Positions 1-40,488 of a DNA stretch of 40,488 bases are shown in pieces. Each line of letters starts with the position of its first letter. The stretch's first letter is position 1. Both the position numbers and the translations under genes were made by a program. Origin of the DNA: Lachnospiraceae bacterium (lineage in GTDB: Bacteria; Bacillota; Clostridia; Lachnospirales; Lachnospiraceae); contig JAKSPD010000015.1 of assembly GCA_024405115.1 (NCBI GenBank), forward strand, positions 1 through 40,488, read 5' to 3'. Under the pieces are notes generated by a model that searched no databases, was not told the origin of the DNA, and saw nothing but the letters and a program-made list of their open reading frames with translations.

Positions 1-90
1 AAGTTTTCTGCCATTTAAATTTAAAAAACAGTAATATACAATTCAATAATACTATTATTTTGATTTCACTAAAGAAACGGAGGCACCTTT

Positions 91-465
91 ATGAACTGCT
101 TTTTAAATATTTCAAACCACCCTTCTGCCTTATGGAGCGAGAAGCAGAAAGCGGAAGCTGAAAAATACGGTCCGGTCATTGATGTGGCGTTTCCAGCCGT
201 TGATACATCTGCGGGGGAGGAAAACTTCATTGACATGGCAAAAGCATTCTTCAGCGAAGTAATTAAATATAAACCTTCAGCTGTAATGTGTCAGGGTGAA
301 TACACCCTTTCGTTCTGCCTTATCAATATGTTTCTCTCTCATGGAATCAGATGCCTTGCCGCATGTACGGAAAGAAAGGCCGAGGAAAAAAAGCAGGAAG
401 ACGGAACATCCCTAAAAATAAGCCGGTTTGAATTTGTAAAATTCAGGGAATATGTTAAATTTTGA
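91..465 (+). CDS. Small orphan protein, possibly of a CRISPR-associated-like family
   Basis: A 124-residue soluble protein with no signal peptide or membrane segment. ATG 91 follows a good ribosome binding site (ACGGAGG). The N-terminus (LNISNHPSALWSEKQ) and the central run from GEYTLSFCLI to the CTER motif near residues 90-94 match a small family I remember from many Bacteroidota and Firmicutes, sometimes labelled CRISPR-associated and probably with a Rossmann-like nucleotide-sensing fold. That is recollection, not a search. No cas gene or repeat array is visible here, so any CRISPR role would be in trans. The end overlaps the convergent ADP-ribosylglycohydrolase gene by 11 bases. The coding assignment is firm and the function is not. 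Confidence 0.7.
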   Translation: MNCFLNISNHPSALWSEKQKAEAEKYGPVIDVAFPAVDTSAGEENFIDMAKAFFSEVIKYKPSAVMCQGEYTLSFCLINMFLSHGIRCLAACTERKAEEKKQEDGTSLKISRFEFVKFREYVKF

Positions 466-1423
466 TCTGACAAAGGCCTTTTATCCAGTCTTTTCTTTTA
501 ATCACTGAAAGCCACTCCCTTGGGATACCCTCATAACCATAGTACAGCCCGGCAAGCCCTCCGGCTATTGCAGCCACGGAGTCCGCATCATCTCCAAGGT
601 TCACGGCCCTGAGCATGCCATCCCTGTATGAGCACGTGGTGACAAGACTCCATATTGCAGCCTCAATTGAATGGACCACATAACCGCTTGACCTTATCCC
701 GCTTTCAGGGATGTTCTTAAACTCATTAAGGTAAAAGAGCCTTTTGAGATGATCCAGTTCATAAAGGTTTTCCGTTTTCCTTCCATAGAACTTAAGCCCG
801 TTATCGATTCCTTCCTGGAGAAGCCCTATAAGCTCCGGCTCTGCCTGTGACTTTAAGCCGTCAAGAATACTCTTTACCATGAAGTAATATATTCCGCAGC
901 ACATTCTGCTTCTTAAATGGTTATGCGTGAGTCCGCTGATTATGTGAATCCCCTCAACTGCCTCATCATCCCCGGTACCCTTTTCATAGTAATAAAGACA
1001 TGCCGGCAAGATTCTCATAAGGGCTCCATTACCATTTGCATACTCACCCCTGATACCGCAATCCAGGATGCCTGAACCGTTTTCAAAATTTTCTATGGCA
1101 CTGGCACATGTATTTCCAATATCAAATGCATATCCGGACGGAGTATACTTTCCTTTCTCAAGCCACTCCACGAACTTCTTCATTATGTCTTCCGGGTCAG
1201 CTGTTTTTTTCTCATTTATGCTTACCAGCGTTGCCAGTGCCATGGCGCTGTCATCAGTCCATGTCCCCGCAGGCGTACAAAACGCCCCACCTGCTTCCAT
1301 TCCTGTCACGGGGCCCTCTGCCCTTTCTTTTATTAAACCTCTTTCCATAAACTGAACGGGATTACCAAGTGCATCCCCAACAATAAGTCCCATCATTCCG
1401 TCGAGCCAGATATTCTTTTCCAT
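455..1423 (-). CDS. ADP-ribosylglycohydrolase family protein (DraG-like)
   Basis: A 322-residue cytoplasmic enzyme expected to remove ADP-ribose from proteins or small molecules with two metal ions. Visible motifs are GDALG at residues 16-20, the metal-binding GTWTDDS at 53-59, a GNGALMRILP segment in the middle, and the C-terminal GDDADSVAAIAGG that supplies the other metal ligands. The length fits the family. I chose the ATG at 1423 because AAAGGAG lies about 8 bases upstream; the frame stays open to a GTG at 1495, but those extra 24 residues do not look like protein. The target is unknown. An inverted pair of TATACTAT-like arms lies upstream (1443-1507). Confidence 0.88.
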   Translation of the reverse strand: MEKNIWLDGMMGLIVGDALGNPVQFMERGLIKERAEGPVTGMEAGGAFCTPAGTWTDDSAMALATLVSINEKKTADPEDIMKKFVEWLEKGKYTPSGYAFDIGNTCASAIENFENGSGILDCGIRGEYANGNGALMRILPACLYYYEKGTGDDEAVEGIHIISGLTHNHLRSRMCCGIYYFMVKSILDGLKSQAEPELIGLLQEGIDNGLKFYGRKTENLYELDHLKRLFYLNEFKNIPESGIRSSGYVVHSIEAAIWSLVTTCSYRDGMLRAVNLGDDADSVAAIAGGLAGLYYGYEGIPREWLSVIKRKDWIKGLCQIKI

Positions 1424-1442
1424 CGTACGTAATCTCCTTTTC

Positions 1443-1507
1443 ATAGTATAGTCAGTTTTGATTTTTGCATTTTCAGGACATTTAAGTCCTCCCACCGGCT
1501 ATACTAT
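1443..1507. promoter_or_regulatory. Inverted TATACTAT arms upstream of the ADP-ribosylglycohydrolase gene
   Basis: ATAGTATAG at 1443-1451 is matched by its complement CTATACTAT at 1499-1507. Between them a second small palindrome (AGGAC and GTCCT separated by 6 bases) is present. On the minus strand the inner copy reads TGACTATACT and could be a -10 element for the gene starting at 1423. No good -35 is visible. The symmetry could be an operator or a leader stem. This is inference from sequence only. Confidence 0.35.
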
Positions 1508-1522
1508 AACATCCCATGTAAC

Positions 1523-1547
1523 AAAAAAGGTCACCTCAAAGGCGACC
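1523..1547 (-). terminator. Rho-independent terminator of the AlkZ-related gene
   Basis: On the minus strand a 7-bp stem (GGTCGCC with GGTGACC, one G-U pair) closes a TTTGA loop and is followed at once by TTTTTTG. It lies 17 bases past the stop of the gene at 1564-2292. Confidence 0.85.
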
Positions 1548-1563
1548 TCCCTGTTTTCCTGTT

Positions 1564-2292
1564 TTATGGCTTTTTCCCTATCAGTTTCCTTATATCCTTT
1601 TCAGAAGCTTTGGGATACAGCTTTTTTACCTGCGTAACGATTCTGCCATATGATTCAGACGGTTCATTCTTGTACTCACTTCTTACATGGTCAAACCCAA
1701 AAATATGTTCCGGAGTGGCATACATTGCAACACTCCAGCCGTATTCCTCACCCTTTTTGTTCTTCTTTCTTTTAAAACAGCTGGTTGTGAGATACATTTC
1801 CTGCTGCAGGGCCGAAAGCGTTCCGTCAAAATTTTTCTCTCCTTCCTTCCCAAATCCGGCCTTTTCCTTCATTTCAAAAGAGAACAGTTCATCGTTGACA
1901 TCAAACAGGTCCATTATCCTTTTCTGCCTGCGGTTTGCCTTCTCATCGTCCCATAAGGCGTCAAAATCATATCCGTCGCGACGGTAGTTGGCAAAGCATG
2001 GGATCCATTCCTTTGAAATAAAACCTGCCTTGCCTGAAAAAAACTTACCATAAGCGACATTATGCTCCTCCGCCAGTACCGCCCTCCACTCCCAGGGGTC
2101 CCTCGGGTCCTCGGTCCACCAGTATTCCTCCATTGTGTTTTCCTCCACTGAAAAGCCTTCTATCTCATTTTTAAACAGTGGCAGAAATCCGACTTTGTTT
2201 ATATATTCCGTGAGCTCTTCCGTATCATGTATGCATCCATGATCCTCAGCCTTTTTTCCGTGCATTATCCATGTTCCGCTTTCGTTACCCAT
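1564..2292 (-). CDS. AlkZ-related protein
   Basis: A 242-residue soluble protein. The pattern VGFLPLF, WWTEDPRDPWEWR, AYGKFFSGKAGFISKEW and RRDGYDFDALWDD is the signature of the proteins annotated as AlkZ-related in Clostridia, distant relatives of the AlkZ/YcaQ DNA glycosylase winged-helix proteins. Whether it has glycosylase activity is not known to me; the family name rests on fold similarity. The start has GGAGGCGGAGA upstream. It stands alone, with a clear terminator after it and a divergent VOC gene before it. Confidence 0.8.
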   Translation of the reverse strand: MGNESGTWIMHGKKAEDHGCIHDTEELTEYINKVGFLPLFKNEIEGFSVEENTMEEYWWTEDPRDPWEWRAVLAEEHNVAYGKFFSGKAGFISKEWIPCFANYRRDGYDFDALWDDEKANRRQKRIMDLFDVNDELFSFEMKEKAGFGKEGEKNFDGTLSALQQEMYLTTSCFKRKKNKKGEEYGWSVAMYATPEHIFGFDHVRSEYKNEPSESYGRIVTQVKKLYPKASEKDIRKLIGKKP

Positions 2293-2410
2293 TCTCCGCC
2301 TCCGACAGTGTGGTCTTTAGTTTATTATAGCAGATTACAAATTCAGTGTGAATGTGATATACTTACAAGGCTTTTGCAGTCAGCTTAAAAGTCGAAAAAG
2401 GAGAATGAAG

Positions 2411-2797
2411 ATGGATCTTAAAACATACTGCAACGGAATACAGCACATTGGTATACCGGTATCAGACATGGATGCCGCTATAGCATTTTATGAGAAGATA
2501 GGATTTGAAAACGTATATTCAACAATGGACGGAAATGACAGGGTTGTTTTCCTTAAGCTTGGGAACCTTGTCCTTGAAACATTTGAAATGGATCCCGTGG
2601 CAGGCATTAACGGGGCAATCGACCATGTGGCTCTTGACGTTAACGACATCGAGGAAACGTATGCCTGGTCCAAAGAAGCTGGACTTCCTGTCATCGAAGA
2701 TGAGATTCAGTTCCTCCCCTTCTGGGAAAACGGAGTTAAATTCTTTAACGTACTTGGTCCCGACCACGTGACGGTTGAATTCAGCCAGATGCTCTGA
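2411..2797 (+). CDS. VOC family (glyoxalase/bleomycin-resistance fold) protein
   Basis: A 128-residue protein with the paired beta-alpha-beta-beta-beta modules of the vicinal oxygen chelate superfamily. The first module opens with HIGIPVSDMDAAIAFYEKIGF and the second with DHVALDVNDIEETYAW; the end DHVTVEFSQ carries the usual C-terminal Glu. The positions fit metal ligands at His, Glu, His and Glu, as in lactoylglutathione lyases. The substrate cannot be told. ATG 2411 is preferred over upstream in-frame starts because AAGGAG ends 7 bases before it. Confidence 0.85.
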   Translation: MDLKTYCNGIQHIGIPVSDMDAAIAFYEKIGFENVYSTMDGNDRVVFLKLGNLVLETFEMDPVAGINGAIDHVALDVNDIEETYAWSKEAGLPVIEDEIQFLPFWENGVKFFNVLGPDHVTVEFSQML

Positions 2798-2856
2798 TTC
2801 ACTGACACTTAACAGCGAATACTGGGATTTCGGGTTTGACCCTTTTAGGCAGATTG

Positions 2857-3006
2857 TGCCCTTTGTGTCTGTTTTTATACTCTTATGGTATAATTTTCAC
2901 GTTTTATGCCCTTTGTGTCTGTTTTTATACTCTTATGGTATAATTTTCACGTTTTATGCCCTTTATGACTGATTTCTCACTCTTATGGTATAATTTTCAC
3001 GTCTTT
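2857..3006 (+). repeat. Three tandem 50-bp repeats, each with an extended -10 promoter motif
   Basis: Copies are 2857-2906, 2907-2956 and 2957-3006. The first two are identical over all 50 bases and the third differs at a few positions. Every copy contains CTTATGGTATAAT, the extended -10 consensus, which also occurs in front of the histidine phosphatase gene at 21473. No gene reads rightward immediately after the array. See the findings. Confidence 0.9.
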
Positions 3007-3194
3007 CGCCGATATTTTTTCCCCGCAGGTGCGTTTCGGACCTTAAACGGAATAATTTGATTTGAACCAGGCTGATTTTTATACCCTGCGGGTCGTGTTT
3101 TAAATGTAAACGGCATAAACCACCATAAACAGTGTTCAAAGTTATGTAAACCTTTTCCCTGAACTGCCGTGTGATGCCTTCCCTGGGAAAAATT

Positions 3195-3287
3195 TCCAAA
3201 CTCGTCAGAAAGGCTTTTGTAGGAGCATCCTTCCTGAAGGCGGAGTTTGATGAGTTTTGTTTGAAGCTCGGGACTTACTTGCACCAT
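3195..3287 (-). pseudogene. Remnant of an IS3-family transposase OrfA
   Basis: The first 31 residues on the minus strand (VSPELQTKLIKLRLQEG, then SYKSLSDEFG) look like the helix-turn-helix opening of IS3-type OrfA proteins. The frame then runs into sequence without transposase features, and no OrfB with a DDE core follows. I treat it as a decayed fragment. The rest of 3007-3194 and 3288-3416 shows no intact gene; 3392-3409 is a small perfect hairpin (GTGTTTT with AAAACAC). Confidence 0.5.
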
Positions 3288-3416
3288 GTGTGCTTCCCTG
3301 TTTTCTATATTTTACAAAGGATACACCCATATTACAACTTCAGTGCATCACCTCAAAGCAAGTTCGGTTTCTCATAAAACAGGGTAATTACAGTGTTTTT
3401 GTGAAAACACATAAAA

Positions 3417-3469
3417 GATGCTGCCACCAACAGATATGTACTGATGTGTACCCTGTTAGTGACAGCATC
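3417..3469 (-). terminator. Hairpin terminator after the ceramidase-like gene
   Basis: Arms 3417-3433 and 3453-3469 are complementary at 15 of 17 positions around a 19-base loop. On the minus strand the stem is followed by TTTTATGTGTTTT. It lies 30 bases beyond the stop of the gene at 3499-5037. Confidence 0.65.
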
Positions 3470-3498
3470 CTATTTAGTTAATCTCCAACAAGATTTAA

Positions 3499-5037
3499 TT
3501 ACTCCTGGTACTCGTAAACCTTGTAGTCGTTTTCGAAGAGCTTGTTGATGTCCTTTAAGGTCTCGCGAACGAGCTGTTCTCCACCCTGATGTCCGGTGTA
3601 TCCTGAAGGAATGAATGCTGAATAATGTCCGTGCTTTTCAGCCTTTTCCGTGGGAAGGTATCCTTCTGAACCGCAGCAGAGCTGTACAAGAAAGCTCTGT
3701 TCACAGAGCTGGCGGGCCTTGATCTGGTTAGCATAGTCAAGGAAGAGCTCGAAGGGATCGGTAGCGAATACCACTGAACCCATGCGGATAACGTGTACCT
3801 CGGTGTCAAGAGTCTCAACTCTTTCCTGAAGGTCGAAACGGCGGATTACTCCAAGGTACTGCTGAAGGTTTGCAAGGTCGTTGAAGTCAACGTCCCTTTC
3901 AGTCTCACGTACGAAATCCTTAACTGCCTTTACTGCGTTATTGTACTCTGTAAGGGTTGCACGTCTGAGCGGAAGCTGCATGTTGTGAACATGGTGCTCA
4001 AACTTGATGTCGCTCTGATGCTCACCTACGCCATCCTCCCATGCGTCGCGTACTGCGTTTGCAACTCTCTTTCCGGCCTTTCTCATACCCTCAAGGTCGA
4101 ACATTGACGGGTCTGCCTTACGTACGGGCGGGTTGTGACGGATGAGGTTGGGATCGTGAACGTCCGTGTCGGGGTTGACCCAGCGAACAAGGTCAACGGG
4201 GCACTGGTCACCTGCAGGTCCGCAGAGTGCAAGTACGAATACATCCTCACCGAAGCGCTCACGGATGAGCTTTCTTGCCTCTCCCCAGTAGTCGGGAGAT
4301 ACGAAAAGTCTGTGCTGTACGCACTGTGCCGGGCATGCGATGTTTACAACGATACCGGTAAGCTTATCTTCCTTATTGAAGCAGTACATAAGCTCAACAC
4401 CTGAATCATTTCCGCCTTCAACCTCAGTGAATACTGCGGTATTTGCATTGCCCCACATCTGTGCGGTGTTGTCTGTATAGTCTACACGGCGGCCCATGCC
4501 GATGCATGCACGGTCGAATGCATTGGCGAAAGACGCCTCTTCACGGTTCTTCCAAGCCTCGAGGGCTGCCTTTGCAACGCCTTCTGTTGAAAGCTTGAAG
4601 CCTTCCTCCATAGTCATGATGTCAGGAGCCTTTGTGTCAGCTGCCTCAACGTACTTCTGACCGGGTCTTAAATACTGTTCAAGGACTTCCCTGTCAGTTC
4701 TAAAGCCTTTTCTTGCATAAGCGGCAGTACGTCCGCTTCCGCCTGGACGGTATCCGGTATGTGTGTGGATTGCACATGCCATTACCTTTTCGGGATCAAG
4801 GCCTTCCTTGTTATCCTTAAGGAGTGCCCTTACCTGCTGCATCCATGTGTATGTAAGTGAAACAAGGTCACAGCTGACCATTACCATCTGATCCCCGCCG
4901 CACTCAACTGCCATTGCGGTAACCGTAAGGGGTTTTTCTACATATTCAGAAATACGCTCTGCAAACTGCCCTGCAAGAGATATCTTCTTATCGGGAGTGA
5001 TGCATACTTCCGACCAGCCAATTTTTACCTGTGCCAT
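3499..5037 (-). CDS. Neutral/alkaline non-lysosomal ceramidase-like protein
   Basis: A 512-residue protein matching the N-terminal catalytic domain of neutral/alkaline ceramidases. Supporting motifs are GWSEVCITPD at the start, the zinc-type THTGYRPGG near residues 92-100, LALCGPAGDQCP in the middle, and the C-terminal YLPTEKAEKHGHYSAF and GGEQLVRETL segments. No signal peptide is visible, unlike the exported ceramidases, and the C-terminal immunoglobulin-like domain is absent, so it may be an intracellular amidohydrolase of unknown substrate. The start follows AGAGGAAA. It appears monocistronic with its own terminator. Confidence 0.75.
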   Translation of the reverse strand: MAQVKIGWSEVCITPDKKISLAGQFAERISEYVEKPLTVTAMAVECGGDQMVMVSCDLVSLTYTWMQQVRALLKDNKEGLDPEKVMACAIHTHTGYRPGGSGRTAAYARKGFRTDREVLEQYLRPGQKYVEAADTKAPDIMTMEEGFKLSTEGVAKAALEAWKNREEASFANAFDRACIGMGRRVDYTDNTAQMWGNANTAVFTEVEGGNDSGVELMYCFNKEDKLTGIVVNIACPAQCVQHRLFVSPDYWGEARKLIRERFGEDVFVLALCGPAGDQCPVDLVRWVNPDTDVHDPNLIRHNPPVRKADPSMFDLEGMRKAGKRVANAVRDAWEDGVGEHQSDIKFEHHVHNMQLPLRRATLTEYNNAVKAVKDFVRETERDVDFNDLANLQQYLGVIRRFDLQERVETLDTEVHVIRMGSVVFATDPFELFLDYANQIKARQLCEQSFLVQLCCGSEGYLPTEKAEKHGHYSAFIPSGYTGHQGGEQLVRETLKDINKLFENDYKVYEYQE

Positions 5038-5133
5038 AAGTTTTTTCCTCTTTTCTTTTTATCCATACCTGGACTTTTCCGGGCCTATTATATCACAACT
5101 TCGCTGAAATCAACGAAAATCTTACATTAACTG

Positions 5134-5511
5134 TTATTCCGGTCTTTTTTCAAGGTAATAATCCGTATAGTCCCACTTGGAATGGTCATCATTTGAGAAA
5201 CTGTAACCGTCCCTGGCAAAAGAGCTCCCACTGCCGTCAGCAAGCAGCATTACCTCGTTATACTGCCTGTTACCCCCGCCGTTATACGGATAATAATCCG
5301 TCATGATCAGGGCACCGGCAAAATGTCCGTCTTTTACCAGGATGCGTTCCGGTATGATTTCCTCATATGTCGTAACACTCTCCTCCCCTTCCTGACAGCC
5401 GCCGTAATCATCGCCATACCTACGCTCACAGCGAAGAACAAAGTCATTTCTTTCAGTTAATATCTGACTGTATGCTTTGTCAGAATAATCCTTTAGAGAA
5501 ATACTTTCCAT
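5134..5511 (-). CDS. Hypothetical 125-residue protein
   Basis: An acidic soluble protein rich in Tyr, Asp and Gly (for example TDYYPYNGGGNRQYNEV). I do not recognise the family. A perfect AGGAGG is present, but only one base separates it from ATG 5511, which is too close for normal initiation, and the frame is closed by a TGA just upstream, so no better start exists. It may be an inefficiently translated gene or a truncated relic. It shares orientation with the genes to either side. Confidence 0.45.
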   Translation of the reverse strand: MESISLKDYSDKAYSQILTERNDFVLRCERRYGDDYGGCQEGEESVTTYEEIIPERILVKDGHFAGALIMTDYYPYNGGGNRQYNEVMLLADGSGSSFARDGYSFSNDDHSKWDYTDYYLEKRPE

Positions 5512-5621
5512 CCCTCCTGACAGTTTTAAGATTCATTTTCTTACTCCTTGATATTCCGATTTCCAACACTCCACATTATCGGCACGATGCCAAAAGCGTT
5601 CCTGACATCTCCGTCCGTAAT

Positions 5622-5918
5622 TTATAAGTAGTGTTCATTTGCGCCTTTTATGGCATATCTCATTGTGAACACACATCCCGCTGCAAGGAAAATGGCCGCA
5701 ACCCATGAAGGAAGAATGAGACTTATGAGTCCGCTTACAAGGCAAGATGTCGCAATGAGCGCCGTCACCTTTCCAAGAAACCTGGCATATTCCTTTTTGT
5801 TTTTTACACGGGACCTGTTAAACTGCCTCAGCCACTCACCTTCCCCGTTCATAAAAAGCAGAATCGGTATCAGCGAAACAACTGCAAATCCAAACATAAT
5901 TCCTGTATATGGTTTCAT
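5622..5918 (-). CDS. Small membrane protein, DUF3784-like
   Basis: 98 residues with one transmembrane segment at the N-terminus (about 5-22) and two close hydrophobic segments near 50-85, separated by a charged stretch with FNRSRVKNKKEYARFLGK. This layout fits the short DUF3784 membrane proteins of Clostridia, with unknown role. ATG 5918 is chosen because AAGGAGG lies 5 bases upstream; the frame extends to 5936 without a ribosome binding site. It overlaps the end of the doc-like gene by 4 bases, so it is probably the last gene of the phd-doc transcript. Confidence 0.65.
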   Translation of the reverse strand: MKPYTGIMFGFAVVSLIPILLFMNGEGEWLRQFNRSRVKNKKEYARFLGKVTALIATSCLVSGLISLILPSWVAAIFLAAGCVFTMRYAIKGANEHYL

Positions 5919-6289
5919 TCGGACCTCCTTATCCATCTAAGCACCTCATCATAATCAACTGAACCGTCAGCTATCCCAAGCCCAATCCTTATGATGTCTT
6001 CATCCGTGATGTGCATTTTAATGCCGTTAAGTTCCAGAAAAGTCAGCATGATGTGCATGCCTATCCGCTTGTTGCCATCAATGAAAGCATGGTTTGATAT
6101 CAGTGAGGACCCGATTCTTGCGGCCTTTTCTTCCTTTGACGGATAAAGTTCCTTCCCACCGAAGGTAACAAACGCCTCTTCAAGTGCAGAATTTAAAAGC
6201 CCTTCATCCCTTACGCCGATACTTCCTCCGGTTTCCTCAGCAATTAACTGATGGAGAAGCTTTGCCATGTCTTCAGTTATCTTTATCAT
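5915..6289 (-). CDS. doc: Doc-type Fic-domain toxin
   Basis: 124 residues with the Fic/Doc core HAFIDGNKR at residues 67-75, the catalytic His being 67. Doc proteins phosphorylate elongation factor Tu and stop translation (established for P1 Doc). Length and the N-terminal EDMAKLLHQLIAEETGGSIGVRDEGLLNSAL segment (here split: helix, then the conserved G-RD-GLL) fit death-on-curing proteins. Its start overlaps the antitoxin stop by 4 bases, giving translational coupling. The Arg after DGNK is present, so the toxin looks intact. Confidence 0.88.
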   Translation of the reverse strand: MIKITEDMAKLLHQLIAEETGGSIGVRDEGLLNSALEEAFVTFGGKELYPSKEEKAARIGSSLISNHAFIDGNKRIGMHIMLTFLELNGIKMHITDEDIIRIGLGIADGSVDYDEVLRWIRRSE

Positions 6290-6528
6290 TTTGCAAGCTC
6301 CTTAAACGCATTAAGGTGCTCCCGAAGAATCCTGCGTCCCACGAAAAGGACCTTTTCCTCGTCGCTCATTTCAATCTGCGGGTTCTGTTCAATATCATAG
6401 ATGATATACTTTGGCTTATTATTCTTAAATACGACAACCTCGCCATTTTCCTCCACAAGCTTAACTGCCCTGGAAAAATTCTGATTTGCTTCCGTGATTG
6501 AAATAATTGAATCCGTATTTATCAGCAT
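6286..6528 (-). CDS. phd: Phd/YefM-family antitoxin
   Basis: 80 residues. The N-terminal ISITEANQNFSRAVKLVEEN followed by GEVVVFKNNKPKYII is the typical Phd/YefM DNA-binding fold, with a C-terminal tail that would bind the Doc active site. ATG 6528 follows GGAGGTGAT, a near-perfect ribosome binding site; in-frame codons upstream to 6588 are not needed. Gene order antitoxin then toxin and the 4-base overlap are standard. Autorepression is likely from the palindrome in the promoter. Confidence 0.88.
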   Translation of the reverse strand: MLINTDSIISITEANQNFSRAVKLVEENGEVVVFKNNKPKYIIYDIEQNPQIEMSDEEKVLFVGRRILREHLNAFKELAK

Positions 6529-6558
6529 ATCATCACCTCCGGTTAAAATATTAGCATA

Positions 6559-6588
6559 ATTATAGCTATATTTCAACCTATTTATCAA
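6559..6588 (-). promoter_or_regulatory. phd-doc promoter with palindromic operator
   Basis: On the minus strand a -35 TTGATA (6583-6588) and a -10 TATAAT (6559-6564) are 18 bases apart. The perfect 10-bp palindrome TATAGCTATA (6561-6570) overlaps the -10, the expected place for Phd-type autorepression. The -35 falls on the stop codon of the upstream MmgE/PrpD gene. Confidence 0.75.
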
Positions 6589-7943
6589 TCGGTTAATGAC
6601 GCAACCAGTTTCCGGGCATCAGGATTGCCGTTAAGGACCATGTCCGTAAGGCTTACAATTTTTTCCGTGGTAAAGTCGAGCGTTGAAAGAAGCTCCCGGA
6701 ACTTCTTCTTAAAGTCATCCGTGGTCATGGGAAGCTCAGGTTCTCCTATTGCGTAGTCCGCCCTGAAGGTATATGTCTTTCCGTCCTTTGCGGTCACGGT
6801 TGCCTCCGATGCCCTCTTTTTGGGAACCCACGAGGTCATCTCTTCATCCGGCTCGATATGGATTTTCTCTGAGAATGCAAGAATCTCCTCATCCTTAAGA
6901 TTCACGTCCGTGAATGAATCTATTCCAATCCTGCCTGTCTTAAGGGCCAGTGCTATGCAGAAGGGTCCGCTCATCTTTGCGGCTGTCGCCGATGGCACCG
7001 CCGTGTGGGTATGTCCCTTCACGCCCTGGCCGTACATTCTTATGTCAACCTTTTCAATGTCACCAAATGACAGTCCGCCTTCTTCTGCGGCCTTTAAAGA
7101 TGCATAAACTGCACCATGCGTGTGCCTGCAGCAGGCGTAAGGCTTATGGTAACCTCCGATGATGTGGTACTCATTTTTGAGGTTTTCCCTGTCAGTAAGC
7201 TTAAGTACGCTTTCATCGTAAGTTTCACATGCCCCGTGCAGGTATCCGAACGTTCCAAGGATGGGATCATACGGTCCGTTGAAGCCTGCGTCCGCAATGA
7301 ATGCCGCGGTAATTCCGTCATGGCATGCACGCCCGATGTTAAATGGTTTCATGGTGGAGATGTTTTCCATCATCTCGTTAATTCCCGCCGCACTTGAAAA
7401 TGCTGCTGCCATGGCGTTTTTCATGGTTTCCCTTGAAAAGTCCAGAAGTGCCGCAACACCCATGGTTGCGGCAACAGCTCCCACGGTTCCTGAGGAGTGG
7501 AAGCCCCTTGCCCTGTGGGCAGGCTGGACGCACTGACCAAGCCTTATTCCCGTCTCGTATCCAATCACTATGCCACGAAGGATTTCCTTCATTTCCAGGT
7601 TCTTTTTTTCTGCGACCGCAAGCACAGGCGGTATGACTGTTGACGCAAGGTGAACCGTCGAGAACCTGTGCCCGTCATCAAAGTCGAAGCTGTGCCCACT
7701 TATTCCGTTTGCAAAAGCCGCATTCTGTAAGGATGCTTTACGGTTAAAGCCGATGACTGATGCATCCTCCCCGGTAAAGTTGTCAAGATATTTTGTGAGC
7801 TTTTCCTTCTGGAACTTTGCGCCCACGAGCATTAGGCCTGTCTCCTCTAAAAGGCACTTTCTTGCCATGAAGAGGGCGTCCTCCGGAATATCGGCTTCCT
7901 TTAAGGTATATAATGTATCAACAAATGTATCAGTTAAATTCAT
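6585..7943 (-). CDS. MmgE/PrpD family protein
   Basis: 452 residues, the usual length for 2-methylcitrate dehydratase-like MmgE/PrpD proteins. Recognisable stretches are GHSFDFDDGHR with HLASTVIPPVLA (the signature near residues 85-110), HSSGTVGAVAATMGVAALL, KPFNIGRACHDGI, and HKPYACCRHTHGAV. These proteins dehydrate or isomerise small carboxylic acids; cis-aconitate decarboxylase belongs to the same family. The start at 7943 matches the family N-terminus and has GCAGG upstream; the frame is open to 8048 through the end of the upstream gene. With the two dehydrogenases upstream it suggests an organic-acid pathway. Confidence 0.87.
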   Translation of the reverse strand: MNLTDTFVDTLYTLKEADIPEDALFMARKCLLEETGLMLVGAKFQKEKLTKYLDNFTGEDASVIGFNRKASLQNAAFANGISGHSFDFDDGHRFSTVHLASTVIPPVLAVAEKKNLEMKEILRGIVIGYETGIRLGQCVQPAHRARGFHSSGTVGAVAATMGVAALLDFSRETMKNAMAAAFSSAAGINEMMENISTMKPFNIGRACHDGITAAFIADAGFNGPYDPILGTFGYLHGACETYDESVLKLTDRENLKNEYHIIGGYHKPYACCRHTHGAVYASLKAAEEGGLSFGDIEKVDIRMYGQGVKGHTHTAVPSATAAKMSGPFCIALALKTGRIGIDSFTDVNLKDEEILAFSEKIHIEPDEEMTSWVPKKRASEATVTAKDGKTYTFRADYAIGEPELPMTTDDFKKKFRELLSTLDFTTEKIVSLTDMVLNGNPDARKLVASLTD

Positions 7944-8016
7944 AATGTTGCCTGCTTTTAGTTTACATAACATATGGAAATCGTGTTGTTTCAAAACTAT
8001 CTGGTGAAGGCGCCGT

Positions 8017-8889
8017 TTACTTCTGAGCTCCCTTACGTTCCCTAACATACTCCATGGCGTCCTGCCAGGTCTTTGGTTTACCGTGCGTCAGGTTGTTCTT
8101 TATGTCAAGTGCCCCGATTTCACGAAGCTTCTGCGCCCCCGCCCTTGAGACATAAGCCGGGAGGCCGTCCTCCTCGAGCATTTCCGCGGCGGAGTCAAGC
8201 TCGTGCGCTCTTCTTCCTGCGTGGATGACACCGCCTGCACAGCGGCTGTCCATTCCCTCGACAAAAGTCTTATTGTCCATGGTCTTTGCGAGGCCGTCCA
8301 TCACGAACTCTGCAACCCCGTAGTGCTCCGCAGCCTCAAGCATCTCGAATACACATGCAAGATGAGCCTTCGTATACATTGAACGGAGAAGCTTTACGGC
8401 ATCAGCCTTGCCGGGCTCAGTTCCCATGTTCGTGATGATCATTCCCAGTGAAGTCATTATCTTTTCCGCCTCGTCAACGTCCTTTCCGCAGAGTGTGGTG
8501 GGAACCTTGTGCAGATATTTTGGAACAGTGTCCATCATGGCGCCGTCCGCAAACCTTGCACCGGTCTTAACGATGATTTCCTCCACTATCTTCATGTCGT
8601 GAGGGCTTCCGGTACAGAGATCAACATACATTTTTGACTCGTCAAGATAAGGAGCGGTTTCCTCGGCACAGGATATGGCCGCCGCACCCGGAACCATCAC
8701 AAAGATGACATCCGAATAATCAACAAGCTCCTTACGGCTTCCAGTGTAAATGACCCCGTTTTCATCAGGCACGTCGCTTTTTACGATTGATCTTGACCAT
8801 GCGGCCATCTCACTTAATGTACCCTCATCCTTTATTCCTTTTGCAACGGCCCTGGCTGCATCGCCATAACCGATAAAACCTAATCTCAT
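8017..8889 (-). CDS. NAD(P)-dependent 3-hydroxyacid dehydrogenase-like protein (DUF1932)
   Basis: 290 residues. The Rossmann motif GFIGYGDAARAVAKG opens the protein (about residues 4-18), followed by VDLCTGSP and a GAMMDTVP segment of the 6-phosphogluconate/beta-hydroxyacid dehydrogenase fold. The helical C-terminus, with KLLRSMYTKAHLACVFEML and a conserved Lys of the VKLL type, fits DUF1932 members. The substrate is unknown; relatives act on hydroxy-dicarboxylates or threonate-like acids. A GGGAGGA site precedes the ATG. The MmgE/PrpD gene follows after 73 bases. Confidence 0.82.
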   Translation of the reverse strand: MRLGFIGYGDAARAVAKGIKDEGTLSEMAAWSRSIVKSDVPDENGVIYTGSRKELVDYSDVIFVMVPGAAAISCAEETAPYLDESKMYVDLCTGSPHDMKIVEEIIVKTGARFADGAMMDTVPKYLHKVPTTLCGKDVDEAEKIMTSLGMIITNMGTEPGKADAVKLLRSMYTKAHLACVFEMLEAAEHYGVAEFVMDGLAKTMDNKTFVEGMDSRCAGGVIHAGRRAHELDSAAEMLEEDGLPAYVSRAGAQKLREIGALDIKNNLTHGKPKTWQDAMEYVRERKGAQK

Positions 8890-8940
8890 TTTTATTCCTC
8901 CCGTAATGTGCGTAAACTTTAATGCCCCGCCTGGTCCTTG

Positions 8941-9012
8941 CTTTTATGACTCACCCGGGACATACTTTTATGACTCACCCGGTATATGCTCTTATGGCTG
9001 ACCCGGGACATG
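8941..9012. repeat. Three tandem 24-bp repeats
   Basis: Units 8941-8964, 8965-8988 and 8989-9012 share CTTTTATGACTCACCCGG with a few changes in the third. They lie in the 156-base gap between the Ldh-family gene and the hydroxyacid dehydrogenase gene, inside a presumed transcript. Spacing of 24 bases is close to two helical turns plus a few bases, so protein binding is possible. No hairpin is formed by a single unit beyond CCCGGG. Confidence 0.85.
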
Positions 9013-9045
9013 ACGCTTTATTAAGGTTTCTGATATTTCTTCCGG

Positions 9046-10098
9046 TTACTTAAGGTAATCTTCCGGATTCTCATCGATGCCGTATTCCGCACATGCCTCA
9101 CAGAGCTCCTTAAATGCCCCGTTACCCATCTTTATTCCGTTTTCCTTATTAAAGCTTTCCTTTTCCGCCTCTATCTCGCCGGGAAGGTAAATCTTTTCAA
9201 CGCCCGGTGCCTTCTTTGCGTTCGCAAGCTCCTTTTTATAATTCTCAAGCCTTTCCTTAAACTCTTCCTTTGTCATGAAGGCCTCAGGGTCGATTGCAAT
9301 CATCATGTGACCCACGTTGGGGCCTGTCGTGGTGTCCTCACGTACGTGCTTACTGGTAACGCCGGAATTAAGGATTCCGCACATGATATCAACCATTATT
9401 GCGATACCTGAACCCTTATGCCCTGCAAACGGAAGGACTGCTCCCACAAGTGCCTTTGCAGCATCTGTAGTCGGGTTTCCCTCAGCATCGATGGCCCATC
9501 CGAGCGGTATGTCCTTTCCCTCCCTCTTGGCATTTGAGATGTTTCCCCTTGCGGTAACTGAACATGCCACGTCAAGTACAAGCGGGAACTCCTCAGCAGG
9601 AACCGCAACAGAGAAGGGGTTAGTGCCCAGCATGCCCTCCATTGACCCGAAATGTGCAAGATTGCTTACGCCGTTTGTGCATGAAAAGCCGATGAGGCCT
9701 TCCTTTGCAGCCATCAGTGCATAGTATGAAGCCATGCCATAGTGCGCTGACTTCTTTACCTCGCACATGCCGATGCCATGCACCTTTGCAAGCTCGATTG
9801 CTTTCTTCATGCCTGCGGTTCCTGCCATGGAACCGAATCCGTCATCTCCGTCAAGAAGACATACGGCGCCATGTTCCGTAAATTTGAACTGCGGGTCGGG
9901 ATTCCAGTTTTCCTTCTTTGCCCTCTGAAGGTAGCTCTTTATCCTGGCAACGCCGTGGCTTGACACACCACGGAGGTCCGCCGTAATTAGGTTATCGGCG
10001 ACAACCGCCGCATTGTCTGCGGGTATACCGTCCGCCGCAAATATCTTAATAAGTATCTTTCTGACGCCTTCCGCATCAACTCTTACAAAATCTGCCAT
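9046..10098 (-). CDS. Ldh family oxidoreductase (malate/L-lactate/ureidoglycolate dehydrogenase type)
   Basis: 350 residues of the NAD(P)-dependent sulfolactate/malate/ureidoglycolate dehydrogenase family. Typical stretches are LRGVSSHGVARIKSYL near residues 42-57 with the catalytic His, KKSAHYGMASYYALMA, GTNPFSVAVP, and GHKGSGIAIMVDIMCG. The length is standard. AAGGAGAAG precedes the ATG. It is the first gene of the leftward group and is divergent from the LysR gene, whose presumed binding site lies in the shared 178-base gap, so LysR control of this group is likely. Confidence 0.88.
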   Translation of the reverse strand: MADFVRVDAEGVRKILIKIFAADGIPADNAAVVADNLITADLRGVSSHGVARIKSYLQRAKKENWNPDPQFKFTEHGAVCLLDGDDGFGSMAGTAGMKKAIELAKVHGIGMCEVKKSAHYGMASYYALMAAKEGLIGFSCTNGVSNLAHFGSMEGMLGTNPFSVAVPAEEFPLVLDVACSVTARGNISNAKREGKDIPLGWAIDAEGNPTTDAAKALVGAVLPFAGHKGSGIAIMVDIMCGILNSGVTSKHVREDTTTGPNVGHMMIAIDPEAFMTKEEFKERLENYKKELANAKKAPGVEKIYLPGEIEAEKESFNKENGIKMGNGAFKELCEACAEYGIDENPEDYLK

Positions 10099-10222
10099 TT
10101 TCTTCTCCTTATCTTTTAACGCACCCTCTGCCTTTACTATGTCTCCACCCGTGCAGGTGCTTATTACCCACAGGTAATTTTAAATATTTGCCCCCGTTCA
10201 TTCAATCACGAAATAATAATAA

Positions 10223-10247
10223 AATCATTCGCTTTTTGCGAACGATT
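10223..10247. promoter_or_regulatory. LysR-type regulator binding site
   Basis: Arms AATCATTCGC (10223-10232) and GCGAACGATT (10238-10247) match at 9 of 10 positions around TTTTT. The core has the T-N11-A form of LysR boxes. It sits between the divergent LysR and Ldh-family genes, about 30 bases before the LysR start, suitable for autoregulation and control of the catabolic group. Confidence 0.8.
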
Positions 10248-10276
10248 GTAGTAAAGTATTTACGGAGGATATGACA

Positions 10277-11164
10277 GTGCAGATATACCAGATGCTTTAT
10301 TTTAAAAAGATTGCAGATACCGGGAACCTGACGAAGGCTGCCGCGGAGCTTCACATGACGCCATCGGCCCTTTCGGGATCATTAAAAAGGCTTGAGGAGT
10401 CCCTCTCAGTAACGCTTTTTGACCGCGTGGGGAAGAACCTGGTCATTAACGAGTACGGAAAGGCATATCTTCCTTATGTCGAAAAAATCCTTTCACTTAA
10501 CGATCAGGCCAACGAGGAAATCGCAAGCCTACGCCCTGTGGTCGAATCCTCACTCATGATTGCGGACGTGACGATATCATTTGCATCAAAGCTCATTTCC
10601 CTTTTTCTGATGGACCACCCCGATGTTTCCCTCCACCGCACATACCTGAACCCTGCAGACGGTTTCAATGAGCATGAACTCCGTAAATACGATTTTGTGA
10701 TCGGTTCCTCAAACGTGATCAAACTCCCCGGTTATGAAAGGCGCATCATCAGAAGCGGCCATGAAGTTTCAGCCATAATGAATAGAAATAATCCGCTGGC
10801 TTCCGCCGATTCGCTAAAACTAAAAGACATCGCCTTGGAGCCGATGATTGTATATTCTAAGGGAATGCCCGGAAGGAAGATGATGGATAAGATTTTTTCG
10901 GATGCGGGGATGGAGTACCACGTTGCGTTTGAAGCAAACAGCCCTTATTCAATGGCACCGGCCCTTGAAAGAAACCTTGGAATATTCCTCCAGCCGCGCC
11001 ACACGGCGGAGGACAACATGCACATATACCCCGGCTGTGTGGCCATACCAATCGAAGGCATCTTTTATGAGGCTGACACCTCTATCTATTTTAAGGCCGG
11101 TCACCCGCTTTCACGTGCAGCCTCAGAATTCCTTTCATTTGTACAAAAAAAGATGCCCAGTTAG
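10277..11164 (+). CDS. LysR family transcriptional regulator
   Basis: 295 residues. The N-terminal winged helix (about residues 3-60) reads MLYFKKIADTGNLTKAAAELHMTPSALSGSLKRLEESL in two adjoining helices, and the rest is the usual periplasmic-binding-like effector domain. GGAGG at 10264-10268 is only 2 bases from the ATG at 10271 but 8 bases from the GTG at 10277, so I take the GTG; the two differ by two residues. The ligand is unknown, probably a substrate of the divergently encoded dehydrogenase/MmgE group. Confidence 0.87.
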   Translation: MQIYQMLYFKKIADTGNLTKAAAELHMTPSALSGSLKRLEESLSVTLFDRVGKNLVINEYGKAYLPYVEKILSLNDQANEEIASLRPVVESSLMIADVTISFASKLISLFLMDHPDVSLHRTYLNPADGFNEHELRKYDFVIGSSNVIKLPGYERRIIRSGHEVSAIMNRNNPLASADSLKLKDIALEPMIVYSKGMPGRKMMDKIFSDAGMEYHVAFEANSPYSMAPALERNLGIFLQPRHTAEDNMHIYPGCVAIPIEGIFYEADTSIYFKAGHPLSRAASEFLSFVQKKMPS

Positions 11165-11174
11165 CATCTTTTTT
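11145..11174. terminator. Bidirectional terminator overlapping the LysR stop codon
   Basis: AAAAAAGATGC and GCATCTTTTTT form an 11-bp stem with a 7-base loop. The TAG stop of the LysR gene lies in the loop and first stem base. Poly-A on one side and poly-T on the other let it act for the rightward LysR gene and the leftward aldolase gene, which ends at 11199. Confidence 0.85.
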
Positions 11175-11198
11175 AAATCAATATGAAAAACCGGCGTA

Positions 11199-11876
11199 TC
11201 AGAAGTCAGTAACCTGCAGGTCCCCGAATTTTTCCTTCCAGGATTTATTAAACATGTACATTGATTCATTCGTTGAAGGATGCGCAATCAGCATGTCAAA
11301 GAACTGGGGTGTGATGGTCACCGCATGGCAGCCCACTCCCGCAAGACGCTCTATCTGTTCGGCTGTCCTGAACGATGCACCCAGGACCTTTGATCCGTAT
11401 CCATATTCCTTAAATGCCTCAACCATTTCCGCAACACATCTTATACCGTCCGCACCGATGTTGTCTATGTGGCTGACATACGGCGCGATATAATCCGCAC
11501 CGGCCTTTGCGGCCAAAAGTGCCTGGTTAAGAGAATGGACAACCGTGACGCATACCGGAAGGCCTTCTTTTTTGCAGAGCTTAAGGGCTTTATAGCCCTC
11601 CTTTACTGCAGGAAGCTTCACTACTAGGTTTTCACCGAAATATTCACGAAGCTTAAGGGCCTGTGCCAGCATGTCCTCCGCCCTGTCGGCCGTAACCTGA
11701 ACAAAAAGCTTATACCCCGTTTTTTCGATGTATTCCTTATACTCACTGAAATTCTGTGAAAGTGTTTTTTCCGTCTTTGTGAGTATGTTGGGGTTTGTGG
11801 TAAAGCCGTCTATAGGAAAATATTCCTCAACTGCCTTTACGTCTTCAATTTCTGCTATATCAACGAAAAATTCCAT
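11199..11876 (-). CDS. fsa: Transaldolase / fructose-6-phosphate aldolase family protein
   Basis: 225 residues, the size of the short FSA-type transaldolases. The Schiff-base lysine is in NLVVKLPAV (Lys87). Other family marks are DGFTTNPNIL at 23-32, GADYIAPYVSHID in the middle, KVLGASFRT and the C-terminal HAVTITPQFFD. It would cleave or form fructose 6-phosphate or a related sugar phosphate. The start at 11876 follows GGAGG with a spacer of Ts; the frame extends 11 codons further into the terminator/promoter region, which I reject. See the note on 11882-11935 for its unusual control region. Confidence 0.87.
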   Translation of the reverse strand: MEFFVDIAEIEDVKAVEEYFPIDGFTTNPNILTKTEKTLSQNFSEYKEYIEKTGYKLFVQVTADRAEDMLAQALKLREYFGENLVVKLPAVKEGYKALKLCKKEGLPVCVTVVHSLNQALLAAKAGADYIAPYVSHIDNIGADGIRCVAEMVEAFKEYGYGSKVLGASFRTAEQIERLAGVGCHAVTITPQFFDMLIAHPSTNESMYMFNKSWKEKFGDLQVTDF

Positions 11877-11881
11877 AAAAA

Positions 11882-11935
11882 ATGCCTCCGCCTTTGTAAG
11901 CGGAGACATTATAACACATTTTCAAACCAGTGCAA
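11882..11935 (-). promoter_or_regulatory. Overlapping terminator, promoter and ribosome binding site of the aldolase gene
   Basis: On the minus strand -35 TTGCAC (11930-11935), 16 bases, then -10 TGTTATAAT (core 11908-11913). Immediately after it ATGTCTCCGC (11909-11900) can pair with GCGGAGGCAT (11891-11882), one G-U pair, and TTTTTT follows, which is a complete intrinsic terminator. The 3' arm holds the GGAGG of the aldolase gene. Transcription from this -10 should start near 11901, losing most of the 5' arm. Confidence 0.75.
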
Positions 11936-11940
11936 GACGC

Positions 11941-13761
11941 TTATTTGCTTATCACGATCACGCCGTCCCTGTCATTAAGTGTGACGGTTTCGGAAATCGG
12001 CGGGTTGATGTGGGTATCGGCCTTATCCCTGTCATTAAGGACATACCCCAAAAATACCGCACCCGAGGCCTCCGCAATGCTGCGGAGCTCAGAGACTGTA
12101 TGTTCCACGCCGTTAAAGCCGAAAGCTTCCGCAGGCAGAAGGACAATGTCTGAACCCTCATTTGATGTAAGTTCATGAAGAAGATCCCTTATGTCCGGAT
12201 TGAGGGCAACCTGGGCCATGATCATGGACGACATGTCGGAAGCAACGATAAAGTCAGTCGAATCACTGCTCATTATAAGTTCACGGTTATGCTCACTCTT
12301 CATTTCAGCCGTTATGCTGAAAGCAAGGCCGTTCCGTGCCTTAAGGCTGCGGAGGTTGAGTATGGTCTTCATTATCTCAAGGTCAGCCTCATCATTTTCA
12401 AGGTCATCGTTATTTAACAGAACAACATGATCCACTCCGGTAACGGCCTTTGAAAGTGATTCCATGCCCACGTCAGAAACCGGAAGGATATCGAGTACAG
12501 CACCAGCCTCACTGACATAGGCTTCTGCACGTTCCCTGTCCTCCTCACATAGAGGAAGGAAACTTATCCTGTGTACGTCTTCCGGCATTTCTGAAAGTAC
12601 TGTTCCAAAGACATCATTAAGTCCGATTACCAGGACCGCACCCTTAAACCCGAAGTTCTTCCTGACAGGATTTAAGGTCTTTGAATCCTCGATGTCCTCC
12701 CTCAGGCAGTAACCGTTACGCTTTTCCGCAAAATAGAGGAACCTGTCATCTGCCTTTAATTCCTCATTCCCCCTCGGGCAGAGCGTAAGTCTTCCCCCGC
12801 GTTCATATCCGACCGGTATCGCACCGTCAAGGTTTTCCGCAAGGTCTGCAAACGTCCTTCCGTTAAGCGACCTGTCTTCGTTCAGGTAAAACTCAGAACC
12901 CTCAAAATTAAATATGTCCGTAAATATTCCCGAAAGTCCGGGCTGCGTGCAGCTGTGCGCTATAAGCCTTGCAATAACGGCACCGGTATTTAAGAGTATC
13001 ATGTTTTCGTTAAGCACATCCGTGGGAATCGAGTTCTCAGCCCTGTCAATGTCCGCAACCACGGTGATCTTATGATCGCTTTCGCCGATGATTTTTGAAA
13101 CCGCAAGCAGCGACCTGATCACCGTACCGTCATCAAATGAGTTTATGATGACAGCCTGGGAATCCTCAAGGGCACAGCAGGAAAGGGATTTCGCATCCGT
13201 AATGTCCGCATTTCTTGTAATGATGCGCACCGTCTTGGGAATCTCAAGATTTTCGGAAAGAAGGCGGTCCATCTCGTCCCTTTCCATGTCAGAGGCAATG
13301 ATTATGTGTTTCCCCTTCGCCTCGTATGCCAGCACCACCTGCTCTATCATCTTATACTCACCGGGCGTGAACCCGAGTATGACTATGTGTCCGGATTCAA
13401 TGACCCTGCTGTTTCCGTTTCTGATTTCGTCAATCTTCTCCTCAAGGCCTGTTGAAATGATACCGATGAGGATACTTGTTATGAGAAGACCTCCGATGGC
13501 TGCAATGGCCGTAGCGATGATTGACGGAAACTCCTCTCCGTCACCCGCCTCGGGCATCCAGGCATTGATGACCGTCACCATCTTGTTCCATATGGCGTCT
13601 AAAGCATCCTCCTCGCCTCCCAGCAGGAAGGAAAGTCCCGTGGTTATGAGAATGAGCACGATGGTGGCCACTAAAAGCATGAGGACACGTCTCTTTATTC
13701 CGCGCTCAAAGTTAGAGTCAAACCAGTATTTGATTCTTTCAGACAGTTTGTGTTTTTTCAT
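11941..13761 (-). CDS. CASTOR/POLLUX-related putative ion channel
   Basis: 606 residues. Two hydrophobic segments at about 26-48 and 82-106 flank a loop with the acidic, Trp-containing pore-like region, and two RCK/NAD-binding-like regulatory domains follow, the first opening with HIVILGFTPGEYKMIEQV near 126. This architecture matches the CASTOR/POLLUX/DMI1 family. Plant members are cation channels in nuclear envelopes; the bacterial ones are poorly characterised and may gate monovalent or divalent cations. The gene has a long structured leader (13762 to about 13925) and is followed by the aldolase promoter/terminator. Confidence 0.82.
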   Translation of the reverse strand: MKKHKLSERIKYWFDSNFERGIKRRVLMLLVATIVLILITTGLSFLLGGEEDALDAIWNKMVTVINAWMPEAGDGEEFPSIIATAIAAIGGLLITSILIGIISTGLEEKIDEIRNGNSRVIESGHIVILGFTPGEYKMIEQVVLAYEAKGKHIIIASDMERDEMDRLLSENLEIPKTVRIITRNADITDAKSLSCCALEDSQAVIINSFDDGTVIRSLLAVSKIIGESDHKITVVADIDRAENSIPTDVLNENMILLNTGAVIARLIAHSCTQPGLSGIFTDIFNFEGSEFYLNEDRSLNGRTFADLAENLDGAIPVGYERGGRLTLCPRGNEELKADDRFLYFAEKRNGYCLREDIEDSKTLNPVRKNFGFKGAVLVIGLNDVFGTVLSEMPEDVHRISFLPLCEEDRERAEAYVSEAGAVLDILPVSDVGMESLSKAVTGVDHVVLLNNDDLENDEADLEIMKTILNLRSLKARNGLAFSITAEMKSEHNRELIMSSDSTDFIVASDMSSMIMAQVALNPDIRDLLHELTSNEGSDIVLLPAEAFGFNGVEHTVSELRSIAEASGAVFLGYVLNDRDKADTHINPPISETVTLNDRDGVIVISK

Positions 13762-13820
13762 CCCTTTTCATCCTTTCGGCTGATGTTTACGGCTTTATCA
13801 TTCCTTTAATCCGAACGGTC

Positions 13821-13917
13821 CGGCGAACCCGGTGTCCTTTAAGACGCCCTTCACATTCAAGATATGTGTCACTTATGAACGGCCATGAGAAGCCCGGACG
13901 GTAAAGGACATTCGCCG
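13821..13917 (-). ncRNA. Structured leader RNA candidate of the channel gene
   Basis: Within the 245-base gap before the channel gene, the minus-strand segment 13917-13902 (CGGCGAATGTCCTTTA) is complementary to 13841-13833 plus 13827-13821, giving 9 bp and 7 bp separated by a 5-base bulge. The enclosed 60 bases contain a CACAT/ATGTG hairpin (13852-13868) and an alternative CTTCAC/GTGAAG pairing with sequence outside the stem. I could not match it to c-di-AMP (ydaO), M-box or another riboswitch I know. A weak -10 (TACAAT, near 13937-13942) precedes it. Confidence 0.45.
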
Positions 13918-13964
13918 TGAAGCGCCCCATTCAGATTATTGTATCATTTTTATAGCTCAAGGGA

Positions 13965-13983
13965 AAGGGGGCTTACTCCCCCC
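13965..13983 (-). terminator. Terminator of the alpha/beta hydrolase gene
   Basis: AAGGGGG pairs with CCCCCTT around a 6-base loop; on the minus strand a pyrimidine run (TTTCCCTT) follows. It lies 24 bases beyond the hydrolase stop and just before the channel leader. Confidence 0.7.
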
Positions 13984-14006
13984 TTCTTTTAAAGCCATGG
14001 ATTTCA

Positions 14007-14765
14007 TCATGCATCCGCCATGGCGGTAAGAAATTCCCTTACTGCCGAAAGCACTTCATCCAGATGGAAATTGTAACAGTGGTCGTCCCCTTCGATTGGA
14101 ACAAGCCTTACATCCTCATATCTTTCCAAAAGCCACTCAGCCCACCCGAAAGGTACCGCGGCATCTGAGGTGCCATGTGTAATGAGGACAGGCTTTTTAA
14201 ATTTTGCAACAGCCTCCTCTACGGGAAGCAGTGCCGCCGCCCTCAAATAATTGCCATCAAGTCCCGTACCGCTTGGGAGCTCTTCCGGGAGATGATCCGG
14301 ATCAATTTTCTTTCCAAAATACTCACCCGTCCTTGCACCGTTCCAGATGTTAAGGGCCGGGGACATCGGCAAGGCCGCCTTTACCCTGTCATACATGAGC
14401 CCCGCGGCCAGCACGGTCGTAAGGCCTCCCTGCGAATGGCCTGAAACAATCACGTCCTTGCAGAAGGGAAGTTTAAGTGCGTAGTCTATCACGCGCATGG
14501 CCTCATGCATCCATATAAGGACGGTATGATTTCTGAATTCACCCTCACTCTTTCCGTGTCCGTAAAGCTCTGACCTTAAAACGGCATAACCGCACTCAAG
14601 TGCCGTGTCCTTAACGGCTATGATATGCCTTTCCTCTATGTGTCCGGTAAGTCCCGGAATTATGATGAGCACGTGCATCTTTTCAGCCTGCACAGCCGGG
14701 AAGTCCAGCTTTGCATGGATGTTTATTCCGTCACAGTTTATGTAAAACTCCTTATTTTCGTACAT
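14007..14765 (-). CDS. Alpha/beta hydrolase, cinnamoyl/feruloyl esterase-like
   Basis: 252 residues. The nucleophile elbow is GHSQGG with Ser111; the acid is probably the Asp of THGTSDAAVP and the base the His of DDHCYNF near the C-terminus. The motifs YGHGKSEGEF, GHSQGGLTTVLAAG and TGEYFGKKIDPDHLPEEL closely resemble the Butyrivibrio proteoclasticus cinnamoyl esterase Est1E, as I recall it, so release of ferulate or similar acids from plant cell wall is a reasonable guess. No signal peptide, as in Est1E. ATG 14765 follows GGGAGAAGG; an in-frame ATG at 14789 lacks a site. Confidence 0.82.
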   Translation of the reverse strand: MYENKEFYINCDGINIHAKLDFPAVQAEKMHVLIIIPGLTGHIEERHIIAVKDTALECGYAVLRSELYGHGKSEGEFRNHTVLIWMHEAMRVIDYALKLPFCKDVIVSGHSQGGLTTVLAAGLMYDRVKAALPMSPALNIWNGARTGEYFGKKIDPDHLPEELPSGTGLDGNYLRAAALLPVEEAVAKFKKPVLITHGTSDAAVPFGWAEWLLERYEDVRLVPIEGDDHCYNFHLDEVLSAVREFLTAMADA

Positions 14766-14814
14766 GAGCCTTCTCCCATAAATTTTCATTTACTTTCATT
14801 TCATTATACCCTAA

Positions 14815-14850
14815 CAAAAAACGCCTGAAAAGATTATTCATCTTTCAGGC
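14815..14850 (-). terminator. Terminator of the small XRE gene
   Basis: GCCTGAAA-type arms (14823-14834 and 14840-14850) pair almost completely; on the minus strand TTTTTTG follows. It serves the gene ending at 14884. Confidence 0.85.
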
Positions 14851-14883
14851 ATTAATCAGTAAATATTTAGTTTTCTATGGGGC

Positions 14884-15144
14884 TTAGCTGGCAAGAGGAA
14901 GCATTTCTGCCTCCTCCGTTTCATTCATCACTATCAGGCTTTCGACGCTTACGTTAAGCAGTCTGCTTAAAGCCATCAGGTTGTCGACCGAGGGAAGTGT
15001 CTCCCCCCTTTTCCACTTGTATACGGCCTGGGGATTTACGAATCCCATAAACTCGCATACATCTGCCACCTTAAGTCCTCTTCCTGCCATACAGTCTGAG
15101 ATGGACCTGCCTGTTGCCACAAGGTTGATAGTAGGATATTCCAT
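14884..15144 (-). CDS. XRE-family helix-turn-helix protein
   Basis: 86 residues with one helix-turn-helix domain (about 18-70). The recognition region VCEFMGFVNPQAVYKWKRGE and the following LPSVDNLMALSRLLNVSVESL are standard for the Cro/CI superfamily. No ligand or oligomerisation domain is attached. AAAGGAG lies 7 bases before the ATG. Single gene with its own terminator; targets unknown. The 219-base gap 15145-15363 upstream shows no gene. Confidence 0.82.
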   Translation of the reverse strand: MEYPTINLVATGRSISDCMAGRGLKVADVCEFMGFVNPQAVYKWKRGETLPSVDNLMALSRLLNVSVESLIVMNETEEAEMLPLAS

Positions 15145-15363
15145 TGTTAATCTCCTTTTTTAATGCAGAACACATTGGTTACATTTCATTCCCGGCCCTA
15201 TGGCCCTCCCGCCCCTTAAGCGGTCCGGGGAATGCAAAAAAGGATACTCTCACAGCTAAACCATCATACAACTTTTTTATCAGAAAGCAACTTACAAATT
15301 CCTTACGCTGCTTCATAGGGATGATTGCCTGCCGTCCTGCACGAAACTGCTGATTCAGCGTCT

Positions 15364-15774
15364 TTATATCAGAATCCCGTTTGTATGGTCAATCTCGTGC
15401 TGGATGATCTGGGCCGTGAAATCACGGAACCTTTCCACCTTTTCTGAAAAATCCTCGTCCCTGTATTTCACCGTTATCTTTCTGAAACGTCTCGTATGCC
15501 GTTCACCCGTAAGTGAAAGGCAGCCCTCATCCGTCTCATATTCACCGGATGCGTGCACTATTTCCGGATTGAACATCACCCTGCAGGTTCCATCATCAGC
15601 AAATATGATTGCCCTTTTTCTGATTCCAATCATGTTGGCAGCCATGCCCACGCAGGAATCGGTGTGAGCCATGAGCGTGTCTTTTAAATCCTTTGCAAGG
15701 TATAAATCCATTACCGTGGCTGGCGCCGATACCTCCGAAAGGAAGGTCTCATCATGCATTATTTCCCGTATCAT
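15364..15774 (-). CDS. Peptide deformylase-like protein with altered motif 1
   Basis: 136 residues, shorter than typical deformylases (about 150-190). The three family motifs are present: GMAANMIG at 43-50, EGCLS at 83-87 (Cys86 as metal ligand) and HEIDH at 126-130. The first is normally G-x-G-x-A-A-x-Q, and here the conserved Gln, which helps hold the transition state, is Asn. This variant is common in a clostridial subgroup as far as I recall, and may be a secondary enzyme with different activity. GAGGAGG precedes the ATG. The next genes run in the same direction after a 12-base gap. Confidence 0.83.
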   Translation of the reverse strand: MIREIMHDETFLSEVSAPATVMDLYLAKDLKDTLMAHTDSCVGMAANMIGIRKRAIIFADDGTCRVMFNPEIVHASGEYETDEGCLSLTGERHTRRFRKITVKYRDEDFSEKVERFRDFTAQIIQHEIDHTNGILI

Positions 15775-15786
15775 AAGACCTCCTCA

Positions 15787-16182
15787 TTACCGGTGGAGCA
15801 ACGCCTCAACAAAAGTAAGGTAGTCTGCCATGTCGCCGATACGTTTTCTGTATGCGGGGTCGTCCTCAACACTGCCCAGCCTGTCACGCCATGCGGCCTT
15901 TTTTCCCTGAAGTTTCAGATACCTGGAAAGCTTGTCAAAGTTTATTATGAGTGAATCATGAAGCGCGGTCCTTGCCGGGTCACCTTCCATCTTTTCCTCA
16001 ACTGTCATAAGCCCCCATTCAGCGCGGGTTCTGGTATACCGTATGGATTTAGTGAGGACCGTCCTGTATATTTCCAGTGCACCTTCGTCATTTGCAATCT
16101 CTGAAAGCATGTCCGCGTGGATTTCCTGCATCCCGGAAAAAGTGAGTGCATATTTCATTCCCTGATAATCCTTAAATTCCAT
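15787..16182 (-). CDS. DUF3232-like protein
   Basis: 131 residues, helical, charged, soluble. The segment EIHADMLSEIANDEGALEIY, the SIRYTRTRAEW run and ALHDSLIINFDKLSRYL match what I remember of DUF3232 proteins in gut Clostridia, whose role is unknown. GGAGAGGAGA precedes the ATG. It lies between the deformylase-like and MazG-like genes with small gaps, so it is probably co-transcribed. Confidence 0.7.
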   Translation of the reverse strand: MEFKDYQGMKYALTFSGMQEIHADMLSEIANDEGALEIYRTVLTKSIRYTRTRAEWGLMTVEEKMEGDPARTALHDSLIINFDKLSRYLKLQGKKAAWRDRLGSVEDDPAYRKRIGDMADYLTFVEALLHR

Positions 16183-16206
16183 CGTCTTATCTCCTCTCCC
16201 TGTCCG

Positions 16207-16530
16207 TCAATTGAGCTCCGTATACTTAGCGGCGCTCCCCTTTGCCTTTTCGACGGGGTATTTTGCCTCATTCATCGTCATCTTCATGTTTATTATCTCA
16301 TCCGCATCTAACCCCAGCTCATCAAGAAGGTTCTGCGAATACACCATGACATCCGCAAGCTCCTCCTTCACATGCTGAAGGTCTATGTCCGTTTCACTCC
16401 ACTGGAAGCATTCCAGAAGCTCCGCCGCCTCTATCACAATTGATTTAGCCAGGTTTGCAGGAGTATGAAACTGTCCCCAGTCCCTGTCCTCCGAAAATTT
16501 CCTTATCCTGTCTACCGTTTCCTGTTTCAT
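16207..16530 (-). CDS. MazG-like nucleotide pyrophosphohydrolase
   Basis: 107 residues of the all-alpha NTP pyrophosphatase superfamily. The metal-binding acidic pairs are in EAAELLECFQW (residues about 34-44) and EELADVMVYSQNLLDELG (about 56-73). It likely hydrolyses a non-canonical or damaged nucleoside triphosphate. GGAGGTGG precedes the ATG, and the start overlaps the YbaK gene stop by 4 bases, so the two are coupled. Confidence 0.85.
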   Translation of the reverse strand: MKQETVDRIRKFSEDRDWGQFHTPANLAKSIVIEAAELLECFQWSETDIDLQHVKEELADVMVYSQNLLDELGLDADEIINMKMTMNEAKYPVEKAKGSAAKYTELN

Positions 16531-17006
16531 GCATCCACCTCCGGGATCTTACATACATCGACCCACTCAAGAAATTCTGATGTCTCCTCAAGTTCAGGTA
16601 TGCTGAGCTTTACGGCGCTGTTGTCACTTCCGCAGGCCGGATAAACAATGTCAAACCTCTTAAGTGATTCGTCAAGATACACCTTAACGCCTTCCTTCGC
16701 ACCAAAAGGACACACACCGCCCACGTCATGACCGATCATCTCGTGGACCTCCTCCCTTGTAAGCATTGCCGCCTTCGTATGGAAGAAAGCCTTGAATTTA
16801 CTGTTCGCCACTTTTGCGTCCCCGGCGCACAGTATCATTACAGGGTCCCCGTCAACCTTAAATGTCAGGGATTTTGCTATCCTCGCAGGCTCAGTGCCTA
16901 CCGCCAGTGCAGCAAGCTCTACCGTAGCGCTTGAAACCTCAAACTCCATCACCCGGTCCCCGTAACCTTTTTCACAGAGATATTTTTTTGCAATGTCAAA
17001 TGCCAT
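16527..17006 (-). CDS. YbaK/EbsC-family aminoacyl-tRNA deacylase
   Basis: 159 residues. The family hydrolyses misacylated tRNA, usually Cys-tRNA(Pro) or Ala-tRNA(Pro), in trans. The conserved lysine and glycine features are in RIAKSLTFKVDG (about 42-53) and the C-terminal half contains MIGHDVGGVCPFGAKEGV, the family loop. The substrate residue pattern cannot be settled by eye. AAAGGAG precedes the ATG; the start overlaps the end of the lgt-like gene by 11 bases and the end overlaps the MazG-like gene by 4. Confidence 0.87.
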   Translation of the reverse strand: MAFDIAKKYLCEKGYGDRVMEFEVSSATVELAALAVGTEPARIAKSLTFKVDGDPVMILCAGDAKVANSKFKAFFHTKAAMLTREEVHEMIGHDVGGVCPFGAKEGVKVYLDESLKRFDIVYPACGSDNSAVKLSIPELEETSEFLEWVDVCKIPEVDA

Positions 17007-17793
17007 CCTGATGCTCCTTTTTACGCCTGTTAACGGCGATTAAACATGTTATGGAAGTTACTGTAATTACGGCATAAAGTACGGGATAAAACACTGTGAT
17101 CATCTTCTGGTCATACGGAAGCTCACGTAGCGGAAGTATCATCCACCGTGCCGCTGAAAAAAGCGCGGCAAATAACGCGGCGCGGCTGCCCTCCTTTAAT
17201 CTTAAAACCTTTGGCAGGCTTACTGCAAGAATCGCTGAAAGAAGCGCTCCCGCAATCTCATAAAGCTGTGTCGGGTGCACCACCGGAGACTTTGCGCTTA
17301 TAATCTTCATGCTGTTAAAAAAGTAGTACTTTGCCTCGTTTGCCGGAAAAACCATTCCAAAAGGCCCGTCCGTCGGTTTCCCGAAACAGCAGCCATTAAG
17401 AAAGCAGCCAAGCTTTAGAAGCATTATGCCGGCCGCTGCCGGAACGGTAAATGCATCCGCGACGGCTGCCGGCTTTTCCCTTCTTAAAAGGCAGTATATA
17501 ATGATGACAGCCGCTCCCGCAATCAGACCGCCCATCAGAGAAAGCTTCTGGTACGAAAAGGTCCACACCTTAAATTCTTTTAAAAAAGCCCTTGGGTTTG
17601 TGATGAAGTTTAAAAGTCTTGCGCCGATAACTGCCGCCAAAAGCACGATTATAGGCAGTAAAAAAGCCCACACACCCTGACGCTTTCTTCGAAGATATAT
17701 CACTGAAAGCACTGCGCCGATTATGCCGGCCATGGCGGCACATACGTAATAGCTCTGCAGTTTTTGTCCGAAAATCACTATGTAAGGGTGCAT
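16996..17793 (-). CDS. lgt: Prolipoprotein diacylglyceryl transferase family protein
   Basis: 265 residues with about seven membrane segments. Diagnostic stretches are the short arginine-containing loop after the second segment, CFLNGCCFGKPTDGPFGMVFP around residue 130-150 (the Lgt signature region) and HPTQLYE near 170. Lgt transfers diacylglycerol to the lipobox cysteine of prolipoproteins. The classical HGGL and RFGNFxNxE signatures are modified here (SLMGGLIAG and KLGCFLNGCC), so this may be a divergent paralogue. The adjacent upstream gene encodes a lipoprotein, a potential substrate. Confidence 0.8.
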   Translation of the reverse strand: MHPYIVIFGQKLQSYYVCAAMAGIIGAVLSVIYLRRKRQGVWAFLLPIIVLLAAVIGARLLNFITNPRAFLKEFKVWTFSYQKLSLMGGLIAGAAVIIIYCLLRREKPAAVADAFTVPAAAGIMLLKLGCFLNGCCFGKPTDGPFGMVFPANEAKYYFFNSMKIISAKSPVVHPTQLYEIAGALLSAILAVSLPKVLRLKEGSRAALFAALFSAARWMILPLRELPYDQKMITVFYPVLYAVITVTSITCLIAVNRRKKEHQDGI

Positions 17794-17807
17794 GGGCAGT
17801 CCTCAGG

Positions 17808-20042
17808 TTACTTTAAAACATCAATCTTTGTCTCAATGAGAAGTGATTCCACTTCTCCATCCTGCTCCTCCCTGAGAAGGAATACCGCCTTACTGCTCTT
17901 TAAAGTGATAAGGCCGTCATTTGCAGTGACTTCAATTTCTGTATTTCCTTCCTCCGTCGTGAGTGTCAGTTTGCCGTCCTTAAGGACTGCAGGGGCCTTC
18001 ATCGGATATACATCATTTCCTGTCACAGTGCCGCTCACTACACATGTATCTTCCCCGGTCTTTGTGATCGTTATCTCCTGTCCCACCTCTATCTGGTCGA
18101 TATACTCATCAAGCGCCGCGTCACAGTCAGCCTTTGAATTGATGTCAAGGTCATACTGGCTTCCGGCACCCTCTCCGGACATGAATGCCTGATACATTTC
18201 TTCAGTAACGCGGAGGTCCGTAACCGTCACTGTTCCTGAATATGTTCCGACAATGTCCTCCATCGTCACGCCAAAGTCATATGCGGGATTAAGGACGCCA
18301 TATGTCTTAAGCTGTGAAATGAAGAGCTTTACGGCATCATCCCTCTTATTTTCAGTTGCAAGCGATACCCAGTCGTTCATAAGGACGCCCCAGTTGTAGA
18401 TTCCGTCCTTCTGGCTCTTTGAAAGGGCATCCTCGTCGACGTACTCTGAAACCATCTGCCTTACCCTCATGATACGCTCAAGACGCGCCGTGAGGTTAAA
18501 GTCATCATCAGACTGCTCCCCGAAGAATTTTTTGAAATTACCGGAGCTTAAGCAGCCGTAGGAACGCATCATTTCCTCAATGCATTCCCTTTCATTCTGC
18601 TTTATCTTCTCGATTTCAGCCTCCTGCTGAAGGCGCGTCCTGAAGTAATTTAAAAGTCCCTCCTCCGCACGCTTGTCAAAAATCTCACGGTAATGCTCGT
18701 CAAGCTCGTCATACTCAAGGCGGCCCCAGCCGTACTTTTCACAGGTCTCGGCAACCTTGTCCATGTTGTAGAAACGGTAAACACCCTTTGACCATGTAAG
18801 GCCGCTTGAAGTATAAAGGTATGTCTTAAGGGACGCCTCATCCCCTGCAATGACCTCATTTCCCCACATGTCCTCATGACCGTTTTTGAATTTCTGATAA
18901 AGGTCCTCTATCTGGTTTGACTTCCAGTTTGTGAAGCACTCATTGACCTTCGCGCCCACATATCCCACGGCCTTTGTTGTAAGTCCTATCTCGGGAACAA
19001 TGTTTCCAATGACGTCGCCTATTTCCTTAAGTGCGGTCTTTGTGTCGCCTCCGGCGATGGCTCCCACTATCGTTCCGGCCTTTGCGACATCCTTAAACTT
19101 TTCCTGGGCCTTGCCGCCTGCAAGATTATAGTTGAGTATGTCATACAGCTTTCCGGAAATGATTTCATCCATCTTGTCCTGGAAATCCCGGGAATCCTTT
19201 TTATCAATTGACTTTATTGCTGTCGTGGTAAGATCGGTATAAAATCCTACGTCATCACCGCACTGTGCACCCACGTAATTTATTACTGAAAGCGAAAGCT
19301 CACGTGCCGCGTCCTCGGTAAGGTTGAGGGCGGCTATCTTTGCCTTAACGTAAGGCTCAAGTTCTGATGCCGCCTTTTCAGCGTCAGACTTCTGGATTGC
19401 AGCCTGCGTTGCGTACTTGTCAAGGAACATTTCCACCTGTTCCTTTTCTGTAAGCTTTGCAGCGCCAAACGGGCTTAAATGCGGAAGGTTTACCGCCATT
19501 GTGCCCGATGCGCTGTCATATGAGTCGGGAAGCATGTATTCAACATTTCCGTCATCATTAAAATACAGGAATACGAGCTGCCCAAGTCCGCCCTCAAGGT
19601 CATCAAGGTCCTCCGGCATGGGAAGCGTAAGCGTTACGTCAGTGCCAAAAAGTCCGCCCTTATAACCGTCAGAAACGATATGGACCGGAGTGCCGATGAT
19701 TTCATATTTTTCATCATCAGCGTATTTTGCCAGGTCATTTTGTGAAACCTCAGTCACCTCGACCTTTGATCCCTCAGAAAACGTATCCGCGGGAACCAAA
19801 AGGGCATACCCGTCAGCAGAAAAGTTCCCAAGCTTCATTTCCTCATTGCCCTTTACGGGAGGAGCCTCGGTTTCAGGAGCTTTTGTCGTTTCAGCAGCCT
19901 TTGTGTCTGCTGCCTTTGTTGTGACAGCCTGTGTGGCCGTGCCTGTCTGGGCAGCTGTTTCAGCAGGCTTTTGTCCGCATCCAAAAAGACATGATGTTAA
20001 AAGAGCCAAAGCAAGAAATGCAGTAATTATCCTTTTTTTCAT
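17808..20042 (-). CDS. Large lipoprotein with a ZU5-like domain
   Basis: 744 residues. The N-terminus is a lipoprotein signal with lipobox LTSC (Cys19) or LFGC (Cys22), then a Thr/Ala/Lys/Glu-rich linker to about 62. Residues of about 70-205 (VPADTFSEGSKVEVTEV, the LTLPMP strand, NLPHLSPFGA) look like a ZU5/Ig-type domain. A long helical middle and a C-terminal beta-rich portion from about 600 (VGTYSGTVTVTDL) follow. I do not recognise the whole. Exported and anchored outside the cell. GGAGGAC precedes the ATG. It lies 20 bases after the stop of the repeat protein gene, so the two are likely one operon. Confidence 0.75.
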   Translation of the reverse strand: MKKRIITAFLALALLTSCLFGCGQKPAETAAQTGTATQAVTTKAADTKAAETTKAPETEAPPVKGNEEMKLGNFSADGYALLVPADTFSEGSKVEVTEVSQNDLAKYADDEKYEIIGTPVHIVSDGYKGGLFGTDVTLTLPMPEDLDDLEGGLGQLVFLYFNDDGNVEYMLPDSYDSASGTMAVNLPHLSPFGAAKLTEKEQVEMFLDKYATQAAIQKSDAEKAASELEPYVKAKIAALNLTEDAARELSLSVINYVGAQCGDDVGFYTDLTTTAIKSIDKKDSRDFQDKMDEIISGKLYDILNYNLAGGKAQEKFKDVAKAGTIVGAIAGGDTKTALKEIGDVIGNIVPEIGLTTKAVGYVGAKVNECFTNWKSNQIEDLYQKFKNGHEDMWGNEVIAGDEASLKTYLYTSSGLTWSKGVYRFYNMDKVAETCEKYGWGRLEYDELDEHYREIFDKRAEEGLLNYFRTRLQQEAEIEKIKQNERECIEEMMRSYGCLSSGNFKKFFGEQSDDDFNLTARLERIMRVRQMVSEYVDEDALSKSQKDGIYNWGVLMNDWVSLATENKRDDAVKLFISQLKTYGVLNPAYDFGVTMEDIVGTYSGTVTVTDLRVTEEMYQAFMSGEGAGSQYDLDINSKADCDAALDEYIDQIEVGQEITITKTGEDTCVVSGTVTGNDVYPMKAPAVLKDGKLTLTTEEGNTEIEVTANDGLITLKSSKAVFLLREEQDGEVESLLIETKIDVLK

Positions 20043-20062
20043 TATTTAAAGTCCTCCACCCA

Positions 20063-20710
20063 TTAGTTGCCGGTCGAATAGCCGTATTCAATGGTTTCCT
20101 TTGTCCCGTCAGCATACCAGATGTCAATCGTCTCAATGGTAAATGATTCTGCCTTTGATGAATATCCAATCACATCACGGTATTCCACCTCGTCACCCGG
20201 AGCCAGAGTCTTCTTATACGTGACCTTGATTTCATTTGATTCATTGAAAGAATTCTGAACCGGTCTTCCCTCCGCATCACCACAGTTAATGTGGAGCTTA
20301 AGCTTTCTGATTTCCTTTTCAGAATTATTCTTAAAGGACCATATGAGGGTAACACGTCCAGAAATGGTCTTTTCATAAGTCAGTTCCTTTGGGGATGCGA
20401 TGGAACCTTTATTGTCATCACCTTTTGTCTGGACAACGCCGTTTAAAACCCAGGCTCCGTCAGCATTTACCTCGCTTCCGTCAGGAGTGACGGTATCCGT
20501 TACAAGGTAGCCGCTCTCATCAAAAAAGTAGCACTCCGCAATGCCGTCGCCGTCACCGTCAATCCATGCCCACTCATTCTTAATGTAAGTGCCGTCACCG
20601 TTATCCCACCACCAGCCTTTGCCGTCCTGCTTCCACTCGCCCGCAAAGGCAGCAATTATAAACATGACGGTAAAAACAAATGTTAAAGGGATGAATGCAA
20701 GCTTCTTCAT
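20063..20710 (-). CDS. Secreted protein with cell-wall-binding-like repeats
   Basis: 215 residues from ATG 20710, which follows GGGAGG. A signal peptide (MKKLAFIPLTF to AAFAGEW, about 24 residues) is followed by aromatic, Gly/Asp-rich repeats (WKQDGKGWWWDNGDGTY, then NEWAWIDGDGDG and YTP-like TVTPDGSEV) of the choline/glucan-binding type. The C-terminal half is a beta-sandwich-like region with SFKNNSEKEIRKLKLHI. Probably attached to wall polymers. First gene of a pair with the large lipoprotein. The same repeat style occurs in the element gene at 35045. Confidence 0.75.
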   Translation of the reverse strand: MKKLAFIPLTFVFTVMFIIAAFAGEWKQDGKGWWWDNGDGTYIKNEWAWIDGDGDGIAECYFFDESGYLVTDTVTPDGSEVNADGAWVLNGVVQTKGDDNKGSIASPKELTYEKTISGRVTLIWSFKNNSEKEIRKLKLHINCGDAEGRPVQNSFNESNEIKVTYKKTLAPGDEVEYRDVIGYSSKAESFTIETIDIWYADGTKETIEYGYSTGN

Positions 20711-20788
20711 GTTTTCCTCCCGCATTAAACAGATATAATTTATAACGTAAGTATACAATATGCCAAAAGCCAAAACAAGGAAAACAAT

Positions 20789-20811
20789 AATACGGCAGAA
20801 ACTGCCGTATT
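20789..20811 (-). terminator. Terminator of the SRAP gene
   Basis: A perfect 9-bp stem (AATACGGCA with TGCCGTATT) around 5 bases, followed on the minus strand by ATTGTTTTCC. It lies 4 bases after the SRAP stop. Confidence 0.75.
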
Positions 20812-20814
20812 GCC

Positions 20815-21402
20815 CTACATGAAATCAAATAGGTTTAGCTGTTCGTATTTCCTGTCATTATTAAGTACAGGACCTTTTTTACCAAGAAGCTTCCTTGCCA
20901 CCCTCTCATCCCCAAGCCAGGCCGCCACCTCATCCTTATCCATGATGAGCGGCATCCTGTCATGAATGTCCTTCATCGACTCATTCGGGCTGGTTGTCAG
21001 GATGACAAACCGCTTTCCGTCTTTTGTGTCATCATAAAACCCGGCAAGATATATCGGGTTACCGTCAGGCCTTGAAAACGCCACCTTTGTCCTGTCACCG
21101 TCCCACTCATAAAAAAGAGAGGCGGGAACTATGCAGCGCCTGTGAAGGATTCCGTCACAAAACATCTTTTTTTCAAACACCGTTTCTGACCTGGCGTTTA
21201 TGATCAGGCTCCTGTTTGGTCCCTCAATCCCCCATGTGATATTTTCAGGAACCAGGGCATCATTTTTATGAATAAAGACAAGCGGATTCTCACCCGGTGA
21301 AACCTCGCCGGTTTTCATGCCAGAAAGAGAGCCCCCGGATATCCCGAGCTCATCCCTTATCTTTTCCTTTAATTCAGATGCCATGTAATACCTGCAGCAC
21401 AT
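20815..21402 (-). CDS. SOS response-associated peptidase (SRAP, YedK/HMCES type)
   Basis: 195 residues. SRAP proteins crosslink to abasic sites in single-stranded DNA through Cys2, which is exposed after removal of Met1. Here the start MCCRYY puts Cys at position 2, fixing the start at 21402. Other marks are NARSET (residues about 70-75), RRCIVPASLFYEW, and HDRMPLIM with the catalytic His. The frame runs 22 codons further upstream but those residues would bury Cys2. No ribosome binding site precedes this ATG: an extended -10 lies 6 bases before it. Confidence 0.87.
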   Translation of the reverse strand: MCCRYYMASELKEKIRDELGISGGSLSGMKTGEVSPGENPLVFIHKNDALVPENITWGIEGPNRSLIINARSETVFEKKMFCDGILHRRCIVPASLFYEWDGDRTKVAFSRPDGNPIYLAGFYDDTKDGKRFVILTTSPNESMKDIHDRMPLIMDKDEVAAWLGDERVARKLLGKKGPVLNNDRKYEQLNLFDFM

Positions 21403-21408
21403 AGGCTT

Positions 21409-21417
21409 ATTATAACA
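21409..21417 (-). promoter_or_regulatory. Extended -10 directly before the SRAP start codon
   Basis: On the minus strand TGTTATAAT (core at 21409-21414) is 6 bases from the ATG, which predicts transcription starting at or within the start codon. A -35 is not evident. This implies leaderless translation. Confidence 0.6.
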
Positions 21418-21448
21418 GAAAAAACAGCGGTTATATCTTAATGTTCTT

Positions 21449-21478
21449 TTGATAATGACGGTCGCCATATGGTATAAT
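21449..21478 (+). promoter_or_regulatory. Promoter of the histidine phosphatase gene
   Basis: -35 TTGATA (21449-21454), 18 bases, extended -10 TATGGTATAAT (core 21473-21478). The start codon is at 21510. It overlaps the divergent SRAP upstream region. Confidence 0.8.
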
Positions 21479-21509
21479 CCTTACAAATTATTCAAGCGGG
21501 GATTATCAT

Positions 21510-22226
21510 ATGCTTCTGTATTTCATCAGGCACGGCGAACCGGACTACGTTAACGATACCCTTACACCATATGGCATTTTACAGGCTGAAGAAACCGCAA
21601 AGCGTCTTCTCACGGAAAACATGACACATGTCTATGCCTCCCCTATGGGGCGTGCACAGCTTACCGCCCACATTTTTGCCGATAAGGCCGGACTCCCGGT
21701 GGAAACACTCGACTGGGCCCATGAGCTCGGAGGAGAGTCAAAAACGACTTTCCCCGACGGCAAATCAAAAGGAATGGGAATAGTGTCACCCGTACACTTT
21801 CACAGTAAGGAAAACCTTGCCGTCCCGTTTGATGATGCCTTTGACACCATTCCCGGCATATGCGACACGGAATTTAAGGGACGTTACCGGTTCATTACAG
21901 ACGGACTTGATAAGCTTTTAAGCGAACATGGATATGAAAGGGAAGAAAACGGAGCATACCGTCTGGTATGCCCCGAAGAAAGTCATATAGCTGTTTTCTG
22001 CCACGGTGCGATGATCCGTTCAGTTGTGGCCCACCTGCTCCACATCCCGTATCAGTACATTGCCTCAACGTTTCATGAGCATCACTGCGGTATCACGCTT
22101 TTCCGCTTTGAAAAGATTGCTGATGAGACAGACGAGATAGTGCCGCAGCTTCTGTCCTTTGGAGATGCCGGTATCCTTTATAACCTCGGCGTCCAGCATT
22201 TCTACCTGACCGGCGAGGAGATCTGA
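21510..22226 (+). CDS. Histidine phosphatase family protein
   Basis: 238 residues of the phosphoglycerate-mutase-like branch. The catalytic RHGE is at residues 8-11 (FIRHGEPDY), YASPMGRAQ in the first third carries the second Arg, and the acid/base His is in VFCHGAMIRS near residue 170. The long insert FDTIPGICDTEFKGRYRFITDG between them is unusual in small phosphatases. Substrate unknown. The ribosome binding site (GCGGGGA) is moderate. Its TGA stop abuts the stop of the convergent epimerase gene. Confidence 0.85.
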   Translation: MLLYFIRHGEPDYVNDTLTPYGILQAEETAKRLLTENMTHVYASPMGRAQLTAHIFADKAGLPVETLDWAHELGGESKTTFPDGKSKGMGIVSPVHFHSKENLAVPFDDAFDTIPGICDTEFKGRYRFITDGLDKLLSEHGYEREENGAYRLVCPEESHIAVFCHGAMIRSVVAHLLHIPYQYIASTFHEHHCGITLFRFEKIADETDEIVPQLLSFGDAGILYNLGVQHFYLTGEEI

Positions 22227-23420
22227 TCAGCCTTTTGCCAGTATCCTTCCGATTATGTCATCAGTATGCATGAGCATCCTGGGAGTGTGGAACGGCCCCT
22301 TATAAAGATTGCCCTTTGCAATGGGTTCAGTGGGCTTTCCGTCACGACGCAGATATCCGTAGCAGTCACCGTACTCATGGTCTGCAAAGTAAGTGAAGTA
22401 ATAGTCAAGGAAGCGCTCAAAGTCATCATAGTACTCTTCCTTTCCGGTCATGAAATATAAGGTGATTGCTGAGCATATTGCCTCATCGATAACCCACCAG
22501 AACTTCATGTCGTGCTCATACTCCTCGGGAGGATATCCGAGGGCGTCAACAAACATGAGGATTCCCCCATACTCCTTATCCCAGCCCACATTGAGGCAGC
22601 AGCGGTAAATCTTTTCCGCCATTTCAAGAAGATACGGGTCATTAAGTGTCTCCGATGCTTTTGCAAGGAACCATACTCCCTCAAGTCCGTGACCGGGATT
22701 CACCTTACGTCCTACCGTCCAGTCAGAATAGAATTCACCGTTTGGTCCGACGCTCTCAAGTATGCATCCAAGGTCTTCCTTATAGTTATATTTGAAAATG
22801 TCGTATGCAAACTCGCTCATCTGTGAGAGATATTCCTCCGTACGCTCCTTATCAGAAAGACGCATGATGTCGCAGAGGTCAAGCGCTATCATGGCGGAGC
22901 CGAAAGAACGCGTGGGGCGCTGCAGGAATTTGGGTTCCCCCTCATTAATGAGACCATGGTAACGGTCCACGTAAATGCGGAACCTCTTTCTCGCATTTTC
23001 AAGATAGTGTTCTTCTCCCGTAGCCCTGTAATATTCCGCATTTCCGCTCACACAGAAGGTGTCGTCAGGATAACGGCGGTTCCTTAACGGGGTGCCGTCG
23101 GCAGATGTCGTATAGTAGCATCCGCTGGAATCCGGGCAGTAAAAGTACTTATCCATGAAGTCGAGGCAGCTTTTTGCTATTGCAAGGTATTCCTCGTTTT
23201 TTCCGTACTGATTGCTCGCACGTGAAAAAGTCCATGCCGCCCTGCCCTGCTGCCATACGTTCTTATCATGAGACGTAATCTTTCCGTCCCTTGCAAGACA
23301 TGTGAAGAATCCCCCGTTCTCCTTATCGGGTCCGTACTTTACCCAGAAGGGAAGACTATACACGGTAAGCTCTTTTCTTATCAGTTCCTGCTTATCTTTT
23401 AACTGTTCTTTTGTAATCAT
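22227..23420 (-). CDS. AGE-family epimerase (N-acylglucosamine 2-epimerase-like)
   Basis: 397 residues forming an (alpha/alpha)6 barrel. KDKQELIRKEL, the WWQQGRAAWTFSRA-like NVWQQGRAAWTFSRASNQYG, NPGHGLEGVWFLAKA and FWWVIDEAICSAI contain the conserved Trp, Arg, His residues; HPGH-like NPGHGLEG supplies a catalytic His. It probably interconverts N-acetylglucosamine/N-acetylmannosamine or cellobiose-type sugars. AAGGAGAAAAC precedes the ATG. It is last in a probable operon with the PIG-L deacetylase and LMW phosphatase, with gaps of 15 and 4 bases. Confidence 0.87.
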   Translation of the reverse strand: MITKEQLKDKQELIRKELTVYSLPFWVKYGPDKENGGFFTCLARDGKITSHDKNVWQQGRAAWTFSRASNQYGKNEEYLAIAKSCLDFMDKYFYCPDSSGCYYTTSADGTPLRNRRYPDDTFCVSGNAEYYRATGEEHYLENARKRFRIYVDRYHGLINEGEPKFLQRPTRSFGSAMIALDLCDIMRLSDKERTEEYLSQMSEFAYDIFKYNYKEDLGCILESVGPNGEFYSDWTVGRKVNPGHGLEGVWFLAKASETLNDPYLLEMAEKIYRCCLNVGWDKEYGGILMFVDALGYPPEEYEHDMKFWWVIDEAICSAITLYFMTGKEEYYDDFERFLDYYFTYFADHEYGDCYGYLRRDGKPTEPIAKGNLYKGPFHTPRMLMHTDDIIGRILAKG

Positions 23421-23435
23421 GTTTTCTCCTTATAA

Positions 23436-24311
23436 TCAAAACGGAAACAGCTCTTTTTCTTTTTCCTTTGTCAGCGGTGAACCGTACTCACTGACTGAGA
23501 ATGCTTCGGCAAACTTTATCCTCTTTCCATTTTCCCCATACCGTTCAATCAGATTTTTACGGTACTTTGAAGCCGGGAACGCCTCCCTGTATTCTGAAGA
23601 CGGACCTTTCACGACAGTATTGATTACAGCCTCATCGGCATCCATGCCGCCTTCCGGGATTCTCGGCTCATGAAGCCATGCTAATCTTTCTGCCTTTTCT
23701 TCCGGCACCTCGGAAAGCCTGCCGTATGTGTAAGGAAGCCATTCATACATCTGCGATTCATGGCAACTAAGCATTTCAAACTTTTTTTCGATTACATCGT
23801 CTATGCCCACTACCACATCCGGTTCAAACCTTGGGTTTGTGAATCCGTCATAGCAGTGCATGATGACCGGCATTTCCTTAAGCGCCTCTGCTTCCGGGCA
23901 TATGCTTGGGACTATCAGCATGTATGAGGCATCCTGAACAAGCACTGAGGTTGCACGGTGGTCCGGGTGATAATCCCCCAGCCTGTGGGTTATGATTAAA
24001 TCCGGTTTTATTTCCCTTATATATCGGATAAGTCTCCTTCTGTTCTCAAGGCCCGGCAAAAGCTCTCCGTCCCTGTTGTCCCAGACATCATACCTGATTC
24101 CGGCAGTAGATGCTGCTTTTTTTGCCTCGTTGCGCCTTCTTTCCGCAAGCTCTGCCGGTTTCATTTCATGATGACCGCTGCTTCCGTCGGTAACGGAAAG
24201 AAATGTGACGCTGTGCCCTTTCCGGGCATATTTAATTGCAATGCCGCCGCACCTGAAATCACAGTCATCAGGATGGGCGCCTATCATGAGTATCTTAAGC
24301 ATATTATCCAT
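23436..24311 (-). CDS. PIG-L/LmbE-family deacetylase
   Basis: 291 residues. The zinc-binding AHPDD lies at 12-16, and the third ligand is in GDYHPDHRAT near residue 118. These enzymes remove N-acetyl groups from sugars such as N-acetylglucosamine conjugates. A C-terminal extension of about 80 residues rich in Glu/Lys follows the core. AAAGGAAG precedes the ATG. Pairing with an N-acylglucosamine epimerase-like gene supports amino-sugar metabolism. Confidence 0.88.
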   Translation of the reverse strand: MDNMLKILMIGAHPDDCDFRCGGIAIKYARKGHSVTFLSVTDGSSGHHEMKPAELAERRRNEAKKAASTAGIRYDVWDNRDGELLPGLENRRRLIRYIREIKPDLIITHRLGDYHPDHRATSVLVQDASYMLIVPSICPEAEALKEMPVIMHCYDGFTNPRFEPDVVVGIDDVIEKKFEMLSCHESQMYEWLPYTYGRLSEVPEEKAERLAWLHEPRIPEGGMDADEAVINTVVKGPSSEYREAFPASKYRKNLIERYGENGKRIKFAEAFSVSEYGSPLTKEKEKELFPF

Positions 24312-24315
24312 AAGG

Positions 24316-24789
24316 TTACTTCCTTTCGTTCCATCTTTTCCATTTTATTTCATTTAAGAGCGCCCCGCAGCCCTCGTTTATGTCCCTCCACGTGGCATCG
24401 AAATCCCCGGAATAATATGGGTCAGCCACGTCACGGGAATTACCTGTATATTCCATAAGGAGATGAACCTTATTTTCCGGGTCATCGCCTATTATGTTCT
24501 TTAAGTTACGCAGATTTCTCGAATCCATGCATATCAAAAGATCGTACTTATCATAATCGCTCTTATCCATGCGGTAGGCCCGATGGGAGTCGCAATTGAT
24601 TCCGATGCCTTTTAATAGCTTCTTTACCGGAGGATATATGGGATTCCCGTACTCCTCATAGCTTGTGGCAGCGGAAGAAACGATGAAATCATCCGCAATC
24701 CCCTCGTCCTTAATCATCTTTTTAAATATGTATTCCGCCATCGGGCTGCGGCATATGTTGCCGTGGCAAATGAATAAGATTTTTATCAT
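24316..24789 (-). CDS. Low-molecular-weight protein tyrosine phosphatase
   Basis: 157 residues. The P-loop CHGNICRS has Cys8 and Arg14 at the expected CX5R spacing, and the general acid is in VADPYYSGDF near the C-terminal third. AAGGAG precedes the ATG. It is first of the three-gene operon. Its promoter should lie upstream, where the integrative element now begins, so expression may have been changed by insertion. The region 24804-25045 shows no consensus promoter. Confidence 0.88.
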   Translation of the reverse strand: MIKILFICHGNICRSPMAEYIFKKMIKDEGIADDFIVSSAATSYEEYGNPIYPPVKKLLKGIGINCDSHRAYRMDKSDYDKYDLLICMDSRNLRNLKNIIGDDPENKVHLLMEYTGNSRDVADPYYSGDFDATWRDINEGCGALLNEIKWKRWNERK

Positions 24790-25045
24790 TCTACACTTCT
24801 CCTTGGAAATGCGGTGATTTGCGGCGAAATGCCACGATAATCAACGGATTTCCGTCATGTTATTTGTGGTTCCCATCACCCTTGAAACAGGCATTTCGGC
24901 GTATTTTTCCGTATTTTGACGACCTATTTTCAAAGCGTTTGGTGTAAAAAAGGTGTAAAACAGTGTTCATATGTTAAGTTTTACACCTAATCGCATTTCG
25001 CTGCATTTCGTGGATATTTCCGGATTATCATGTCGATTGAAACTG
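24790..25045. other. Left end of the integrative element: arm-type repeats
   Basis: No gene. Holds a 17-bp motif (24821-24837) whose reverse complement occurs at 40300-40316 with one mismatch; GGTGTAAAA at 24941-24949 and 24952-24960 and inverted at 24979-24987; and TTCGTGGATATTTCC (25007-25021) resembling the right-end TTCGTGGTATTTC. These are the expected arm and core sites of a Tn916-type recombinase. The exact junction with chromosome cannot be fixed without an empty site. Confidence 0.55.
24951..24973 (+). repeat. 23-bp direct repeat, left copy
   Basis: Identical over 23 bases to 26366-26388, so the int gene is bracketed by the two copies 1,415 bases apart. It includes GGTGTAAAA and GTGTTCATATG. 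Likely integrase or excisionase binding. Confidence 0.85.
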
Positions 25046-26245
25046 TTATTCAGTCATAACACGCTTGAAATCCTTCATTGCATCTCGGAAGCCAAGGTGC
25101 GTATAGGTGTCAAGCGTGACACTGATTTCTGAATGTCCCATGATGTACTGAAGGTTCTTCGCATTCAGTCCTCTACGGGCCATCTTCGTCGAGAAGGTGT
25201 GTCTGCAGACATGCGGCGTAACGATGGGCATAGGTTCTTTATAATGGGCGTTATACTTGGCACGGATATGCTGGAAATAATGCTCCCAGTGCATCGCAAC
25301 CATCGGCATGCCATTCTTATCCAGGAACAAGAATCCCGACTTACCGTCGATCTCAGGCTCAATAAAAGGCGTTGGCCTGTTATCGATGATATTTCGGAAA
25401 GCCTGCATGACCTCCTCCGACATCGGCACATCCCGAAGGCCTGCATCAGTCTTTGTCGGTTCGTAACTCTTCCCCATGTTGGAATAACGGACCAGCTGGC
25501 CCCGGACATGGATGCACTCCTGCTCAAAGTCCACGTCCTCCGGTGTCAGACCGCAGAACTCAGAGATACGAAGTCCCGTGTTCAGCAGGATGTAGATTGC
25601 ATCGTAATAAGCGCAGAAATGCTGATCTTCCCGGATATAACGCAACAGCTCTGCCTCCCACTCAGGTGACAGTGCATCACGCTTTTTGCTGTCATTTTCG
25701 ATGACAGAGCCCAGTTCGAAATCAAAGGGGTTTCGATTGATCAACTCATCCTCGACAGCCAACTGAAAAGCAGGTCTGATCACGCCACGAATGGTCTGTA
25801 TGGAGCTGTATCCCTTGCCGTTTCGCTGCAGCTTAACCAGCCATAGCTTGGCATCGGACAGCTTCACACGGTCGATTCTGACCGCTGAAAATGGATCCTG
25901 CTTCAGGAAGTTCACCACTGTCTTATAGCCGGTTCTGGTGCTTTCTCTGACGCCTATCTTAGTCTCGATATACCTCTCCACCAGTTCCAGCACCGTCATA
26001 TCTCCGCCAAAGTTTGCAACTCCGTTGAACTGATTACGAAGGATCTGATCCTCCTGTTCACGAAGAGAAGGGGCCATTCTGGCACCATCAGGAAGCTTAT
26101 CCTTAGGCTCCAATCTGCTGCTGTAAAGGCATTTTTCCTTTCCGTCAATATCCTTGTACTTAAAGACATAACGTCCGTCTTTTCTCTGGAACTCTCCATT
26201 TCTTAATACGCGGCCCTTATTGTCGCGTCTTTTTGTTGTACTCAT
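25046..26245 (-). CDS. int: Tn916-type tyrosine integrase
   Basis: 399 residues. The N-terminal RRDNKGRVLRNGEFQRKDGRY is the arm-binding domain of Tn916 Int relatives. A SAM-like core-binding domain (about 82-175) and the catalytic domain follow, with Arg226, Lys265, His345, Arg348, His371 and nucleophile Tyr381 all present. It would integrate and excise the element. AAAGGAG precedes the ATG. Its leader has an extended -10 (26289-26297) and a small hairpin covering the ribosome binding site (TCTCC 26251-26255 with GGAGA 26265-26269). xis, dnaC-like and rep genes lie upstream in the same orientation. Confidence 0.93.
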   Translation of the reverse strand: MSTTKRRDNKGRVLRNGEFQRKDGRYVFKYKDIDGKEKCLYSSRLEPKDKLPDGARMAPSLREQEDQILRNQFNGVANFGGDMTVLELVERYIETKIGVRESTRTGYKTVVNFLKQDPFSAVRIDRVKLSDAKLWLVKLQRNGKGYSSIQTIRGVIRPAFQLAVEDELINRNPFDFELGSVIENDSKKRDALSPEWEAELLRYIREDQHFCAYYDAIYILLNTGLRISEFCGLTPEDVDFEQECIHVRGQLVRYSNMGKSYEPTKTDAGLRDVPMSEEVMQAFRNIIDNRPTPFIEPEIDGKSGFLFLDKNGMPMVAMHWEHYFQHIRAKYNAHYKEPMPIVTPHVCRHTFSTKMARRGLNAKNLQYIMGHSEISVTLDTYTHLGFRDAMKDFKRVMTE

Positions 26246-26250
26246 ATGTG

Positions 26251-26297
26251 TCTCCTTTCAAAACGGAGAGTCCGGCACATACGCGCTTATTATAGCA
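26251..26297 (-). promoter_or_regulatory. int promoter and ribosome-binding-site hairpin
   Basis: Minus-strand TATGCTATAAT (core 26289-26294) is an extended -10. Downstream, TCTCC (complement of 26265-26269) pairs with the GGAGA that contains the int ribosome binding site, with a 9-base loop. Five base pairs only, so masking would be weak unless helped by a factor. Confidence 0.5.
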
Positions 26298-26365
26298 TAT
26301 CGCCGCACTCTCCTCCATATAATCCTTTATAATTCAGTATTTATCGGCTCCTCAGGTGTAAAAGC

Positions 26366-26388
26366 AGGTGTAAAACAGTGTTCATATG
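26366..26388 (+). repeat. 23-bp direct repeat, right copy
   Basis: Matches 24951-24973 exactly. A further GGTGTAAAA copy is at 26355-26363, so this side also carries two tandem motifs. It lies 120 bases upstream of int. Confidence 0.85.
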
Positions 26389-26417
26389 CCATCCCGGTAT
26401 TTACCATTTTGCCTTGT

Positions 26418-26638
26418 TGCTGCCATTCAAAGTTACCACTTTGGTAACTTTGAATGGCAGCATGTGTCTCGTTACGTTTTTCCAAGTTCCCATTTTGGGA
26501 ACTTGCAGGAAACATAACGTTACGGTTATTTCAAATCCTCATTTTGTGGATTTGCAAGAGCTGTCTCATGACCTCAATTTGTGGTCTTGAACGATCTGTC
26601 CCATTACATTTACCGCAAGGTATCATTTTGACACCTTG
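26418..26638. repeat. Array of five palindromes with variable arms and a constant ATTTT-type loop
   Basis: Centres at about 26440, 26494, 26543, 26578 and 26627. Arms: 21-bp perfect stem (26418-26438 with 26442-26462); CAAGTTCCC (26483-26491) with its complement; CAAATCC (26532-26538); GACC (26570-26573); CAAGGT (26616-26621). Each outer edge is CAA/TTG-like and each loop is ATTTT, AATTT or ACTTT. Spacers often contain TGTCYCRTTAC. No open reading frame of note and no T-run. See the findings. Confidence 0.85.
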
Positions 26639-26662
26639 AGATAAGCGTAACACCTAGCCTGA

Positions 26663-27004
26663 TCATTCCGAAACTTCAGCAACCGCTTTCACTCTGTTCC
26701 GATAAGCTTTCTGCCTGCAGGCATTGCAGCAATATCTGGAATCCTTACGTTTTGCATCGTAGATGCCGCCGCAGTACTCGCAGGTCAGGTTACTCCTGGC
26801 CCGGATTCTTTTCTCCTTCTGTCGACGGTTATTCGCGATATTTCCGCACCTGTAAGGACGGCAATACATTTTCTTTTCACTCTGCGTATAGAAGACCCGA
26901 CCGCATCCACCACAGATGATCTTCCTGGTCGATCCACGGTCTCTCTCATACCAGGACTTCAGCAGATCCTGATTTTCCAGTTCCCATTTATCTCTATCAA
27001 ACAT
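26663..27004 (-). CDS. Two-zinc-ribbon protein of the int/xis module
   Basis: 113 residues with two Cys-rich units: CGGC, then CRPYRC (residues about 33-53), and CEYC, then CCNAC near 76-96. The second unit ends CRQKAYRNR, a motif shared by short zinc-finger proteins found beside integrases. It is basic and probably binds DNA. GGAGGGAG precedes the ATG. It sits between xis and int and directly borders the palindrome array, so binding that array is an attractive but untested idea. Confidence 0.75.
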   Translation of the reverse strand: MFDRDKWELENQDLLKSWYERDRGSTRKIICGGCGRVFYTQSEKKMYCRPYRCGNIANNRRQKEKRIRARSNLTCEYCGGIYDAKRKDSRYCCNACRQKAYRNRVKAVAEVSE

Positions 27005-27014
27005 GACTCCCTCC

Positions 27015-27230
27015 TCAGATCGCTACCTGGCGATCAATAAACTGCTCAAAGCGCTTACGCTTAATCATAGTACGCTTGCCGCTTCTTAAGATGAAATCCG
27101 CATCAGGATAATCATCCAGGATCTCTTTCATCTTCTTTTCGCCGATGTGGAAGTACAGAATGGCTTCATTAACCGTCAGCGTATATTTCTCCCAGAAGGG
27201 CATGTCCAGTCCCTTAGTTTCGTACATCAT
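27015..27230 (-). CDS. xis: Tn916 Xis-like excisionase
   Basis: 71 residues. MPFWEKYTLTVNEAILYFHIGEKKMKEIL followed by RSGKRTMIKRKRFEQFID (two adjacent pieces) matches the Tn916 Xis pattern, a winged-helix DNA-bending protein required for excision. ATG 27230 and 27227 are both possible after AAGGAGG. The start overlaps the stop of the DnaC-like gene by 4 bases, so it is translationally coupled to it. Confidence 0.88.
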   Translation of the reverse strand: MMYETKGLDMPFWEKYTLTVNEAILYFHIGEKKMKEILDDYPDADFILRSGKRTMIKRKRFEQFIDRQVAI

Positions 27231-28084
27231 TCCTTTCCCTCCTTCTTAATTCCCAGGATTTCTCCCAGGCGATCCATCTTACGTTTCCGAATGCCCGGCC
27301 GCAGACTGCCTCCTTCAAAATGCACCGGCGAACACATCTCAAGGATCCTGTCATAGACACGCTTATGATCGGTATCCTTAGGCGAAGTCAGAGTATTCAA
27401 TGACAGGTTCGTTGTCACAATCAAAGGCTTTCTGCTCTGATACCTGGCGTCGATTACCTGAAAAGCAATCTCGTTTCCGAACTCTGTGTCTCGCTCCATA
27501 CCATAGTCATCGATGATGAGCAACGAACACTGCCTGACCGCCCGGAGCAGCTCCTCTCTGGACTCAAAGGTCGCATTCATAACATCACTGAGATTCAGCA
27601 TTCGCACTGATACTTCCTGTTGCAACAATGCATTGGCAATGCTGGCAGCCATATAGCTCTTTCCGGTTCCGACATCCCCCCATAGAAGCATTCCCAGGTT
27701 TTCTGCCTTTGCTTTCTCCCAGCCCTCTGCATATTTCCGACAGATCACAACCGCCGGGTTATCTAATTTTGACTCTTCAAAGGTCAGCTCTCTCATGGCA
27801 GGATTACCTGCAAAGCAAATACTACTGAGTCGATCAACCGTACTCATATGCCGCTCATGCTCATGTTCCGCCGCCTTCGCTTCATCCTCGGCACGCTGGC
27901 AGGCGCATCTTCTTGGATGGGTACTATGTCCCATAAATGTGACCCTGTTCCCGGCACGATCCCTGAAGAAATCCTGCAATGGCTCTCCACATACAGAGCA
28001 AACAGCAAACTGCTGGTTATCGTTCTCCAGATTTTCACCTGAAGCATCACTCGTCATCATAATGATTTTTCTTATCTCTTCCAT
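27227..28084 (-). CDS. DnaC-like ATPase (helicase loader)
   Basis: 285 residues from ATG 28084, preceded by AAGGAGG at 10 bases. An N-terminal four-Cys zinc site (Cys29, Cys32, Cys60, Cys62) precedes an AAA+ domain with Walker A GDVGTGKS at 136-143 and Walker B LLIIDDYG, followed by the sensor NLSLN. It is of the DnaC/IstB type and would load the host helicase at the element origin. The upstream ORF stop and this ATG overlap (28084). Confidence 0.87.
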   Translation of the reverse strand: MEEIRKIIMMTSDASGENLENDNQQFAVCSVCGEPLQDFFRDRAGNRVTFMGHSTHPRRCACQRAEDEAKAAEHEHERHMSTVDRLSSICFAGNPAMRELTFEESKLDNPAVVICRKYAEGWEKAKAENLGMLLWGDVGTGKSYMAASIANALLQQEVSVRMLNLSDVMNATFESREELLRAVRQCSLLIIDDYGMERDTEFGNEIAFQVIDARYQSRKPLIVTTNLSLNTLTSPKDTDHKRVYDRILEMCSPVHFEGGSLRPGIRKRKMDRLGEILGIKKEGKE

Positions 28085-28812
28085 CAGAAGCTGTCCTCCT
28101 TTTTGCATTCATAGTCTTCAAAGGTACGGTCTTCACCGACCTTTCTATCATTGGCGGCCCATCGCCTGATGGCAGCTGCATAATTTACATAGGTCCGTCC
28201 GGTTGATGCCACGTACTCACTGAGTTCTTCCACATATCGCTCGGCATTCCCGGCGAACTCCGTCTCCAATTCTGCCAATTCCTTGTCTGCCAGAAAGATA
28301 TTTCCGTAACGGCCTCTGGGCTTGCGATCCATCACTCCGTAACTATCAGTTGGGTTACTATGATTCATTACTTTATTAGGAGCTGGGTATCTGCCTGTAC
28401 TGAGGTCAGGATCCTGGCTATCGGAAGTATTGCTTTTTGAACCTACCGCAGCTGACTTTCTCACTCGGTCAGAAAACTGACTTTCCAAAGCATACTTTAC
28501 GTAAAGATAGTTTGGCTTAGAGAAGCCGCCGGACCTTTTTACAAGCAGTCCTGCCTCACACAGTTCTTTCATTCCTGCTTTAACGGTTGACTCACTTTTG
28601 CCGATTTTCTTCGCCAGTTCCACAATTGGAAAGACAACATATACTCGTCCATACTCGTCGGTCCATTCATTTTTCATAGACAGCCGGGACCGATCATACA
28701 GAACGAGATACACTACCTTAGCCGTCTGACTTATGGGAAGTCTCAGTAAGAATTCCGGGAACTGCAGGTAAGCCGGAAGCTGCGTATCCTGATATAAGAA
28801 TGTGCTTTTCAT
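28084..28812 (-). CDS. Replication initiator A-type protein
   Basis: 242 residues. The N-terminal half has LPISQTAKVVYLVLYDRSRLS then VVFPIVELAKKIGKSESTVKAGMKELCEAGLL, the winged helix of RepA-N-type initiators. A low-complexity linker and a helical C-terminus follow. It should initiate replication of the excised circle. The start is uncertain: AGGAGG lies 13 bases before ATG 28812, and a GTG at 28821 and an ATG at 28839 are alternatives. Its stop overlaps the DnaC-like start. Confidence 0.8.
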   Translation of the reverse strand: MKSTFLYQDTQLPAYLQFPEFLLRLPISQTAKVVYLVLYDRSRLSMKNEWTDEYGRVYVVFPIVELAKKIGKSESTVKAGMKELCEAGLLVKRSGGFSKPNYLYVKYALESQFSDRVRKSAAVGSKSNTSDSQDPDLSTGRYPAPNKVMNHSNPTDSYGVMDRKPRGRYGNIFLADKELAELETEFAGNAERYVEELSEYVASTGRTYVNYAAAIRRWAANDRKVGEDRTFEDYECKKEDSF

Positions 28813-28995
28813 CGTCTGCACTGTTCCTCCTGTATTCATTTTTGACTGATCAGCGTTTCGTAACAGCAAGGAAAATGTGCTGACGGTACCTTCAGACTTC
28901 CGTTGCCTTACAGTTAGAATTCTACCTGTTTGCATTCATATTTCCATGGACAGATAGACCCCCCTGGGACATACTCTTTGTCCATAAAGACAGAA

Positions 28996-29027
28996 ACACC
29001 GCAGCATGATTTCTCATGCTGCGGTGT
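28996..29027 (-). terminator. Terminator of the XRE regulator gene
   Basis: ACACCGCAGCATGA pairs perfectly with its complement (14 bp, 4-base loop). On the minus strand TTTCTGTCTTT follows. It isolates the XRE gene from the rep operon. Confidence 0.85.
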
Positions 29028-29043
29028 CGTTTCGCCTAAATTC

Positions 29044-29382
29044 TTATTCGTATTCTTTTCGCATCTGCAGTAATTCTTCCCGTTTTTCTAAAAGCTTAGT
29101 CACCATGACATCAATGTTTTCAATGCCCTGGTCAATCTCTTCCCTCATTTCTTTCCTAAAATCTTCATCTGTTTTGCCCAATAGAAGAAAATCAATTGAA
29201 ACATCAAAAAGCATTGACATCTGAATCAGCAAATCCATAGAAGCATTCCGAAGGCCGCATTCAATTTTGGCGATCGTGTTCGGACTTAGATTCACTTTCT
29301 CCGCAAACTCTTCTTGTGTCAGGCCCTTCAGCATCCGGAGCTGTCCTATACGCTTTCCCGTTTCCTTTGAGTCATAGTGCAT
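29044..29382 (-). CDS. XRE-family regulator of the element
   Basis: 112 residues. Helix-turn-helix at about 10-64 (GLTQEEFAEKVNLSPNTIAKIE), then a C-terminal amphipathic helical tail. It resembles ImmR-type repressors of integrative elements in place and size. AAAGGAG precedes the ATG. Its own upstream region has two TATACCGAA boxes 16 bases apart (29408-29435) as part of a nine-box field, so autoregulation is likely. Terminated at 28996-29027. Confidence 0.85.
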   Translation of the reverse strand: MHYDSKETGKRIGQLRMLKGLTQEEFAEKVNLSPNTIAKIECGLRNASMDLLIQMSMLFDVSIDFLLLGKTDEDFRKEMREEIDQGIENIDVMVTKLLEKREELLQMRKEYE

Positions 29383-29407
29383 TATGTTTTCTCCTTTTGC
29401 TAATCGG

Positions 29408-29860
29408 TTATACCGAATTCATGATTATACCGAAACCTTCGGAGAGGCCTTGATTTCTCTGGGGGTTCGGCTTTTTATTCGGTATAAAATAAACTGTCAG
29501 ATCAGAAATGTATCTCCTCAAAACAGACGAAGCACCGTAGGATTCGGTATAATCATATGACGCTTCTTTCGGCCTTTTACGTCAAAAATCATGCAGTGGT
29601 GATAGTTCTGTAATAATTATCAAGATGGTTTGAAATAGATCAACGTCCCAAATGGTCATACATCCTGCAAAAAATGCTTTTCATAATTATACCGAAAGTC
29701 GCCGTGATCTGTGGTGTTTTGCAGAAGAACGGAGACTTTCATGTTGAATTATTATACCGAATTGTTTTTCAGAAATGCTGATAGTACGTGGCTTCTTTTG
29801 AGAATTCGGTATAATCATACTTTCGGTATAACCAATATTGTCCCGAATTCGGTGTAAAAT
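29408..29860. promoter_or_regulatory. Nine-copy TTCGGTATAA box field
   Basis: Boxes on plus: 29477-29486, 29542-29553, 29803-29815, 29821-29831, 29845-29860 (last variant with GGTGTAA). On minus: 29408-29420, 29424-29435, 29686-29697, 29751-29764. Consensus ATTCGGTATAAT. No gene is supported between them. They bracket 29383-29967 and probably bind the XRE regulator; several contain a TATAAT -10. Confidence 0.75.
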
Positions 29861-29902
29861 TGGCAAGCAGGGGCCGAGGGCGACCTTTTCTGCGAAAACT
29901 TG

Positions 29903-29917
29903 TTGGGATATTCCCAA
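29903..29917. other. Small perfect palindrome near 29,910, possible transfer-origin remnant
   Basis: TTGGGATATTCCCAA is a 6-bp stem with a 3-base loop in a GC-rich patch. Inverted repeats of this form occur at transfer origins of mobilisable Gram-positive elements, but no relaxase is seen nearby and no nick consensus can be named. Low confidence. Confidence 0.2.
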
Positions 29918-29967
29918 GCCCTTATCGATCACCCCAGAGGTGTGGCTACGCATTTTTAAATGCTATT

Positions 29968-30717
29968 TTATTCCTTAAGAACCGGTGATGACGTCATACT
30001 TCTTTGAAAATATTCACCATTCATTTCGGGATTCACATAGGAAACTGCAAAACATTTTTGTTCATATTTGTTGCCGAACAAGTCTTGAAATGTGATTCGC
30101 ACATCCATTTTTTTGCCAAACATATCGCCTCGAATGATAAAAAAGAACTCAAACTTCTCATCTTTTCCAAGATTAAACTTCCATTGGCATACTTCATTTA
30201 GAAACACGTTTACTATTAGCGCACTGTTCAAGCCAAGATTTTTGATTCCCATTTTTTTAATCTGAACGCCTACACTTTTATTATTCAGAAACTCAGAATT
30301 AATCCTGGGGTATATTGCAGTATTATGAATTGTCTCAGAACTACTCGTCTCCAAAAATGGAAATACTTTATCCCCGCAATAATCAACAAGATTCTCTGTG
30401 TATTCCATTACCCGCCAATGGTCAGTTGATGATTTAACAACATATGGAGATACATTGTAATCAATCTCGGCATCTTCGATTTGGACATCAAGAAACGGCA
30501 ATACACTTTGTCGCTGTTGGAGTATATTGTGCCTCTCGGATTGTTTGAAAGTGAAATAAAATGCAACGAAGGTTGCAATTCCAGTTATTATTGCCCCTAA
30601 ATATCCACCAAAAAAAGATACCCATGATTCATTTGTAATATTCGAAGGAATATTATTACCAATAATCAGATGATCCATTGCTATGGGAATCATAATCACA
30701 GCGATTATGATTCCCAT
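29968..30717 (-). CDS. Membrane protein of unknown function
   Basis: 249 residues as read from ATG 30717. Two hydrophobic segments (about 1-15 and 33-56, with WVSFFGGYLGAIITGIATFVAFYF) are followed by a soluble domain of beta-rich character. Base composition is AT-richer than the neighbours, suggesting a separate origin. The N-terminal segment is truncated: the in-frame codons upstream (DWFWVIA) extend the first membrane helix but have no start codon, and a plausible SD-preceded ATG lies out of frame. The start lies inside a perfect 18-bp inverted repeat. Function unrecognised; possibly an accessory defence protein. Confidence 0.6.
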   Translation of the reverse strand: MGIIIAVIMIPIAMDHLIIGNNIPSNITNESWVSFFGGYLGAIITGIATFVAFYFTFKQSERHNILQQRQSVLPFLDVQIEDAEIDYNVSPYVVKSSTDHWRVMEYTENLVDYCGDKVFPFLETSSSETIHNTAIYPRINSEFLNNKSVGVQIKKMGIKNLGLNSALIVNVFLNEVCQWKFNLGKDEKFEFFFIIRGDMFGKKMDVRITFQDLFGNKYEQKCFAVSYVNPEMNGEYFQRSMTSSPVLKE

Positions 30718-30720
30718 AGC
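30680..30720. repeat. 18-bp perfect inverted repeat over the membrane-protein start
   Basis: GCTATGGGAATCATAATC (30680-30697) and its complement (30703-30720) are separated by 5 bases. On the minus strand the first arm carries the ATG at 30717. It extends about 3 more pairs with a G-U. Confidence 0.85.
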
Positions 30721-30740
30721 GATAACCCAAAACCAATCTA

Positions 30741-30875
30741 TTCATAATCATTATCCTTCGGCTTGACACACTCATTTTCCTGTAATTCCGGTATGTTCAG
30801 TTTTGGTATGGGACGGACATACTCATACAAATCCTTGAGTTCTTCCTTTATTGTATGTCTCTTATCCTCAGCCAT
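30741..30875 (-). CDS. 44-residue protein coupled to the CopG-like gene
   Basis: Reads MAEDKRHTIKEELKDLYEY then VRPIPKLNIPELQENECVK and KPKDNDYE. Its ATG (30875) overlaps the TAA of the upstream gene as TAATG, and AGGGA is nearby. Acidic and soluble, with no recognised domain. The reading frame is clean and its position, tightly coupled and followed by an overlapping start for the membrane protein, supports it being real. Confidence 0.55.
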
Positions 30876-31066
30876 TATCTTTCCCTGCTGTTTTCTTTGA
30901 TCAGTTTCATTTTCTCATCATAATCATCGATGTACATAGAAAGCGCACGCTCGATTGCTACTGTTTTTGACTGTCCGGAAGACTCACAGAAATCTGTGAA
31001 TCTTCTGAACAGATCCATTTTCATTCTTAATGATACGGACTGTGTTGTTCTATTGATATTTTCCAT
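30875..31066 (-). CDS. Ribbon-helix-helix (CopG-like) protein
   Basis: 63 residues. QSVSLRMKMDLFRRFTDFC followed by SKTVAIERALSMYIDDY is the strand-helix-helix pattern of the ribbon-helix-helix DNA-binding fold. Probably a small repressor. AGGAAA lies upstream of the ATG. It is 61 bases after the large exported protein gene and overlaps the 44-residue gene. Confidence 0.72.
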   Translation of the reverse strand: MENINRTTQSVSLRMKMDLFRRFTDFCESSGQSKTVAIERALSMYIDDYDEKMKLIKENSRER

Positions 31067-31127
31067 TATGATTTCCTGCTAATATTTCCATCTCGAAGCT
31101 GCCTAAGCAACGAGTATATTATCCGTT

Positions 31128-34100
31128 TCACTCACCCATTTTCTTAAGCATCGGAACCGGATCTCTATCCATCGTTACCGGGGCATCTGTTGTCGCCAAC
31201 ATTCCAAAGAACATATCATACACCAGTTCAAAGAGCTTTTGACTATGCTGACCGCTGAAGATTCCGCCCAATGTGAGCGTGTAATCTATGTAACGGAAGT
31301 CATCCGGCATTGCATTGATCTGAGCCTCAGTAAGACCATAGCCTGCAGCAATGGATGCGGTATCGATCTTAATCGTCATAATCTCTGTATCCAGGAAGCC
31401 CTGAATTGCAGATTTATTATCTACCAGACCGTCTACTTCGTTTCCGACCATCGTCTCAATAATCTTACTTGTGATTTCCTTATAACCAACTTTATTGAAG
31501 AAGGTTTCACTCAGGTCCTCAACATTGCCGACGTACTCCGGAGTAACCGCCCATTTCGCGTGGCTTCCGTCCATTCTTGCGACTCCCTTGAAGCCTTTCT
31601 CTGCAATTGATTTATAGCTCTTTTCAAATCCTTCCTGAATTGTCTTGGTAAACTTCGGTCCAAGTACTTTTCGCATTTGCTTTGCAATGTTCTTCTGAAG
31701 CGCTGTATTGCCCTTGAGGACATTCGGAAGCTGAATTGAAACGATCTTCTTTAATGCCTCTTTTGTCAGATCGGAGAATGCAGATTCAAATGCATCCAGC
31801 CAATCTCTCTTTTCCGGTTCTGTCTCATAGAAATGAACACATGCCTTATAGATCAGGAATCCTGCCATAATGCCTGCTGCCTGACGAAGTTGCTGCGGAT
31901 TGATGGTATTCTTCGCATCAATGAAATTCATGATGTAATTGCTGAGTCCGCTTTCCAGATTCTGTGCAATGGACAGGTTCTTCCAGTTAAAATCTTCTCC
32001 CGTATAGGAAACATAAACCAGCTCGCCGACCAGCGGTGCCATGATATCCTTGGCAGGGGTCAGCCAGATCTCAGCGGCAGAGCCTGCATAATAGGTGACA
32101 ACAATAGAGAATGCTACATCGCCCCAGGCTTTTGCAAGTTCCATCTGATCCTGCCAGAACTCATCCATGGTATCCTGAATGAGAATCTCATCTCTCACCT
32201 GCTCCCAATATGTCTGAGACAATTTGATGATTCGGTGGCTCATGAAACGAAGCTGCGCTGCGGAAACCCTGGTCGGATCACTGTAGTTAAGCTTCACATT
32301 CTCCAGATGTTCCAATGCCATTTCCGGTGGGAAGTAACGATTAATACGATCCAGCAGATTATGATACTCTTCCTTCCACTCAGCCATAGATCCTTCAGGA
32401 TCGCCAAGCAGCAGCAATGGAATTCGAACTGAGTCTTCTGCCCCCATCTTGTTGGATAAGGACACAGGAATCCAGACTTCCACCGGTTTGCTCAGTTCCG
32501 GAATGGAATCGTTAGGCGCAAATGTCACTTCGCCGTCACTCTCCCATCTTGTCTCGATCTTGTAATCGTATTTTTCTACAAGATTCTTGTTCTTTTCTGT
32601 CTCTGCCTCCATATCCCCGAAGATGAGAGCGCCCTTTTCGTTGACGCGAATGCTGCCATCCGGATTCTTTACAGCAGAAGAAATGTGCAGAACTGTCGGC
32701 TGTACCACAGGGTCGAGAGAGTCTGCATTGCGATAACGATTCGCATAAGAAATTACTTCAATGAAGCCGTCCTTATTCGGTTTCTCCTGAATGCAGATGC
32801 CTTCCGGATAAATCTTCATATCCAGACGCTTTGTAACAATTAAGCTGTCTGAATAGTAAGCCCGGATCTCCAGAGAAGACTCCTTCCGCTCACCAAATCC
32901 CTTTTCATCCTTTAATGCCGGACCAGAGTAGGAAGAGAACTTCAGCTGATAAATGCGCTCATACGACGTTTTCTCCACAACCACATTGAAATCCGAATCA
33001 TTTTCCAGAAGGATCTTCTCCGGCTCATCCTCTGTGTTATACATAAGGATGAGCAGTTTTTCTTCATATGATGGGTCAGCAAGAAGGGAAATGCTGCGCT
33101 CTTCTACCCATTCATTGCCATTTTCAAAGACGATCTCAGGCTCCAATGCCTCGATCTTAAAGCTTACACGGCTTGTGTAGGTACCGCCTTCACCGCTGTA
33201 AGAGAAAATGATCACGCCCTTTGGATCTGACTTAGGCAGGAGCTGATCACCTGCTTCCCTGCTCTGCGGTATTGCAGACGGACTAACGGTGATTCCGGCC
33301 GACATATATGGAGCGATCACGCCCTTTGATACAATCTGCAGATTATCACTTCCGGAGATCGTGATGCGCTCGGTAAGCTCCGGACGATCCCAGACCTTGC
33401 CTTCCGGTGTTTCTTCCTCAATTCGAGCACCGATGATTTTTTCCTTTTCACCCGCGCGAAGGATTTCTCCAAAGTTCTTGTAGAGAACAATACGATAAGT
33501 GCTTTGCTTATCCTCGTCATCGTCCTTCTTCTCGTCTTCTTCTTTCTTTTTCTTTGGTTTTTCCTCTGTTTTGGACTTCTTGCCCTTACCTCCGGCCTTT
33601 CCGCCGCCGTCAGGGCTTCCGCCTAATGGTCCCGGATCACCTCCACCAAGAAACATCGAGCCGCCAAGACCTACAAGACCACCTACGACACCAACCGGTG
33701 CTAAAGGATTCTTTTTCGCCTTATTTCCGCCCGGCTTTGTTACGGTTACATTATCTTTACCTCCGGAGCTTCCGGAACCGCTATTGCCGCTGCTTCCATG
33801 ATTTCCTCCGCCATTATCATTTCCAATGATATCTCCGCTGATTTCATCACCGGAAAACTCACCTTTTTCACTGCCGGCAGTTTCCTCTACTTCAACAAAC
33901 TTTTCCTCAGTATACACCATTACTATGAGATAAACGCCATGCGTATAATTTCTCCAACTATCCTTCTTATCTTCTCTTCGTATGAGCGTAGTCCAGTAAT
34001 CTGATAAATGCACACCGACATGGTCAATATCAGCCGGTATACGATATTGAAGAGATACTGCACCCTTATTTGTTATTCCCTGAGCTTCAGTATGTCTTCC

Positions 34101-34583
34101 TTCATTGTACATTTGCACAATGTTTTTATCGGTTGGCAGTCTGATTTCTGCTGAATATCCGCTTCCTATCCAATCATATTCGTGGTCGGTAAAAATTGTG
34201 TTATAACACGCAGATACAGTAAGTTCGCTGCCTGGTGCCACAGTAATTTCTGCCTTAATGGCAACCGTTCCGTTAATATAATCATCTTCCGTCTCATAAG
34301 ATAATTTCATAATCGGTATTCTCTCGACACTTGTGACCTTCGGCTTTACAGGTTTTCCGTTCACAAGAAAAGTATATGCCAAATCAGCATATCCGGATTC
34401 ATCCGGTGCACCGACACCTAATAAATTGCTATCCAGTACATCTCCTACATGTATCTCTTTTCTTCCCTGTCCGTCTTTCTGCTGCCATGCTCTGTCCGGA
34501 TCAGGAAATGCCAGGGACGTAAATGCCTGCAGAAGCACTGCGGTCAACAGGCTTACTATGAACAATATTTTTTTCATTTTCAT
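31128..34583 (-). CDS. Very large exported protein with Gly-rich and charged linkers
   Basis: 1,151 residues from ATG 34583 (AAGGTG lies 6 bases before it; the GTG at 34592 falls in that site). A signal peptide (about 1-26), a beta-rich domain (to about 240), a Gly/Ser stretch (258-275), a hydrophobic Gly-rich segment (292-313), and a Lys/Glu/Asp-rich stretch (333-360) lead into Ig-like repeats and a large helical C-terminus from about 760 with TYWEQVRDEI and FLIYKACVHFYE. I do not recognise the overall family. Last and largest gene of the five-gene operon; starts 5 bases after the two-ribbon gene. Confidence 0.75.
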   Translation of the reverse strand: MKMKKILFIVSLLTAVLLQAFTSLAFPDPDRAWQQKDGQGRKEIHVGDVLDSNLLGVGAPDESGYADLAYTFLVNGKPVKPKVTSVERIPIMKLSYETEDDYINGTVAIKAEITVAPGSELTVSACYNTIFTDHEYDWIGSGYSAEIRLPTDKNIVQMYNEGRHTEAQGITNKGAVSLQYRIPADIDHVGVHLSDYWTTLIRREDKKDSWRNYTHGVYLIVMVYTEEKFVEVEETAGSEKGEFSGDEISGDIIGNDNGGGNHGSSGNSGSGSSGGKDNVTVTKPGGNKAKKNPLAPVGVVGGLVGLGGSMFLGGGDPGPLGGSPDGGGKAGGKGKKSKTEEKPKKKKEEDEKKDDDEDKQSTYRIVLYKNFGEILRAGEKEKIIGARIEEETPEGKVWDRPELTERITISGSDNLQIVSKGVIAPYMSAGITVSPSAIPQSREAGDQLLPKSDPKGVIIFSYSGEGGTYTSRVSFKIEALEPEIVFENGNEWVEERSISLLADPSYEEKLLILMYNTEDEPEKILLENDSDFNVVVEKTSYERIYQLKFSSYSGPALKDEKGFGERKESSLEIRAYYSDSLIVTKRLDMKIYPEGICIQEKPNKDGFIEVISYANRYRNADSLDPVVQPTVLHISSAVKNPDGSIRVNEKGALIFGDMEAETEKNKNLVEKYDYKIETRWESDGEVTFAPNDSIPELSKPVEVWIPVSLSNKMGAEDSVRIPLLLLGDPEGSMAEWKEEYHNLLDRINRYFPPEMALEHLENVKLNYSDPTRVSAAQLRFMSHRIIKLSQTYWEQVRDEILIQDTMDEFWQDQMELAKAWGDVAFSIVVTYYAGSAAEIWLTPAKDIMAPLVGELVYVSYTGEDFNWKNLSIAQNLESGLSNYIMNFIDAKNTINPQQLRQAAGIMAGFLIYKACVHFYETEPEKRDWLDAFESAFSDLTKEALKKIVSIQLPNVLKGNTALQKNIAKQMRKVLGPKFTKTIQEGFEKSYKSIAEKGFKGVARMDGSHAKWAVTPEYVGNVEDLSETFFNKVGYKEITSKIIETMVGNEVDGLVDNKSAIQGFLDTEIMTIKIDTASIAAGYGLTEAQINAMPDDFRYIDYTLTLGGIFSGQHSQKLFELVYDMFFGMLATTDAPVTMDRDPVPMLKKMGE

Positions 34584-34588
34584 GGAAT

Positions 34589-34978
34589 TCACCTTTTCAC
34601 CTTCCTGCTGATGGAATCTAAGCTTTTATTTGTGAATGAACCTGCCTTCCAGTCGGAAAGTATCATTTCTCCTGGCTGGGCGGATGCGGTAAATTCCTTT
34701 GTGATCACCTGCTTGATTGCTGTCTTTACGCCCTTTTTCAGACTCGCTGCCGCAGAAGATGCAGCGGAGGATGCAGCGGAAGAGACACGCTCTGACTCTT
34801 TCAGAGGCGTACCGCAGTATCTGCAGAATTTGGCCGTTTCATTCACCGGCTTTCCGCACTCTTTGCACACAAATTGCGCCTTTGGTTTTTCAATTTTATT
34901 TCCACAGTTGTCGCAGAACTTTGCACCTTCCGACAGTTTGCTGCCGCATTTTCTGCAGTATTTTATATTTGACGCCAT
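34589..34978 (-). CDS. Double zinc-ribbon protein
   Basis: 129 residues. Two zinc ribbons: Cys8, 11, 22, 25 and Cys38, 41, 52, 55, each of CX2C spacing. An Ala/Ser linker (about 66-80) leads to a basic amphipathic tail (KKGVKTAIKQVI, then SDWKAGS). No membrane segment, so cytoplasmic. AGGAGGAAC precedes the ATG. It directly precedes the large exported protein, so it may be its cytoplasmic partner, a regulator, or an adaptor. Confidence 0.8.
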   Translation of the reverse strand: MASNIKYCRKCGSKLSEGAKFCDNCGNKIEKPKAQFVCKECGKPVNETAKFCRYCGTPLKESERVSSAASSAASSAAASLKKGVKTAIKQVITKEFTASAQPGEMILSDWKAGSFTNKSLDSISRKVKR

Positions 34979-35044
34979 AATGTTCCTCCTATTTCAGAAC
35001 GATCACAGGAATTCATGTTTTCATCTATGCATCCTGCAGCTGAC

Positions 35045-36313
35045 TTATCTCGCACTTCTCATTAATCCGATACGATCCGTCTCTCCTGAGATCCAATAGA
35101 ATGTACCAATTGCATACTCGGTCTTGCCATCGTTCGAAAGATAAAACTCATCCAGATCCACCTTGGCGTAAGTAGACTGGGCTGTTGCAGAACCATTGCT
35201 GTAGCTTCCTTCAAACGTATCTGTATGTGTCTCATCAACAGAACTTCCTGATACAGGATCAAAGAAATACTTCCAGTTTACCGTCATGTCAAATTTGTTT
35301 CCATTTGTGTCGATATCGACATTGAAGTAACGCTCTACATCAGAGCCATATACACCGACATCTGTAAACATAAATGCCTTCCAGCCGCCATTTAATGCGG
35401 AAGCATCCGTTACTTTTCTTGAATAACTGCTGTCTGTAATAACACGTCCTGCATCAGAGCCTTCATTCAGCACATAGTCTACAAACCACTCGAAATCTGT
35501 TGCCTTTGCGTTATTTGCGGTAGAAAGCGCTGCTGCGATCTCAGCTCCATTTCCACTTGCAGATGCGCTGTCGGAATTATTTTCAATCTCCACGATTCCC
35601 ATATCAGCATCAGGAATATAGGCTCCGTCTGAACCTACATAGTAGCCGTCCGGTGTATAACAGTCTGTGAGCATGATGCCCCTGTCATCCACAAAATATG
35701 CTTTACCGTCATCCTCGATCCAGCTGTTTGTAACGATCTCATCATCAATAATATAAAACCATTTGCCATCTGCCTGATCCCATTCTCCACCATATACGGT
35801 TGGAAAATACTCTATATCCTCATCTGCGCCGTTCAGACCCTGACTGGTGTTATCTATCTGAGCGGAATCAGCATTTTCTGCAGACGGAATAGAGCTTTCA
35901 CTGTTCTCGGCGGCCTTTTCCTTATCGGTATCCTTGCTCTCCCCCTTTGCTTCGTTCTTTTCTTTGAAATTCTGCTGACTTGCGACAATTTCCTGCTTCG
36001 GCGGCTTTCCGGCCGGTGGCTCGGATTTTCCTGTAAACATTGAGATACCGGAAACGAGAAGCAGTGCTGCTGATGCAACTCGGATAATCAAGCGCACTCC
36101 ACCTCCCGAACGTTTCTTTGTATTCATGCCGGACTTGCTTCGCGTACCGGATGCGTTTTTCTTTGGTGTATATTCTGGTTCTTCCGACTCTTCATTATCA
36201 ACGACAAATGTCATTTTCATATCTGATGACTGTATCACTTTCATTCCGCATTCTTCGCAGAAAATGGAATCATCTTCCAGTTTCGCTCCACAGTTCGTAC
36301 AAAACTTACTCAT
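35045..36313 (-). CDS. Membrane-anchored zinc-ribbon protein with wall-binding-like repeats
   Basis: 422 residues. N-terminal zinc ribbon (Cys5, 8, 19, 22), a linker, one membrane segment (73-93), a long charged Lys/Glu/Ser linker, then an extracellular part. Residues of about 172-235 (GGEWDQADGKWFYIIDD, NSWIEDDGKAYFVDDRG, YTPDGYYVGSDGAYI) are wall-binding-like repeats; a beta-rich domain with FEWFVDYVLNEG follows. The ribbon faces the cytoplasm and the rest is outside. GGGAGAAAAAGG precedes the ATG. Its start overlaps the lipoprotein stop. Confidence 0.8.
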   Translation of the reverse strand: MSKFCTNCGAKLEDDSIFCEECGMKVIQSSDMKMTFVVDNEESEEPEYTPKKNASGTRSKSGMNTKKRSGGGVRLIIRVASAALLLVSGISMFTGKSEPPAGKPPKQEIVASQQNFKEKNEAKGESKDTDKEKAAENSESSIPSAENADSAQIDNTSQGLNGADEDIEYFPTVYGGEWDQADGKWFYIIDDEIVTNSWIEDDGKAYFVDDRGIMLTDCYTPDGYYVGSDGAYIPDADMGIVEIENNSDSASASGNGAEIAAALSTANNAKATDFEWFVDYVLNEGSDAGRVITDSSYSRKVTDASALNGGWKAFMFTDVGVYGSDVERYFNVDIDTNGNKFDMTVNWKYFFDPVSGSSVDETHTDTFEGSYSNGSATAQSTYAKVDLDEFYLSNDGKTEYAIGTFYWISGETDRIGLMRSAR

Positions 36314-36854
36314 CCTTTTTCTCCCTGTTTTCGGTCAAATCATAGTCAATTCGTTCACGCATGGTGCCGCCATCCTTTCCGGTTGCCTTATCGATCACCA
36401 CACCATCACTGTGTACCTGATATATATAATCATCGTTATAGTTAAAATACAGATCTACTATGAGGGCACGCTCCTTTGCTTCCAGTATGATTGCGCGGAT
36501 CTCGTCGTCAGAATACCCTTTCTCTGAGGCAGAGATGAAGCCAACAAGCAGTACCGGATAGGTATCTGTCAAAAGCTCTGACAGGCTTTTTGACTCTTTT
36601 AAAATATCTGCATCAACATTTCTTAAACTGATTCGTACTTCCTCCGGTCGACTCCCTGCCGCAATCTCTGCGAGATCAGCAAAGTAGCTATCTGCTTCCT
36701 CCTGAACCGGCGCAAGATATTCGGCAATCATATCTTCTTTTTTTGCGTCTGCTGCCGCAGTCTCAGCCGGCTTGGAACAAGCGGTGCATAACGCACTGAA
36801 AAGCAATGCAAATACAACCAGTCTCCTTAATAGCTTATTTCTATACTTATCCAT
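36306..36854 (-). CDS. Lipoprotein of the zinc-ribbon operon
   Basis: 182 residues. A signal peptide ends in lipobox CTAC (Cys26), followed by helical segments with PVQEEADSYFADLAEIAAG and a beta portion containing DLYFNYNDDYIYQVHSDGVV. Anchored outside the cell. The ribosome binding site is weak (GCGGGT). It overlaps the next gene by 8 bases and follows the first gene after 12 bases. No known family recognised. Confidence 0.75.
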   Translation of the reverse strand: MDKYRNKLLRRLVVFALLFSALCTACSKPAETAAADAKKEDMIAEYLAPVQEEADSYFADLAEIAAGSRPEEVRISLRNVDADILKESKSLSELLTDTYPVLLVGFISASEKGYSDDEIRAIILEAKERALIVDLYFNYNDDYIYQVHSDGVVIDKATGKDGGTMRERIDYDLTENREKKDE

Positions 36855-36866
36855 ATGCGTACCCGC

Positions 36867-37634
36867 TTATCCGTAGATCTTAGCATTCGGACATCTGGAA
36901 GTGATGTAATCCCAGACAAAATCATAGTCCTCGTCCATCACGTAAACCTGGTTCTTGGAAAAGAGTGAGTTTACCTTGATCACATTGGAATGCGGATAAC
37001 CCTTGATCTTCTTAACATTCTTAAATGTAGAGGAAAGGCTTCCATGGGATGCAACCAACATACCCTGTCCAACTCTTCCGACATTTCCGCTTGCTCCGCC
37101 TGCCAGTGCAGTTACGATACCGATCACCTGTGCTTTCTTGAATTGTTTCTTCTGCTGAATATGATCTATGCCGTCTTCATCCATAACAAAAACAACAACA
37201 TACTTCCAACCATAGCTTGCAGCAACGACCAGATAAGCGATCAAAGCCAGTACTGCACAAATGCACAATACAAGTGCATAAACTTCAGCCGCATCGATAA
37301 ATGCTTCTATGATTCCATTTCGTCCGATATCGGAAAAGAACACGATCAAGGCAGGGACTGCAAAGCATAAGCTGAGCACCTTTAAGCAGGTGAAAAACAG
37401 AGTTGGATTTTTCATCATCGGGTACTCGTATACCCAGCGGTATTTTCCGTCCGGACACAGGGTAACACGTTCTACGTTGACCTCTGAGACATCCATCGGA
37501 TTCTTTTTACGGCGGCTGGTTTTCTCCGTTTTCTCAGCCTCATTAATTGTATTTACATTACCTGTTTTCGTTCCGCATTCGCCGCAGAACCTTGAACCAT
37601 CTAATATTTCAGCGCCACAATTCGTACATTTCAT
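36867..37634 (-). CDS. Zinc-ribbon membrane protein, first gene of the operon
   Basis: 255 residues. N-terminal zinc ribbon (Cys3, 6, 17, 20), a charged linker, then two membrane segments (about 82-100 and 113-140). The C-terminal domain has YVVVFVMDEDGIDHIQQKK and a Gly/Ser-rich turn, then VYVMDEDYDFVWDYITSRCP. This type is widespread as a zinc-ribbon membrane protein in gut Clostridia, unknown role. AGGAGA precedes the ATG. A strong promoter at 37694-37722 serves it and the four genes below. Confidence 0.8.
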   Translation of the reverse strand: MKCTNCGAEILDGSRFCGECGTKTGNVNTINEAEKTEKTSRRKKNPMDVSEVNVERVTLCPDGKYRWVYEYPMMKNPTLFFTCLKVLSLCFAVPALIVFFSDIGRNGIIEAFIDAAEVYALVLCICAVLALIAYLVVAASYGWKYVVVFVMDEDGIDHIQQKKQFKKAQVIGIVTALAGGASGNVGRVGQGMLVASHGSLSSTFKNVKKIKGYPHSNVIKVNSLFSKNQVYVMDEDYDFVWDYITSRCPNAKIYG

Positions 37635-37693
37635 ATCGTATTTCTTCTCCTGAAAGATAGTAATTCACACTTCCTACTTGTTCCATTATCCAT

Positions 37694-37727
37694 AGTATAT
37701 GCGAAAATGTATTACATTGCAATACAT
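37694..37727 (-). promoter_or_regulatory. Promoter and palindromic operator of the zinc-ribbon operon
   Basis: -35 TTGCAA (37717-37722), 17 bases, -10 TATACT (37694-37699). The palindrome ATGTATT (37707-37713) with AATACAT (37721-37727) covers the -35, so a repressor there could block transcription. The 260-base gap 37635-37894 contains no gene; 37853-37871 has a small AACAGAAT hairpin. Confidence 0.8.
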
Positions 37728-37894
37728 CCTCTGGTCGAATGAGAATTTGCTTGGTTCAGAAAACCCCCAACATATTTTACAGAATCTCTCCATTAAAAAA
37801 GGAGGCTAAGATCGCTCAACCCCCAATAAATTTAATATATCCGAACAACAGAATCAAATTCTGTTATAGAGAAAAGGATATTTGCTGACCTATC

Positions 37895-38641
37895 TTACGC
37901 AAAGATACGTTTCAGCGCCGCTACGACTTCTTCATTCTTTAAGCCATATGCCTTCAGTGAATTCCGATCCAACGGTTCCTGTTCCAAGGTATCAATGAAC
38001 TGTTCCATATCCCTATGCACTGAATCCAGCAGATCGCTCACCGTATCCAACATGAGTTCTGCCGTGATCCGCAAAACATCTTGCCTATGTTTCTTAATAT
38101 CTTTGCTGTCTACACTTTCTCCAGCCTCTTTGCGAGCTTTTAAATCCAGATACGCCTTCGCCTTGAAAAGAATAATATACTCCGGACGAAGAACGGACAG
38201 GCCACTCCGTACAACCTTTCCATCCAGAAGCGTTTTGTAATAGTCATCATCCAGAAGAATTGCTGACAGGCTGGATATTTCATCATCGATATGAATCGGC
38301 GTAATTCCTTCCGCATTCTTCAATTCAAAATCGCTCCTGCAAAACAGTTCTACCATCTTAGGAAAACTGTCATCTTCCGGCTTATCAAAGCGATAGAACT
38401 GGGGCTTTCCGCCATTAGTTGCTTTATTCCTATATCTTCCCGCTACAATAAAATCCCAGAACCTTTCTCCAAATTCAGGAGTCAGTGCTTCAATGATCAA
38501 AACCATATCAAGATCTCTTGTTGCTCTGAAGCTCGCATCATTGCTTTCGAATACAATGTCGCATGCCGCGCCGCCGATCAGAACATACTGGTTCTCATAT
38601 TCTGCGAAGTATTTCTGAAAAGTATCTAATCCCTTGACCAT
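37895..38641 (-). CDS. AbiEii-like nucleotidyltransferase
   Basis: 248 residues of the DNA polymerase beta nucleotidyltransferase fold. GG at 23-24 (LIGGAACDIV) and the acidic pair in TRDLDMVLI (Asp43, Asp45) are the metal-binding core; a helical C-terminal half follows. This is the AbiEii/AbiGii-type toxin family, some members of which add nucleotides to tRNA. GGAG lies 5 bases before the ATG. It overlaps the partner gene by 16 bases, so translation is coupled. Confidence 0.8.
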   Translation of the reverse strand: MVKGLDTFQKYFAEYENQYVLIGGAACDIVFESNDASFRATRDLDMVLIIEALTPEFGERFWDFIVAGRYRNKATNGGKPQFYRFDKPEDDSFPKMVELFCRSDFELKNAEGITPIHIDDEISSLSAILLDDDYYKTLLDGKVVRSGLSVLRPEYIILFKAKAYLDLKARKEAGESVDSKDIKKHRQDVLRITAELMLDTVSDLLDSVHRDMEQFIDTLEQEPLDRNSLKAYGLKNEEVVAALKRIFA

Positions 38642-39585
38642 ACATACTCCTCCAGCATCTCATCGATTGAGATACCTGTTCTTTCATCATCTTTTTCTGC
38701 TGATGTCAGTGACAGTTCCGCACTGAGTGGATCCTGCGTACCCTTACCATCGAAATCGATAAAATATCCCAGTTCCAAAATTACGCACCCAACATCATCT
38801 GACAGCTTTACCTGCTTTGCAGCTCTAATGCCGAGATCTGCCATTTCTGTCTTGGCCACTGCATAGGTTGGATACGGATTATCAGATAACAGCGAATACT
38901 CACACAAAGCGGAAATCCCTGCTTTCTTCGTGCAGGCCACATCCTCTTTGAGTATAAATCTGCGTATCACCGGATCTCTTAAAATCCCCTTTATCTGCTG
39001 CCAGAAAGCCTTCCGATCCTCCGGAACAGTTAACACTCTGGACTTCCCCTTCATGCCAAGTGCAGGAATATTCAAATACTCTATCTCATCAAAACAACGG
39101 CTGGCAGACATACGAGAAATCTCCAGTTGCTGTGCTGCTTCCGTCGCTTTCACTTCTGTCCATTTTTCATATATTGCCATAAGAAGCATCTTCTGCGTCA
39201 GGAAAGAGATCTGATGTACCGGCGCTAACTCTCTGTCATGCTCATTGGTCAGGAGATATCCTATGAACGGAAGATATACCTGTTTTCCCTTTATTACAAA
39301 CGGAATGCCTTCCTCCATCAGTTTTTCTTTGACATAGAATGTCGCCTGATCAAGAAACAAAGCGCAGTTTAAGCCTGTTTGCTTTTCAATCCTGGCATGG
39401 TCTTTTCGGAGCATAACAAGACCTGCCTCATCTTTTGGATGAATAGCAGTCCACACTACTCCGTTTGTTTTGACCTTATAAATATTGTATCTGCCTTTGA
39501 ATGCTAACGGCAATTTAGCAAACACTTCGATATCTTCATCAATCGTTACTTCTTGCCGTAATGCTTTTTCCAGATATTCTTTCAT
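38626..39585 (-). CDS. Winged-helix partner (antitoxin-like) of the nucleotidyltransferase
   Basis: 319 residues from ATG 39585, where AAGGTGA lies 5 bases upstream. Contains a helix-turn-helix region near 150-180 (WTEVKATEAAQQLEISRMSASRCFDEI), after a domain with FAFKGRY-like features. In AbiE-type systems the first gene is a winged-helix antitoxin controlling its promoter, and an apparent operator lies upstream. Not clearly AbiEi by sequence, so the assignment is from context and the toxin. Confidence 0.7.
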   Translation of the reverse strand: MKEYLEKALRQEVTIDEDIEVFAKLPLAFKGRYNIYKVKTNGVVWTAIHPKDEAGLVMLRKDHARIEKQTGLNCALFLDQATFYVKEKLMEEGIPFVIKGKQVYLPFIGYLLTNEHDRELAPVHQISFLTQKMLLMAIYEKWTEVKATEAAQQLEISRMSASRCFDEIEYLNIPALGMKGKSRVLTVPEDRKAFWQQIKGILRDPVIRRFILKEDVACTKKAGISALCEYSLLSDNPYPTYAVAKTEMADLGIRAAKQVKLSDDVGCVILELGYFIDFDGKGTQDPLSAELSLTSAEKDDERTGISIDEMLEEYVWSRD

Positions 39586-39604
39586 TGTTGTCACCTTTTA
39601 TATT

Positions 39605-39659
39605 TGTAACTCATTTTATGTTACATTTATAAAATATAGCATTCCTTCAAAAAAGTCAA
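39605..39659 (-). promoter_or_regulatory. Promoter and TGTAAC palindrome of the AbiE-like pair
   Basis: -35 TTGACT (39654-39659), 17 bases, -10 TATTTT (39631-39636), also with TGCTATATT two bases further. The inverted pair TGTAAC (39605-39610) and GTTACA (39620-39625) lies between the -10 and the start, a likely operator for the winged-helix protein. Confidence 0.65.
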
Positions 39660-39684
39660 TACCGGAGTCGTCTACGACGAAACA

Positions 39685-39728
39685 ACACCACCCCAAACGA
39701 CATGTCGAGCTGCTGTTCGGGGTGGTGT
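39685..39728. terminator. GC-rich hairpin after the second Xis-like gene
   Basis: ACACCACCCC (39685-39694) pairs perfectly with GGGGTGGTGT (39719-39728) around 24 bases. On the minus strand TGTTTCG follows, a weak T-run. Probably the terminator for the gene ending at 39755. Confidence 0.6.
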
Positions 39729-39754
39729 CTTTACGTCAAAAGACCTGTGTAAAA

Positions 39755-40024
39755 TTATATTTCCGACTGCTGATCCAGCCACATGGAAAACAATTCCTTT
39801 TTGATCATCGTCCGTTTTCCATTCATCAAGATCCATTTCGCTTTTGGATTATCCTTAATAAGCTGCGTCAGCTTCTTTGAGCCTATGTGATAATAGACTG
39901 TGGCTTCTTCTACTGTAAGAAGATATTTCTCGTAAAACGGCAAGGATCTCTCCCTGGTCATTTTAACGCTTGATTTCAGTGATAAGTCACCCGAGCTTTT
40001 CGACTCAACTGTTTTTCTTTTCAT
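39755..40024 (-). CDS. Second Xis-like protein
   Basis: 89 residues. From residue 22 it reads like Tn916 Xis: LPFYEKYLLTVEEATVYYHIG, then KLTQLIKDNPKAKWILMNG and GKRTMIKKELFSMWLDQ. The N-terminal 21 residues are Lys/Ser-rich. ATG 40024 has AAAGGA 11 bases upstream; the ATG at 39961 has none, so the longer form is chosen. It parallels the xis gene at 27015 but lacks an adjacent integrase or DnaC-like gene in this window, so it may come from a second element or act on the same ends. Confidence 0.78.
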   Translation of the reverse strand: MKRKTVESKSSGDLSLKSSVKMTRERSLPFYEKYLLTVEEATVYYHIGSKKLTQLIKDNPKAKWILMNGKRTMIKKELFSMWLDQQSEI

Positions 40025-40488
40025 AGCAAGATCGTCCTTTCTGTACCGCTTTCATAAAGCGTACTCAACGTATGTGCCGGACTCTCTCCTGCTCGTTCTC
40101 GGTCGCAAAAAGGCGATTATCGTTGAACTCTCTGTCATTTCAGTCCCTGTTTCATCTGTCAGATTCAAAACTTCACTTGTTCCTTTGGGGACTGGAAGGT
40201 GACTTGCAGAGATATTCAAAATAATGCAGATTTGCGGCCGCCTATGTAATTACTGTTACTATTCTGAAGCGTAATTTTGGTGTAGAATTCCGTCGCAGTT
40301 CGTGGTATTTCGCCGCTTTTTGCCGTTATTCGCCGCTCACGAATAGCCTGCCGTGGCAGATAAATAGTATCTTTATCATATCGTTTTTCCTTGTTTTATC
40401 AGGGCTCAGACACCTTTTTCATTTTCATTTGCAGGCATAATATATGCATATTTTGGCATATTTACACCGGCAAAAGGTGTAAAGTAAG
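40025..40488. other. Right end of the element in the window: arm-type repeats
   Basis: No gene is supported. 40300-40316 is the inverted counterpart (16 of 17 matches) of 24821-24837. TTTACACC (40461-40468) and GGTGTAAA (40476-40483) form an inverted pair of the GGTGTAAA motif seen near int. GGTGTA also occurs at 40279-40284. These suggest the right junction is near the window edge, but the attachment site itself cannot be defined. Confidence 0.5.

Follow-up and report, generated by a model that had tools for sequence, protein, structure and literature searches.

The window analyzed here, a contig (C7) of 40,488 bases from a source genome (G000) of 1.97 Mb in 65 contigs that is 78.5% complete, contains an array of five palindromic units next to the gene for a small tandem zinc-finger protein, P0001. 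The best explanation that we can offer, and which we hold tentatively, is that these units are dyad-symmetric DNA sites of ~51 bp that belong to the adjacent zinc-finger protein, such that gene and array would together form one travelling module. No description of such a gene-plus-array module was found in the literature searched, which included few papers from subscription journals, nor was there an Rfam match.

An array of five palindromes in the window

All five palindromes that had been predicted here from the bare sequence were present, and they share the core CA-NNN-TG. They are annotated on the minus strand, which is the strand of the neighboring zinc-finger and integrase genes. Unit 1 (26418-26462) has perfect 21-bp arms around a 3-nt loop and the core CACTTTG (CAAAGTG on the minus strand), and unit 4 (26567-26589) has the core CAATTTG (CAAATTG on the minus strand) and one arm mismatch; neither of the two has outer boxes at the usual distance. 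The inner palindromes of unit 2 (CAAGTTCCCAAAATGGGAACTTG; 26483-26505) and unit 5 (CAAGGTGTCAAAATGATACCTTG; 26616-26638) are flanked on both sides by GTTAC/GTAAY boxes, giving full units at 26469-26520 and 26601-26653, respectively, and unit 3 (inner palindrome CAAATCCACAAAATGAGGATTTG, then CCGTAACG on the minus strand; 26532-26554) has the right box without the left one. Eight of the 171 CANNNTG heptamers in the window are located inside 26400-26640, and five of these eight have at least seven of ten flanking positions in Watson-Crick pairs (10, 9, 8, 7, and 8), as compared with three of the 163 outside that reach seven. The more restrictive minus-strand pattern CAAR-NNNN-CAAAWTG-NNNN-YTTG occurs three times genome-wide, each time in this array.

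Spacers of the form TGTCYCRTTAC, also part of the original prediction, are present in exact or near-exact form at 26464, 26562, and 26597, and their GTTAC portion turned out to be a piece of a larger unit. The further claim, that the arms differ between units yet stay complementary, held with respect to complementarity; the arms are not, as it had implied, unrelated to each other, in that they share a weak AAGT...ACTT consensus. An identity as a CRISPR, iteron, or terminator array had been discounted, correctly so: the unit arms differ, unlike the identical repeats with unique spacers of a CRISPR, and the interval 26250-26700 has no terminator-like sites (mean of 0.4 in shuffles).

Searches with the model R1, which was built from zinc-finger-linked units and favors matches to them, returned units 2 and 5 at E 7.5e-9 and 1.3e-9, both being themselves part of R1, and unit 3 weakly (E 0.6). 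All five R1 matches in the source genome (E ≤ 1) were in the array, with no further array copies among the best 150 of 661 candidate places, which were those scored. Additionally, 19 bases from the interior of the 21-bp arm in unit 1 had no second genomic occurrence within 3 mismatches, and thus no source of a captured spacer was found.

Two other features of the window were noted outside the array. Between int and the array, CAGGTGTAAAA occurs twice in direct orientation, 12 bp apart (26353-26375), as possible integrase arm sites, and a palindrome with arms of 18-20 bp (30678-30723) covers the start of an ORF at 29968-30717.

Architecture of the full unit

Comparison of the related arrays, which comprise from 2 to about 17 units, delineated a full unit of 51-53 nt that consists of GTTACG, a weakly paired stretch, a variable arm, CA-WWW-TG, the matching arm, and CGTAAC. 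At its center WWW is closed by CA and TG, and the inner stem runs over ~10-13 positions, with mismatches tolerated beside the core; outside it is a poorly paired stretch and then the outer stem, GTTACG/CGTAAC, ~19-25 nt from the center. Across 40 units in ten arrays, 24 of the units being from two related records (MT836903 and L201), a left box GTTA(C/T) was found at -24/-25 from the center in 13 and a right GTAAC-like box between +19 and +22 in 21, such that a third to half of the units have a box on a given side. The conserved positions, namely the CA-WWW-TG center, AAGT...ACTT, and the boxes at about two helical turns from the center, are dyad-symmetric.

The zinc-finger gene as partner of the array

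The array is located in a row of genes on the minus strand that encode a tyrosine integrase with a Tn916-type N-terminal domain (Integrase_DNA; 25046-26245), P0001 (113 aa; 26663-27004), an excisionase of the Tn916-Xis family (27015-27230; PF09035, E 2.7e-20), an IstB/DnaC-like ATPase (27227-28108), and a RepA_N replication initiator-like protein (28084-28935). The zinc-finger protein was searched for in 145 relatives, 397 family genomes, 392 order genomes, phage records, and viral contigs, sets which partly overlap. This exposed nine homologues at E < 1e-16, the window included (G000, G037, G043, G361, G446, G644, MT836903, L200, and L201), and in all nine a palindrome array adjoins the zinc-finger gene, whichever recombinase is nearby. 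The arrays do recur in related elements, as had been anticipated, and it is the neighboring zinc-finger gene that is their consistent partner.

The rest of the neighborhood varies. Most arrays other than that of the window are beside serine recombinases. Based on Pfam, G037 and G043 have an upstream protein with Recombinase and DUF4368 domains, G037 has a NikA/MobC-like gene downstream, G446 has downstream a gene with sub-threshold similarity to sigma-70 region 4 together with an HTH_17 gene, and MT836903 has a complete serine recombinase elsewhere in the record. By our own reading of the ORFs, recombinases are also present in G361, G644, and L200, MobC in G361 and G644, a primase-like gene in G043, a ParM-like gene in L200, and, in MT836903 and L201, a MobL-like relaxase, whose ORF in MT836903 is without a Pfam match. 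As the downstream gene varies among elements, it implies no single function, which weighs against our explanation. The array of another genome, G380, comes after a recombinase-like ORF that has related fingers at its own C-terminus.

The integrase and excisionase, beside which the array had originally been noted, are inconsistent partners. Although the window resembles Tn916-type integration modules in its Integrase_DNA domain and Tn916-Xis excisionase, the two loci with integrase relatives in the genome collection (L008 and L009; 52-53% identity) have neither a zinc-finger gene (tblastn, E ≤ 1) nor core palindromes in the sequence available, L009 being compared over 392 bases upstream of int. 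On these two loci int/xis was rejected as the array partner.

More distant finger sequences are mostly without arrays, a point that we count against the explanation put forward above. Among 19 loci with weaker finger matches, one (L015, in G380) has three core palindromes, two (L026 and L033) have two, seven have one, and nine have none; at one locus without a core palindrome (L018, in G160) the match (residues 12-113, 34% identity) lies inside an ORF of 817 aa. Likewise, the loci with partial finger matches (L202-L210) have no array, and one of them (L204) has a single core palindrome.

P0001 itself is basic, with 28 Lys and Arg residues and no histidine, nor is any histidine conserved in the alignment of its homologues, and it has eight cysteines, arranged four and four, that do not vary across seven homologues. 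The AlphaFold2 model (mean pLDDT 89.7, pTM 0.61) predicts, with good confidence, two repeats of a strand pair followed by a long helix, which we read as treble-clef fingers. Pfam matches were weak: zf-CGNR was below cut-off at 5e-4, and of six members four matched Ecl1 (1e-4) and two NinG (8e-4); no transposase family was among the Pfam matches of P0001 or its homologues. In PHROGs, six of the seven proteins compared matched HNH (3e-10), five matched NinG/Rap (5e-4), and all seven matched three families of unknown function. NCBIfam gave a weak match to the IS1/IS1595 N-terminal zinc domain (E 0.05), PADLOC gave no match, and the best solved structure in a sequence search was at E 0.035. Rap, as its PHROG label has it, acts on DNA junctions. 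The weak profile similarity to NinG/Rap and HNH phage endonucleases lies in the zinc-finger part, and P0001, with 113 aa and no histidine, differs from HNH proteins in that it has no HNH active site. Since it has no histidine, P0001 is neither an HNH nor an HUH nuclease, and it is more likely a binder.

Distribution across genomes

In whole-genome searches with R1 the best 150 of several hundred candidates were scored per genome, and in the large scans the best 17-19; because R1 was built from linked units and the best candidates alone were scored, copies elsewhere could be missed. Within this scope, R1 matches (E ≤ 1) were confined to one array each in G000, G037, G043, G361, G446, G644, and G380 (weak in the last, E 0.02-0.07), and in the L200, L201, and MT836903 records they were within arrays alone. 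The array of G872 was matched too. No dispersed copies were found outside arrays among eight genomes (best 150 candidates in each), and the idea of dispersed repeats was rejected on these grounds. At E ≤ 0.001, R1 matched five of 299 family genomes and two of 331 class genomes, with G000 in both, hence six genomes in total, and the zinc-finger gene is adjacent in five of the six (G872 among them). The sixth, G342 (L237), has a decayed remnant of a MobC-type element, with a MobC-like fragment and one well-paired unit, and neither a recombinase nor a zinc-finger gene was seen in the 3 kb examined; this paired unit without its gene again counts against our explanation.

Scans by pattern identified few further candidates. 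The exact pattern was found in one of 397 family genomes, G380, and the exact core at 36 loci in viral contigs, three of which (L041, L043, and L068) have at least two core palindromes. A loose scan of the viral contigs for GTTACG...CANNNTG...CGTAAC gave at least 120 stretches, and as none of the 120 listed was sufficiently paired, they were taken as chance. Plasmids gave no match, nor did phages at the DNA level, and a protein search of the phages matched one record.

Several other palindromic regions were observed along the way. A phage-like contig (L068:6153-6537) has nine core palindromes that are densely spaced and non-coding, with AT-rich centers and differing arms, and recalls the window array. 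An element group (L022, L023, L025, L026, L030, L031, and L033) has one or two CANNNTG palindromes in a conserved leader (~1030-1160, gene-sense) that precedes a gene for a Cys-rich protein, as does L027 with a mismatch; in L026 the Cys-rich gene is followed by RepA_N and Mob_Pre genes, and the core is inverted between L026 and L033. Finally, L008, which is without the zinc-finger gene, has a long hairpin (GTTACGATACAGGG...CCCTGTATCGTAAC; 5208-5257) upstream of xis/int with the same terminal box letters.

Arm pairing, unit turnover, and possible template switching

Pairing of arms was analyzed for 43 cores (CAWWWTG, CACTTTG, or CAAAGTG) from ten regions picked for holding arrays, with no further selection by pairing and with units that have other cores outside the count. 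Own arms paired at 0.812 over ten positions, vs. 0.403 after exchange of arms among units (at most 0.495 in 1000 shuffles), and 40 of the 43 cores had at least six pairs. We also aligned a selection of 14 full units, which excluded the box-lacking units, the third G446 unit, and the other L200 units. Paired cells in this alignment amounted to 88.3% vs. 78.1% in shuffles, and the covariation score was 0.347 vs. 0.161 ± 0.022, a value reached by none of 500 shuffles and compared with 0.101 at most in slid controls, these controls being inflated or weakened by the orthology of several units and by a structure drawn from the same sequences. The predicted covariation of the arms thus exceeds shuffled controls. 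The numbers of pairs changed on both sides (9 vs. 7.1 expected in shuffles; 79 of 500) and of further pair types (22 vs. 18.6; 40 of 500) were not exceptional.

The orthologous arrays that could be compared (MT836903 with L201; G037 with G361 and G644) differ by the presence or absence of whole units, in that L201 has one extra unit upstream, MT836903 has extra units downstream, and G361 is without unit 2. Along the AAATCAGG...TTGATTT series of MT836903, neighboring units resemble tandem duplicates with re-matched inner arms. Over 14 orthologous unit pairs and 182 positions, 129 positions were unchanged, 42 had changed on one side, and 11 on both. The one-sided changes gained a pair in 23 cases, lost one in 13, and did neither in six, and the two-sided changes stayed paired in seven cases, lost a pair in one, gained one in one, and were unpaired in both orthologs in two. 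The core was exactly inverted in three of 13 unit pairs compared, from which two further MT836903/L201 pairs were left out because their core is not CANNNTG.

According to PMC8604942, template switching between inverted repeats is recognizable by arm homogenization and spacer inversion, and according to PMC8794818 template switching can produce compensatory changes in a single step. With one-sided changes outnumbering double compensations (42 vs. 7, with 36 of the 42 making or breaking a pair) and core inversions that fit template switching, covariation alone is no proof of selection; the original reading of compensation as evidence for selection of a folded form is weakened accordingly, and template-switch mutation could yield the arm symmetry without selection. 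The one-sided changes, by which pairing is not strictly maintained, and this other possible origin of the symmetry are also counted against our own explanation. The constant spacing between box and core, together with the link to a single gene, nevertheless speaks for function.

From these observations comes the main rival explanation, which we regard as unlikely, albeit the least so of the alternatives: the units would be operator or accessory sites that a dimeric protein, either the zinc-finger protein or the recombinase, uses as duplex, with no fold needed and with symmetry brought about by template-switch (quasipalindrome) copying. In its favor, the conserved positions are themselves dyad-symmetric, with the boxes about two helical turns out, the remnant unit of G342 is well paired without its gene, wobble bias is absent (see below), and the exact core inversions are a template-switch signature of the kind described in PMC8604942 (see also PMC8794818). 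However, paired variable positions that extend over 10-13 per side, with adjacent arms that differ, exceed the need of an operator. Perfect arms of 21 bp, as in unit 1 of the window, are likewise unusual for an operator.

DNA favored over RNA

Several features would suit RNA hairpins, whereby the zinc-finger/int transcript would have a structured leader or 3′ UTR that is bound via the common loop: the array is inside a co-directional gene row, covariation is present, and in four genomes (G037, G361, G644, and G446) the zinc-finger match extends at its 3′ end into the first unit. Moreover, the zinc-finger ORF of G872 (L238) extends past the first unit and into the second, such that units are partly coding, and with units in or beside reading frames their transcription is likely. 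Selection on an RNA strand, however, would tolerate G-U and not A-C mismatches, and no such bias was detected. On the gene-sense strand of the 40 units there were 16 G-T, 20 A-C, and 25 other mismatches (for equal frequencies p is 0.62, and for a 3:1 excess of G-T it is 9e-5, in a test that is generous since related units were counted apart). The G-U pair of unit 5 that forms on the minus strand alone, from which RNA of that strand had been suspected, therefore does not generalize. Furthermore, the AAA and TTT orientations of the core are mixed on one strand, with 14 occurrences each of CAAAATG and CATTTTG, and no Rfam family exceeded its gathering threshold, either in the window or at six related loci (L005, L013, L026, L039, L200, and L201), by which a known RNA family was rejected. 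Strand-symmetric DNA is thus favored over RNA as the form under selection, and RNA hairpins appear improbable.

Comparison with known palindromic systems

One gene with short palindromes at its side, to which it is apparently linked, is reminiscent of REPs and RAYTs, and PMC2817692 relates RAYTs to the IS200/IS605 transposases and puts REPs at usually >100 copies per genome. Mobile palindromes akin to REPs or MITEs, inserted time and again next to the zinc-finger gene, would account for whole units present in one orthologous array and absent from another, as from insertion or excision, and for the resemblance to the RAYT/REP pairs of PMC2817692. We nonetheless consider this very improbable, given that P0001 has no histidine with which to form the site of an HUH (Y1) transposase, that each genome was found to have its units in a single array, of 2 to about 17, rather than as many dispersed copies (eight genomes, best 150 candidates each), and that some neighboring units in MT836903 resemble tandem duplicates.

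With integron attC sites the likeness is one of architecture alone, as seen across the 14 full units. The attC box consensus is GTTRRRY, which the unit box GTTACG does not fit. That the units are attC-like, structure-specific recombination sites and the zinc-finger gene a captured cassette is scarcely credible: they share the inverted edge boxes, weakly paired or unpaired stretch, and inner stem free in sequence, with structure outlasting sequence drift, that PMC2727003 describes for attC, and the site overlaps the 3′ end of the gene, but the boxes are symmetric about the center without sign of the extrahelical bases or strand preference of attC (G-T 16, A-C 20), there are no cassettes between adjacent units, and no integron integrase (TIGR02249) exceeded the curated cut-off in any of eight genomes, the weaker tyrosine-recombinase matches being present in all eight and in all 14 control genomes.

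A model for the module and its implications

Returning to the explanation of the units as ~51-bp DNA sites of the adjacent zinc-finger protein, we envisage that the gene and its array travel together among otherwise unrelated integrative and mobilizable elements of (gut) Clostridia. The zinc-finger protein would recognize the units as DNA, through the outer GTTACG/CGTAAC boxes, the CA-WWW-TG center, and the paired arms. The recognized form would probably be an extruded or single-stranded hairpin, arising upon excision, replication, or transfer of the element, and the resulting protein-DNA complex may serve the maintenance or transfer of the element itself. It is also conceivable, if doubtful, that this is a shape-recognition module in which a two-zinc protein of ~110 residues reads short DNA hairpins by their shape together with a small core and a box, leaving the arms free; gene and array would in that case have been acquired together by element after element, and would be unrelated to integron integrases and HUH transposases.

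The zinc-finger protein provides a concrete partner of the array for testing. If it does not read folded DNA, the arrays would offer a natural case of palindromes held symmetric by template switching, and with it a caution against taking covariation as proof of structure. If it does, it would be one more on the short list of proteins that recognize DNA hairpins by shape.
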